In this document: one piece after another, positions 1 to 45,420 of the stretch
How the letters are laid out: each line of letters opens with the position of its first letter
Numbering within the stretch: position 1 is the first letter of the stretch
Assembly: GCA_018335585.1 (NCBI GenBank)
Contig: JAGXRZ010000051.1
Span: 1-45,420, forward strand
Direction of reading: 5' to 3'
DNA length: 45,420 nt
Origin: Selenomonadales bacterium
GTDB lineage: Bacteria; Bacillota; UBA994
The notes under the pieces: model-generated
What the model saw: only the letters and a program-made list of their open reading frames with translations
Told to the model about the DNA's origin: nothing
The model's database searches: none
Made by a program: the position numbers and the translations under genes

Positions 1-1
1 G

Positions 2-280
2 GCGAACAGAGCACTCTACGCGACACGACAGGCAATCATCGAACATGTCTTTGGCACCCTAAAACGAAGCATGGGGTTCACGTACTTTCTGACTCGTGGG
101 TTAGAGTCAGTCAGAGCGGAGGCTTCTTTGGCATTTTTAGGGTATAACCTCAAGCGGGCGATTTCGCTGCTCGGCGTGGAACGGATACTCAAGGAACTGG
201 CTAGTAAGGCGGTAGCCATTTCTTTTGTGCTCTGGCCGAACCGGGTTCGCATCGTCATTTTCCGCGAAATACTCGGTTAA
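2..280 (+). CDS. IS transposase, C-terminal part (IS1182-like DDE family)
   Basis: This is the tail of a DDE transposase whose start lies before the window. Reading from base 2 there is an open frame upstream of the first ATG (71), so the reading frame clearly enters from outside. The conserved C-terminal signature is visible: an IEHVFGTLKRSMGF segment, then YFLTRGLESVRAE and the GYNLKRAISLLGV helix, as in IS1182-type transposases. The catalytic Glu of the DDE triad is probably the E of IEHVFG. The frame ends 11 bp from the aspS stop, so the element sits tail to tail with aspS and no terminator is visible between them. Whether the element is intact cannot be judged from here. The exact IS family is inferred. 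Confidence 0.75.
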   Translation, partial: ANRALYATRQAIIEHVFGTLKRSMGFTYFLTRGLESVRAEASLAFLGYNLKRAISLLGVERILKELASKAVAISFVLWPNRVRIVIFREILG

Positions 281-291
281 CCACGCAATTA

Positions 292-2073
292 TCATCTGCT
301 ACAACTCCCGTTTGAGCACGGTCTGACGTCCCTCAGCGACAGTTCCCGCAACAGCTTCTCCGGCACGCGGTTTGGCGCGGAGGTCATCAGGCACTGGGCG
401 CTTGTGGTTTTGGGGAAAGCGATGCAGTCGCGGATGGAGTCGCGCCCGGCGAGCAGCATGACCAAACGGTCGAGGCCTAAGGCGATGCCGCCGTGCGGCG
501 GTGTGCCGTACTCGAAGGCTTCCAGCAAAAAGCCGAACTTCTCCGTGCATTCCTCGGGCGTGAGGCCGAGGCAGGCGAACATGCGCTCTTGCAGCTCGCG
601 GCTGTGAATGCGGATGCTGCCGCCGCCAAGCTCTACCCCGTTAAGCACAAGGTCGTAAGCGCGCGCGCGGGCTTCTGCCGGCGCACTGTCTAGTTTTCCT
701 AAGTCCTCGGGCAGCGGCGAGGTAAAGGGATGATGACACGCGGCAAAGCGGCGTTCGTCTTCGTCCCACTCTAGGAGCGGAAACTCGGTTACCCACAGGT
801 AATTGAACTGCCCGCTCTTCTTTAAGCCCAATTGCTCACCTAACTGCAGCCTCACCGCCCCAAGTGATGTAAGCACCACTTTAGGTTTGCCGGCTACGAA
901 CAAGAGCAGGTCTCCCGGCTCGGCGGTAAGCCGCGCGACGAGGTTGTCAAGCACTTCTGTACTTAGGAACTTGGCAATCGGCGAGCGGATGCCGGTTGGT
1001 TCTACGGCCATCCACCCTAGCCCTTTGGCGCCGTATTTCCCGGCTATTTCGCTTAGCCAATCGATGTCCTTGCGGCTGTAGCCGCCACAGCCTTTGGCGT
1101 TAAGCGCACGCACGGTTCCGCTCTTAGCTGCTTCTGCAAAAACTTTGAAGTCACACCCCACTACCACATCGGTCACATCGACTAGTTCCAAGCCAAAGCG
1201 GGTATCAGGCTTATCTGAGCCAAAGCGGTCCATCGCCTCGCGGTAAGTAAGGCGCGGGAAAGGAAGCTCGACTTTCTGCCCTAAAGCCTGCTCCGAAATG
1301 TGAGCAATCAAGCCTTCGGTCATCGCCTGCACGTCTGCCTCGCTGACGAAAGACATTTCTATATCTATTTGGGTAAACTCGGGCTGCCGGTCGGCGCGCA
1401 GGTCCTCGTCGCGGAAGCAGCGCGCGAGCTGAAAGTATTTGTCATAACCCGCGACCATTAAGAGCTGCTTAAAGAGCTGCGGCGACTGCGGTAGCGCATA
1501 AAACAGGCCTGGATTGACGCGGCTCGGCACCACATAGTCACGCGCGCCCTCGGGCGTAGACCGCGTAAGCTGCGGCGTTTCTATTTCGAGGAAACCCTCG
1601 CCGTCAAGAAACTTCCGCGCGGCCATGGCGACTTTGTGCCGCAGCACAAGCGCGCCCTGGAGCTCCGGGCGCCTTAAATCTAGGTAGCGGTAGCGCAGGC
1701 GCAAGCTCTCGTCCGCTTTAAGCTCCGCCTGAATGTAGAAGGGCGGGGTCTTGGCTGCGTTAAACACGATGAGCCGGCTTGCCCTCACTTCTACCTCACC
1801 CGTCGCCATATGGCGATTAATGCCCTCCTCCGGCCGCAAGGCCACGCGTCCCGTGACCTCGATTACGTACTCACCGCGCAATGACTCGGCCGCCATATGT
1901 ACGTCCTTTTCGTCCGGGGAAAAAACCACCTGCACGATGCCGCTGATGTCGCGCAGGTCGACGAAAATTAGCCCGCCGAGGTCGCGGCGCTTAGCCACCC
2001 AGCCGCACAGCCTAATCTCCTCTCCCACCCTGCCGCTGTCCACGTGACCGGCATAACTACGCTTAAGAATCAT
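292..2073 (-). CDS. aspS: Aspartate--tRNA ligase
   Basis: Class II aminoacyl-tRNA synthetase that charges tRNA-Asp in the cytoplasm. The 593-residue length is normal for the bacterial type. In order: an OB-fold anticodon-binding domain (about 1-105), the catalytic core with motif 2 ([19 protein letters not shown], about 219-237), the inserted GAD domain (about 290-420), and motif 3 ([15 protein letters not shown], from about 529). The anticodon-domain loop reads RRDLGG. In the literature a Leu here is associated with discriminating AspRS and a His with the non-discriminating type, so a discriminating enzyme is inferred. The start overlaps the end of hemZ by 11 bp. It is the last gene of the recJ-to-aspS cluster. 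The hisS gene that commonly sits between hemZ and aspS in Clostridia is absent. Confidence 0.97.
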
Positions 2074-3241
2074 CTTTCTTCCTCCATGCGCTAAGCAGTG
2101 CGCGCTTTTCTTTAATTAGCTCGGGCAAACGCTGCAGGTAGAGGGCCGCATCTTTGGGGTTCGCGTGACGCTGCCACTCTTGGCCCGGCACCGGAAAGAT
2201 GCTGTTGGCTCCCGCACCTACGCCGATAACCCCGTGCGTTTCGGCAATCATCATAACATTATACAAGCACTCCCGCCCCGGCCGACTCCACCCGGTGTTC
2301 TCTAGTCCGCCTAGAATAGCGCGCTGGCGGTAGAGGTAGTACGGGTGCATGGCAGGCCGCAGCTTACCCACGGCCAAATCGCTCGCCGCACGGGCATCCG
2401 CGTCGCTCATGCGCTCCCACGCCTCGCCCCCGCCAAAGCGCGAGGCGCGCTTTGGGGAAAACATGTGCAGCGTCACGCTCTCAGGCTCTAGGTCTAGTAC
2501 CTGCTCTAGACTCGCGGCGATGTCGGCGGGAGTCTCCCCCGGCAAGCCGACAATTAGGTCCATATTGATGTTGTTAAAACCTAGCTGCCGCGCCAGCGCA
2601 AAGCTTTCCCGCACGTCTGTGGCCGAATGGCGCCGCCCGATGGCCAGAAGGGTTCGGTCGTGCATGCTCTGTGGGTTGATGGAAAGGCGGTAGTCGCGCG
2701 GGATTGCGTCTAGCTTGCCCTCGTCTAGCGTGTCCGGGCGACCGGCTTCAAAGGTGGCTTCCCTTGGCCGCTCCCACGTAGGACATGCCGCGAGTGCCGG
2801 CAGCAATACGCCAATCTGGGACGCCTCGAGCGTAGTAGGTGTACCCCCGCCAATGTAGAGGGCAGAGAGCAGGAGCCCGCAGTTATCCATGGCCTCGGCG
2901 ACAGCTTCTATCTCGCGCAGCAGTCCAACTAAGTACTGCTCTCTCTTTGCGCGCCGGTACTGCTCTAGGCTGTGGCTGGGGAAACTGCAGTAGGCGCAGC
3001 GCGACGGGCAAAAAGGAATACTTACGTACATTGCCACAAGCTCTTGGCGCCCCTTAAACGGCGCAAGTATAGCCTGCTGCGTAAGCGCTATTTCTACCAA
3101 GAGACGCGCGCGCACAGGGTCCACCCCGCGCTCAAGCACCAAGCGATGCGCCACTTCCGCGGCAGGGAAACCAAGTGCGAGCATGCTGTCCGCTAGTTTT
3201 CCCGGGCGCACCCCGACTAAATCTCCGTACGGCTTGCTCAC
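2063..3241 (-). CDS. hemZ: HemZ-type coproporphyrinogen III oxidase-like radical SAM protein
   Basis: Oxygen-independent coproporphyrinogen-oxidase-like radical SAM enzyme of the HemZ branch. The [4Fe-4S] motif CPSRCAYC lies at residues 78-85 after IPF. It is followed by YIGGGTPT, the INPQSMHD segment, and [15 protein letters not shown]. The N terminus starts directly at [14 protein letters not shown], which in Bacillus HemZ is preceded by roughly 110 residues, so this protein is short at the front. The GTG start shares GTGA with the stop of the metallo-hydrolase gene; a TTG lies 3 bp upstream, and no clear ribosome binding site is visible for either. Translational coupling is likely. HemZ proteins are annotated as coproporphyrinogen dehydrogenases, but their exact role is poorly established. 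Confidence 0.88.
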
Positions 3242-3849
3242 CAATAGCGGTTGCTCATCCTCTCTTTGCCGATGGTCGTGGCTGGACCGTGCCCGGGGTA
3301 GACCTCTACCTCCGCCGGCAGTTCCTTCAGGCGTGCTAACGAACGCGCGAGGGTTTTGGCGTCACCACCTTGCAGGTCCGAACGGCCGATGCTCCCGCGA
3401 AACAACGTGTCGCCCGAAAACAGGACCTGTTCCTTGGCATTATACAGACAGCAGGAGCCGGGTGTATGGCCGGGCGTAGCCAGCACGGCAAATTCTATAC
3501 CTGCCAAGCTGACCGACTTAGCGTCCGACAGGTCTACATCGGGCACGATGACCTCGGTTAGGCCTAAAGCTCTGGCAATCATATTCTCCGTCGCGCGCAA
3601 AAGATAGCTGTCCGCCGGATGGGCCAAGATAGGCGCCCCCGTTAGGCGCTTCAGCGCGGCAGCCGCCGCCACATGGTCGGCGTGACCATGTGTAAGCACA
3701 ATGCTCTTTACTGCGGCCCCTTCGCCGGCTAAAAGTGCCATAATGCTGCCCTCATCTGCTCCCGGGTCAATGACAGCAGCAGAGTTTTCGTGCACGACTA
3801 TGTAGCAATTCGTCTGTAAACTTCCGACAGGGCATGTCAGTACTTTCAT
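3238..3849 (-). CDS. MBL-fold metallo-hydrolase (glyoxalase II-like)
   Basis: Small 203-residue metallo-beta-lactamase-fold hydrolase. The zinc-binding motif THGHADH is at about residues 53-59. It is followed by the TPGHTPGSCCLY histidine, the FSGDTLFRGSIGRSDL aspartate and the final YPGHGPATTIGKE histidine. This set and length match the hydroxyacylglutathione-hydrolase-like proteins that sit next to dtd and relA in many Clostridia. The natural substrate is unknown. The start is supported by GGAGG six bases upstream of the ATG. The gene lies 12 bp downstream of dtd and overlaps hemZ. Confidence 0.93.
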   Translation of the reverse strand: MKVLTCPVGSLQTNCYIVVHENSAAVIDPGADEGSIMALLAGEGAAVKSIVLTHGHADHVAAAAALKRLTGAPILAHPADSYLLRATENMIARALGLTEVIVPDVDLSDAKSVSLAGIEFAVLATPGHTPGSCCLYNAKEQVLFSGDTLFRGSIGRSDLQGGDAKTLARSLARLKELPAEVEVYPGHGPATTIGKERMSNRYW

Positions 3850-3861
3850 CTCAGTCCTCCG

Positions 3862-4311
3862 TTAAAACTGCCGCGCGCTATCGAGTAGTAGCGTCACCGG
3901 CCCAGAATTTACTAGCTCAACCTCCATCATGGCCCCAAACACGCCGGTCTGCACACTGCCTACCCTGCCGCAGAGCTCGGCGACAAATCTATCAAACAGG
4001 GCGACAGCTGCGCTTCCCTCCGCTGCGGCCGAGAAGCTCGGGCGTTTGCCGCGGCGGCAGTCGCCAAGCAGCGTAAACTGCGACACCGCCAGCACTTCGC
4101 CGCCCGCCTCCGTTACGCAGAGGTTCATCTTGCCCTCACTGTCAGGGAAGATGCGCAGGCCCGCGACCTTCTCGGCAAGAAACTGCGCATCGCTTGCGGC
4201 ATCTGTCTGCGCTACGCCAACGAGCACCAACAGACCCGAGCCGATGCTTGCCACTGCTTCGCCCGCTACGCTTACTTTCGCCCGACTAACTCGTTGTACT
4301 ACCGCTCGCAC
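3862..4311 (-). CDS. dtd: D-aminoacyl-tRNA deacylase
   Basis: Proofreading enzyme that hydrolyses D-amino acids (and glycine) mischarged on tRNA. The protein has 149 residues, the usual length. It begins [15 protein letters not shown] and carries both family signatures: the [17 protein letters not shown] loop (about residue 77 on) and the NSGPVT motif near the C terminus, which together form the chiral-proofreading site. The GTG start lies inside the end of relA (26-bp overlap), suggesting translational coupling with that gene. Confidence 0.96.
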
Positions 4312-6493
4312 TGCTCTCGCCCTCTCTGTGTGGAGTAACGTACGTTACACGCCGCACGGTAAACACGTCGCGCAGCTTGCGTAAGCGCGACAGCACCCGT
4401 TCGAGGTGAATCAGGTCCTTGACGACAATCGTAAAACTCACGTGCGCTTCCTGTTCTTTTGTGGCGCGCGCCTGCATGGCGGCGATGTTTGTCTTGTACT
4501 CGGCCAAAGAGTGCACCACGTCTGCCAAAAGCCCGGGCCTGTCCATGCCGATAAGCTCTACCCGCACGGGATAACCCGGCGCCGTCTGGTTACCCCAACT
4601 GACGGAAATTAGCCTCTCCTTCTCCCGCTGCAGCGACGGCACATTAGGGCAAGTACTGGTGTGTACCGTGACTCCGCGCCCGCGCGTGACAAAGCCGATT
4701 ATCTCATCTCCGGGAAGAGGGTTGCAGCACTTCGCAAACTTTAGCAGGGCATTCTCAAGCCCAACTACCTGTACTTCGGCGAAAAGCTCAGTAGGAGCAC
4801 TAGGTGGCAGCACAGGCAGAGGTGCCTCCTGCGGCTTAGCGCGCGCGTGCGCTGCCGTGAGGCGGTTTACCACCTGCACCAAACTGACGGCGCCATAACC
4901 AAGTGCCGCTAACAGATCTTCGTCGGACACGTAGTTTAAGTGCTCTGCCGCCTCCTCCAAGTAGGCCTCTACCAGCAGTTCGTCCACCGGTAAGAGCAGG
5001 CGCCGCAGTTCGCGCTGCAGCATCTCGCGTCCCCGCTCGATGTTCTCCGCCTTCTGCTCTTTTCTAAACCACTGGCGGATTTTGCTGCGGGCCTGCGGCG
5101 TGCGCACTAACTTCATCCAGTCCCGGCTCGGCCCGCTCGCCTGCTTGGAAGTAACTATCTCCACGATATCGCCGGTCTTTAGCTCATGAGTTAGCGGCAC
5201 CATGCGCCCATTGACCTTTGCGCCTACACAACGGTGCCCAACATCAGTGTGCACGCGGTAAGCAAAGTCTAGCGGCACTGAACCTACCGGCAAGTCGATG
5301 ACGTCTCCTTTGGGCGTAAATACGAACACTTCATCGGTAAACAAATCCATCTTAATGCCGTCCACGAACTCGTCGGCGCCCGGAAGTTCCTGCTGCCACT
5401 CGAGGATGGAGCGCAGCCAGGTAAGTTTGTCAATTAGGCTCTTCTCTAGCCTGCCGCCCTCCTTATACTTCCAGTGCGCGGCAATGCCGTGTTCGGCAAC
5501 CTGATGCATAGCCACAGTCCTAATCTGAAACTCGAGTGGCTGACCGCGCTCGCCTACTACCGTAGTGTGCAGGCTCTGGTACATATTGGGCTTAGGCGTG
5601 CCGATATAGTCTTTGATGCGCCCGGGGATAGGGTGCCAGAGGTTATGCACTATGCCAAGGACGGCGTAGCAGTCGCTGACTGTGTCGACGATGACGCGCA
5701 GTGCCGTCAGGTCGTAAATCTCCTCAAAGCTTTTGCCTGCCTGCATTTTTTTGTAGATGCTGTAGAAATGCTTAGATCGTCCGCTCACGTCAGCTCTAAT
5801 GCCTGCGTCGGCTAACTGGCCGCGCAAAGCATCGAGCACCTCGGCAATCACGGCCTGCCTGTCTTCGCGCCTAGCCGAGACGCGCGCCGCAATGTCGTGG
5901 TAGGCGGTGGGCTCTAGATAACGAAAGGCCAGGTCTTCAAGTTCCCACTGCATACTGCTGATACCGAGGCGGTTCGCCAAGGGGGCGTAAATATCTAGCG
6001 TCTCTTTGGCGGTGGCCTTTTGCTTGACGGGCGGCCTAAACTTAAGCGTGCGCATATTGTGCAAGCGGTCCGCAAGCTTTATGAGCACTACCCGCAAGTC
6101 TTCGGCCATGGCGAGAAACATCTTGCGCAAGGATTCGGCCTGCTGCTCCTGCCTACTGGTGTACTCAAGCCGCGAGAGCTTCGTTACGCCGTCTACCAGT
6201 TTGGCGACGCGCGGGCCAAACTCCTGTGCCACTTGAGCTAAGTCAACCTCTGTATCTTCAGCTACATCGTGTAAAATGGCTGCCGAGAGCGTCTCCATAT
6301 CCATATGGATGTCGGCTAAGATGAGAGCTACCTCTAGCGGGTGACCGATATATTCGTCGCCGGACTCCCTAAGCTGCCCGGCATGGGCACGCTCGGCAAA
6401 GTCAAAAGCCCGCCTAAGCACCGCCACATCGGCTTGCGGGCTGTGTGTTTTCACCCGAGCTACCAGAGTCTCAAAGAGCTCCGCCTTGTCCAT
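4286..6493 (-). CDS. relA: Bifunctional (p)ppGpp synthetase/hydrolase, RelA/SpoT family
   Basis: Long Rel protein (735 residues) that makes and degrades (p)ppGpp in the stringent response. The N-terminal HD hydrolase domain has the HDVAEDT motif at about 75-81. The synthetase domain shows [36 protein letters not shown] and the EFQIRT segment. It is followed by a TGS domain ([24 protein letters not shown]) and a C-terminal ACT domain ([15 protein letters not shown]). Both catalytic modules look complete, so a bifunctional enzyme is expected. An ATG six bases inside a GTG was preferred because GGGGG lies seven bases upstream of it. The gene sits between apt and dtd. Confidence 0.96.
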
Positions 6494-6533
6494 ACTCACG
6501 CCCCCGCGCCGAACATTGCTGCCTTAATACTGC

Positions 6534-7067
6534 TTAATACTGAATCAAAGAGAAAACGGGATACCCGCCGAGCAACTTTCGCCCATCTAGGGCGGTTAAC
6601 TCGATAAGAAACGCTGCACCTACGACCTTGCCGCCTAACGACTCCACTAAGTCTACCGTGGAGCGAATAGTGCCGCCCGTAGCCAACAAGTCGTCAACCA
6701 CTAGGACGCGCGTGCCTGCCGCGATGGCGTCCTCGTGGATTTCGAGTTTGTCCTCACCATACTCAAGCGTATAACTAGCGCGACGCGTCTTCGCCGGCAG
6801 CTTACCGGCTTTGCGCACCGGCACAAAACCCTTGTGCAAGCTATACGCCAGGGGTACGCCCACAATGAAGCCGCGCGCCTCCGGCGCTACCACGAGGTCA
6901 AACTCGATGTCGCGGCAGAGCACGGCAAAGTCGTCTATCGCTTGCCGCAGCGCGGGCCCGTCCTTTAACAGCGTCGTAATGTCCCGAAACAGAATCCCTG
7001 GCTTCGGAAAATCTGGGATATCCCTAATCTTGTGCATAAGACCTTGACCGAGACCTAAACCCGACAT
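6534..7067 (-). CDS. apt: Adenine phosphoribosyltransferase
   Basis: Purine salvage enzyme that converts adenine and PRPP to AMP. The 177-residue protein has the characteristic [21 protein letters not shown]-terminal segment and the PRPP-binding motif [13 protein letters not shown] at about 121-133. The start gives ten extra residues before the usual [10 protein letters not shown], but it is supported by an AGGAGG seven bases upstream that overlaps the end of recJ, so recJ and apt are probably coupled. Placement between recJ and relA is the common Clostridia arrangement. Confidence 0.96.
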
Positions 7068-7070
7068 AAC

Positions 7071-9206
7071 TTAACCTCCTTGTTTGCTCCAAGCGGCAAG
7101 CGCCACAAAGGTAGCTGACTGAGACAAATCCTGCTTAGTTATAGGTTGAACCGTGCAGTGCACGGCGACGCCATCGAAGCTATACACAAGCAAGTTGAGC
7201 TCCGCATAAATCCTAAGCGCGGCAGCTGCGACGCTTAGGGCTACAGCCTGCGGGAGCCTAAACTCCTCCGCAAACTGCGCGGGCGTAAAGCTTTGGCGGC
7301 TGGCCATAAAGCGGTACATAGCCAAGAGGGCCCTGCGGTCAGGCACAAGTAGGGCACACTGCCCTGTACCATTATACATTACATCCGCCTCGGCAAAAGA
7401 GCAAGCAGGAGCAACTACGACACACGCGTCGGCTTCGTCTAAGGCGAGTTTGGGGTGAACTTCAAACTGCGCGCCCTTACGCCGCAAGTAGAGTGGCGTA
7501 AAGAGATGCGGCGGCGTAAAGAACGCGGACTTTACTGCTTGCGGCAGGCGAACAAAGTGTGCGTCGGAAAGGAGAGGCGACATTATCGCCCACCACTCGG
7601 CGCCGACTTTAATGTCCTGCAGGCGAAAGGACACCTGTGTTTGCCCGCGATACTCGTCGGTACCTAGGCGAAAGGCAATGCTTAGCCGGTCCCCCACCGC
7701 CAAATCGACAGCGCGCTCGGCGGCTCTAAACATAATGCCCGCGCCCGTCCTTCCTTCTGTCGACGCCCACATAATGCGCAGGTGCTCCTGTGCTTTGCCG
7801 ACAAGGCGCTTCTCGGTAAGGGTGAGATTTTTGCCGCCAAACACGGGCTCCGGATTCCCTACCCCAAACGGGGCCAAGAGCTCGATGGCCGCAGCCAAAT
7901 CGGCGGTCGCGTCCGCAACATCTAACTCGGCATCGATTCTGACGCGGGGCACGAGTACTGCCTCAGGTATTTCGTTGGCCACCGCCAGGAATGCAGCCCT
8001 AAAGCCCGCCAAGTGTTCGTCAGTAAGAGTCAGGCCGGCTGCTAGGCTGTGCCCGCCGCATTTTGTTAGCTTATCGGCACAGCGCCTAAGTCCCGCCACA
8101 AGGTCAAAACCCTGCACACTGCGCCCTGAGCCTCGCCACTCTCCCTGCTCTCCTTGGCACAACAAGATTACCGGGCGGTAGTACTTCTCTACCAAGCGTG
8201 CGGCGACGATGCCGACCACGCCGTGCGGCCAATTTGGCGCCGACAGAACAATGGCTTTTTCCCTGGTATCGACCAAAGCGAGGGCTTCTGTCAGCACGCT
8301 CTGTTCGAGGCGCTGGCGCTCGCGGTTAAGCTCGTTTAGTTCCTCGGCAATTGCCGCCGCTTTGTTTTCATCGGAGGTAAGGAGCAGTTGCAGGGGGAGT
8401 GAGGCATCGGCAATCCGGCCGGCGGCGTTAAGGCGCGGTGCTAGTGCGAACGCTATATGCCCCGCTCGTATACCTGCGGGCTGCACCCCGGCCACCTGCA
8501 TAAGAGCGGAAAAGCCCAGCGCGGGGGTTCTTAAAAGCTGCAGCCCCTTTTGCACATACAGCCTGTTCTCGCCCACGAGCGGTGCCACATCGGCCACCGT
8601 GCCCACGGCGACTAGGTCTAGGAAAGCGCGTGCCTTCTCGCCTAGGAGAGCGCACGCTAACTTATAGGCCACGCCGACGCCCGCCAGTTCTTTGCCGGGA
8701 TACCCGCACGTGCTAAGGCGCGGGTTAATGAGCGCAACCGCGCGCGGCAAGACGTCGCCGGGCGTATGGTGGTCGGTAATAATCAGGTCTAGGCCAAGCG
8801 CAAGCGCTTCCTCGGCTTCGTTCACAGCGGTAGTCCCGCAGTCGACCGTAACGACTACCGTACACCCTTTCTCTCTGGCCAGCAGAAGTCCTTCCGACTG
8901 CAGGCCATAGCCGTCCTCGCGGGATGGTATGTAAACATAGGTCTTAATCCCCATGGACGCCAGTGCCTTATACATTAGGGCGGCGGCGGTAATGCCGTCC
9001 GCGTCGTAGTCGCCGTGCACCATTACTTTCTCTTGGCGCTCACGTGCTGCCAGTAGCCTCTGCACTGCCGCGTCCATGCCTTGGAGCAGAAAGGGGTCGT
9101 GTTCGTGGGAGAAATCCGGGAACAGGAAGCGCAGAACCTCCTGTTCTGTCGTAAGCCCCCGCTGGTGCAAAATGCGCGTTAAGACAGGATGCAGGCGGCT
9201 GTTCAT
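7071..9206 (-). CDS. recJ: Single-stranded-DNA-specific exonuclease RecJ
   Basis: 5'-3' ssDNA exonuclease of the DHH family, used in recombination and repair. The catalytic motifs are present: GDYDADG (about 65-71), VDCGT (121-125) and TDHH (144-147). Then come AGRIADASLPLQLL and the DHHA1 domain with KCGGHSLAAGL (from about 395), followed by the OB-fold region. The C-terminal extension of about 150 residues ends in a winged-helix-like segment and is typical of Firmicutes RecJ of 700 or more residues. It is the first gene of the cluster that runs to aspS. A GGGGGA lies close upstream of the ATG. Confidence 0.95.
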   Translation of the reverse strand: MNSRLHPVLTRILHQRGLTTEQEVLRFLFPDFSHEHDPFLLQGMDAAVQRLLAARERQEKVMVHGDYDADGITAAALMYKALASMGIKTYVYIPSREDGYGLQSEGLLLAREKGCTVVVTVDCGTTAVNEAEEALALGLDLIITDHHTPGDVLPRAVALINPRLSTCGYPGKELAGVGVAYKLACALLGEKARAFLDLVAVGTVADVAPLVGENRLYVQKGLQLLRTPALGFSALMQVAGVQPAGIRAGHIAFALAPRLNAAGRIADASLPLQLLLTSDENKAAAIAEELNELNRERQRLEQSVLTEALALVDTREKAIVLSAPNWPHGVVGIVAARLVEKYYRPVILLCQGEQGEWRGSGRSVQGFDLVAGLRRCADKLTKCGGHSLAAGLTLTDEHLAGFRAAFLAVANEIPEAVLVPRVRIDAELDVADATADLAAAIELLAPFGVGNPEPVFGGKNLTLTEKRLVGKAQEHLRIMWASTEGRTGAGIMFRAAERAVDLAVGDRLSIAFRLGTDEYRGQTQVSFRLQDIKVGAEWWAIMSPLLSDAHFVRLPQAVKSAFFTPPHLFTPLYLRRKGAQFEVHPKLALDEADACVVVAPACSFAEADVMYNGTGQCALLVPDRRALLAMYRFMASRQSFTPAQFAEEFRLPQAVALSVAAAALRIYAELNLLVYSFDGVAVHCTVQPITKQDLSQSATFVALAAWSKQGG

Positions 9207-9231
9207 GGCGTCCCCCTTCTGACAAAATGAG

Positions 9232-9255
9232 AATCAGTGCCAGGCAGCACTGATT
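9232..9255 (-). terminator. Perfect 9-bp hairpin between the VWA gene and recJ
   Basis: AATCAGTGC and GCACTGATT form a perfect 9-bp stem with a six-base loop. On the minus strand the stem is followed by TCTCATTTTGTC, a weak U-rich run. It could terminate the upstream VWA-ATPase transcript or lie in the recJ leader, because it ends 26 bp before the recJ start. The run of T is poor, so termination is only inferred. Confidence 0.45.
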
Positions 9256-9307
9256 GTCTCGTGTGCATGTATAGAGTTCGCCTTGCCGAACGGAAACTCC
9301 TTCCCTG

Positions 9308-11038
9308 TTACGTGCGCGAGGCGAGGGCCGCCCTTCGCTCTTGCTCTACAATCGACAAGAGCAGCGGAGCGGTAATCTCGTCGATTACATGCACACTCCC
9401 CCCCGCTGCTTCCGCTATGCGGCAGAGCAGCCGCTGGTTTGGCTGTAGCCCCACGCAGCAGAGGTTAAGGCGTCGCTTGCCGATGTCTTTGGCTTGCTGC
9501 AGCACTTCTTCCATGGGGTCACCGGCGGACATGGCCATGGTGGGGATGCCGTCAGTAATAACGATAAGCAGCGAGCGCTCGCGGCATGAGTGTTTGCTGA
9601 GGTACTGCGAAGCCCTAAGCAGCCCTAGTGCCAGCGGTGTCAGGCCGCTTGGTTTAATCGACCGCAGTCCGTTCTTTAAGAGAATCTGGTTACGGGTAAA
9701 GGGCACCGCCAATTCCACGCGGTCTTCTTGAAAGTAGATAACCGAGAGGCGGTCGTCCGTAGCATGTACCAACTGTCGCGCCAGCTCCTTAGCCGCTTTC
9801 ATGCGCCGCCCCATCATACTGGCGCTAGCGTCAATCAACAGGCAGATGTCTAGACGCTGCCGAGCTGTCTTAGCCTGAAAGTGCAAGTGCTGCTCCAGAA
9901 CGCGCCAAGCGCGCTGGGCCTTAAAGGCATCGTACAAGCTAGCCGAGATTGTCGGCACCAAGGCGAGCTCGCGTTCGCCTTCTATGCGGTGCGGGCGCGC
10001 CTGATAGCCGCGCGCTGCGCGGCGGTGATTGTTCACGCGCCCGTAACCGTGTTTGGCTGCGGCTAGCGCAGCCTGACGACCGAGGCGGTGGTAATACTTA
10101 AGGTCGCATTCTAACTGCCGTGTAGAGTGTGCCAGAGACTCGTACAGGCGCATTCCCGAGAGCGAGAGCAGGTAGCGCTCGTCCTTGCCTTCCACGTAGC
10201 CATAGCCCTTAAGCTTGGTCCATGTTTCTGCCAACCGCACCTGAAACAAGCGAGACACGGCGGCGCTAGCCGGCATGGGCACGCCCCTGCTGTTTACGGC
10301 GGGGTGCATGGTGTAAAGGAGATGCCGCAGCTCCGAAATATCTTCCATCTCCTCCAGTAGGTCGGCTAGGTGGGCTAGCTGCAGAGCGTAAGTGTCGGCC
10401 TTCTCTCCGCCTTCTTTGGCCGGCCGCGCGGGCAGAAGAAAGGAGTCTGAGGCGGCTCTGTAGGAGTCAAGGTCTTGGGCAAGACCGGCGTTAGCGTGGG
10501 CGTGAACTACCCGCTCTATCTTCCTCAGTTCGACCCCTGTCTCAATCAGGGCACGTTCTACTTCCTCGACGAGCAAGAAGATTAGCGCGAGGTCGCGCTC
10601 CGCTAGGAGCAGGGTGAGGTGCACGTGATTCTGGTGCGCCTGCTTTAGGGTATCGCGCTGCCCAAAGGTCAGCCTGCCGGTCGCTCTCCCTCCCCCTGCC
10701 GCTGTCTGCAAGTCGATAAAGTGCGCCAGTTCGCGGTGGTCTATGTGGGTTTGCTGCCCGTACCGTTCCACGGCAAGACATGCTGCTTTCGCTACAACCT
10801 GGGGCGAGACTTCACTTAGTGAATGAAACACGTCTACATGGAGCACTTCATTAGCTTTTGGTCGCCGATAAAACACGCGACCGGCATCAGCGTCGCGCAT
10901 CACGTGCACCGTGTCCGGCTTGTGCGAAGTAATGGTGTGTACTTTGCGGCTGACGACCGCCGTCTCGCCAAGGCGGCAGCCCTGTTCTATGCTAAGTACA
11001 GCGGCAAGTTTTTTTACTAGGGGCAAGTGCGCGTTCAT
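9308..11038 (-). CDS. VWA-domain protein (ChlD/CoxE-like partner of a MoxR ATPase)
   Basis: The 576-residue protein ends in a von Willebrand factor A domain of about 190 residues. The MIDAS metal site is intact: DASASM (about 397), a threonine in the GLTPLALG segment, and ITDGIPTM. The N-terminal 380 residues are helical and not recognised. The start overlaps the upstream AAA+ gene by four bases (ATGA), so the two are co-translated. MoxR/VWA pairs act like the ChlI/ChlD subunits of magnesium chelatase: the ATPase remodels a target or inserts a metal through the VWA subunit. The target here is unknown. No signal peptide is visible, so it is probably cytoplasmic. Confidence 0.85.
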   Translation of the reverse strand: MNAHLPLVKKLAAVLSIEQGCRLGETAVVSRKVHTITSHKPDTVHVMRDADAGRVFYRRPKANEVLHVDVFHSLSEVSPQVVAKAACLAVERYGQQTHIDHRELAHFIDLQTAAGGGRATGRLTFGQRDTLKQAHQNHVHLTLLLAERDLALIFLLVEEVERALIETGVELRKIERVVHAHANAGLAQDLDSYRAASDSFLLPARPAKEGGEKADTYALQLAHLADLLEEMEDISELRHLLYTMHPAVNSRGVPMPASAAVSRLFQVRLAETWTKLKGYGYVEGKDERYLLSLSGMRLYESLAHSTRQLECDLKYYHRLGRQAALAAAKHGYGRVNNHRRAARGYQARPHRIEGERELALVPTISASLYDAFKAQRAWRVLEQHLHFQAKTARQRLDICLLIDASASMMGRRMKAAKELARQLVHATDDRLSVIYFQEDRVELAVPFTRNQILLKNGLRSIKPSGLTPLALGLLRASQYLSKHSCRERSLLIVITDGIPTMAMSAGDPMEEVLQQAKDIGKRRLNLCCVGLQPNQRLLCRIAEAAGGSVHVIDEITAPLLLSIVEQERRAALASRT

Positions 11039-12393
11039 CTTTTGCAGAGGTCCTCTTCCGTTTGCACGCGGGTAGCCACGGGAACATCGGCTAGGCGCTT
11101 GGCAGGTAGCGGCGGGGCGACAACGGGCGAGTCGCCTAATGCGGGCTCCGCAGACCCCATAGCTCTTAAATCATATGTCTGTTGCAGCGCGGATACGTTG
11201 CCTTCCGGGGTATAGGTACCGACACTCGGGACGCGCGCGATGGACGCCGGTTCCTTAAAGACCTCGCGCAACCGACTGAACAAACCACCTGCCGTTTTTG
11301 TGGGTTCGGGCATGGCGTCCCGCGGCAAACTGCCCTGCTGTCGATGTGGGATAGCCGACGATGCCCCTTGCCCCTTCTGCCTAAGCTGCGCCAGTATTTC
11401 CGACAGCACTTCCGGCGCTACGCGGTGGCGCAAGGCTAGTGACGCGCCGGTGCAGATGTCGCTTAACTCAACCCGCCGCGCCTCGCGTCGCACACAATGC
11501 ATGCGCGCGGCAACAAGAATGGACTCCGCCGCACGAATGCTCTCTAACCCAAACTCCACAAAGAGATTTGCCACGACATCGACCATAGGTGGCGGCAGTT
11601 CCACGGGCGGTGCCACAGCTTCCGTACGTTTAGCGTTTGCTCGCGGCGCGACTTGGCGCGCAGAGTGGTGTGCTTCGTCACCTAGGAGCAAAATCTGGGC
11701 CAGTACTCGCGTGTCTGACGGACGCTTGACTCCGACCGAGAGGTCGAAGCGGTCGGATAGCTGGCGCCGAATGCCGTCAAGCGGCCCCGGGTCTTCGTCA
11801 GGATTAGAGGCCGCCCAGACCGTCACTTTTACCGGGAGTTCCACGCGCGGTAGACCGGCCTCCTCAATCTGCAGACGCCCCGGCTTAGTGCCCATGACAT
11901 CGAGGAGCACATCGGCAATCTCGGGGTTTGTGTCGGCGAGCCTGTTTATTTCATCGATAAACACGACGCCGCGGTGCGCTTGCGCGAGAATGCCCGGCAA
12001 CATCGCCGCTTCGGGAGCACGCTTGTCGGTGAGGCGCTTAAGGTCTAGGCTGCCGACTACGGTCGCCATTTTGGCGGAGTGGGAGATTTCTAAGTAAGGC
12101 ATGGCGATGCGCTCTTGCCCGAGCGCCGCGACATCTTCCTGCCCTAAGCCGCGATGCTCCGGGCAGTGTGGGGCAGCCGGGTCGCAGTTGTAGATGCAGT
12201 TAACGATACGCGTAATACTCGGCAACACATCGCGCGCCGCCCGCAAAATACTCGTCTTGCCTGTACCCCGTAGTCCCTCCGCGTGCAAGTGCAGTGAGGT
12301 AGGGCTCACAGCCGCCAGCACAGATAGCTCTACCGCCAGGAACAGAATCTCGTTTTCGTTGTGTCGCACCAAACGGTGATACTCCTTAGGCAT
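11035..12393 (-). CDS. MoxR/ChlI-type AAA+ ATPase
   Basis: AAA+ ATPase of the magnesium-chelatase I/MoxR class, 452 residues. Walker A is EGLRGTGKTS at about 39-48, Walker B is GVVFIDEINRL, and a sensor-like WAASNPDEDPG and the arginine-rich LSDRFDLSVGV follow, as in ChlI-like proteins. A cysteine-containing segment, NCIYNCDPAAPHCPEH (about 65-80), lies shortly after Walker A and could bind a metal; this is inferred. The C-terminal 110 residues are low-complexity and unrecognised. The start is the ATG preceded by GGGAGG seven bases upstream. It forms a two-gene unit with the VWA gene. Confidence 0.85.
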   Translation of the reverse strand: MPKEYHRLVRHNENEILFLAVELSVLAAVSPTSLHLHAEGLRGTGKTSILRAARDVLPSITRIVNCIYNCDPAAPHCPEHRGLGQEDVAALGQERIAMPYLEISHSAKMATVVGSLDLKRLTDKRAPEAAMLPGILAQAHRGVVFIDEINRLADTNPEIADVLLDVMGTKPGRLQIEEAGLPRVELPVKVTVWAASNPDEDPGPLDGIRRQLSDRFDLSVGVKRPSDTRVLAQILLLGDEAHHSARQVAPRANAKRTEAVAPPVELPPPMVDVVANLFVEFGLESIRAAESILVAARMHCVRREARRVELSDICTGASLALRHRVAPEVLSEILAQLRQKGQGASSAIPHRQQGSLPRDAMPEPTKTAGGLFSRLREVFKEPASIARVPSVGTYTPEGNVSALQQTYDLRAMGSAEPALGDSPVVAPPLPAKRLADVPVATRVQTEEDLCKR

Positions 12394-12477
12394 AACAAAA
12401 CCTCCCACCAACCACTTCACCGTTAGTGTTGCCAGTCCGGTGAAAAAAATGATTAGGGGAGGGCCGGTCGCGCATAG

Positions 12478-14685
12478 CTATAGCTCTACTCGTACTAGGT
12501 CGCGGTCAATTAGGTTAATGCAGCGCGAGAGCTTCGCGGTTAGGTGTGGGACTTCCCGCAGGGCGTGGCGCATCTGGCGCAGCAGGTCAATCTCGCGTCG
12601 CAGCAACGCTACAATGTCCCCTTCGTCGAGATTGCACTGGTTAAGAATGGTGTAGAGGTCCTCCCCCTTGGCCCACAGGTAGCCGATGGGCGAAAGGTAG
12701 CCGGAGTACACAACTTCCGCCTGCGCGCGCTCGCTAGCAAAGCGGTTTATGAACTGCCACCACTTCTGAAGCTTAAGCTCTTCGCAGGGGAGAACTGTGT
12801 CAAACTTGCGCCAGGGATAATCCACTCCGAGCAGCAAGGCTACAATCTCGGGCTCGGTCAAGTCCTCGAGCATACCCGCAAAGATTAGCTCGGTAATGAG
12901 GAGCTCCTGAATATAGATCTGCGCCGCCATCTCGCCGCGCGGCAGCAGCGTATCGGCGTCGATGTATTTAAGGCGCCCTAGTGTCTCCCGGCGGCGGGCA
13001 AACTCGGCGACAAAGGTGTTGGCTGGTGGCAGGCGGTCTAGCTCGGCTTGTACTAAGCTCACGCGGTGCAGAACTTGGTTATACTGCTTCTTGAGGGAAC
13101 GGCATTTGCTGCGTTTTTTGGACGAACACCGCTTCTCAGGCGTGCTGTCGAGCAACGTGCGCAGTGTTTTGCAGCGCTCGGCAAGGTCTGTGTCTTCTTT
13201 GGATCTACGCGTAAGTAGTTTCTCGTAGCTCGTCAGCCTGTTCTGGAGTTGCCGCCGCGTCACGGGGCAAGCAGGGTCGTTAATGGCGGGACAGCCTTGC
13301 TGCACTAAGGCCTGGCTTTCTGCTTCGACCTCGCGGTAGCGCGCTAACACGCCTCTCCTGTCAATGTCTGCGAGGTAGCTGGCAAAACTCAAAGTAAGCG
13401 CTTTCTCTTGGTCCTCGGGCGCTACGTACTTAATTAAGTTTAGGACGCTGTTGAAAGTAAGCTTAAACTGGCTATTGAGCCGCTCTATTTCAAGCTTTGC
13501 GTAGTTCTCTAAACGCGTGCGGTAGTCCGACACAAGCGTAAACACATAGCCCGCTTCGTCCATGCCGCGCCTGCCGGCCCGTCCCGCCATTTGGAAGTAC
13601 TCCTGCGCCTTAAGCGGCCGCACGCTCTTGCCGTCGAACTTGCGCTGGCCGTCAAAGCATACCGCGCGCACCGGGTAGTTAATGCCGACAGAGAAGGTCT
13701 CGGTGCAGTAGAGGACTTTTATAAGCTTCTGTGCAAACAGCTCCTCTACCATGTCTTTAAGTACAGGCAAGAGCCCGGCGTGGTGATACCCGACGCCGCG
13801 GCGGAGGACGCTCCTTAGCAGGCGGTAGTCCCCGCTCTTAGCTAACCCGGAGACTTCGCCGTAGCGGGCAAGCACCGCTTCTACCTCGGCTAGCTCGCGC
13901 TTGGAAAGCAGCTGCAACGCCAGTGACGTGTCGCGCGCGTTAGCGGCGCACTGCCGCCTGCTAAAGACAAAAAACAGCGCAGGCAGGTAGCTGCCTTTAA
14001 TGGCTTTAATTAAGTCGAGGTGGGTAATCTTTGCGTCGGCCACAAACGGCGGCGGCTCGGTGTTGCTCATCGGCCGCATAATGCGCTTGCCGCTCGCGTC
14101 AAGCAGGTAGAAGTGGTGCATTAGCGGCACGGCGCGCTTAAGCTCCACGACCTCGGCAAACTCTTCACCGCGCACTGTCGACAGCCAGCCCACGAGCTCC
14201 GCGAGGTTGCCGATGGTAGCCGAAAGCCCGAGCACGCGGATATGCGGCGGGGCAAAAATAAGGCTCTCTTCCCAAGCGACGCCGCGGTCGCTGTCGATGT
14301 AGTGGATTTCGTCAAAAATAACGTGGGAGATATCCGCGACAAAAGGCTCTTTGGCCAAAACCATGTTGCGGAATATCTCGGTCGTCATCACTAGGCAATC
14401 GCCGCGCGGGTTAATGCTGACGTCGCCCGTGACAATGCCTACCCGCTCTTCGCCAAAGCGCAGCTTAAACTCCTTGTACTTCTGGTTGCTTAAAGCCTTG
14501 ATTGGCGCCGTGTAGACAATCTTGTGCCCTCTCTGTAAGGATTGGTCGACCAAGAAGTCTGCCACTAGCGTCTTCCCGACGCCGGTAGGAGCACAGACGA
14601 TTACGGAACGACCCGCGGCGATATACTCCATCGCTTGCTGCTGAAACTTGTCCAGTTGAAAGTCCCTGTAGGAAGTAAGTTGCAT
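12478..14685 (-). CDS. Ski2/Mtr4-like DEAD/DEAH-box RNA helicase
   Basis: Superfamily 2 helicase of 735 residues. The RecA-like core has APTGVGKT (32-39), APIKALSNQKY, TTEIFRN, the DEIH box (125-128), GLSATIGN, then TETFSVGINYPV and QMAGRAGRRGMD of the second lobe. The family-typical C-terminal DSHCT-like region follows. Between core and tail lies a basic stretch with cysteine pairs (CPAINDPACPV and RCSSKKRSKC) that may bind zinc. Bacterial members of this branch (HelY-like) are linked to RNA metabolism, but their substrates are poorly known. AGGAGA precedes the ATG closely. A mosaic repeat begins 18 bp upstream of the start. Confidence 0.88.
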   Translation of the reverse strand: MQLTSYRDFQLDKFQQQAMEYIAAGRSVIVCAPTGVGKTLVADFLVDQSLQRGHKIVYTAPIKALSNQKYKEFKLRFGEERVGIVTGDVSINPRGDCLVMTTEIFRNMVLAKEPFVADISHVIFDEIHYIDSDRGVAWEESLIFAPPHIRVLGLSATIGNLAELVGWLSTVRGEEFAEVVELKRAVPLMHHFYLLDASGKRIMRPMSNTEPPPFVADAKITHLDLIKAIKGSYLPALFFVFSRRQCAANARDTSLALQLLSKRELAEVEAVLARYGEVSGLAKSGDYRLLRSVLRRGVGYHHAGLLPVLKDMVEELFAQKLIKVLYCTETFSVGINYPVRAVCFDGQRKFDGKSVRPLKAQEYFQMAGRAGRRGMDEAGYVFTLVSDYRTRLENYAKLEIERLNSQFKLTFNSVLNLIKYVAPEDQEKALTLSFASYLADIDRRGVLARYREVEAESQALVQQGCPAINDPACPVTRRQLQNRLTSYEKLLTRRSKEDTDLAERCKTLRTLLDSTPEKRCSSKKRSKCRSLKKQYNQVLHRVSLVQAELDRLPPANTFVAEFARRRETLGRLKYIDADTLLPRGEMAAQIYIQELLITELIFAGMLEDLTEPEIVALLLGVDYPWRKFDTVLPCEELKLQKWWQFINRFASERAQAEVVYSGYLSPIGYLWAKGEDLYTILNQCNLDEGDIVALLRREIDLLRQMRHALREVPHLTAKLSRCINLIDRDLVRVEL

Positions 14686-14702
14686 GATAATCTCCTGTCA
14701 AT

Positions 14703-14908
14703 TGTTGCTTGTCGCTTGTCGCTTGTCGCTTGTCGCTTGTGGGAGCACTGTGGGCTGTGAGCTGTGGGGCAATCGTGAATCGTGAATCGTGAACTAGGGG
14801 CGGGGCTTAGGCGTTAGGCGTTAGGCTTTAGGGCTGTGAGCGGTGAGCAGTGGTTCCACTGCGACACGGCTCTACTGAGCACTGAGCACTAGGCACTAGG
14901 CACTTCCT
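14703..14908 (+). repeat. Mosaic heptamer repeat element, copy A
   Basis: This fills most of the roughly 300-bp gap between the helicase and the CNNM-type gene. It is built of successive tandem heptamers: TCGCTTG (about four units), CGTGAAT (three), TTAGGCG/TTAGGCT (three) and GAGCACT/TAGGCAC (four), joined by short unique spacers. Bases 14852-14898 form a 47-bp core identical to the reverse complement of 21959-22005. Copy B carries the same modules in the same order on the opposite strand. No open reading frame of interest is present. Confidence 0.9.
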
Positions 14909-14940
14909 CTAGCACGCCGCGTCCACTATGCAACACCCTC

Positions 14941-14955
14941 GCGCTAGGGTATACT
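14941..14955 (+). promoter_or_regulatory. Candidate promoter box upstream of the CNNM-type gene
   Basis: The 15-mer GCGCTAGGGTATACT ends in a good -10 hexamer (TATACT), about 34 bp upstream of the chosen start. No convincing -35 is seen 17 bp upstream. The same 15-mer occurs in the same relation to the gene that starts at 20772, with TGCAAC a few bases further upstream in both cases. Confidence 0.45.
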
Positions 14956-14988
14956 TGGTGCAGAAGTTGAGGAGGAGTGTTCGCCTTA

Positions 14989-16248
14989 ATGGACTCGTAC
15001 TTATGGCATTTAGTAGCGCTAATGGCCCTACTAATTATGTCGGCTTATTTTTCGGCCATGGAGACTGCCCTTATGTCTTTAGGCAGGCTGCGTGTGCGGC
15101 ACCTCGTAGATGAGGGCGCAAAAGGCGCGAAGCGCATTGAACGGCTGCTTAGTAACCCCGGTCGACTGCTCAGTACAATTCTTATCGGCAATAATATGGT
15201 AAATATCGCGGCCACCTCGGTAGCCACCTTTCTCGCCATTAACCTGTTTGGCGAAGGCGCGGGGCTTGGCATCGCCACAGTCGTTATGACCTTAGTTATT
15301 CTCATCTTCGGCGAAATCTCTCCCAAGACATTCGGCTTACACCACAATCAGCGTATTTCGCTGCGCTACTCCGGCTTGCTTTCCGTCTTCTTTGCACTCT
15401 TTAATCCACTCGCCATAGTGCTTGAGAGTATCTCCAAGCTCCTACTTACCTTACTCGGCGGGCACTTTCGTACTTCTACGCCAACATTTAGCGAAGAAGA
15501 GCTGCGCACACTCGTCACCGTAGGTCAAGAAGAGGGAATCTTAGAAGTCGAAGAAAAAGAAATGATAACCAGCGTGATTGAGTTTGGCGATACTCTGGTT
15601 AAGGACGTGATGACGCCGCGTACGGAGATTGTGCGCGTGAGCGTGCGCATTACTTATCCGGCGCTACTAGAGATTCTTAAGCGAGACGGCTACTCCCGTG
15701 TACCTGTGTACGACAACGGCATTGACGACATTGTGGGTGTACTGCACGCCAAAGACCTACTTGGCTTGGAACCACCGGACCCCTTCGACGTAAGGCCGCT
15801 GCTTCGACCGCCGTATTTTGTACCGGAGTTTAAGCGGGTTAGCGAGCTCTTAGCAGAGTTTAAGCGCAAGAAGCTACACATGGCCATAGTTGTAGATGAA
15901 TATGGCGGAACGGCAGGTTTGATTACTTTAGAAGACTTGGTTGAAGAGATTATGGGCGACATTGCCGACGAATACGACGAGGACGAGCTGCCCGACTTCA
16001 CCTACGTTGACGACAACACGATTGAAATGTCTGGCACCCTAAACATCCGCGATGCCTCAGAGGTTATCGGGCGCGACCTACCTGATGGAGAATACGACAC
16101 TGTCGGCGGCATGATTATGTATAGTCTAGGCACCGTTCCCGCGTCAGGCGACTGCGTAATGATAAACGACCTGCAGTTCACGGTAAAGTCTATGGACGGC
16201 TCACGCGTAGAGGCTGTGACGATTGTGCTAAACACCGAACAATCCTAA
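14989..16248 (+). CDS. CNNM/CorC-family (HlyC-like) membrane protein with CBS pair
   Basis: Integral membrane protein of about 419 residues. The N-terminal DUF21 (CNNM) domain has three to four hydrophobic helices, including LVALMALLIMSAYFSAMETAL and GIATVVMTLVILIFGEISPKT. A CBS-domain pair follows, with VKDVMTPRTEI and DGYSRVPVYDNGIDDIVGVL, then VVDEYGGTAGLITLEDLVEEIMGDI. The C-terminal CorC_HlyC domain ends the protein. Such proteins are linked to Mg2+ or Co2+ efflux; the older hemolysin label is not informative. The ATG at 14989 was chosen over a GTG at 14977 because the GAGGAGGAG ribosome binding site overlaps the GTG. It converges on secF and shares a bidirectional terminator with it. 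Confidence 0.9.
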   Translation: MDSYLWHLVALMALLIMSAYFSAMETALMSLGRLRVRHLVDEGAKGAKRIERLLSNPGRLLSTILIGNNMVNIAATSVATFLAINLFGEGAGLGIATVVMTLVILIFGEISPKTFGLHHNQRISLRYSGLLSVFFALFNPLAIVLESISKLLLTLLGGHFRTSTPTFSEEELRTLVTVGQEEGILEVEEKEMITSVIEFGDTLVKDVMTPRTEIVRVSVRITYPALLEILKRDGYSRVPVYDNGIDDIVGVLHAKDLLGLEPPDPFDVRPLLRPPYFVPEFKRVSELLAEFKRKKLHMAIVVDEYGGTAGLITLEDLVEEIMGDIADEYDEDELPDFTYVDDNTIEMSGTLNIRDASEVIGRDLPDGEYDTVGGMIMYSLGTVPASGDCVMINDLQFTVKSMDGSRVEAVTIVLNTEQS

Positions 16249-16261
16249 CCAAAAGCCAGCA

Positions 16262-16289
16262 AAAGCGGCCGGAGAATTCCGGCCGCTTT
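16262..16289. terminator. Bidirectional rho-independent terminator
   Basis: A perfect 12-bp stem (AAAGCGGCCGGA / TCCGGCCGCTTT) with a four-base loop lies between the stops of the plus-strand CNNM-type gene and the minus-strand secF. The A and T ends of the stem let it work on both strands. Confidence 0.88.
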
Positions 16290-16296
16290 ACCGTTC

Positions 16297-17193
16297 CTAA
16301 GCTCTCCGTACCGCGCCTCTAGCCAGCTCGGCCTCTTTCCAGTCTACCCAAATGGAGCTAGCCATAAAAATAGAGGAGTACGTTCCGGCTATAATGCCAA
16401 TGACTAAGGCAAAGGCTAGCGGGCGCAAAGTTACGCCACCGATTAGCAGGACAGCTCCGATAGCGAGGAGCGTGGTAATCGATGTGTTGAGGGAGCGCCA
16501 CAAGGTCTCCATGATGCTGGTATTGACGAGCTTTTCAAAGTCACCTTGGCGCTTTTGCTTGTTGAGATTCTCGCGGATACGGTCAAATACGACGATGGTG
16601 TCATTAATGGAGTAGCCGACAATAGCGAGAATGCCCGCTACGAACTCGCTGTTAACTTCTATGCGGAGCAAGGCGAAGATTGACAATACCACGAATACGT
16701 CGTGCAGCAGAGCAATGACGGCTGCCACGGCGAACTTCACCTCGAACCGGAGGGCAATGTAGATAAGCATGCCAATCGAGGCGAGTACCAAGGCGATAAA
16801 GGCATTGCGTGCCAGCTCAATGCTAAACACGGCATCGACGCTAGACGTCGAGATATGCTCGGCTTCTTTCCACTTAGCGCTGACGGCTTCAATAGCCGTG
16901 GCCAGCTTCTGTGGGTCGGTCTGGGAAGTGCGAATTTGCACTAGGGTCGTCGTCTGTCCGCCCTCGCGTACATCGCGTACTTGGTACTTTTCTAGGTGCG
17001 CATCTACGACTTCATTGACCTCGGCAATGGTAAAGGATGTTTTAAGGTCAATCTCTAGCAGGGTGCCGCTTAAAAAGTCGATGCCAAGATTTAGGCCGCG
17101 GGTCAGCAGCAGAACCACGCCGACGACTAAGATAACGGCCGATACTTTGTAGAAGTGACGGCGCTTGCCGATAATATCGAAGTTTAATTTCAT
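16297..17193 (-). CDS. secF: Protein-export membrane protein SecF
   Basis: SecF subunit of the SecDF accessory complex, which uses the proton gradient to help protein export through SecYEG. The 298 residues begin KLNFDIIGKRRHFYKVSAV, the SecF signature before the first membrane helix. A periplasmic-side domain follows, then five membrane helices that contain GYSINDTIVVFDRIRENL and SIMETLWRSLNTSITTLL, the conserved export-domain motifs. The start overlaps the end of secD by four bases (ATGA) and has AGGAGGAG upstream. Confidence 0.96.
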   Translation of the reverse strand: MKLNFDIIGKRRHFYKVSAVILVVGVVLLLTRGLNLGIDFLSGTLLEIDLKTSFTIAEVNEVVDAHLEKYQVRDVREGGQTTTLVQIRTSQTDPQKLATAIEAVSAKWKEAEHISTSSVDAVFSIELARNAFIALVLASIGMLIYIALRFEVKFAVAAVIALLHDVFVVLSIFALLRIEVNSEFVAGILAIVGYSINDTIVVFDRIRENLNKQKRQGDFEKLVNTSIMETLWRSLNTSITTLLAIGAVLLIGGVTLRPLAFALVIGIIAGTYSSIFMASSIWVDWKEAELARGAVRRA

Positions 17194-18410
17194 TTCTTGG
17201 CTCCTCCTGACAGAAGGGAGTGCTGCGTCTTTATAAGCGAGGAGTTTAGCATCAGCACGAGGAACAGGCGAGTTATGGTCAGAGCCGTAAACATGCTGAC
17301 GACGATACTCATACTAAGCGTTACAGCAAACCCGCGGATTGGGCCTGTGCCAAAATAGTACAACACCGCTGTGCCGATTAGGGTTGTAATGTTAGCGTCA
17401 AAAACTGTCCACAGGGCACGCGTGAAGCCTGCACCTATAGATGCCCTAAGCGACCGCCCGGTGCGGAGCTCTTCTTTAACTCGCTCGAAAATAATCACGT
17501 TTGCGTCGACAGCCATACCTATACCTAACACTATACCGGCAACGCCCGGAAGAGTAATTGTGGCGTTAATTGCGGCTAATCCCCATAATACGATAAGTGT
17601 GTAAACTACTAGAGCGAAGTTAGCCGCTACGCCGAAGCCACGGTAGACTACCAGCATAAACAACACGACCAGTCCAAGTCCAATTAAACCGGCTAGAACG
17701 CTCTTATCTAGCGAAGCCTGCCCGAGTGTGGGGCCCACGCCGCGGAAGTCGCGCACTTCTAGGTCTACCGGCAGGGCGCCGGACCGCAGCATAATGGCTA
17801 AGCTACGCGCTTCGGCCAAAGAACCTAAGCCGGTGATCGAGCCCTCTACGCCTACCTCGCCCTCGATGGTGGGGGCAGATATAACCGCTTCGTCTAGAGT
17901 GATGACGAGTCGTTGGCCGATGTTTTTGCCGGTAAACTCGCGCATCTTGCGGCCGCCCTCGTCGTCTAGCCTAATGTTGACCACGCCGCGCCGCTGCTCA
18001 TCGAGGTCTTCGCGTGCGTCGCGCAAGCTGTCGCCGGTGAGGATGACATTGCCGTTAATGTCTGTAAATCTTAGTACGGCAGTAGTGCCGATTACTTCGA
18101 GTACCGACTCTTGGTCTTCATACTCTGGCAAAGAGATGCGAATGCGGCGCTCGCCTTCGCGCACGACCTCAGGCTCTACGACACCTAAAGCGTTGACGCG
18201 CTGACTGAGGATGGCGACCGCTCTGGTCATGGCATCGTCGTTAATCTCGGGCACTTCTTCTGAGGGCACTGCCTCTAAGAGCACGGAGATACCGCCGCGG
18301 ATGTCGAGACCAAACGTAATGTCCTCGGACAGCGGCCGATAGGAATAGTATGCCGCCCCGCCGATTAAGGCGAGTATCAGCATAAACAAGATTAGGTACT
18401 TGGTACGCAA
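17190..18410 (-). CDS. secD: Protein translocase subunit SecD
   Basis: SecD subunit of SecDF. The 406-residue protein has an N-terminal helix (YLILFMLILALIGGAAYYS) and the DITFGLDIRGGISVLLEA motif. The P1 domain follows, then the C-terminal membrane bundle with GIVLGIGMAVDANVIIFERVKEEL, which carries the conserved transmembrane Asp. The length matches the short Firmicutes form. Translation starts at TTG with AGGAGG eight bases upstream. A sigma-A-type promoter lies upstream of the gene. It is translationally coupled to secF. Confidence 0.96.
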   Translation of the reverse strand: MRTKYLILFMLILALIGGAAYYSYRPLSEDITFGLDIRGGISVLLEAVPSEEVPEINDDAMTRAVAILSQRVNALGVVEPEVVREGERRIRISLPEYEDQESVLEVIGTTAVLRFTDINGNVILTGDSLRDAREDLDEQRRGVVNIRLDDEGGRKMREFTGKNIGQRLVITLDEAVISAPTIEGEVGVEGSITGLGSLAEARSLAIMLRSGALPVDLEVRDFRGVGPTLGQASLDKSVLAGLIGLGLVVLFMLVVYRGFGVAANFALVVYTLIVLWGLAAINATITLPGVAGIVLGIGMAVDANVIIFERVKEELRTGRSLRASIGAGFTRALWTVFDANITTLIGTAVLYYFGTGPIRGFAVTLSMSIVVSMFTALTITRLFLVLMLNSSLIKTQHSLLSGGAKK

Positions 18411-18459
18411 CTTAGTTTCCTCCTAGCATTGTCTCTTTCTCTTTCTCTTTGCCCCAACA

Positions 18460-18489
18460 ATTATAGCCCCTGTCTTATAAATGGGTCAA
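18460..18489 (-). promoter_or_regulatory. Sigma-A-type promoter of secDF
   Basis: On the minus strand TTGACC (-35), an 18-base spacer and a consensus TATAAT (-10) stand about 50 bp upstream of the secD TTG start. The -35 overlaps the region just after the stop of the HD-domain gene. The leader contains a purine-rich AAAGAG repeat. Confidence 0.75.
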
Positions 18490-18491
18490 CA

Positions 18492-19160
18492 CTAAAGAAG
18501 TCGCGCCTCATTTACTACAATCGAAAACTGGCAGCCTAGACGCTCGGCCGCACGCTTGCACATCACCATCCGCGTCAGGAAAATCTCAAAGTAGTCCATT
18601 ACCGGGCAAATCGCTATATCAATGCTTAGACGTAAGGTAATGGTACGTTGTTCCCTGTCAATTAGCACTTCAGATTTTTCGGCTGCATAGTTTACGCGGT
18701 CGTGAATGTCAAATTTTACTAGGTCGCGGTTGCGCACGCGGGAACGGTGCACGTCGGTCTTATCTGCGAGGATTAGCGCTGCGGCCACGTCGTTCACCGG
18801 CTGACCGTACTGCTCTTCGTGGTTGCCAATCGCGGACGTAACCACGGCTATCTCGGCAAAAGGCATACCCATTTCTTCGAGTGTCTGCATGACAATCATG
18901 GCTGCGCTCTGTCCGTGGTTGTGGCGGCTGATAACATTGCCGAGGTCGTGCGTCCAACCCGCGATGGCCGCGAGTTCTGCCTCCCGCTCGGAATGGCCAA
19001 GTTCGCGCAAGATGCGCGCCGCGACTTGGGCTACCACAGCAGAGTGGCGCAGGCCGTGTTCCGTAAACCCCATGGCCGCCAGGTGGTCGTTGCCGAAATT
19101 AAGGTAGGTCTGAACGCGGGGATGAGCCTTCACGACACGTAGCGTAATCGGTTCTTTCAT
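18492..19160 (-). CDS. HD-domain phosphohydrolase-like protein
   Basis: Protein of 222 residues with an HD fold. The metal ligands are visible as HGLRHSAVVAQVA (about 34-46), WTHDLGN (about 69-75), HNHGQSA, and NHEEQYG further on. ILADKTDVHRSRVR supplies the last Asp of the HD set. The C-terminal 70 residues (DIHDRVNYAAEKSEVLID on) form a family-specific extension. HD proteins of this kind next to secDF are common in Clostridia, but their substrate is not known. The ATG has AAGGAG ten bases upstream. The gene start lies 62 bp inside the end of the P-loop gene. Confidence 0.82.
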   Translation of the reverse strand: MKEPITLRVVKAHPRVQTYLNFGNDHLAAMGFTEHGLRHSAVVAQVAARILRELGHSEREAELAAIAGWTHDLGNVISRHNHGQSAAMIVMQTLEEMGMPFAEIAVVTSAIGNHEEQYGQPVNDVAAALILADKTDVHRSRVRNRDLVKFDIHDRVNYAAEKSEVLIDREQRTITLRLSIDIAICPVMDYFEIFLTRMVMCKRAAERLGCQFSIVVNEARLL

Positions 19161-19530
19161 TACTTCGTTGCTCCTTTATGAACTTGTTAATGGACTGCAC
19201 GGCAAGGGCAGCCACATCGTCCGCTGTTAAGGGGTCTGTGTCGACGACTAGATGAGCATGCTCTTTGGCCTCGGCTAATATGCCCCACTGCTCATCTAGG
19301 CGCTCTTGCCCCCACTCGATAGGGCGGCGGGTGCGGGCTACCGGCAACGTACAACTTAGGTAGATCAGGAAATCGGGCTTAATGCGCCGCCAAAAACGCC
19401 GCGATACGGAATGCTCTTGCGGAATATTGATAGCATTATGCCCCAAAGCGCGGAGCTTACTTACCAGCGTGCTTTTGCCGGCTACGCAATTCCCTACTAC
19501 GCCTATGCGCAACGCAACCGGGTCTAGCAC
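19099..19530 (-). CDS. Small P-loop NTPase/kinase-like protein
   Basis: Protein of 143 residues starting with RIGVVGNCVAGKSTLVSKL, a Walker A motif (GNCVAGKS), followed by LIYLSCTLPVARTRRPIEWG and a nucleotide-kinase-like layout (EAKEHAHLVVDTDPLTADDVA). I infer the GTG at 19530 as the start because it forms the overlap GTGCTAG with the stop of the phosphatase gene. A longer in-frame reading would only translate that gene in the wrong frame. The C terminus overlaps the HD gene by 62 bp. Its substrate cannot be told. The nested overlaps suggest the three proteins are made together. Confidence 0.7.
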   Translation of the reverse strand: MLDPVALRIGVVGNCVAGKSTLVSKLRALGHNAINIPQEHSVSRRFWRRIKPDFLIYLSCTLPVARTRRPIEWGQERLDEQWGILAEAKEHAHLVVDTDPLTADDVAALAVQSINKFIKEQRSNERTDYATCREGSSPRSDLP

Positions 19531-20228
19531 GGCAGGTGAACGTTTAGAGTGCGAATCTTGACGTCTCGGGCGTGCTCTCCGACGTACAGCACACACACCG
19601 CCATATCGTCTTGCGCTCGCATGGAGTCTTTGCGCAGCGAAGCCTCTAAGATCTCCTGCGCCAAAAAGCTCGGGGAAGCGGCGTGCAGTTGCAGTAGGGA
19701 CTGCAGCTCTTCTTCTTGCCACGGAACGCCTTGCGCTCGCCCCGCCGCGTAGATGCCGTCCGTCATGGCCAGAACGGCGAGGCTCGGCTCAAGTGGCACT
19801 TCGCACACATTTGGCTTCATGTTGCGGTGTACGCCGATAGGCTGCGAACTCGCGTCTAACGTCATACTAACGTCCGATTGGAGCAGAAACACCGGCGGCC
19901 CTGCGTTTTGTGAGATTACCAGGCTCATGCTCTCTAAATCCGCAGAAACGATAGTTAGCGTAGCCGAGACTTTTCCGTCGCGCAGCGCAAACAACATGTC
20001 GTGTACGGCGCGCGCTACTGCCCCATCTCGTGCCCCTTCACTAATAAGCGAGGCACATTTGGCGACGACTAACCGGCTGTTAGTGCGCGCAGATTTTCCG
20101 CTACCCTGCGCGTCGGCAAGGACAACCGAGAGGCCACCGCGCGGTCGCTCGGTGACCTCGACACTGTCTCCACTAGCGGAAACAGAGTACTTGTTGGTCT
20201 TGGCAATAGCAATCTTTATCTCTAACAC
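19524..20228 (-). CDS. SpoIIE/PP2C-like serine phosphatase
   Basis: Protein of 234 residues matching the PPM-type phosphatase domain of SpoIIE and RsbU. It has VVLADAQGSGKSA (about 35-47, first metal Asp), ISQNAGPPVFLL, LAVLAMTDGIY (metal Asp-Gly) and the C-terminal AQDDMAVCVLYV. There is no sensor or membrane domain, so a partner presumably controls it. SpoIIE-type phosphatases usually dephosphorylate STAS anti-anti-sigma proteins; none is encoded in the window. It starts with GTG after a modest GGGTGG, 50 bp downstream of the possible ComK-like gene. Confidence 0.8.
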   Translation of the reverse strand: MLEIKIAIAKTNKYSVSASGDSVEVTERPRGGLSVVLADAQGSGKSARTNSRLVVAKCASLISEGARDGAVARAVHDMLFALRDGKVSATLTIVSADLESMSLVISQNAGPPVFLLQSDVSMTLDASSQPIGVHRNMKPNVCEVPLEPSLAVLAMTDGIYAAGRAQGVPWQEEELQSLLQLHAASPSFLAQEILEASLRKDSMRAQDDMAVCVLYVGEHARDVKIRTLNVHLPC

Positions 20229-20277
20229 AACGCACCACCCAGCCTAAGACGAGAAATCCCCTTACATTATTTCCTCA

Positions 20278-20772
20278 TCACACCCCTAGATTCCTGCCGC
20301 CGCAGATATAGCTTGTGCCGACACGGCGCGACCAAAACGCCCGCTCAAAGAGCAACGCGCGCGCCGTATGGGCGAGGGCTACAGTCTGGGTAAGGACTAT
20401 GGGAACGACAGCACCGTTTACTAACACTAACGTGCTATCGCCCGCCCTTGCCTCTAACTTGTGGATGGCCTGGATGCGGAAGTAGCCGTAGGCCGCGTCC
20501 CCTTTGACTAACGGTATATGTACTTTTAGGGGTGCAAAAGTGCAGCCTAGGGCGAGCGGCAAGGGCACGAGATTGCGCTTGCCCGAGACAAACTGCGCCG
20601 CGTTGCGGAGAGCCTTTGGGTCGAGCGCGAACTGACGGCAGGCCTGACGGACAAGCGTACTAACCGCAGTAGGCAGAGTGGCAGTCTGCTCAGGGTAAAT
20701 GACTATACTCACTAGTCCTTGTGCCGTATAGTCGGGATAAAACGCGAGAACTGAGTCCCAGTCTATAGTCAT
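20278..20772 (-). CDS. Hypothetical protein, possible ComK-like regulator
   Basis: Protein of 164 residues with no clear catalytic motif. The middle part (GKRNLVPLPLALGC, then YGYFRIQAIHKLEA, STLVLVNGAVVPIVLT, and an alanine-rich helix) follows the general layout of the competence regulator ComK: a conserved GK, beta strands, then an NG turn followed by a helix. This resemblance is by eye only and weak. The ATG at 20772 is preferred over an upstream one because GGGAGGTG lies seven bases before it. A TATACT -10 box lies about 20 bp further upstream, so it may head the minus-strand unit that runs toward the phosphatase gene. Confidence 0.5.
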   Translation of the reverse strand: MTIDWDSVLAFYPDYTAQGLVSIVIYPEQTATLPTAVSTLVRQACRQFALDPKALRNAAQFVSGKRNLVPLPLALGCTFAPLKVHIPLVKGDAAYGYFRIQAIHKLEARAGDSTLVLVNGAVVPIVLTQTVALAHTARALLFERAFWSRRVGTSYICGGRNLGV

Positions 20773-20792
20773 AAAAGCACCTCCCTGCGTGC

Positions 20793-20807
20793 AGTATACC
20801 CTAGCGC
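20793..20807 (-). promoter_or_regulatory. Candidate promoter box of the possible ComK-like gene
   Basis: On the minus strand this is GCGCTAGGGTATACT, the same 15-mer found at 14941-14955. Its TATACT end serves as a -10 element, about 20 bp before the start codon, with the SD in between. A -35 is not convincing. Confidence 0.45.
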
Positions 20808-20847
20808 GGTTGCAGGTAGGTTGCAATACAAAACATTTTTGGGTAAT

Positions 20848-21897
20848 TTACTGCAACATGACAGGCGCCTGTGGGTTGAAGGAATAGCCGAAGCCGCGCC
20901 GCGTAATAATCCAAGTCTGCCCATGCGGCAGCTTACCCCTTAGGCGCGAAACCTGCGCCTTAATGCTGCGCTCCCCCAGATAAAGCTCCTGTCCCCCTGT
21001 TAGTTCGGCATAGATTTGCGCCGCGCTATAAACCCGGCCGGGATTAGCCGCGAGCAAAAACAGGATGCGCATCTCCTGCGGAAACAACGGCAGCAACCGC
21101 CCGCCGTAGCGCACTTCCATGGCGCATCTGTTCACCACTAGCCCGGACTCACTGCTCTCTGCGAGCTTTAGTGCTAGGTTGACAGCGGGCACCGGGCGTT
21201 CGCGTGCTAGTCCCTGGCGGCGCAAGTCTGCGAGCGTAGGCCGCGCGCCGACAATGCGGCGCAGCCGGCCGTGTTTGGCGCTTTCCTGCACTGCTTTGTA
21301 CACCGCCTGTGGGCCTTGCTCGCAACAGCGCAAGCCGCGCGCTAACTCGCGCGTGAGCTCAGGTGAGCCGCCTGTCCATGCATAAAGGGCCAAAGCGACA
21401 GGGTCGTTACTTGGACGAGCAAGCAACTTGGCCACCTCCTGCCGCGTAAAGTAGCTAAGTGTCAGCTTGGCGCCCTCCCACTTGCCGCGTGTGCCTAAGA
21501 CCACAAACACCTGTGTGAGGCTTTTGCAGAACATGCGCTCGCTCGCAAAAGCCTTAAGTAACCCCGACAACTCGTCGCGTTCGCGCTGCGCTAAGCACTC
21601 TAACCCGTCGAGCAACACGACTAGCGGCGCCTGCTTTGCTAACGCTGCCAAAAGCGAACGCGGGGTAACTTCCCCCCACGCCTGCCCTAGCTTGCGACCT
21701 AGCTCCACTAGCACGGCGCCTTCGTTGTGCACGGCGTTAATGTAGACAATGCTGCCTTTAACCTCGTCCGCCACGTCGCCGCCAAGCTGCGAGAGAAACA
21801 ACGTGAGGCCAGCCCGCGGCTCTGCCTCCACTACCAGGTATCCTTCCTCGTACAGCAACGCTTTGGCCTCCGGCGTAACCTGCCGCTCTACTCTCAC
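20848..21897 (-). CDS. OmpR-type winged-helix regulator fused to an ATPase-like domain
   Basis: Protein of about 349 residues. The C-terminal 95 residues are a Trans_reg_C winged helix: EVRYGGRLLPLFPQEMRILFLL, then SAAQIYAEL, SIKAQVSRLRGKL and the wing ITRRGFGYSF. The N-terminal 240 residues have the look of a STAND/AAA ATPase: a Walker-B-like APLVVLLDGLECLAQ, then VFVVLGTRGKWEG and LSYFTRQEVAKLLARP. However, the place of Walker A reads VEAEPRAGLTLFL, without GKT/S. The input domain may therefore be a dead or ligand-binding one. The GTG at 21897 has GGAGG eight bases upstream. A promoter with a perfect LexA box lies directly upstream, so SOS control is likely. Confidence 0.8.
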   Translation of the reverse strand: MRVERQVTPEAKALLYEEGYLVVEAEPRAGLTLFLSQLGGDVADEVKGSIVYINAVHNEGAVLVELGRKLGQAWGEVTPRSLLAALAKQAPLVVLLDGLECLAQRERDELSGLLKAFASERMFCKSLTQVFVVLGTRGKWEGAKLTLSYFTRQEVAKLLARPSNDPVALALYAWTGGSPELTRELARGLRCCEQGPQAVYKAVQESAKHGRLRRIVGARPTLADLRRQGLARERPVPAVNLALKLAESSESGLVVNRCAMEVRYGGRLLPLFPQEMRILFLLAANPGRVYSAAQIYAELTGGQELYLGERSIKAQVSRLRGKLPHGQTWIITRRGFGYSFNPQAPVMLQ

Positions 21898-21921
21898 TAA
21901 CTTCACCTCCACTTTTGGCTT

Positions 21922-21950
21922 ATGATATACGAACGTTTGTTCGGTGTCAA
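21922..21950 (-). promoter_or_regulatory. LexA-box promoter of the winged-helix regulator
   Basis: On the minus strand a consensus TTGACA (-35) and TATCAT (-10) are separated by exactly 17 bases. The spacer contains CGAACAAACGTTCG (21930-21943), a perfect match to the Gram-positive LexA/DinR consensus CGAAC-N4-GTTCG. A repressor bound there would cover the promoter core. The leader to the start codon is only about 20 bases. Confidence 0.85.
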
Positions 21951-21952
21951 GA

Positions 21953-22270
21953 AGTGCTTAGTGCCTAGTGCTCAGTGCTCAGTAGAGCCGTGTCGCAGTG
22001 GAACCTTTTCCCCTTTTACCTTTTACCTTGTACCTTTCCACCCTTTTGCTCACCGCTCACAGCCCTAAAGCCTAAAGCCTAAAGCCTAACGCCTAATCTC
22101 CGCAAGCTGACTGCTGAGCGCTGAGTGCTGAAAGCCTCCTCCCGCAGTTCACGATTCACGATTCATGATTCACGATTTCCCCTATCACTCACAGCTGCCC
22201 GCACTCCCACAAGCGACAAGCGACAAGCCACAAGCAACATGCATGCCACAAGCCACAAACGTCAAGCGCA
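21953..22270 (-). repeat. Mosaic heptamer repeat element, copy B
   Basis: This fills most of the 525-bp gap between two divergent genes. Read on the minus strand it has the modules of copy A in the same order: CGCTTGT units, CGTGAAT units, TTAGGCT units, GGGCTGTGAGCGGTGAGCA, then the 47-bp core (21959-22005). It also holds two modules absent from copy A: a TTTTACC heptamer run (about 22006-22038) and a GCTGAGT-like run (about 22108-22131). No coding capacity was seen. Confidence 0.9.
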
Positions 22271-22275
22271 ATTGT

Positions 22276-22304
22276 TTGACATTTGCGCTCCGTGGCTATA
22301 ATAT
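22276..22304 (+). promoter_or_regulatory. Candidate sigma-A promoter of the DAACS symporter
   Basis: TTGACA is followed after 15 bases by TATAAT, or after 17 bases by the overlapping TAATAT. It lies at the end of repeat copy B and about 120 bp upstream of the symporter start, giving an untranslated leader of roughly 110 bases. Confidence 0.65.
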
Positions 22305-22319
22305 TTGATTGGATTGACG

Positions 22320-22390
22320 CAACTGCCAACTATGACACAGTTTTTGCATTAAGGGGGCGAAATGTGAACTGCAGCGTGTCATGGCAGTTG
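22320..22390 (+). promoter_or_regulatory. Long-range hairpin in the symporter leader
   Basis: CAACTGCC...ATGACAC (22320-22338) pairs with GTGTCAT-GGCAGTTG (22376-22390), giving 15 paired bases interrupted by one four-base bulge. The loop of about 37 bases contains AAGGGGGCGAA followed by ATGTGA, a ribosome-binding-site-like run directly before a start-stop. The symporter SD (GGAAGGA) lies 17 bases after the stem. A regulatory role is inferred. Confidence 0.5.
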
Positions 22391-22422
22391 TGCACATCTA
22401 GTAATGGGAAGGACGTGAATGC

Positions 22423-23559
22423 ATGAAACTTATCGCTCGTCTTTTCGTCGCTATCGTCGGTGGCATTATGCTAGGTCTTTGGGCGCCCGCTTTCCTCACG
22501 CGCATCCTTATTACCATTCAAGGACTCGTAGGTCAGCTTATCTTCTTTAGCATTCCGCTCATCATTGTGTTCTTTATCGCTGACGGCGTCATCGGACTAG
22601 GCAGCAAGAGCACCAAGCTTGCACCGCTCACAGTCGCCTTTGCCTACATGTCGACCATACTCTCCGGCTTCCTCGCCTATTTCGTCACTGTCGGGTTACA
22701 GCCGGTGATCGCCGGGGTAGCGGGACAACTCGCATCCGGAACCAAGCTCACCCCATATTTCACCCTCGCCATCGCCCCTGTCTTTGGCGTTATGTCTGCT
22801 TTAGCGCTTGCTTTTGTACTTGGCCTAGGAGTGGTGGCAACCGGCAGCCAAAACATGGCGCGCCTGCTTGGTGAAGGGAAAAACATTATAGAGAAGCTTA
22901 TCGCCAATGTCATTATTCCGCTTATTCCTTTATTCATCGGAGGGATATTTGCCGGAATGGCCGCCGAAGGCACCGTATTTAACACCCTGCGCGCCTTTGG
23001 TTTGGTGCTCGTGCTAGCTGTCTTGGTACAGTGGGTCTGGATCTTCGTTTTGTACGGATATGCCTCGCTTGTGACCAAGAAGCCTGTGCTCAGCTCAATT
23101 AAGTCTATGCTGCCCGCCTACCTGACCGCGGTAGGTACGATGTCTAGCGCGGCCACCATGCCGGTGACCCTGCAACAGGCGCGGCAGCTGCCAATCCGTA
23201 AAGAAATTGCAAGCTTCGTTATCCCCCTTTGTGCTACCATTCATCTCTCAGGCAGCACCATTGCTATTACTATGTGCGCTATGGCGGTTATGATTATTAA
23301 CCCGGCCTATGTGTTGCCTAGCTTCGCAGGGGTAATTCCGTTCATCTTTATGCTAGGCATCATCATGGTTGCAGCCCCCGGCGTGCCCGGCGGCGCAATT
23401 ATGGCGGCCTACGGACTACTTGGCACCATGCTTGGCTTTAACGAAGCCGCGCTCGGCCTGATGGTCGCTCTCTACATGGCGCAAGACAGCTTCGGTACCG
23501 CTACTAACGTTACCGGCGACGGCGCCATCGCTATCCTAGTCGACAAGTACGCCGAATAA
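22423..23559 (+). CDS. Dicarboxylate/amino acid:cation symporter (DAACS family)
   Basis: Membrane transporter of 378 residues with about eight hydrophobic helices, starting RLFVAIVGGIMLGLWAP. The family hallmarks near the C terminus are present: a serine-rich hairpin region around YLTAVGTMSSAATMPVT, and QDSFGTATNVTGDGAIAI (from about 354), which corresponds to the NVxGD substrate and sodium site of GltPh-like carriers. It likely moves an acidic or neutral amino acid or a C4-dicarboxylate with Na+ or H+; the substrate cannot be told. AAGGA lies upstream of the ATG. A strong terminator follows. Confidence 0.88.
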   Translation: MKLIARLFVAIVGGIMLGLWAPAFLTRILITIQGLVGQLIFFSIPLIIVFFIADGVIGLGSKSTKLAPLTVAFAYMSTILSGFLAYFVTVGLQPVIAGVAGQLASGTKLTPYFTLAIAPVFGVMSALALAFVLGLGVVATGSQNMARLLGEGKNIIEKLIANVIIPLIPLFIGGIFAGMAAEGTVFNTLRAFGLVLVLAVLVQWVWIFVLYGYASLVTKKPVLSSIKSMLPAYLTAVGTMSSAATMPVTLQQARQLPIRKEIASFVIPLCATIHLSGSTIAITMCAMAVMIINPAYVLPSFAGVIPFIFMLGIIMVAAPGVPGGAIMAAYGLLGTMLGFNEAALGLMVALYMAQDSFGTATNVTGDGAIAILVDKYAE

Positions 23560-23576
23560 ATATCGCAGTGCAGAAG

Positions 23577-23602
23577 AAGGCTCGTCCGCAGGGACGAGCC
23601 TT
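23577..23602 (+). terminator. Rho-independent terminator after the symporter
   Basis: A perfect 11-bp stem (AAGGCTCGTCC / GGACGAGCCTT) with loop GCAG is followed by TCTTTATG. It stands 18 bp after the stop codon. Confidence 0.9.
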
Positions 23603-23638
23603 TCTTTATGTGGGGGGCTAGTAGTGGAGCACCGCTTC

Positions 23639-23772
23639 GCACTTGGCACTCAGCACTTTGCACTTAGCACTTAGCACTTGGCACTTTGCACTTCGTAGCT
23701 CGCCGCTTAAAGCTCGCTGCTCACAGCGGACGACAGTCCCACAAGCGACAAGCCACAAGTGACAAGCGACAC
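23639..23772 (-). repeat. Mosaic heptamer repeat element, copy C
   Basis: Short member of the same family in the gap between the convergent symporter and mgtE. Bases 23639-23694 are eight consecutive heptamers of the form GCACTTN/GCACTCA. Bases 23741-23768 are four heptamers ACAAGCG/ACAAGCC/ACAAGTG, the complement of the CGCTTGT module. Between them is a GCTCGCTGCTCACAGC stretch related to the GCTGTGAGCGGTGAGC spacer of copies A and B. The 47-bp core is missing. Confidence 0.85.
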
Positions 23773-23776
23773 ACCT

Positions 23777-25114
23777 CTACGCTAACACCATACGCGCTAT
23801 CGTAAAGTAGATTACTAGCCCTACTGTATCGGCGACAGTCGTAATTAGTGGCCCGCTGGCAACCGCAGGGTCGATACGCAGGCGCTTAAACACAAAGGGC
23901 AGCGCGGCGCCCACTAGATTAGACATGACCGCCATCAGCACCATAGTTAGCCCTATGACTAGGGCCAGTTCATACCCTCCGCGGTAGAAGCCGAGCACAG
24001 CGGCTGCTCCACCCATAAGCAAGCCGAGCAGACCACCTACGGCGGCTTCTTTAGCTAGCGTTGTGGCCCAACGACCTAAAGTCAGGTCTCCGGTTACCAA
24101 ACCGCGAATCATCATCGTCGCGGCTTGCGAGCCGATGTTACCGCCGCTATCGATTAAGAGCGGCATAAAGAAGGCCAAGGCTATAGTGGCCGATAGTGTC
24201 TCCTCGAAAACCGCAATAACTCCTGAAGACATGAGATTCACGATAATCAGCCCGAGCAGCCACCCCATGCGCTTCTTCACTAGCGGTACAATTCCGGTCG
24301 CCGTGTAGACGTCTTCGAGAGGAGCGATAGCTGCGGCACGGTGAAAGTCCTCGGTAGCCTCTGTTTGGGCGACGTCCATCATGTCGTCGAAAGTGACAAT
24401 GCCCACCAGCACGCCGTCGGTGTTAACTACCGGCAAGGCAAAGGCGTCGTGCCTCTGCATGGTGGCTACGGCAATTTCTTGGTCGCTAAAAGCGTTTAGG
24501 CTTATCGCCGGCGTCCGCATCAGGTCGCTAACTTGGGCAGTCGGTGCCGCGAGAATAATGTGCTTTAGGTCGACCGCCCCGTAGAGGTACCAGCGTTCGT
24601 CGGTTACGTATAGCGTATTGATTGTCTCGCTGTCTCTGCCGCGCTGGCGAATGTGGCCTAGCACTTGTTCAACCGTCCACGTGGGGCGCACTGCCACGTA
24701 CTCCGGCGTCATCAGTCTGCCGACGGAATGCTCAGGATACCCAAGCAGCTCCCGCGCCTCGCGCAAGTCGTCGGGGCTTAGCAGGTTGAGGATGTGCTGC
24801 GTAACTTGCCCGGGCAACTCGCCTAGGAAAAACGTGCGGTCATCAGGCCGGAGACTCGCTATCAGGTGCCTTGCCTCCGCGTCACTAAGCTCTTGGATAA
24901 GAAAGTGCAGGTCATCCGGCTCTAGGTAGGCCGCCACTTCTGCTGCTAATTCCCTCGGCAGAATGCGATAAATCAGCACACGTTCAGTCTTCCCAACCTC
25001 TGCCAGCACTTCGGCAATGTCGGGATAAGGCAACTTAGTGACAGCCGCCCTGAGTCCTTCCCAGTTCTTGTCGGCCATCAATGCATTGACGGTGTCAACG
25101 ATTCTCTTTTCCAC
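23777..25114 (-). CDS. mgtE: Magnesium transporter MgtE
   Basis: MgtE channel of about 445 residues. The N-terminal superhelical domain has LPYPDIAEVLAEVGKTERV and LSDAEARHLIASLRPDDRTFFLGELPG. Two CBS domains follow (YPEHSVGRLMTPEYVAVRP and VSDLMRTPAISLNAFSDQE...AFALPVVNTDGVLVGIVTFDD). Five membrane helices include the pore motif PLLIDSGGNIGSQAATMMIRGL. The cytoplasmic domains act as the Mg2+ sensor that closes the pore in this family. The GTG at 25114 was chosen because GGAGG lies eight bases upstream; a GTG five codons earlier overlaps that site. A leader of about 210 bases behind a strong promoter suggests RNA-level control. Confidence 0.95.
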   Translation of the reverse strand: MEKRIVDTVNALMADKNWEGLRAAVTKLPYPDIAEVLAEVGKTERVLIYRILPRELAAEVAAYLEPDDLHFLIQELSDAEARHLIASLRPDDRTFFLGELPGQVTQHILNLLSPDDLREARELLGYPEHSVGRLMTPEYVAVRPTWTVEQVLGHIRQRGRDSETINTLYVTDERWYLYGAVDLKHIILAAPTAQVSDLMRTPAISLNAFSDQEIAVATMQRHDAFALPVVNTDGVLVGIVTFDDMMDVAQTEATEDFHRAAAIAPLEDVYTATGIVPLVKKRMGWLLGLIIVNLMSSGVIAVFEETLSATIALAFFMPLLIDSGGNIGSQAATMMIRGLVTGDLTLGRWATTLAKEAAVGGLLGLLMGGAAAVLGFYRGGYELALVIGLTMVLMAVMSNLVGAALPFVFKRLRIDPAVASGPLITTVADTVGLVIYFTIARMVLA

Positions 25115-25323
25115 AAAACTCACCTCCACTATTTGTCGCGGCCGGTCGTCAGAAACACGGCCAGTGTTTGGTGGCGTGGTACAAGAGAACGCGTAGGCCT
25201 AATTCAGGGCATGCCAACAGAAGCGAGCTGCCTCGACCAACGACCCCGGTGCTCTTATGCCACTACCACTATGGCTTCTAGGCCTAGGCCCGTCGTCCGT
25301 TTCCATGCAGCTCACCTCCCTCG
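25115..25323 (-). promoter_or_regulatory. Long structured leader of mgtE, possible riboswitch
   Basis: This is the untranslated stretch from the inferred start site to mgtE. GAGCTGC near its 5' end can pair with GCAGCTC about 90 bases later. Inside lie GACGAC/GTCGTT, the palindromic GGGCCTAGGCC, and the hairpin GCCATAGTGGTAGTGGC. AGGTGAG near the start recalls the 5' end of M-box RNAs, but the other conserved M-box blocks (such as CGCCAATGGGT) are not seen. I therefore do not assign a class. Confidence 0.45.
25199..25306 (-). CDS. Possible 35-residue leader ORF upstream of mgtE
   Basis: A short frame starts at ATG with GGGAGGTG seven bases upstream, close to the inferred transcription start. 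It encodes 35 residues, METDDGPRPRSHSGSG and onward, ending WHALN. It contains acidic and proline codons early on. Proline and acidic-residue codons in leader peptides sense Mg2+ in enterobacterial mgtA/mgtL; the parallel here is only inferred. It could equally be chance within a structured RNA. Confidence 0.3.
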   Translation of the reverse strand: METDDGPRPRSHSGSGIRAPGSLVEAARFCWHALN

Positions 25324-25329
25324 GTCTTC

Positions 25330-25359
25330 ATTCTATGCCATGGCCGAGAATGAAGTCAA
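25330..25359 (-). promoter_or_regulatory. Sigma-A-type promoter of mgtE
   Basis: On the minus strand TTGACT (-35), an 18-base spacer and TAGAAT (-10) lie just after the stop of the preceding gene. They place the transcription start about 210 bases before the mgtE start codon. Confidence 0.7.
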
Positions 25360-25361
25360 CT

Positions 25362-26309
25362 TCAACTAGATAGAACAGGAGCCTCAGCCAGTGCACGCTG
25401 CAACATTCCGAACAGCGCGCTCCCGGACATGGTTTCTAGGTTAAGCTCGTCATTGCCTGTGGCCTCCATGTAGAGCAGGTTATGCATCCCGCAGAAGACT
25501 ACGTTACATTCTGCGTGCACTACTTCCCTCGGCGGATTGACATGCCCGTAACTTACGCTAAACACGTACTCAGGCAGAAGAAAGTTAGTCGCAAGCTCCA
25601 AGGATTCGCCCTGCAGAAAGAATAGTTCTCCCTCTCGCCGCACCATGCGTTTGCCGAGCAGTTCATCAAGAGCCGCAACGGGTAGCTCTGCACCAAGCAG
25701 GGACGGCTCTACTAAGTCCTGTAAGTTGCGCGCTAAGGCCATATACCCTTGTGGCTGACTCACGGCGCGCGCCATAATCTCCCCTTTAGTGCAGCCAAGT
25801 TCGTTAGGTTCCCCTGCCAGTATTTTTAGTGCGCGAACCCGGGTCAGGTCGACTAAGGCCAAAAATGCGCGTGCGCCCATCAGAGATAGCTTTGCAGCAA
25901 ACTCCACGTTCACTAACCTACTGCTTCCGGTGAATTCCTCTAGCGCGTACAACGCGTCGGCGGTGCTCGGCGGCATGGCGATGTCAAAAGTACTAGGCCC
26001 GCTGTCGACAGAGCAGGCTAGGTTGTTGTGGAAATAGGTTACCTTGTCAACCTGCGACATGGCGCCTAGAATGCGAATGCGTGAATATGACCGAGCCTCC
26101 TTCAACACGTTAAGCACAGCTGCTGCTTCGCCCGTTATAGTTCCGTCGGCCGAAATGATTCCTTGCGCCTTAAGCTCATCAATTACGCTCTCGTCAACCT
26201 CTTGCGCCTCCCCTTCTCGCACAGCTAGGGGAGAGATTGGGCTAACTTGGTCAAACGCTTGCGACAACCACCGGAAGCCGCCCGGAGAAATGCTATACTT
26301 TGTTGGCAT
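25362..26309 (-). CDS. Hypothetical protein, last gene of the rSAM/FVTNSSS operon
   Basis: Protein of 315 residues that I do not recognise. It begins MPTKYSISPGGFRWL and has no signal peptide or membrane helix. A winged-helix-like pattern occurs early (VIDELKAQGIISADGTITGEAAAVL, about 45-69), followed by alternating beta and helical segments and a C-terminal domain with a YVFSVSYGHVNPPREVVHAECNV strand pair. The overall two-lobed layout vaguely recalls EspG-like chaperones of type VII secretion, a speculative comparison. The ATG is preceded by GGAGG eight bases upstream and follows the stop of the FVTNSSS gene by four bases, so the two are surely co-transcribed. Confidence 0.7.
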   Translation of the reverse strand: MPTKYSISPGGFRWLSQAFDQVSPISPLAVREGEAQEVDESVIDELKAQGIISADGTITGEAAAVLNVLKEARSYSRIRILGAMSQVDKVTYFHNNLACSVDSGPSTFDIAMPPSTADALYALEEFTGSSRLVNVEFAAKLSLMGARAFLALVDLTRVRALKILAGEPNELGCTKGEIMARAVSQPQGYMALARNLQDLVEPSLLGAELPVAALDELLGKRMVRREGELFFLQGESLELATNFLLPEYVFSVSYGHVNPPREVVHAECNVVFCGMHNLLYMEATGNDELNLETMSGSALFGMLQRALAEAPVLSS

Positions 26310-26313
26310 GAAT

Positions 26314-27825
26314 TTAGCCTCCTTCCTTATCGACAAACCCTAGAGGGGTACCTGTGGCATCAACAAGAGCACCTTTAACCATGTCCTTTCCTTTAGACCA
26401 GATAAACTCCCGCCCGCCAGTTTTTAAGAGCCCTTTAGACAGCGGGTTGTTATTTAGAATCTGCGACACCGACATGTCGCCCACATCGACGCTAGTACCT
26501 TTGGGCATAGGTATGCGACTGGTAAGCGCTGCCGGGGCTTTCTTAATTGCTGTCTCTAGCCCATGCTCTGTTACTGCATCTAGTGCCCCTTTGCCGACGC
26601 CTTTAACCGCGCCCTCTAAGACGCCCTCCCCTTTGATGCTCGCGTCAAGGCCGCCCTGAGCCGCTTCGTTGGCCATGCCCGCTAGCGCACTCTTCATTTT
26701 AGATGTCAGGCGCCCATCCTGAAACCTGTCTTTAGCCACCTCGGTTACCGCACCGATAATGCCTTTGGCAATGTGCTTGCCTGCATTTTTGGGGTCTGCC
26801 ATGCCTTCACCGAGACCCCCGGCTACGCCCTTGCCCGCCGTGTAGGCAAGCTTTATCTGTTTCCCTGCCGGGCCCGTAATGTGCGAAAGGGCATCAATGG
26901 CTACATCCGCGCCAAACTGCACGCCTTCTGCGGCCTTAGTCGCCAAATCCCAGCGGTTAGCAGACTTCATTGCTTGTGCAAGTTCAGCCTCGGCCTTAGC
27001 AATCTTAGCCGCGATTTCAGCGCGACGGCCTGCGTTAGCATAAATCATGGCCTTCTCTGCGTCGGCCTTTTGCTTGGCTAAGTCCTTCACCATTTTGTCA
27101 AAAGCCGCACCGGGGCCTACGCTACCCCTGTCGCGCGCTGTGTACTCAATGAGTGCGTCATTCTCGGCAAGTGTTGTCGTCAGTCGCTTTTCGTTCTCGT
27201 CAAGCTGCTTAAGCCGCCGCTCAATCTCTGCTACGTTGTATCCGGCAGACCCATACCCCTTTTGCGTAGCTATGAGAAGGGCCTTCTCTTCTTTGACGGC
27301 GATGAGATCTACCTGTCGTTGTCGCATCCACTCGCCCTTCGCCTCTATTGCTGCCTTCTCCTCGGCCTTTTGCACCTGAACGAGGTGCTTTTCATAATCC
27401 TTTTGCTTAAGAGAGTCCTGCAAATGCTTTATGTACGCTTCATACTGCTGCTTAAGCTTGTCGTAACCTGGGTCTGTTTTGTCGGCAGTCTTGTCTGACT
27501 CTGCCCACAGCTGGGAGTATTCGTCAATTTCCTTTTGAATTTGTGCAGCTTCGCTGTCGATGGTTTTCTCCGCCTCGCTGTATCCCTCCATTACCGCCGC
27601 TTCCTGAAAATCTGCTTCTGACTCCGCGCCTGCGGCAATTTCTTGCGCCATGGACTGTGCGTCACTTAAAGCCGACCCTTGCAGGCTGCCGGAAAGCATA
27701 CCCTTAGCCGCCTCAATCAGCACTAACAGCCCGCCTGCACTAACCACTGAGGCGACCGTGTCGATAGCTACAATCCCAAAACTTTCGCTCGATGAGTTAG
27801 TGACAAAATCAATTTTGACCTTCAT
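26314..27825 (-). CDS. FVTNSSS-motif coiled-coil protein
   Basis: Protein of 503 residues beginning MKVKIDFVTNSSSESFG. This N-terminal signature (F-V/I-T/S-N-S-S-S-x-S-F) recurs at the start of otherwise unrelated proteins of Firmicutes and phages; its function is unknown to me. A hydrophobic stretch follows (about 20-42). Residues of roughly 70-290 are a long charged coiled coil rich in Ala, Glu, Lys and Gln. Then comes a Gly/Ala-rich segment (GKGVAGGLGEGMADPKNAGK, KGIIGAV, GAVKGVGKGAL) like the pre-toxin or pore-like parts of polymorphic toxins. The tail is about 90 residues. It has GGGGGA before the ATG and follows the radical SAM gene by 12 bp. It may be the substrate of that enzyme (inference). 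Confidence 0.75.
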   Translation of the reverse strand: MKVKIDFVTNSSSESFGIVAIDTVASVVSAGGLLVLIEAAKGMLSGSLQGSALSDAQSMAQEIAAGAESEADFQEAAVMEGYSEAEKTIDSEAAQIQKEIDEYSQLWAESDKTADKTDPGYDKLKQQYEAYIKHLQDSLKQKDYEKHLVQVQKAEEKAAIEAKGEWMRQRQVDLIAVKEEKALLIATQKGYGSAGYNVAEIERRLKQLDENEKRLTTTLAENDALIEYTARDRGSVGPGAAFDKMVKDLAKQKADAEKAMIYANAGRRAEIAAKIAKAEAELAQAMKSANRWDLATKAAEGVQFGADVAIDALSHITGPAGKQIKLAYTAGKGVAGGLGEGMADPKNAGKHIAKGIIGAVTEVAKDRFQDGRLTSKMKSALAGMANEAAQGGLDASIKGEGVLEGAVKGVGKGALDAVTEHGLETAIKKAPAALTSRIPMPKGTSVDVGDMSVSQILNNNPLSKGLLKTGGREFIWSKGKDMVKGALVDATGTPLGFVDKEGG

Positions 27826-27837
27826 TCCTATCCCCCT

Positions 27838-28905
27838 TTACAAACCCTGCTGGTCACATAAAGTCACTTCGGGCAAAACTGGGCATCCCCCAAAGCACAT
27901 CTCATAACGCTGGCAGGAGGGACAGCGGCCTACAAACTTGCGGCGAAACCGCATGAACTGCTCCCCGTTCCACGCGTCTTCTAGGCTTCCCCCTCGCAAG
28001 GGCACGGCATAGGCGGGGTCTTGTTCAAAACTACACGGGTAGAGCGAGAGGTCAGGCGAAATGTAGGCTGAGAACCTGCCGGCTTCGCACGGCTCAATTG
28101 ACGCCGGCCAAATCCGCGAGGTATAGCCGAGCAGCCCGGGCACGCTACAGCTGTCAAAGCCTGCTTTGGCGATGTACTCATTGTCGTCAAACAAGGAAAA
28201 GAACTCCTTGACGCGAGAATCGTCGTTCCTCAGCACGTTTGCCTTGCTGCCCCTGCCCACCGGCTTATGGAGCAGAAAGATGATGCGGTTGATCCCTGCA
28301 GGGAATTTATGGTATCGCATGCGCTCGATGGCCTCATCAATCGTGGCGTTGCTTAGGCAGTAGTGGATGTTAGTCTTTATGCCTGCCGCGAGAAGCATCT
28401 CAATTGCACCTAGGGTGTAAGAGCTGCGGTACCAACTTACGGCTACCGCCCCGCAGCTAGCTTTAATCGCCGGCATCAGCTCCTGCCGCAAAGCAAATCC
28501 CGAGGTCGTAAAATTGGGCACTACGCCTTGCTTGCGGGCATAGCCGATTATCTCCAGAAAGTCGTCGTGCATGTCTGGGTCCCCGCGTCCGCCAAGCGCC
28601 ACCTGAAAAGTTCGACCGCGGCATTCGTCGATTATGCGCACAAAATCACCTAGCGCCATGTTAGGCTGGCTTTTCTCGTCGCCGCTTTGGTAGCATTCAA
28701 CGCCAGACATCAGGCACCGTCCGCTTTGTCCATGGGCGCACCGCCCCATTATCCCGATGTCCAGGAGCTCAGGAAAACTTGCCTGAAACGGATCCTTACC
28801 TGTGTCATGCCCGCGTTCGTCAATCATGCCAGAGCGCACGCTGACGCCTGTCTCGGGGTTAAATACCGCAACATAACGATGCGTTCGATCGACGACGGTC
28901 ATCAT
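27838..28905 (-). CDS. Radical SAM/SPASM protein with atypical N-terminal Cys motif
   Basis: Protein of 355 residues. The C-terminal SPASM domain is clear: EPCEAGRFSAYISPDLSLYPCSF, then CPSCQRYEMCFGGC (Cys 328, 331, 337, 341) and Cys350. The middle has radical-SAM-barrel features: VALGGRGDPDMHDDFLEII in the place of GGEPLL and VVPNFTTSGFAL. The usual CX3CX2C is absent; instead Cys56, Cys64 and Cys71 lie in GRCAHGQSGRCLMSGVECYQ, spaced CX7CX6C. SPASM enzymes modify peptides or proteins through extra Fe-S clusters, and the neighbour with the FVTNSSS start is a plausible substrate. The ATG shares four bases with the stop of the upstream membrane-protein gene, and no SD is seen, so coupling is likely. 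Confidence 0.8.
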   Translation of the reverse strand: MMTVVDRTHRYVAVFNPETGVSVRSGMIDERGHDTGKDPFQASFPELLDIGIMGRCAHGQSGRCLMSGVECYQSGDEKSQPNMALGDFVRIIDECRGRTFQVALGGRGDPDMHDDFLEIIGYARKQGVVPNFTTSGFALRQELMPAIKASCGAVAVSWYRSSYTLGAIEMLLAAGIKTNIHYCLSNATIDEAIERMRYHKFPAGINRIIFLLHKPVGRGSKANVLRNDDSRVKEFFSLFDDNEYIAKAGFDSCSVPGLLGYTSRIWPASIEPCEAGRFSAYISPDLSLYPCSFEQDPAYAVPLRGGSLEDAWNGEQFMRFRRKFVGRCPSCQRYEMCFGGCPVLPEVTLCDQQGL

Positions 28906-29927
28906 GACGGTTGCTGCGCCCGTCGTATGCGCGGCAACGCAATTGCTCCGACCAAAGCAAGCGCGCCCAAAATGTACCCCCCATACATCAGCCGCATGAC
29001 GATTAACGGGGCATCAAGAAGTAGCCCGCCGACAAAGCCGCTCAGCAAGAGGAAGGTATACTCGTCGCTGTAGCTGAAGGGTCGCTTAAGCACACGGGCG
29101 AGGTCGCTAGCAGCTAACCTGCCGAACTTAAACAGCCAACCTCGCTTACTTTCCCCCAAGATGTAGCTGACGGCAAAAGAAATCACCAGCACTACAAAGT
29201 ACTTGTCAAACTTGTTGCGCGCACCGCCGAAGCGACTGTAACTAGCGAAGTAGTTAGCAACGATTAGCCCGACGCCGCCCCCGGTTAACAAGAGAACCTG
29301 CGCTTGCTCGCCGAGCGCATGGTACGCTTGTTTAACTTCAGGCACAAGCTGGCGAATGGGCTGCAACGCAACTGCTAAGCCGTCGGTTCGTATCTTCTTA
29401 AAAAGGCGAGTCCCAAAAGTGAAAACAATGACCCAGTAGATAGTCTTTGGAATGACGTCGTTGTAAGTAGCAGTGAGAAAAACGATCAACATCACCAGCG
29501 AGCCTAAAGGGTCGGGCAAGGTGTAGGTCTTAAGCGGCCAAAAGATAAAGTTGACGGCGGCAACAATGCCGAGCTTTATCGTCAGCTGCTTGTACATGGA
29601 AGGCAATGTCCTAACCCCTGCCCGGGCCATCTCCTTTAGCCAAGAGAGCAATGTCTCCTGTGCTATAGGTGCACGGCGCAATGATGGCGGCGCGGCAGGC
29701 GCACTCAGCTGCACAGGTTGCGGCAAACGAGGGGTCAATTTACTTATCGCCACGCGAGAATCACCCTTTCTGCATTTGATGAGCGACAACAATGAGCAGT
29801 GCGCCCGCTGACGACGAATGCCTGTGACAACGGCAGTAGCAGTCTCGCCAAAGACTCCTAGTGCCAAGTGGGCGCCTCCATACACGATGAAGGCGATGCC
29901 AAGCAGTGACAGCACTATGCGCCACAT
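28902..29927 (-). CDS. Polytopic membrane protein of the rSAM/FVTNSSS operon
   Basis: Protein of about 341 residues, not recognised. An N-terminal helix (IVLSLLGIAFIVYGGAHLAL) is followed by a basic, cysteine-containing, proline-rich loop. Several more hydrophobic segments follow: KLGIVAAVNFIFWPL, LGSLVMLIVFLTATY, VLLLTGGGVGLIVANYF, FVVLVISFAVSYILG, and a C-terminal pair ending in RIRRAQQPS. I prefer the ATG at 29927, which has GAGGGTG upstream, over one 48 bases earlier that would overlap the preceding gene without an SD. It is translationally coupled to the radical SAM gene. It may anchor or export the operon's products (inference). Confidence 0.72.
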   Translation of the reverse strand: MWRIVLSLLGIAFIVYGGAHLALGVFGETATAVVTGIRRQRAHCSLLSLIKCRKGDSRVAISKLTPRLPQPVQLSAPAAPPSLRRAPIAQETLLSWLKEMARAGVRTLPSMYKQLTIKLGIVAAVNFIFWPLKTYTLPDPLGSLVMLIVFLTATYNDVIPKTIYWVIVFTFGTRLFKKIRTDGLAVALQPIRQLVPEVKQAYHALGEQAQVLLLTGGGVGLIVANYFASYSRFGGARNKFDKYFVVLVISFAVSYILGESKRGWLFKFGRLAASDLARVLKRPFSYSDEYTFLLLSGFVGGLLLDAPLIVMRLMYGGYILGALALVGAIALPRIRRAQQPS

Positions 29928-29952
29928 AAGCACCCTCGCCAACCCTACCCCT

Positions 29953-32265
29953 TTAGTCTGTCTGCTGCCACTCATAAATGTAACGCGTGCCTTGTGTCAC
30001 GCGGGCAGACAGGCTAGTGCGTAGCGCAATTTTATCTCCCGCGGCTTTTCCCGCCGGCACGACGGCAGTGAGTGTTTCACTTACGGAGTACACCTTTACC
30101 GTCTTGTATGTGTCGATGGTGAAGCTCGTCTTGCCGTCTTTGTTGCGGAACCTAATCGCGCCTCCGGTTATATAGCCTATGTCTACGTCCCACTTGTCAA
30201 AGTCGGCGCCTGCAGTGGCCTTATCCGTGAAGTACGAGAGCTTTTGCGAGCCAAAGGAGAGCTTCATGTCTAGCGAGACGACTTCTCCTGCTCGTATAGT
30301 GCTTGGGGGCACACTAAATGTAGCTGTTGAGGTGCTGTTTTCGCCATGCAACACATCAGGGTCGTAGTAGGTATCGGTCTTGCCGAGGTACCTCCACGTA
30401 CAGCTGTAACTGCCCGGAGCGGAGCTGTTGCTAACTTCGTAGACACCGCCTTTGTTAGTCGCACGCACCTGTTCTTGTCCATCGTAATTTACTGTGCCTA
30501 CCAGCACCCAAGCGAAGGTGGGGTCGGCCTTAATCGCTTCTTCAAACATCCCCGTCTCGCGCAGATACGCAAAGAAACCCGCCTTGTCGTTCTTCTCTGA
30601 CTGTGCTATCCAAACGCCGATAGCACGCACTAACCGCACATGGTCAAGTTCTGCCCTTTTGTCGGGGTCGATACAGCTTAGGACTGCGTTGCGGATGGCA
30701 TAGAGCCGCGTCAGCCTAGTTTCTACATCGTAGTTGCTGCCGCGCTTGTCTATGCCGAAGTAGGCTTGATGGGTAAGGTAGGACAAAAGTCCTTGCTTTT
30801 TCATCTCAGCGATGAAAGCCTCTTCACTCTGCCTTAGCTTAGCGATTTCCGGTTCACTAGCCTTGCGTTCCTCAAAATACTGCCTTAGGCCGCTCCACGC
30901 CCCTGTGATGAGCTTTTCTCTGGCGGCGCTGCCTAAGTCGGCCTCATTAATGCCGTACTTCTCGCAGTGCGCCTTGACTATGCGAATGTTCATTAGGGCT
31001 TCGGCATTGCCTTTTAAGGCAAAGATGCTTTGAAAATCGCCTGCCAAACCACTCTCTTGGTCGAGATACATCTTGTAGGCCTCTTCAATCTCGGCTTGCG
31101 TCCAGTACGCCTGCGCCGCATCCGCAGCTTGTTCAATTCCTGCCTTAGCATAGTTTAGTGTCGACACCAGTAGCTGCACTTTTGGCCCGCTTAGACTAGT
31201 CAGCATGCCGGCCACGGCCTCAAAACCAGCCTTAGCATCGCCGCCCGCAAACGCCCCTGCCGCTGTTCCTAGGCCTCCTAAAACAGTGATGGCCTTCGCA
31301 GTTTTATCGATAGCGCCTGTCTGCACGTCCTTTACCGCAAAGAAGGCCTTATTGGCGTTAACGCTCTTCTCTACACTAAACGCTATCGCCTTCGCGTAAA
31401 GTTCCATAGCCTTGTCGTTAAACTCCTGCTCACCCGCGGCTCCTGCTTGCGCCGAGTAGGTCATGCGCACTAGTGTGTCTACCGGTGCAAAGTCCTTTAG
31501 GGGGTTGCCCTGAGCGAGCAGCTCGTCGTAGGCAGCCGACTCTAAGTAAGCAACAGCGTCTTTAACGAGCTGGTCGCGGGCCGACCTGCTGGTTACGCCT
31601 AGCGACTGCAGCAGCTCGTCGAGCTGTCTGCCTACTGCCCCGTTGAGCCTAGCTTTCTTTTGCAGACGGCTGTGTTCAGAGGCGGCGTAAGTAGCAGCAA
31701 AAGTTCTTAGCTGTGCCTCCTCTGAGGGCTTGCCAAAACCTAGCCAGCTAAAGTGACTTGCCCTAAGTACGGCCGTTCCCTCTGCCACATTGACACTGTC
31801 CGGAACTAGGAACCTCCACGCGCCATCCTCATACGTGGCAAAAAACAGCTCTTCCGCCGCCAAGTCCTTTTGCCTAAGCGCGGGGATTTTCACTGTCACT
31901 TGCACGGGCTCGGCAAACCAAATGTCGTGCACGCCCTCGCCCGCCACCTCAAGCGGTGTCCCATAGAAGACGAAATCAGATGTCTGCTTGCTCTTGGTCT
32001 CCTCGGCCGAAAGCACCCGCAGGGTTATACCGGTGCCGCGCTCCATAAGGCCGTCGGGAACGTTAAGCTGCCAACCAGTCTTAGCGGTACTGCCCACTTG
32101 TGTGTCCTGGCCAGTCTGCACCTCGGCTTGGGCTTTTGCCCCTCGGTCATACGGGTCACGTCCGCTACCGAAGGGGCCTGCAAATATGAAAGCTGCCACA
32201 GCTATTACCAGTACACCGGCAACCGCCGGAATCAGTAAGCCCTTAGAAGGCGACGATTTACTCAA
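29953..32265 (-). CDS. Large membrane-anchored extracytoplasmic protein
   Basis: Protein of about 770 residues. A single N-terminal helix (LLIPAVAGVLVIAVAAFIFA, about 10-29) probably anchors it outside the membrane. A beta-rich domain follows (about 60-190, with QLNVPDGLMERGTGITLRVL, EPVQVTVKIPAL, LFFATYEDGAWRFLVPDSV), resembling ZU5-type modules. The middle is a long helical region. The C-terminal 150 residues are beta-rich (TWRYLGKTDTYY and FSVPPSTIRAGEVVSLDMKL). Translation starts at TTG: GGGGAGG lies eight bases upstream, and it overlaps the preceding stop by eight bases. An upstream ATG would overlap by 89 bp and has no such support. The function is unknown. Confidence 0.72.
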   Translation of the reverse strand: MSKSSPSKGLLIPAVAGVLVIAVAAFIFAGPFGSGRDPYDRGAKAQAEVQTGQDTQVGSTAKTGWQLNVPDGLMERGTGITLRVLSAEETKSKQTSDFVFYGTPLEVAGEGVHDIWFAEPVQVTVKIPALRQKDLAAEELFFATYEDGAWRFLVPDSVNVAEGTAVLRASHFSWLGFGKPSEEAQLRTFAATYAASEHSRLQKKARLNGAVGRQLDELLQSLGVTSRSARDQLVKDAVAYLESAAYDELLAQGNPLKDFAPVDTLVRMTYSAQAGAAGEQEFNDKAMELYAKAIAFSVEKSVNANKAFFAVKDVQTGAIDKTAKAITVLGGLGTAAGAFAGGDAKAGFEAVAGMLTSLSGPKVQLLVSTLNYAKAGIEQAADAAQAYWTQAEIEEAYKMYLDQESGLAGDFQSIFALKGNAEALMNIRIVKAHCEKYGINEADLGSAAREKLITGAWSGLRQYFEERKASEPEIAKLRQSEEAFIAEMKKQGLLSYLTHQAYFGIDKRGSNYDVETRLTRLYAIRNAVLSCIDPDKRAELDHVRLVRAIGVWIAQSEKNDKAGFFAYLRETGMFEEAIKADPTFAWVLVGTVNYDGQEQVRATNKGGVYEVSNSSAPGSYSCTWRYLGKTDTYYDPDVLHGENSTSTATFSVPPSTIRAGEVVSLDMKLSFGSQKLSYFTDKATAGADFDKWDVDIGYITGGAIRFRNKDGKTSFTIDTYKTVKVYSVSETLTAVVPAGKAAGDKIALRTSLSARVTQGTRYIYEWQQTD

Positions 32266-32746
32266 GGCGTATTCCTCCCCTGCTGGGTGTAATCCCGGTT
32301 TCGTAGCGGAACTTGCGTGAAACCGCTTCAAACTCGACTTCGTCAAGCGACTTACAAAGCAGCGTAATTGAGTGCTGCTCGTTGTCTGTGCCGTACTTCA
32401 TTAGAATAGACTCCTGTCCCATTTCTACCGCTAGGAGGCGAACTGCGCCTTGGTTAAACACGATAACGGTTGAATCAAGTAAGATGCCAAAGCCGGAAAC
32501 AAAAACTTCAATGCTGCCGGAAGCTAGGTGAGCCTCACTACTTTCTGACCGCTTAATGACCGCAGGCTGTATGTGCATGATCTGGTTTTCGATTATTAAT
32601 GCTGCGGCTTTGACGCGGCCAAATTCCCGCACTGCCAAGAGAGCTGCAGAGAAGGCCACACCGAGAGTCACAAGCAAGAAATACCATACGTGCCCTCCGC
32701 CATGCACTAACAACCCAAACGAGGCTAGCACGAAAGCGACACACAA
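32258..32746 (-). CDS. Membrane protein with bPH-like domain, first gene of operon
   Basis: Protein of about 162 residues. Two hydrophobic segments (VAFVLASFGLLVHG and VWYFLLVTLGVAFSAALLAV) are followed by a soluble domain of about 100 residues (AAALIIENQIMHIQPAVIKR, then FGILLDSTVIVFNQGAVRLLAVEM) that looks like a bacterial PH-type barrel. The start is uncertain: the TTG at 32746 cuts the first helix short. The open frame runs further upstream through CQLIALKRRLLAFTG, a natural cytoplasmic lead, but without an obvious ATG, GTG or TTG. The next gene overlaps its end by eight bases. Confidence 0.6.
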   Translation of the reverse strand: MCVAFVLASFGLLVHGGGHVWYFLLVTLGVAFSAALLAVREFGRVKAAALIIENQIMHIQPAVIKRSESSEAHLASGSIEVFVSGFGILLDSTVIVFNQGAVRLLAVEMGQESILMKYGTDNEQHSITLLCKSLDEVEFEAVSRKFRYETGITPSRGGIRLE

Positions 32747-32876
32747 CCCGGTGAAGGCTAAGAGCCTTCGCTTAAGCGCAATCAGTTGACACCACCACCT
32801 CTGTGTCTAATCCTTTGCTCAAAGCATAGGCCATAGTCGCCGAATTTTCTGTCACCTTGCTAGGTGAATCGACGCC

Positions 32877-32906
32877 AAAAGCCCCTCACCTTTTCGGGTG
32901 AGGGGC
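32877..32906 (-). terminator. Rho-independent terminator after the LuxR-type gene
   Basis: On the minus strand GCCCCTCACC pairs with GGTGAGGGGC (10 bp, six-base loop) and is followed by TTTT. It separates the LuxR-type gene from the six-gene operon downstream. The rest of the 200-bp gap holds only a 6-bp hairpin (TCACCT/AGGTGA, 32852-32867) and no convincing promoter. Confidence 0.88.
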
Positions 32907-32947
32907 CATGAAACATGCCTGCGTATTGGTGCGCCCGCAATCGGGTG

Positions 32948-34369
32948 CTATTTAGGCGACGATTTCGCCTCGATAAAGTTGCTCATTAACTCTGCCCGAC
33001 TCTGCACGCCAATCTTTGAGTAGATGTTCTTAACATGAGTCTTCACGGTGTTTTCGCTTACATGCAGTTCCCCCGCGATCATGCGATAGGTGCTGCCTTT
33101 AACTAGCAGCGCGGCTATTTCACCCTCGCGCTCCGTCAACATACCCCACACCCTCGATTGTGCTATCGTGCGGTCTTGCTCTCCTGCTGGCAGTGCGGTA
33201 AACGCCGCTAAGAAAGCGTGGCTTTTTAGCAGGGCGTCAAGGCGATTGTGCAGCGGAGGCAAAAGAACTAATGCCAAACAGACAATACTCAGTGCCAAGA
33301 GGGTTGGGTTCTGGCTCTGTATACCACCGCCAAAAATATGCTCGCCCAGTAGTCCCCCGAGCAGTACACCTAGGACATTCGCCGCAAGTCCAGCCCCCAT
33401 TATTCTAGCGGGGTTCTTGCCTAAGTCGAGCATCTCCCCTAAGGTCGTGCCCCAAAACAAGTCGAGCATACCGCAGGCGCCAAGCATCAACGTGTCAACC
33501 ACAAGGTAGTCTAGCCACGAGCGGCCAAGCAACAAAAAGAAGATAAACGAAAACCCAATCATAGCAATGGCTACGTAAAGACTGTAAGCGCGGTTCTGAT
33601 TGCGCCGCAAGTTCCGTAAGACCAGCAAAGCCACGATGTAAGGCACGGCCCAGTACCAACTCGTCAGCCACTCCAGGTGGGCAAAGCTAGGCCTTTGTAC
33701 GTGGTACATCAAACCAGAGTTAATCGTAATAACCAGTATGAACAGGCAAAGAAAGGTCAGCGGGCCAAGCGTGCTGTTATGTAAGCGGTCGGATTCGGCC
33801 GAGCTATGCTTTACCTGCAAATCACCACTCGGAATCGGAAGCAAACGTGCAAAAAGAAATGCAGCGACAAGAGACAGTATTGCCAAGCTAAGCCCAAAGT
33901 GCGGCGACAAATGAACCGCGCTCAAATTGAGCAGAATCATCAGGATGTTGGCAGAAATAAGTGCATCTGCCATGGTTACTAGGCGCTCTTCCTTAGGCGT
34001 GTCGTGCTTAAAGTAGAAGCCCCATGCGGCAACGCTAACGCCAATCATGAACGCTGCCGACAGCAAGGCTATAGTCCAAAAAGGCGAGGGCGGGAAGAAG
34101 AACGCACCCGAAGCCAAGCCACTAAAGGCAAAAGCAAAGAGCAGGAGCTGTTTCGCGGCGCCTATGTTCGTCACCATGAAGCCCGCGGTTAGTAGTCCCG
34201 CAAAGTGGGCGGCCATAGCCCCAAACACGAGGTGATTTGTCGCCAGGCCATGGTAGCTCGTAAGGGCGTAAAGTATCTGTCCTTCAAAAGGGAAGGCCAG
34301 AAGCCAGGCAAAAGACAAAGCAAACACGATGACGGATAGCCGGCGCGAGCTAAATCCTATTTGCTCCAT
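32948..34369 (-). CDS. Membrane-bound LuxR-family transcriptional regulator
   Basis: Protein of about 473 residues. The first 400 contain ten to twelve hydrophobic helices with a transporter-like layout (VIVFALSFAWLLAFPFEGQIL, HLVFGAMAAHFAGLLTAGFMV, and more). The last 65 residues are a LuxR/GerE helix-turn-helix: LTEREGEIAALLVKGSTYRMIAGELHVSENTVKTHVKNIYSKIGV. Such many-helix LuxR proteins are frequent in gut Actinobacteria and Clostridia and presumably sense a membrane or extracellular signal; known ligands are few. The ATG at 34369 lies behind GGGAGGGGGG. Its neighbours suggest it may control the operon downstream on the same strand (inference). Confidence 0.85.
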   Translation of the reverse strand: MEQIGFSSRRLSVIVFALSFAWLLAFPFEGQILYALTSYHGLATNHLVFGAMAAHFAGLLTAGFMVTNIGAAKQLLLFAFAFSGLASGAFFFPPSPFWTIALLSAAFMIGVSVAAWGFYFKHDTPKEERLVTMADALISANILMILLNLSAVHLSPHFGLSLAILSLVAAFLFARLLPIPSGDLQVKHSSAESDRLHNSTLGPLTFLCLFILVITINSGLMYHVQRPSFAHLEWLTSWYWAVPYIVALLVLRNLRRNQNRAYSLYVAIAMIGFSFIFFLLLGRSWLDYLVVDTLMLGACGMLDLFWGTTLGEMLDLGKNPARIMGAGLAANVLGVLLGGLLGEHIFGGGIQSQNPTLLALSIVCLALVLLPPLHNRLDALLKSHAFLAAFTALPAGEQDRTIAQSRVWGMLTEREGEIAALLVKGSTYRMIAGELHVSENTVKTHVKNIYSKIGVQSRAELMSNFIEAKSSPK

Positions 34370-34475
34370 CCCGTTACCCCCCCTCCCATGTCGCCGCAAT
34401 CAACGCTGTCGCCATTAAGCACATTCTAACATATCGTGCCAGACATTACGCTGAGGACAAGGCAAAAAAATTCTG

Positions 34476-34504
34476 TTGCATTTCTATGCAGTTCTATGTA
34501 TAGT
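34476..34504 (+). promoter_or_regulatory. argGH promoter with ARG-box-like palindrome
   Basis: TTGCAT (-35) and TATAGT (-10) are 17 bases apart. The -35 overlaps the perfect palindrome TGCATTTCTATGCA (34477-34490), which fits the ARG-box form TGNAT-N4-ATNCA bound by ArgR/AhrC. TGCA or TGTA recurs at 34477, 34487, 34497 and 34507, a 10-bp period across the promoter. Arginine repression is inferred. Confidence 0.65.
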
Positions 34505-34535
34505 ATTGCACATGACAACCAAGGAGGGCTTGCGG

Positions 34536-35738
34536 ATGAAAATTGTGCTGGCTTATTCAGGAGGGCTCGATACCTCGGTCATTGTGCCTTGGCTGAAGGA
34601 GAATTATGACGCCGAAGTTATCGCCATGGCGGCTGATGTGGGTCAAACAGAGGACTGGGAGCTGCTCAAGCAAAAAGCCATTAATTCTGGCGCGACCAAA
34701 GTGTATGTAAAAGAGTGCCAGGAAGAGCTTGTGGAGAGTTACATCTGGCCCACACTGCGAGCCGGTGCGGTTTACGAGGGCAAGTACCTGCTTGGCACCT
34801 CGTTTGCCAGGCCCATTATCGCGAGGAGTCTAGTGGAAGTGGCGCTCGAGGAAGAAGCCGACGCCGTCGCCCACGGCGCGACAGGCAAAGGCAACGACCA
34901 AGTGCGATTTGAACTGACCATCAAGGCACTAGCTCCACACCTCAAGGTAATCGCCCCCTGGCGCTTGTGGAGCATCCGCTCGCGCGAGGATGCCTTAGAC
35001 TACGCCGCGGCGCGCGGGATACCCGTTGTCGCGACCAAAGCGCGCCCCTATTCTTTGGATCATAACCTGTGGCACCTCAGCCACGAGGGCGGAAGCCTCG
35101 AAGACCCAGGCAGCGAGCCCCATAAAGATGTTCTCCTAAACACCGTCCACCCCGAAGCTGCTCCGGATGCGCCCACCTATGTGGAAGTAGGCTTTCGCGC
35201 CGGGACACCTGTGTCCCTTAACGGCGTAGAGCTGCCGGGAGTGAAGCTGCTCGCAGAGCTAAACGCGATTGCCGCCGCTAACGCTGTGGGCATAGTTGAC
35301 CTAGTTGAAAACCGCCTCGTCGGCATGAAATCTCGCGGCGTTTACGAAACCCCCGGCGGCACGGTGCTGTATGCCGCGCACCGCGAACTAGAACACCTCT
35401 GCCTAGATCGCGCTACCCTGCACTACAAAGACATCTTAGCGCAGCGCTACGCCGAGCTGGTTTATGACGGCATGTGGTATCACCCCTTGCGCGAAGCCCT
35501 GGACGCTTTTGTAGATGTTACTCAGCGCACGGTAACGGGCACGGTACGCCTTAAGCTCTACAAGGGCAACTGCACGCCGGCCGGCGCAAGTTCCCCCTAC
35601 TCGCTGTATGACCAAGAGCTGTGCACCTTTGGCGAGGACAACGTGTACAACCAAAAGGACGCCGAAGGCTTTATTAACCTCTTTGGGCTGCCGCTCGTGG
35701 TTAACGGCAAAATGAAACGCAAGGCTGGTTTAATATGA
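34536..35738 (+). CDS. argG: Argininosuccinate synthase
   Basis: Arginine pathway enzyme that joins citrulline and aspartate using ATP. The 400-residue length is standard. The N-type ATP pyrophosphatase P-loop AYSGGLDTS is at 6-14. [13 protein letters not shown] and the [16 protein letters not shown] segment follow, with [15 protein letters not shown] further on. The ATG at 34536 was chosen because it begins the conserved [10 protein letters not shown] and has AAGGAGGG seven bases upstream; the open frame starts earlier. It overlaps argH by four bases. Confidence 0.97.
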
Positions 35739-37111
35739 GCAAGCTCTGGGGAGGCAGGTTTTCCAAGGACACCAACCCCTTGGTTGACGCCTTTCATTCA
35801 TCCTTAGCCTTCGACCGGCGGCTGTACCAAGAAGACATTGCGGGCAGTATCGCGCACGCTACCATGCTCAGCGAACAAGGCATTATCTCCCCTGACGAGG
35901 CCTCCGCCCTAGCAAACGGGCTGCGGGACATTCTGGCTGACCTGCACTCTGGCGCTGTGCAACTAGACGAAACGGCCGAGGACATACACACAGCCGTGGA
36001 GCAGCTTCTTGTCGCTAAGCTCGGGCCGGTAGGCAAGAAGCTCCACACCGGCCGCAGCCGCAACGACCAAGTCGCCCTAGACTTAAGGCTTTACTTGCGC
36101 AAGGAGACTAGGGAGATTCGCCGGCTGTTAACCGAGCTGCTTAATGTCCTGCTCGACCTAGCCGCGCAGCATGCCGCAATTATTATGCCGGGGTTTACGC
36201 ACCTGCAGCGCGCTCAACCGGTAACCTTAGGGCATCACCTGCTGGCATATGTGGCCATGTTTAAGCGCGATTACGAGCGTCTAGGCGACGCGCTCGTGCG
36301 CACTAACGTATGCCCCCTTGGCGCCGGGGCCTTAGCCGCGAGCACCTACCCTATAGCGCCCGCGCGGGTTGCCGAATTGCTTGAGTTTCCGGCGACGGCG
36401 CTTAACAGCATGGATGCGGTTAGCGACCGCGACTTCGTCATTGAGTTTTGTGCGGCAGGCGCACTAATCATGATGCATTTGAGCCGTCTGAGTGAAGAGC
36501 TTGTGCTCTGGTCAAGCGCGGAGTTTGGCTTTATTGAGCTTGACGATGCCTATACTACAGGCAGCTCAATTATGCCGCAGAAAAAGAACCCGGACGTAGC
36601 GGAGCTGGTGCGCGGGAAGACAGGCCGCGTTTACGGCGACCTTATGGCTGTCCTCACGCAAATGAAAGGGCTGCCGCTCGCGTACAACAAGGACATGCAA
36701 GAAGACAAAGAAGCGGTTTTTGACGCCGCGGATACGCTGAAGGGCTGCCTGCTGGTGTACCCTCCCATGCTGGCTGGCATGACGGTCAAGTCCGACCGCC
36801 TGCTAGGGGCGGCTGCCGGGGGATACACCAATGCTACCGATCTCGCCGACTATCTGACAAAAAAAGGCGTTCCCTTCCGGGAAGCGCACGAGATTGTGGG
36901 TAAAGCAGTACTGGGTGCGATTGCGCGGGGCCAAAGCCTTAGCGACATCGACCTTGCACAATACCGTGAGTGGTGCCCTGTGTTTGACGCCGACCTTTAC
37001 GCGGCTATCGAGCTTAAGACCTGTGTGGACAAGCGCCTGGCGGCGGGCGGACCGGCCCCCGCGGCGACAATGGCGGCAGTTGCCGCGGTTAGAGCTTGGC
37101 TGGGCTCATAA
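35735..37111 (+). CDS. argH: Argininosuccinate lyase
   Basis: Last enzyme of arginine synthesis; it splits argininosuccinate into arginine and fumarate. The 458 residues start [19 protein letters not shown] and contain [14 protein letters not shown] and the superfamily signature [20 protein letters not shown], which carries the catalytic serine loop. The start overlaps argG (ATGA), so the pair forms a two-gene operon. Its 3' end overlaps the end of the convergent ABC transporter gene by 23 bp, with no terminator visible between them. Confidence 0.97.
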
Positions 37112-38834
37112 ACTCCCGTTGCACGTTGCACAGACGGCTGTATAGCCCGCCGCGGGACGCAAGTTCTTCGTGACGCCCCTGCTCCACGATTTTGCCCTCG
37201 TCTAATACCAAGATGGTGTCGGCCCGCTTTACGGTGGAGAGGCGGTGAGCAATGACGATAATAGTGCGGCTGCCGGCGAGCGAGTTAATGGCGGTCTGTA
37301 TCTGTGCTTCCGTCTCCACATCGACAGCGGCCGTGGCCTCGTCAAGGATAAGAATAGGCGAATTGCGGAGCACCGCGCGGGCGATCGCTAGACGCTGCTT
37401 CTGCCCGCCGGAGAGCCGCATGCCACGCTCACCGATGGCCGTGTCATAGCCGTCTCTGGTGGCCATTATAAAGTCGTGCGCTTGCGCCAGCTTGGCGGCA
37501 TTTAAAATGTCGTCCTGGGTGGCGTTTTCCTTGCCGTAGGCGATGTTAGCGGCGATTGTGCCATTGAAGAGAAACACATCCTGCAGCACAACCGAGATTT
37601 GCTCGCGCAAGGAGCTAAGTGTAAGGTCGCGAATATCGTGCCCGTCAAGCAGTATGCACCCTTCCCGCGGGTCGTAAAAGCGGGCAATCAGGCTAATAAT
37701 CGATGTTTTGCCCACGCCGGTAGGCCCGACGAGGGCAATCATTTTCCCGGGCTGGGCTTCAAAACTTATGTTCTCTAGCACCTTTTGACCGTCCTGGTAG
37801 CCAAACGAGACATCCCGAAAGGTGATGTGCCCTTGGCACTTAGCTAATTTTGTCGCGTCGGGGTGTTCCTTAATGTCGGGCAAAGTGTCTAGCACCTTAA
37901 ATACCCTCTCGCCGCCTGCAAACGCCCTTTGAATGTCTTCCATAAGGCGGGCCATGGCGGTAATTGGGTGGTAGAAGAGATTCAGATAGAGCATAAACCC
38001 AACTATATCGCTGCCGCGCATGGTGCCTTGCATGGCCAGCACGCCGCCAAAAAAGATGACGATAACGGTGCCGAGCGAAGTGAGGAACTCAATCGTGGGG
38101 TGAAAAACTGCGTTTAAGCGCAGTGCGACCAGAATAGCCCGCACATAGTCTTGCGACTTTTCGTCTACATTGTTGCGTTCAACCGCCTGCTTGTTAAAGA
38201 TCTGTATCTCTTTAAGGCCGGATAGATTGTCTTGGATAACCGCGTTTAGCTCTGCAATCTTCGCCTGCGCTAAGCTAAAGTTAGGGCGGACTTTTCGCGC
38301 GTAGATGCGCGTCGCCAGAATAAGGAGCGGCACGGGAATGAGCGTGAGCGCCGCCAGGGTAGGGTTCATGCTAAAGAGGATGACCGCGACCCCAATTAGC
38401 ACCAGGATGTTAGCGCCGACCTCGGGTATGGCATGCGCTATGAGCGACTCGAAAGTCGCCACATCGTTAACCGTAATAGACATAAGCTGTCCGGTTTGCT
38501 TGTCCTGAAAAAACCCGAGCGAAAGCTTCTGCAGATGGTCATAGACCTTAGTGCGCATGTTCGCTACTAAGCGCCACGAGCCGACGTGCGACATGTAGCT
38601 CGCCAGGAACCTAAACACAATCTTTAGGCCATAGAGGGCCAAAAGCCCCAAGGCAATGGGCCGCAGGCGCTCCATGTTAAGCATGCCTTCTGTTTCAACG
38701 TAGTAGAGCATGCGACGCACCAGTTGCGGTGCGATGAGGTCAAGTCCGGTTAGGGCCACAACAGCAATAGCAGTAATTAATAGATAAGGCCAGTAGGCTT
38801 GCGCTTCCTTTAGCAGGCGCCGCAGAAAATCCAT
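37089..38834 (-). CDS. ABC exporter, fused permease and ATPase (MsbA-like)
   Basis: Half-transporter of 581 residues. The N-terminal six-helix type I exporter domain (about 1-330) has the FFQDKQTGQLMSITVNDV coupling region. The C-terminal ATPase shows Walker A GPTGVGKT (370-377), the Q-loop VLQDVFLF, the signature LSGGQKQR (474-481), Walker B ILILDEA and the H-loop IAHRLST. It probably works as a homodimer exporting a lipid, drug or peptide; the substrate cannot be told. No partner gene is adjacent. AGGGGGTG lies upstream of the ATG. It overlaps argH tail to tail. Confidence 0.92.
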   Translation of the reverse strand: MDFLRRLLKEAQAYWPYLLITAIAVVALTGLDLIAPQLVRRMLYYVETEGMLNMERLRPIALGLLALYGLKIVFRFLASYMSHVGSWRLVANMRTKVYDHLQKLSLGFFQDKQTGQLMSITVNDVATFESLIAHAIPEVGANILVLIGVAVILFSMNPTLAALTLIPVPLLILATRIYARKVRPNFSLAQAKIAELNAVIQDNLSGLKEIQIFNKQAVERNNVDEKSQDYVRAILVALRLNAVFHPTIEFLTSLGTVIVIFFGGVLAMQGTMRGSDIVGFMLYLNLFYHPITAMARLMEDIQRAFAGGERVFKVLDTLPDIKEHPDATKLAKCQGHITFRDVSFGYQDGQKVLENISFEAQPGKMIALVGPTGVGKTSIISLIARFYDPREGCILLDGHDIRDLTLSSLREQISVVLQDVFLFNGTIAANIAYGKENATQDDILNAAKLAQAHDFIMATRDGYDTAIGERGMRLSGGQKQRLAIARAVLRNSPILILDEATAAVDVETEAQIQTAINSLAGSRTIIVIAHRLSTVKRADTILVLDEGKIVEQGRHEELASRGGLYSRLCNVQREFMSPAKL

Positions 38835-38904
38835 AGTACACCCCCTGGTGTGTTATTTCGGTATGCCAAGCAAAAATCCTGCACGTCGGGTGCGGCCTGA
38901 GCAT

Positions 38905-38933
38905 AAGAAAGCCCCGTGCGTAGCTGCACGGGG
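38905..38933 (-). terminator. Rho-independent terminator after the acetyltransferase remnant
   Basis: On the minus strand CCCCGTGC pairs with GCACGGGG (8 bp, six-base loop) and is followed by CTTTCTT. It lies between the acetyltransferase pseudogene and the ABC exporter gene, both on the minus strand. Confidence 0.82.
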
Positions 38934-38946
38934 ACATTCGAACATG

Positions 38947-38977
38947 TGAAGCAAAAAGATACGTCCCTTTTGCTTCA
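38947..38977. repeat. CGTCCC hairpin repeat, copy 1
   Basis: TGAAGCAAAA and TTTTGCTTCA form a perfect 10-bp inverted repeat around an 11-base loop ending in CGTCCC. It ends three bases from the stop of the acetyltransferase remnant. It is nearly identical to the elements at 39507 and 41113. Confidence 0.85.
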
Positions 38978-38980
38978 GCC

Positions 38981-39438
38981 TCACAAGGCGATGCGGTATA
39001 TTTTCTCTCCCTCGTCAATTTCGCCGGTAAACTCAAAGCCTAGCCGAATGTAAAACTCCTCCGGGCCGTTTTCACCCGGCACACAGCTTAGCTTTAGCTC
39101 CTTCGCCTGCGGCAGCGTGCGCACGTGGTCAAGGATTAGGCCGAGCGCTTCCTTGCCGTAGCCCTTCTTTTGGTGCCCTTTGTCTATCATAAAGCGCCAC
39201 AAGAAGTACTCCCCTCGCTCGGGTACTTGGTGCAACATCACAAACCCGACCGGCGTCTCGCCGTGATAAATGGCCGAAACCAGGCCTCCTGGCAGAAGTA
39301 GGCTTGGGCAATAGAGACCGCATTAGGCGCGACAAAATCCTCTTGGCTCTTGTCTACTGTGAGCCTGCATATCGCACGCACAGAGTCCGCGTCTATCTCG
39401 CGCAGTGACAAACGTTGGTTGTGAAGCATGGTAATCAA
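38981..39438 (-). pseudogene. GNAT-family acetyltransferase, split by a frameshift
   Basis: Two adjacent frames encode the two halves of one GNAT protein of about 152 residues. The first (from 39438) reads NQRLSLREIDADSVRAICRLTV and ends at a TGA near 39239 after an aberrant PFITARRRSGL tail. Shifting by one base at about 39272-39276 (CGGCC, where CGGGCC would keep the frame) restores AIYHGETPVGFVMLHQV and runs smoothly into the second half. That half has the acetyl-CoA motif DKGHQKKGYGKEAL and the GFEFTGEIDEGEKIYRI end. One base is therefore missing. It is a recent pseudogene or a sequencing error in a short G run. Confidence 0.82.
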
Positions 39439-39506
39439 TCTCCCTTCGGCATTAGCGTGTGTGTTCTCTTACCGCAATTCGCTAGGTGGTGCGCAAAACC
39501 CTGCTT

Positions 39507-39535
39507 GAAGCAAAAAGCTCCGTCCCTTTTGCTTC
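39507..39535. repeat. CGTCCC hairpin repeat, copy 2
   Basis: GAAGCAAAA and TTTTGCTTC form a 9-bp inverted repeat around a loop ending CTCCGTCCC. It abuts the stop codon of the TspO-related gene. Confidence 0.85.
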
Positions 39536-40333
39536 CTACTGCTTCGCTAACTGCCAAGCGGTAGTTCCGGCGAGGAGCGCAATGCCAAGGGCGGTGAGCC
39601 AAACGATTTCGGTGTACTGCCCATTAAACTCGCTCATGTGCCGCGCTAGGATGCCAAGCAAAGCCCAGGCCACTACTCCGGCAAAAACGCGGTCGCGCTC
39701 GCGCAAGAGCATGGCCATGGCCAGCACAATCGCCACAAGGATAACGGCAAGAGTCAGCCACGTAGCCAGTATGCCAAAGCCCATCATGCCGCGGCTGACC
39801 AAGGTGATGGCGGTGTTGGCGATGAGCGCGACGCTAATCCACCCTAGATACATGCTAAAGGTAGCGCGCACAAAAAGAGTGTCGCGCCAATCTACCGCAG
39901 GCATCGCCCTAAGTCGCATGTATATCCAAAGCAGCGTGCCAAGGAGCGCGAGCATAACGACAAGCGACAAGCTGATTAAGTTGTTGTGCCAAGCCAACAA
40001 CCAAACGATATTAGCTAGGCAAGACGCCACAAAGGGCACACCCACTTTTTGCGCTACCGCTGCCCCCCGCCCTTGGGGGGCTAAAACCCCTGCCTGAAAC
40101 AAAACAAAGAAGCCAAGAAACAGGTAGATTACTCCCCAAATGCCAAACGTGAACCCCGCAGGCTCAAAAAGTGTCCTGTTGAGTCCGGAAATCTCCCCCG
40201 TCTGCCTGCCACCAAGCGGCAAGGTGTTAGCCAGCGCGTTAAAGACCAAAACGGCGACGTAGGCCAGCAGGCAGGCGCACTGCAGAGCTGAGAGCGAGCG
40301 CGTGTGCTTGAACATCTTAGACAAGGCTGTCAC
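39536..40333 (-). CDS. TspO/MBR-related membrane protein
   Basis: Protein of 265 residues with about seven hydrophobic helices. The segment TFGIWGVIYLFLGFFVLFQ resembles the FxxxWxxxY membrane motif of the TspO/MBR (tryptophan-rich sensory) family, and NIVWLLAWH resembles the WSxLFF-like segment. It belongs to the longer branch of about 260 residues, not the classical five-helix form of about 160. TspO proteins bind porphyrins and other hydrophobic ligands, but the role of the long branch is unknown. A GTG start is taken; the SD is weak (AAGGA), so the start may lie a few codons downstream. Confidence 0.75.
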   Translation of the reverse strand: MTALSKMFKHTRSLSALQCACLLAYVAVLVFNALANTLPLGGRQTGEISGLNRTLFEPAGFTFGIWGVIYLFLGFFVLFQAGVLAPQGRGAAVAQKVGVPFVASCLANIVWLLAWHNNLISLSLVVMLALLGTLLWIYMRLRAMPAVDWRDTLFVRATFSMYLGWISVALIANTAITLVSRGMMGFGILATWLTLAVILVAIVLAMAMLLRERDRVFAGVVAWALLGILARHMSEFNGQYTEIVWLTALGIALLAGTTAWQLAKQ

Positions 40334-40379
40334 CGTCCTTATAGATTAATGCGAGAGGCTTCTTAACTTGGTTGCTTCG

Positions 40380-40955
40380 CTACTGCTTTAGCTTGCGCAT
40401 GACGTGTGCCATGTTCTTGGCGAAATGCTCAAGAATCTTTATCCCCTCGGCGTCGTTTTCCGCGTCCCTAGCCCCTTTTGCTCCGGCCACGCCCACATTC
40501 CAATAGATAGAGCCGGGGATAATCATGTCGTTGATGAAGTACCAAAGCAGAAGCTGGGCAAAGGCAAACGTATGCCCTGTTCTTCTGGCTACGGTAATGG
40601 GCGCACCTACCTTGCCGGAAAAGAACTTGCCCGACATGCGCCCGGCAAATCCCGCCCGCTCTAAGAGGCACATCAGCTGCGGTACTGCCGAGGCGTAATA
40701 AACAGGCGAAGAGACAAGAATCCCTTGCGCCGCGTGCATTTTGTCAAAGAGCTCGGCGAAGTCGTCGCCCTTCTGCACGCACTCCTTGGCCTCGGCGCAG
40801 CCGTAACACCCACTACAGGGAAGCAACGTCTTGCCGCGCAGGCTCACCAGTTCTGTCTCTAAGCCCTCTTCCTCAAGGAATTGTAAGGTCTTCTTAAGAA
40901 ACCACTCCGAATTTCCGCTCTTTCGCAACGAGCCGCTTATACCTAGGACTTTCAT
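40380..40955 (-). CDS. NAD(P)H-dependent FMN reductase / iron-sulfur flavoprotein-like
   Basis: Flavodoxin-fold oxidoreductase of 191 residues. The FMN phosphate loop GSLRKSGNSEWFLKK is at about 8-22. A cysteine cluster CSGCYGCAEAKEC (about 47-59) resembles the compact Fe-S motif of iron-sulfur flavoproteins and the related NAD(P)H oxidoreductases, although the spacing differs from the methanogen type. VSSPVYYASAVPQLM is the flavin ring loop. It may transfer electrons to an unknown acceptor. GGAGGTG lies five bases upstream of the ATG. It is transcribed alone or with the TspO-related gene, which follows by 46 bp. Confidence 0.87.
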   Translation of the reverse strand: MKVLGISGSLRKSGNSEWFLKKTLQFLEEEGLETELVSLRGKTLLPCSGCYGCAEAKECVQKGDDFAELFDKMHAAQGILVSSPVYYASAVPQLMCLLERAGFAGRMSGKFFSGKVGAPITVARRTGHTFAFAQLLLWYFINDMIIPGSIYWNVGVAGAKGARDAENDAEGIKILEHFAKNMAHVMRKLKQ

Positions 40956-41112
40956 AGGGACACCTCCGGTGAACTGATTCTACTTGTCTTACTAAACTGC
41001 TACTTCGCTTTATTGAAACGTTCTCCACTCACAGGCCGATTCCTGCAGCGCTTGTCAAGATATGTCATGTCGTTTAAGACCCCCTTGCCAACGCGCAAGA
41101 GGGTGAATGTGT

Positions 41113-41140
41113 GAAGCAAAAGGCTCCGTCCCTTTTGCTT
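41113..41140. repeat. CGTCCC hairpin repeat, copy 3
   Basis: AAGCAAAA and TTTTGCTT (8 bp) flank GGCTCCGTCCC, preceded by the same TGTG as in copy 1. It lies in the 242-bp gap upstream of the toxin-antitoxin pair, just before its candidate promoter. Confidence 0.82.
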
Positions 41141-41147
41141 ACGTACG

Positions 41148-41177
41148 TTGTGTAAGTAATGTACAACATGGTAAACT
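41148..41177 (+). promoter_or_regulatory. Candidate promoter/operator of the toxin-antitoxin pair
   Basis: TTGTGT (-35) and TAAACT (-10) are 18 bases apart. The half-sites GTTGT (41147-41151) and ACAAC (41163-41167) form an inverted repeat across the spacer, a plausible operator for autoregulation by the Phd-like antitoxin. Confidence 0.45.
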
Positions 41178-41197
41178 AAGAGCGGAGAGTGATTGCT

Positions 41198-41620
41198 ATG
41201 TCAGTAATGCCCGTACGCAGCGCAACCGAGGTAAGAGAGAACTTTAGCGCATATCTGGACGATGTTGCCCGAAAAAGCCCACAAGCTATTAAGCGGCATC
41301 GCGATTCGTTTATCACGATGTCTGCAGAGCACCTCAATGCATTACTCACGGACGTGTCCCTTACCTTGACTTATGACGTGGAACACGACGGCTCCTACTC
41401 TGGCACCTTAGAAGAGGTAGGCCTCAGCGCAAACGCCGACAGCCTACCCAATTTGGCCACTGCGCTGGCCCTGCACCTGCTTGATTATGCACAGGATTAC
41501 CTAGAAGACTTCAACCAGTACTTTTTCAGTCCTAACCGCAGAGTACATTTCCCCTATGTGATGAAAGCCGTGGCGCAGCGCGACCTTGCAGCTGTGGTGT
41601 CGCTATTTAAACATGCCTAG
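41198..41620 (+). CDS. Antitoxin with Phd/YefM-like N terminus
   Basis: Protein of about 140 residues. The first 45 residues (VRSATEVRENFSAYLDDVARKSPQAIKRHRDSFITMSAEHL) follow the Phd/YefM antitoxin fold: a short DNA-binding helix-strand unit. The rest is not Phd-like; TYDVEHDGSYSGTLEEVGLSANADSLPNLATALALHLLDYAQDYL recalls a HicB-type antitoxin sheet and helix. The ATG at 41198 lies ten bases after GGAGAG and is preferred over a GTG three codons upstream. The toxin start overlaps its end. It should repress its own promoter and neutralise the HicA-like protein (inference). Confidence 0.7.
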   Translation: MSVMPVRSATEVRENFSAYLDDVARKSPQAIKRHRDSFITMSAEHLNALLTDVSLTLTYDVEHDGSYSGTLEEVGLSANADSLPNLATALALHLLDYAQDYLEDFNQYFFSPNRRVHFPYVMKAVAQRDLAAVVSLFKHA

Positions 41621-41846
41621 TTGGAGAGAACTGCGCGACTTCCTGCGACAAGAAGGTTTCGTTCTCAAGCGGAGCTCTAAAGACGAAATCTGGGAAAGAG
41701 TGAGCATCGACGGCACTATTGACAGGGTGCGCTGCTCTAAAGGCAATGGTGAGATTTACGGCGGACTGTGGAACAGAATTCGCAAACACGAGCTGGCCGG
41801 GATCACAAATGAGGAGTTCAACCGACGCAGGAAAGGAAAAAGATGA
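41613..41846 (+). CDS. HicA-like toxin lacking the usual histidine
   Basis: Protein of 77 residues with the small double-stranded-RNA-binding fold of HicA mRNA interferases: WRELRDFLRQEGFVLKRSSKDEIWERVSIDG, then VRCSKGNGEIYGGLWNRIRKHELAG. Where HicA normally has a catalytic His after GS or SK (SKxH), the sequence reads SKDEIW, so the toxin may be inactive or use another residue. The ATG overlaps the antitoxin stop by eight bases. The antitoxin-first order is the reverse of the classic hicAB order. It converges on the PglZ operon with only eight bases between stops. Confidence 0.7.
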   Translation: MPSWRELRDFLRQEGFVLKRSSKDEIWERVSIDGTIDRVRCSKGNGEIYGGLWNRIRKHELAGITNEEFNRRRKGKR

Positions 41847-41854
41847 GGCTTCGC

Positions 41855-42601
41855 CTAGCGCTGCAGGACGACGACATCCTCGTCTAGCCCTTGCCGCAGG
41901 ATGTCGAGCCGGGGCGAGGGAGCACCTAGGCTTTGGGCCGGGATGGTCGCCAGGCGGAGCGGGAAAAGTGTCGGGCTACCGAGTACCTCCTTAAGGAGGG
42001 CTGAGTCAGTGGCGCGGCTATGTAGTGCCGCCTCGGTCAGCCAAGCGATAAGCCCGGGCTCTTCTACCGCGATGACGGCGCCCGCAGCATACACGCCCTT
42101 CTCGCCTGTTTCCTGCAACACGCCCCAATCGTGAAAAGAACGCAAAATGCGACGCACCGCGCGAGACACTGTCTCGCGCTCTCCGTACTGCTCGCGCGCG
42201 CGCCGTTGCACGTGTGCGGCGGCCACACTGCCTTGTAGCCTCAGCAGGCGACCTACTATGGCCGCAATCCCGGCCCAAAAGGGGTAAACCGCCATGACCA
42301 TGCCCCAGTGGACGACAAGGTGCCGCTCGCGCGGCAGGCGCGCTAACAACTGCAAGCCTTCGTCGCGCAGGCAAACAAGCTCTTTAGGCACCGTTAGCCA
42401 CGTCTTGCGGAGAATCACCATCGTCTTGTCGCGGCTGCCGCCTTTGCCGTGCCCGCCTACGGACAACTTGTCGCTTAACATTGCCTGCAGAGCCGCGTTA
42501 ACCGCAGCTCTATCGTTGCCAGCCATCACTAGGTAGGCTGTCTTGTCGAGCCATTCCAAGCGCACTCTTTGACTAAACCCGACTTGCCCAAGCCTTAGCA
42601 T
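41855..42601 (-). CDS. Hypothetical protein of the PglZ operon, possibly BrxA-like
   Basis: Protein of 248 residues, mostly helical. The central part (LLARLPRERHLVVHWGMVMAVYPFWAGIAAIVGRLLRL followed by AHVQRRAREQYGERETVSRAVRRILRSFHDWGVLQ) resembles by eye the layout of BrxA/DUF1819 proteins of BREX systems: a helical core, a YPF motif, then a winged-helix-like end. This is a weak inference. The start overlaps the pglZ stop by seven bases, so it belongs to the same operon and is its last gene. Confidence 0.6.
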   Translation of the reverse strand: MLRLGQVGFSQRVRLEWLDKTAYLVMAGNDRAAVNAALQAMLSDKLSVGGHGKGGSRDKTMVILRKTWLTVPKELVCLRDEGLQLLARLPRERHLVVHWGMVMAVYPFWAGIAAIVGRLLRLQGSVAAAHVQRRAREQYGERETVSRAVRRILRSFHDWGVLQETGEKGVYAAGAVIAVEEPGLIAWLTEAALHSRATDSALLKEVLGSPTLFPLRLATIPAQSLGAPSPRLDILRQGLDEDVVVLQR

Positions 42602-44640
42602 GATGCACTCCCCTTCCCTGCCAGCGCACAGGGCAGAGGCAAGTCAATCTGGACGAGCGGGACGATTAGCTCCGCGAGAGAGTTTCCGCCGTGGCAAACC
42701 GCGCGTTCCCCGTGCCCAATAAAGGCCTTGCCGGGAGGTGCGAAAAGCGCCAAGAAGTTCTCGGGCAAGCCCGTGGCCGGCCATGGCATGGTGCCTGCGA
42801 ACTGGTCTTTTACTTTGTTGCGCAGAGATGCGTCCGCATAGACGCGCACGCGCTCTCCCTTAAGTTCTGCTAGGCTGCCTTCTGCGGGCGAGCCGCAGCC
42901 TGTCGCCTCGGTATTGCCGTGGTCGGAAGTGAGGTAAACCCGAAAGCCACGCTCTAGCAGCAGGCAAATCAGGTCGCCTAGATAGGGCTGTTTGGCCCAC
43001 TGCTCGATTTGGTTGTGCAGACCGGCTGTGCCAAGTTGTATGCCATGCGCAATTTTGTCGACTTTGTCGACTACAAGCCCGACAACCCGCACTTCTGGGT
43101 GCGAAAGCCTCTCCGCTACTTCAGCCAAGCTGCCTTCGCCTAATCCCTTTATGTACTCCACCTGCTCGGCAGCACACCCCTGCTCCGCCCAGAACTGCCG
43201 CCAGAGCGCCGGTTCTTTGGCGGTGGTATGGATGCTGCTCGGGAAAAACCCGGGTATCTTGCCCGCAAAAACTGCTTGGCGCGATACAGAAGTTAAGGTT
43301 GGCAGCCAGGCAAAGACCGCCTGTTCGCGAAAGCGAAACTCGGGCACGCGGGCTGCTAAGGCTCTCTGCACGATGAGCCATTGGTCCATGGCTAGCCCGT
43401 CTATTACGAGCAGAGCAACCTTGACGCCTTCGTCATCGGCTAGGCGGGCCAACATGCGCGGCACGTGGTGCAGCATTACCGGTGGAACCGGCGGCAGGTT
43501 AGCAAGCCCGGCGTAGCGGCAGAGAAGCCATGCGGTAAAGGCCTCCTCCACGCTCGATTTTAGTTCACGCGCCGCAGCTAGCTCTACTCCCTCCCCGACG
43601 GTACCCGGTTGGTGCACAAGTACCAGGAGTTCGGCCCAACCTCGCGCGAAGTGTAGCCATTCCGTGTATTTCGCGGCGCCAGACGGGACAGATGAGCGCA
43701 GTGTGGCCACCAGTTTCTCTAGCCGGCGGGAGCGGTCCTCGCCCGGCACTGTTTTGATGCCGATGTGCAGCCAAGTCTTAGGCAAACGCGCCGCATCGTC
43801 GCGCTGCACCGCGCTTAACAGCCCCTCGGCAAACAGGTTGTCGATGTAGACGCGCACATCGTGGTGTGCAAAAGGAAGGTCGGCGGGACCGGGCACAGTA
43901 TAGCGATGCTGTGCCGCTTCGCGCACATGTGATGCTTGCCCGCCAAGCTCGCTGTCGACAAACGTCGGCCACCGCTCCTGCAAAAAGCGAAAGAAGTCCT
44001 CGCGCCTTGTCACCAAGCGCTCTAGCGGCCATTCACCAAAGCACGCGTTTTGCCGCAATAGTGTGACCAAACGCTCGTCTAAAAGTGCGGGCAGACACCG
44101 GCCGTAGTAGTGGCGGCGCAGCAACATACTGAGGAGGTCTGCCGGTTCCCTAATTAGCTCCGGCGCGACGTGATACACGTGGCGGAGCACAAAATCCTTG
44201 GTTGCGTTCTCGCTAAGCCCACCGGGCGCGTTTGTCGCGTAGGCCAGAGACAAAGCATCGAGGTCGCTCCTATCTAGCGCTGCCACTACGGGGTAACTCA
44301 GGCCCGGAAAGATGTCGCCTAGGTTAAAGGCCAGCCGCCTGCCTGCCTGCAACAGGTCAAAAGGCAGCGTTTCGTCCATCTGGCCATCCAAAGAGCGTAG
44401 CACAACGACGAGCTCTGCCTGCTCGCCCTCATCCCAACGCACGCGAAACTTTGCTTCATAGGCATAGCGGAAGGCAACGTGGTCCTCAAACGGGAGGAGT
44501 GTAAAGCCCCGCTCGCGAATGCCTGCCAGGACGCCTTCTTCCGACAGTAGCCCGTCCGGGTCTTCCACCAGGGTCAGCCGCGCGACGTGCGGCGTAAACT
44601 CCCTGAGTATCTTCTCGCGCCAGCTTAGTTCACTTGGCAT
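42595..44640 (-). CDS. pglZ: PglZ-domain protein (BREX-like phage defence)
   Basis: Protein of 681 residues whose C-terminal half is the PglZ domain, an alkaline-phosphatase-superfamily fold. VALLVIDGLAMDQW carries the first metal Asp, WLPTLTSVSRQAVFAG the nucleophile region, VGLVVDKVDKIAHG follows, YLTSDHGNTEATGCG (from about 570) gives the Asp-His pair, and GHGERAVCHGGNSLAELIVPLV the final His. PglZ is the hallmark protein of BREX and related defence islands; it has been reported as a nuclease or phosphatase partner of a methylase and an ATPase. The start overlaps the stop of the upstream gene (TAATG) and has GGGGGAGC before it. The rest of the system should lie beyond the window. Confidence 0.85.
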   Translation of the reverse strand: MPSELSWREKILREFTPHVARLTLVEDPDGLLSEEGVLAGIRERGFTLLPFEDHVAFRYAYEAKFRVRWDEGEQAELVVVLRSLDGQMDETLPFDLLQAGRRLAFNLGDIFPGLSYPVVAALDRSDLDALSLAYATNAPGGLSENATKDFVLRHVYHVAPELIREPADLLSMLLRRHYYGRCLPALLDERLVTLLRQNACFGEWPLERLVTRREDFFRFLQERWPTFVDSELGGQASHVREAAQHRYTVPGPADLPFAHHDVRVYIDNLFAEGLLSAVQRDDAARLPKTWLHIGIKTVPGEDRSRRLEKLVATLRSSVPSGAAKYTEWLHFARGWAELLVLVHQPGTVGEGVELAAARELKSSVEEAFTAWLLCRYAGLANLPPVPPVMLHHVPRMLARLADDEGVKVALLVIDGLAMDQWLIVQRALAARVPEFRFREQAVFAWLPTLTSVSRQAVFAGKIPGFFPSSIHTTAKEPALWRQFWAEQGCAAEQVEYIKGLGEGSLAEVAERLSHPEVRVVGLVVDKVDKIAHGIQLGTAGLHNQIEQWAKQPYLGDLICLLLERGFRVYLTSDHGNTEATGCGSPAEGSLAELKGERVRVYADASLRNKVKDQFAGTMPWPATGLPENFLALFAPPGKAFIGHGERAVCHGGNSLAELIVPLVQIDLPLPCALAGKGSASC

Positions 44641-45272
44641 TAGCTCCCCCCTACGCGCAAAATAAGCAGCGGCACCAGTTCGGGATAGATGTGCGCCATC
44701 TGCGCAAGCTCTGCGGCATACTCGTGCTCTTCTTGTGCCAAGAGGTTGAGGCGATAAGCTCTAACCTGGGGCAAGCCGACGCGCAGAATGCTTTTTTGGC
44801 GCGCGGCAAAAGCATACGCGGCCTTTTGGCGCTCGCGCGCAAGGCGGGCGAAGTGCGCCTCCTTGAGCGCTTCATAGATGGGCCGCCCGAGTTCTAGAGC
44901 CTTGCTGTTGAGCCTAGCTAAAGCCGCCTGCGTGGCTCGGGGGCTCTGCAGTGAGGTTACCTCAAGGGTTGTGGCTAGGAGCTGATCCCACACATACTTA
45001 GCGGTCGGCAAAAAGACTAGGCCGTTGTCAGCCAGAAACAAAGGCATAATGCGCCTAGAACCGGCAGCCGCGGCCGCCACGTAAGCAATCTTCTCCGGCA
45101 ATATACCGCTGGCTCCGTCTAGCGGCTTAAGGCGCGCCGCGGGAATGCTCACCACCGTATCACTCTCAAGAAGCCAGACGCGGCACAAAGTTTCGCCCCA
45201 GAGCTTTTCAACCTCCAGCACCTTGCCGATTGCGCCCGTGTCGTTTAGCTGTACCCAATCGCCCTGGTTCAA
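44640..45272 (-). CDS. Hypothetical protein with SH3-like N terminus, PglZ operon
   Basis: Protein of 210 residues. The first 50 residues (DWVQLNDTGAIGKVLEVEKLWGETLCRVWLLESDTVVSIPAARLKPL) look like a small SH3/KOW-type barrel of the kind found at the N termini of helicases in PglZ-containing defence systems. The remaining 160 residues are helical and unrecognised. The TTG start shares TTGA with the stop of the gene upstream, so the chain of overlapping genes continues outside the window. Confidence 0.6.
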   Translation of the reverse strand: MNQGDWVQLNDTGAIGKVLEVEKLWGETLCRVWLLESDTVVSIPAARLKPLDGASGILPEKIAYVAAAAAGSRRIMPLFLADNGLVFLPTAKYVWDQLLATTLEVTSLQSPRATQAALARLNSKALELGRPIYEALKEAHFARLARERQKAAYAFAARQKSILRVGLPQVRAYRLNLLAQEEHEYAAELAQMAHIYPELVPLLILRVGGS

Positions 45273-45420
45273 GAGAGGCCACTCCTAGAGCCGGTAATAA
45301 TGCCCCACACAGCGCGCATCCGGGTTCCGTCCATGGCCAGGTTGGCATCCTTCGCTACTTGCTGCCACGTGACGGCTGAACTTTGCTCAAGCCATGCGCG
45401 CGCGCGCTGAATGCGCGGGG
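45269..45420 (-). CDS. 3' end of an upstream gene of the PglZ operon (partial)
   Basis: An open frame enters from the right edge and ends at the TGA that overlaps the next start. The visible 49 residues begin RIQRARAWLEQSSAVTWQQV and continue AKDANLAMDGTRMRAVWGII, which looks like a helix-turn-helix or winged-helix tail. The gene is cut by the window, so its identity cannot be given. Confidence 0.6.
   Translation of the reverse strand, partial: PRIQRARAWLEQSSAVTWQQVAKDANLAMDGTRMRAVWGIITGSRSGLS

Follow-up and report, generated by a model that had tools for sequence, protein, structure and literature searches.

A radical SAM/SPASM enzyme and proteins with an N-terminal FVTNSSS-type tag form an obligate pair in bacteria and phages

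Described radical SAM/SPASM systems and the enzyme of the locus

The [4Fe-4S]-SAM cluster of radical SAM enzymes is bound by three Cys residues, usually arranged as CX3CX2C, and the radical SAM/SPASM enzymes with known partners usually serve a single short peptide or a single family of proteins. Among the described systems, anSME is a SPASM radical SAM enzyme that targets a short motif within a large folded protein, as is proposed for the present locus, and the order of its eight auxiliary Cys is similar to that of gene D, the enzyme gene analysed here. The RiPP maturases SkfB, SuiB, PqqE, MftC and WgkB have the domain layout of gene D and are its closest sequence relatives; in both cases the enzyme gene adjoins the gene of the presumed substrate.

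The window (the whole stretch of DNA that was analysed, 45,420 nucleotides) carries gene D in a six-gene operon (Table 1). The Pfam match of gene D to SPASM (1.2e-5) was over the cut-off and that to Radical_SAM (0.0017) under it, and NCBIfam rSAM_more_4Fe4S was matched over its cut-off, in agreement with the radical SAM/SPASM assignment of the first-pass annotation. None of the named NCBIfam equivalogs was matched at cut-off. The best of them, MftC, resulted in 52.6 bits compared to a cut-off of 265 bits, which places gene D far under the thresholds of the RiPP maturase families. The spacing of the cluster-binding Cys was CX7CX6C in the clade of the window and in most Bacillota relatives, CX3CX2C in other clades and CX7CX2C in T4-like phages; the expanded motif of gene D aligned to the CX3CX2C of distant members in alignments A1 and A2. 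The auxiliary Cys of gene D conserved in A2, the enzyme alignment of 37 members, were C253, C273, C291, C328, C331, C337, C341 and C350. The nearest solved sequences were those of SkfB, SuiB, PqqE, BtrN and anSME (4k36 and 4k37), mostly peptide- or protein-modifying enzymes (SkfB, SuiB, PqqE, anSME). The enzyme tree resolved into four clades with tagged partners in each, and its members include Bacillota, Pseudomonadota, Thermodesulfobacteriota, Campylobacterota, Spirochaetota, Bacteroidota and phages.

In contrast to anSME, the cassette is without a sulfatase (Pfam), the tag FVTNSSSESF lacks C/S-x-P-x-R, the tag motif is strictly N-terminal and the putative substrates are many and unrelated. 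The partners also differ from the short leader-core peptides of RiPP systems, being proteins of 66-882 aa whose bodies are folded or made of repeats, and no Pfam or NCBIfam match to a RiPP transporter, protease or RRE domain was obtained with the six window genes. Prokaryotic viperin was rejected as an identity of gene D (11.7 against 180 bits in NCBIfam; weak PADLOC match, 6e-5; SPASM domain present). The weak viperin matches of gene D were the only PADLOC matches of the six genes, and none of the six was assigned to a known anti-phage defence system.

In PHROGs, the enzyme corresponds by match to phrog_7293 and a tagged protein to phrog_7397; both are listed as 'unknown function' and no link between them is given. 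No paper linking these genes was found in the open-access literature, and no relevant paper there prints FVTNSSS or its variants. The system is apparently undescribed. It would combine a SPASM enzyme with its own, putative protein substrate, and appears to be new in having a portable N-terminal tag as the common feature.

Organization of the six-gene operon

Table 1. Coordinates of the operon genes and of the motifs discussed in the text.
Feature	Position in the window	Strand	Description
Gene A	32258..32746	-	small membrane protein, 162 aa; TM-like segments; lineage-specific
Gene B	29953..32346	-	protein anchored by one TM; 797 aa listed, 770 aa more probable; lineage-specific
Gene C	28902..29975	-	357-aa polytopic membrane protein, conserved beside the pair in the long-substrate Bacillota sub-clade
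Gene D	27838..28905	-	355-aa radical SAM/SPASM protein; conserved enzymatic partner in the pair
Gene E	26314..27825	-	tagged protein, 503 aa; putative substrate
Gene F	25362..26336	-	soluble, accessory; 324 aa listed, likely 315 aa (ATG at 26309)
Gene D cluster motif C56-x7-C64-x6-C71-Y	28693..28740	-	[4Fe-4S]/SAM; alignments A1, A2
Gene D SPASM region, eight conserved Cys	27856..28149	-	invariant or near-invariant columns of A2
Gene E N-terminal tag MKVKIDFVTNSSSESF, residues 1-16	27778..27825	-	NSSS codons at 27787-27798

All six ORFs, A-F, were present on the minus strand between 25362 and 32746. Their spacing from A to F, as listed, was -89, -23, -4, +12 and -23 bp, so that the close packing noted in the first-pass annotation, by overlap or at a few bp, was found as described. 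Hydropathy agreed with the earlier readings of gene C as polytopic and of gene B as an anchored protein with one N-terminal TM; its length of 770 residues is probable from a TTG start. With this start, the overlap of genes A and B would be smaller than -89 bp. The 'bPH-like' label given to gene A found no support in Pfam or NCBIfam, in which no family was matched. Related loci gave no tblastn relative of gene A or gene B, and gene B was also without a relative in 16 other genomes, 8 of which carry the pair. Gene C had no match in the Pfam search; its relatives, found by tblastn, adjoin the pair in 23 loci. Gene F followed gene E in L031, L037, L039, L040, L053, L063, L066 and L083 (tblastn). 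The conserved unit, which is also the first of the genomic contexts of the pair, was C-D-E, sometimes with F; it is confined to one Bacillota sub-clade, that of the window, and genes A and B were not found elsewhere.

The N-terminus of gene E reads MKVKIDFVTNSSSESFG, confirming the FVTNSSS start that had been reported. The tag is followed by a TM-like helix (residues 18-36), a coiled coil and a Gly-rich C-terminal region. The AF2 model of gene E had a mean pLDDT of 61, with confident helices at about residues 70-280 and low values for residues 1-67. A hydrophobic segment directly behind the tag is common to the window sub-clade, some members of which have a lipobox-like or a signal-peptidase-like site there (the latter judged by eye).

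The six genes had previously been interpreted as a maturation system combined with export or envelope display. The close packing, the conservation of gene C beside D and E, and the TM-like or signal-like segment behind the tag in the long forms are in line with such a system. However, genes A and B are unconserved, a hydrophobic segment behind the tag is absent in 113 of the 131 tagged proteins, a transporter or a protease was not found in the cassette, and most of the tagged proteins elsewhere look cytosolic and have other partners. The interpretation is therefore very unlikely and was not kept.

Pairing of the enzyme with tagged proteins in bacterial and phage genomes

The enzyme profile A1, applied without the motif, fetched 80 bacterial and 19 viral loci. 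A motif-initiated ORF was detected in 90 of these 99 enzyme loci, mostly at a distance of up to 150 bp, a count which excludes four lenient matches in T4-like phages and includes four loci with H instead of F at tag residue 7 (L034, L035, L036, L063). In the case of L098, the tagged partner was on the opposite strand. The nine enzyme loci without a motif gene nearby comprised one in which the adjacent gene has a TAA stop midway through its motif (L045), three cut contigs that run out at the enzyme gene or within it (L060, L062, L070) and five T4-like phages, each of which encodes two tagged proteins elsewhere, about 20 kb away. The first-pass annotation had proposed the enzyme and the FVTNSSS protein as partners and had named an enzyme occurring mostly without a nearby FVTNSSS gene as the observation that would speak against it; the opposite was found, and the partnership is borne out by adjacency as well as by co-occurrence in genomes.

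The co-occurrence was determined in two sets of genomes. In the 398 genomes of the phylum of the window, the enzyme profile (E <= 1e-30) matched nine (G000, G029, G119, G145, G161, G185, G197, G291 and G344). The tag, searched as a degenerate DNA pattern, matched the identical nine and none of the other 389, and the reversed control pattern had no match in the same 398 genomes. In a second class, that of a Rhizobium locus (385 genomes), both searches resulted in G451 and G706 only. Two of the 11 positive genomes overall were query centres. The random-draw probability of the identical 9/398 sets was about 1.6e-18, a value which ignores phylogeny, the nine genomes spanning seven families. A first scan of the genome contigs with a single-protein query had found nothing. 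Across both sets, genomes with one partner only numbered 0 of 783. The patchy distribution, the pair being missing from 3 genomes of the same genus, would by itself suit a chance neighbourhood of unrelated genes, but with no discordant genome such an explanation is hardly conceivable. The enzyme and the tagged protein are an obligate pair in numerous bacteria and phages.

Among 50,697 phage records, the enzyme was present in 172 and the two tagged proteins in 174 and 175; these records all belong to one phage group and are therefore not independent cases. When viral contigs of 30 kb or more were selected by the motif alone, 34 of 50 were found to encode the enzyme, as did 15 of the 17 longer than 140 kb. 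In about a third of the motif-bearing viral contigs no enzyme was seen, these being fragments or cases in which the enzyme may be supplied by the host.

The tag, its proposed modification and its genomic contexts

The consensus of the tag was MK[IV][KR]x[DG][FYH][VI][TS]NSSSxS[FY]. In 132 unique N-termini, N10 and S12 were present in all 132, S11 in 131 and S13 in 130, counts that are partly built in because the collecting regex demanded N at position 10 and small residues at 11-13. Position 7 was unconstrained by the regex and was F, Y or H exclusively, i.e. aromatic throughout. At the other positions, K2 was nearly always present, with I/V/T/L/Y/F at 3, R/K at 4, D/G at 6, V/I at 8, T/S at 9, mostly S at 15 and F/Y at 16. 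The position of the motif was strictly N-terminal, with the Asn always at residue 10. The column identity of tag residues 1-16 compared to the remainder was 0.77 vs 0.34 in A3, the 20-member alignment of gene E homologues, and 0.83 vs 0.29 in A5.

The bodies behind the tag are unrelated and include LRR_5 (L043), BRCT (L042), coiled-coil/Gly-rich and small alpha/beta proteins, from 66 aa up to an LRR protein of 882 aa; the coiled-coil and Gly-rich family to which the tagged protein of the window belongs has lengths of 470-530 aa. Pfam, NCBIfam and PADLOC contained no family for the tag, and the scanned tagged proteins matched only through the body domains LRR_5 and BRCT. The AlphaFold2 model of a small tagged protein had a mean pLDDT of 86, with residues 1-10 disordered before a confident alpha/beta body, for which a fold search of the PDB and viral structures gave no match at E <= 0.001. 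As judged from these sequences, the tag is most likely the substrate or the docking site of the enzyme, because the bodies are unrelated and conservation is highest in the tag, though the latter is predicted to be disordered. The earlier suggestion that the Ser-rich N-terminal motif is itself the target remains plausible, the motif being the sole feature common to unrelated partners and lying in a predicted floppy tail. N-glycosylation of the N-S-S sequon was considered and rejected, as no glycosyltransferase family was matched among the six genes.

The tag could alternatively act as a leader-like docking signal only, with residues further down being modified according to the leader-core logic of RiPPs. 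A recognition element would suit the constant position of N10 and the occurrence of a single tag on very different bodies, and docking without modification of the tag is compatible with all the present data. However, no second conserved site is common to the bodies, the remainder varies freely from 66 aa to 882 aa, and a near-invariant NSSS is unusual in a docking peptide, so this alternative appears unlikely. Still less probable is a reading in which the tagged proteins assist the enzyme as carriers or co-factors, in the way PqqD assists PqqE, and in which another molecule is the true substrate. The obligate pairing and the adjacency are equally compatible with carriers, but several different tagged proteins per phage enzyme and the tandem copies in L094, L097 and L104 are substrate-like, and a further peptide gene conserved among the clades was not observed.

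We consider it probable that D and E are the enzyme and the substrate of a widespread protein-modification system in which the tag is both recognised and modified. What the data show is the pairing at genome level, the adjacency of the two genes, a tag better conserved than the body behind it and the predicted disorder of this tag; its role as the substrate, its modification and a part in conflict are inferred. The enzyme would recognise the flexible N-terminal tag MK[IV][KR]x[DG][FYH][VI][TS]NSSS of its partners, reduce SAM to obtain the 5'-deoxyadenosyl radical and take a hydrogen from a residue of the tag. The modified residue would most likely lie between aromatic-7 and Ser-13, the candidates being position 7, which is always aromatic, and the nearly invariant residues N10-S13. 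An aromatic-to-side-chain crosslink and, by analogy with anSME, Ser oxidation are candidate chemistries of equal standing here. The tag would be a portable handle through which one enzyme family serves unrelated bodies and which allows many tagged proteins per genome; the attached protein would need the modified form of the tag. In the window, the tag of gene E has a TM-like helix right behind it and would therefore lie on the cytosolic side of the membrane, close to the product of the conserved gene C. A more general form, in which the enzyme family installs a new group or crosslink in the portable tag of components of immune (SMEK/Avs2-like) and other bacterial systems and of several phage proteins, as an undescribed tag-and-activate modification common to hosts and viruses, is possible but stays tentative.

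A single enzyme family tracks a short tag on unrelated proteins in several bacterial phyla and many phages, and the phage carriers include coliphages growing on laboratory E. coli, such as Lw1 and RB43; gp111 and gp116 of Lw1 are the homologues of gp113 and gp118 of Klebsiella phage Matisse. Should the tag prove to be modified, this would be a post-translational modification of a new type for which experimental systems are at hand, and it might lead to the function of many anonymous phage proteins and of the SMEK/Avs2-like candidate defence operon. In this operon, the second context, the enzyme and a 132-aa tagged protein are accompanied by a SMEK-domain Avs2-like STAND NTPase and by a small gene of 120-135 aa. 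Within one enzyme clade, the operon was found at about 30 loci from several phyla, plasmids included; the window has no such NTPase, and the Vibrio operon had no match in E. coli genomes. A radical SAM partner of SMEK/Avs2-like NTPases was not described in the papers searched, and neither SMEK nor radical SAM appears in the DefensePredictor paper (PMC13092281). These neighbours, which belong to other clades than that of the window, suggest a role in intercellular or phage conflict. A TOTE neighbour was seen in few loci only and was therefore given no weight.

In the third context, Bacillota carry a single small tagged protein with the enzyme, and in the fourth, deltaproteobacterial MAGs carry tandem tagged paralogues. 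The fifth is that of large phages with several tagged proteins, 4-8 per enzyme in the large-phage loci. In Klebsiella phage Matisse, which belongs to the T4-like group described above, gp113 and gp118 both start with MKIRSGFVSNSSSSSF.

SMEK-NTPase operon and other neighbours of the enzyme

Loci with L-numbers are bacterial or viral loci fetched by similarity to the radical SAM/SPASM enzyme of the window operon or by the FVTNSSS-like N-terminal motif (the tag). A four-gene operon, encoding a SMEK-domain Avs2-like STAND NTPase, a 120-135 aa protein, an FVSNSSS protein and a radical SAM enzyme, was kept across L003, L004, L005, L068, L074, L077, L082, L084 and about 20 further loci. Some copies are carried by conjugative plasmids. 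The operon is a candidate defence system.

In L047 and L051, a TOTE-type primase-helicase (PF22548 match in L047, 2.9e-70) lies immediately upstream of the pair of enzyme and tagged protein. The MFS-like protein of the window is possibly a regulator; no conservation of its gene was seen beside the pair.

Coordinates of the discussed features
Feature	Locus	Position	Strand	Remark
MFS-like polytopic protein with LuxR-type HTH	window	32948-34399	-	upstream of operon, same strand
Cluster motif CX7CX6C	window	28693-28740		
Interrupted tag	L045	9103-9160		MKVRKGFVTN*SSTNFG
Enzyme, Cronobacter phage leB	L006	4923-6253		annotated as two adjoining ORFs

Number and variants of tagged proteins

Clusters of 4-8 different proteins, each with the tag, were found in the large phage contigs L108, L115, L116 and L118. 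The loci L090, L094, L097, L098 and L104 of deltaproteobacterial MAGs contain 2-4 tandem paralogous tagged proteins near a single enzyme gene; one copy of L098 has the variant FVTNCSTTTF. In L045, where an intact enzyme gene directly precedes the tag, the motif's first Ser gives way to an in-frame TAA; assembly error, pseudogene and recoding are all candidate causes.

Cluster motif and apparently broken enzyme copies

The unusual spacing CX7CX6C is shared by the window enzyme and most Bacillota relatives, and aligns with CX3CX2C in distant members of the same family. With its two annotated ORFs, the phage leB enzyme gives the impression of a split or frameshifted gene. In a related phage copy, L123, the C-terminus likewise stops short after about 330 residues.
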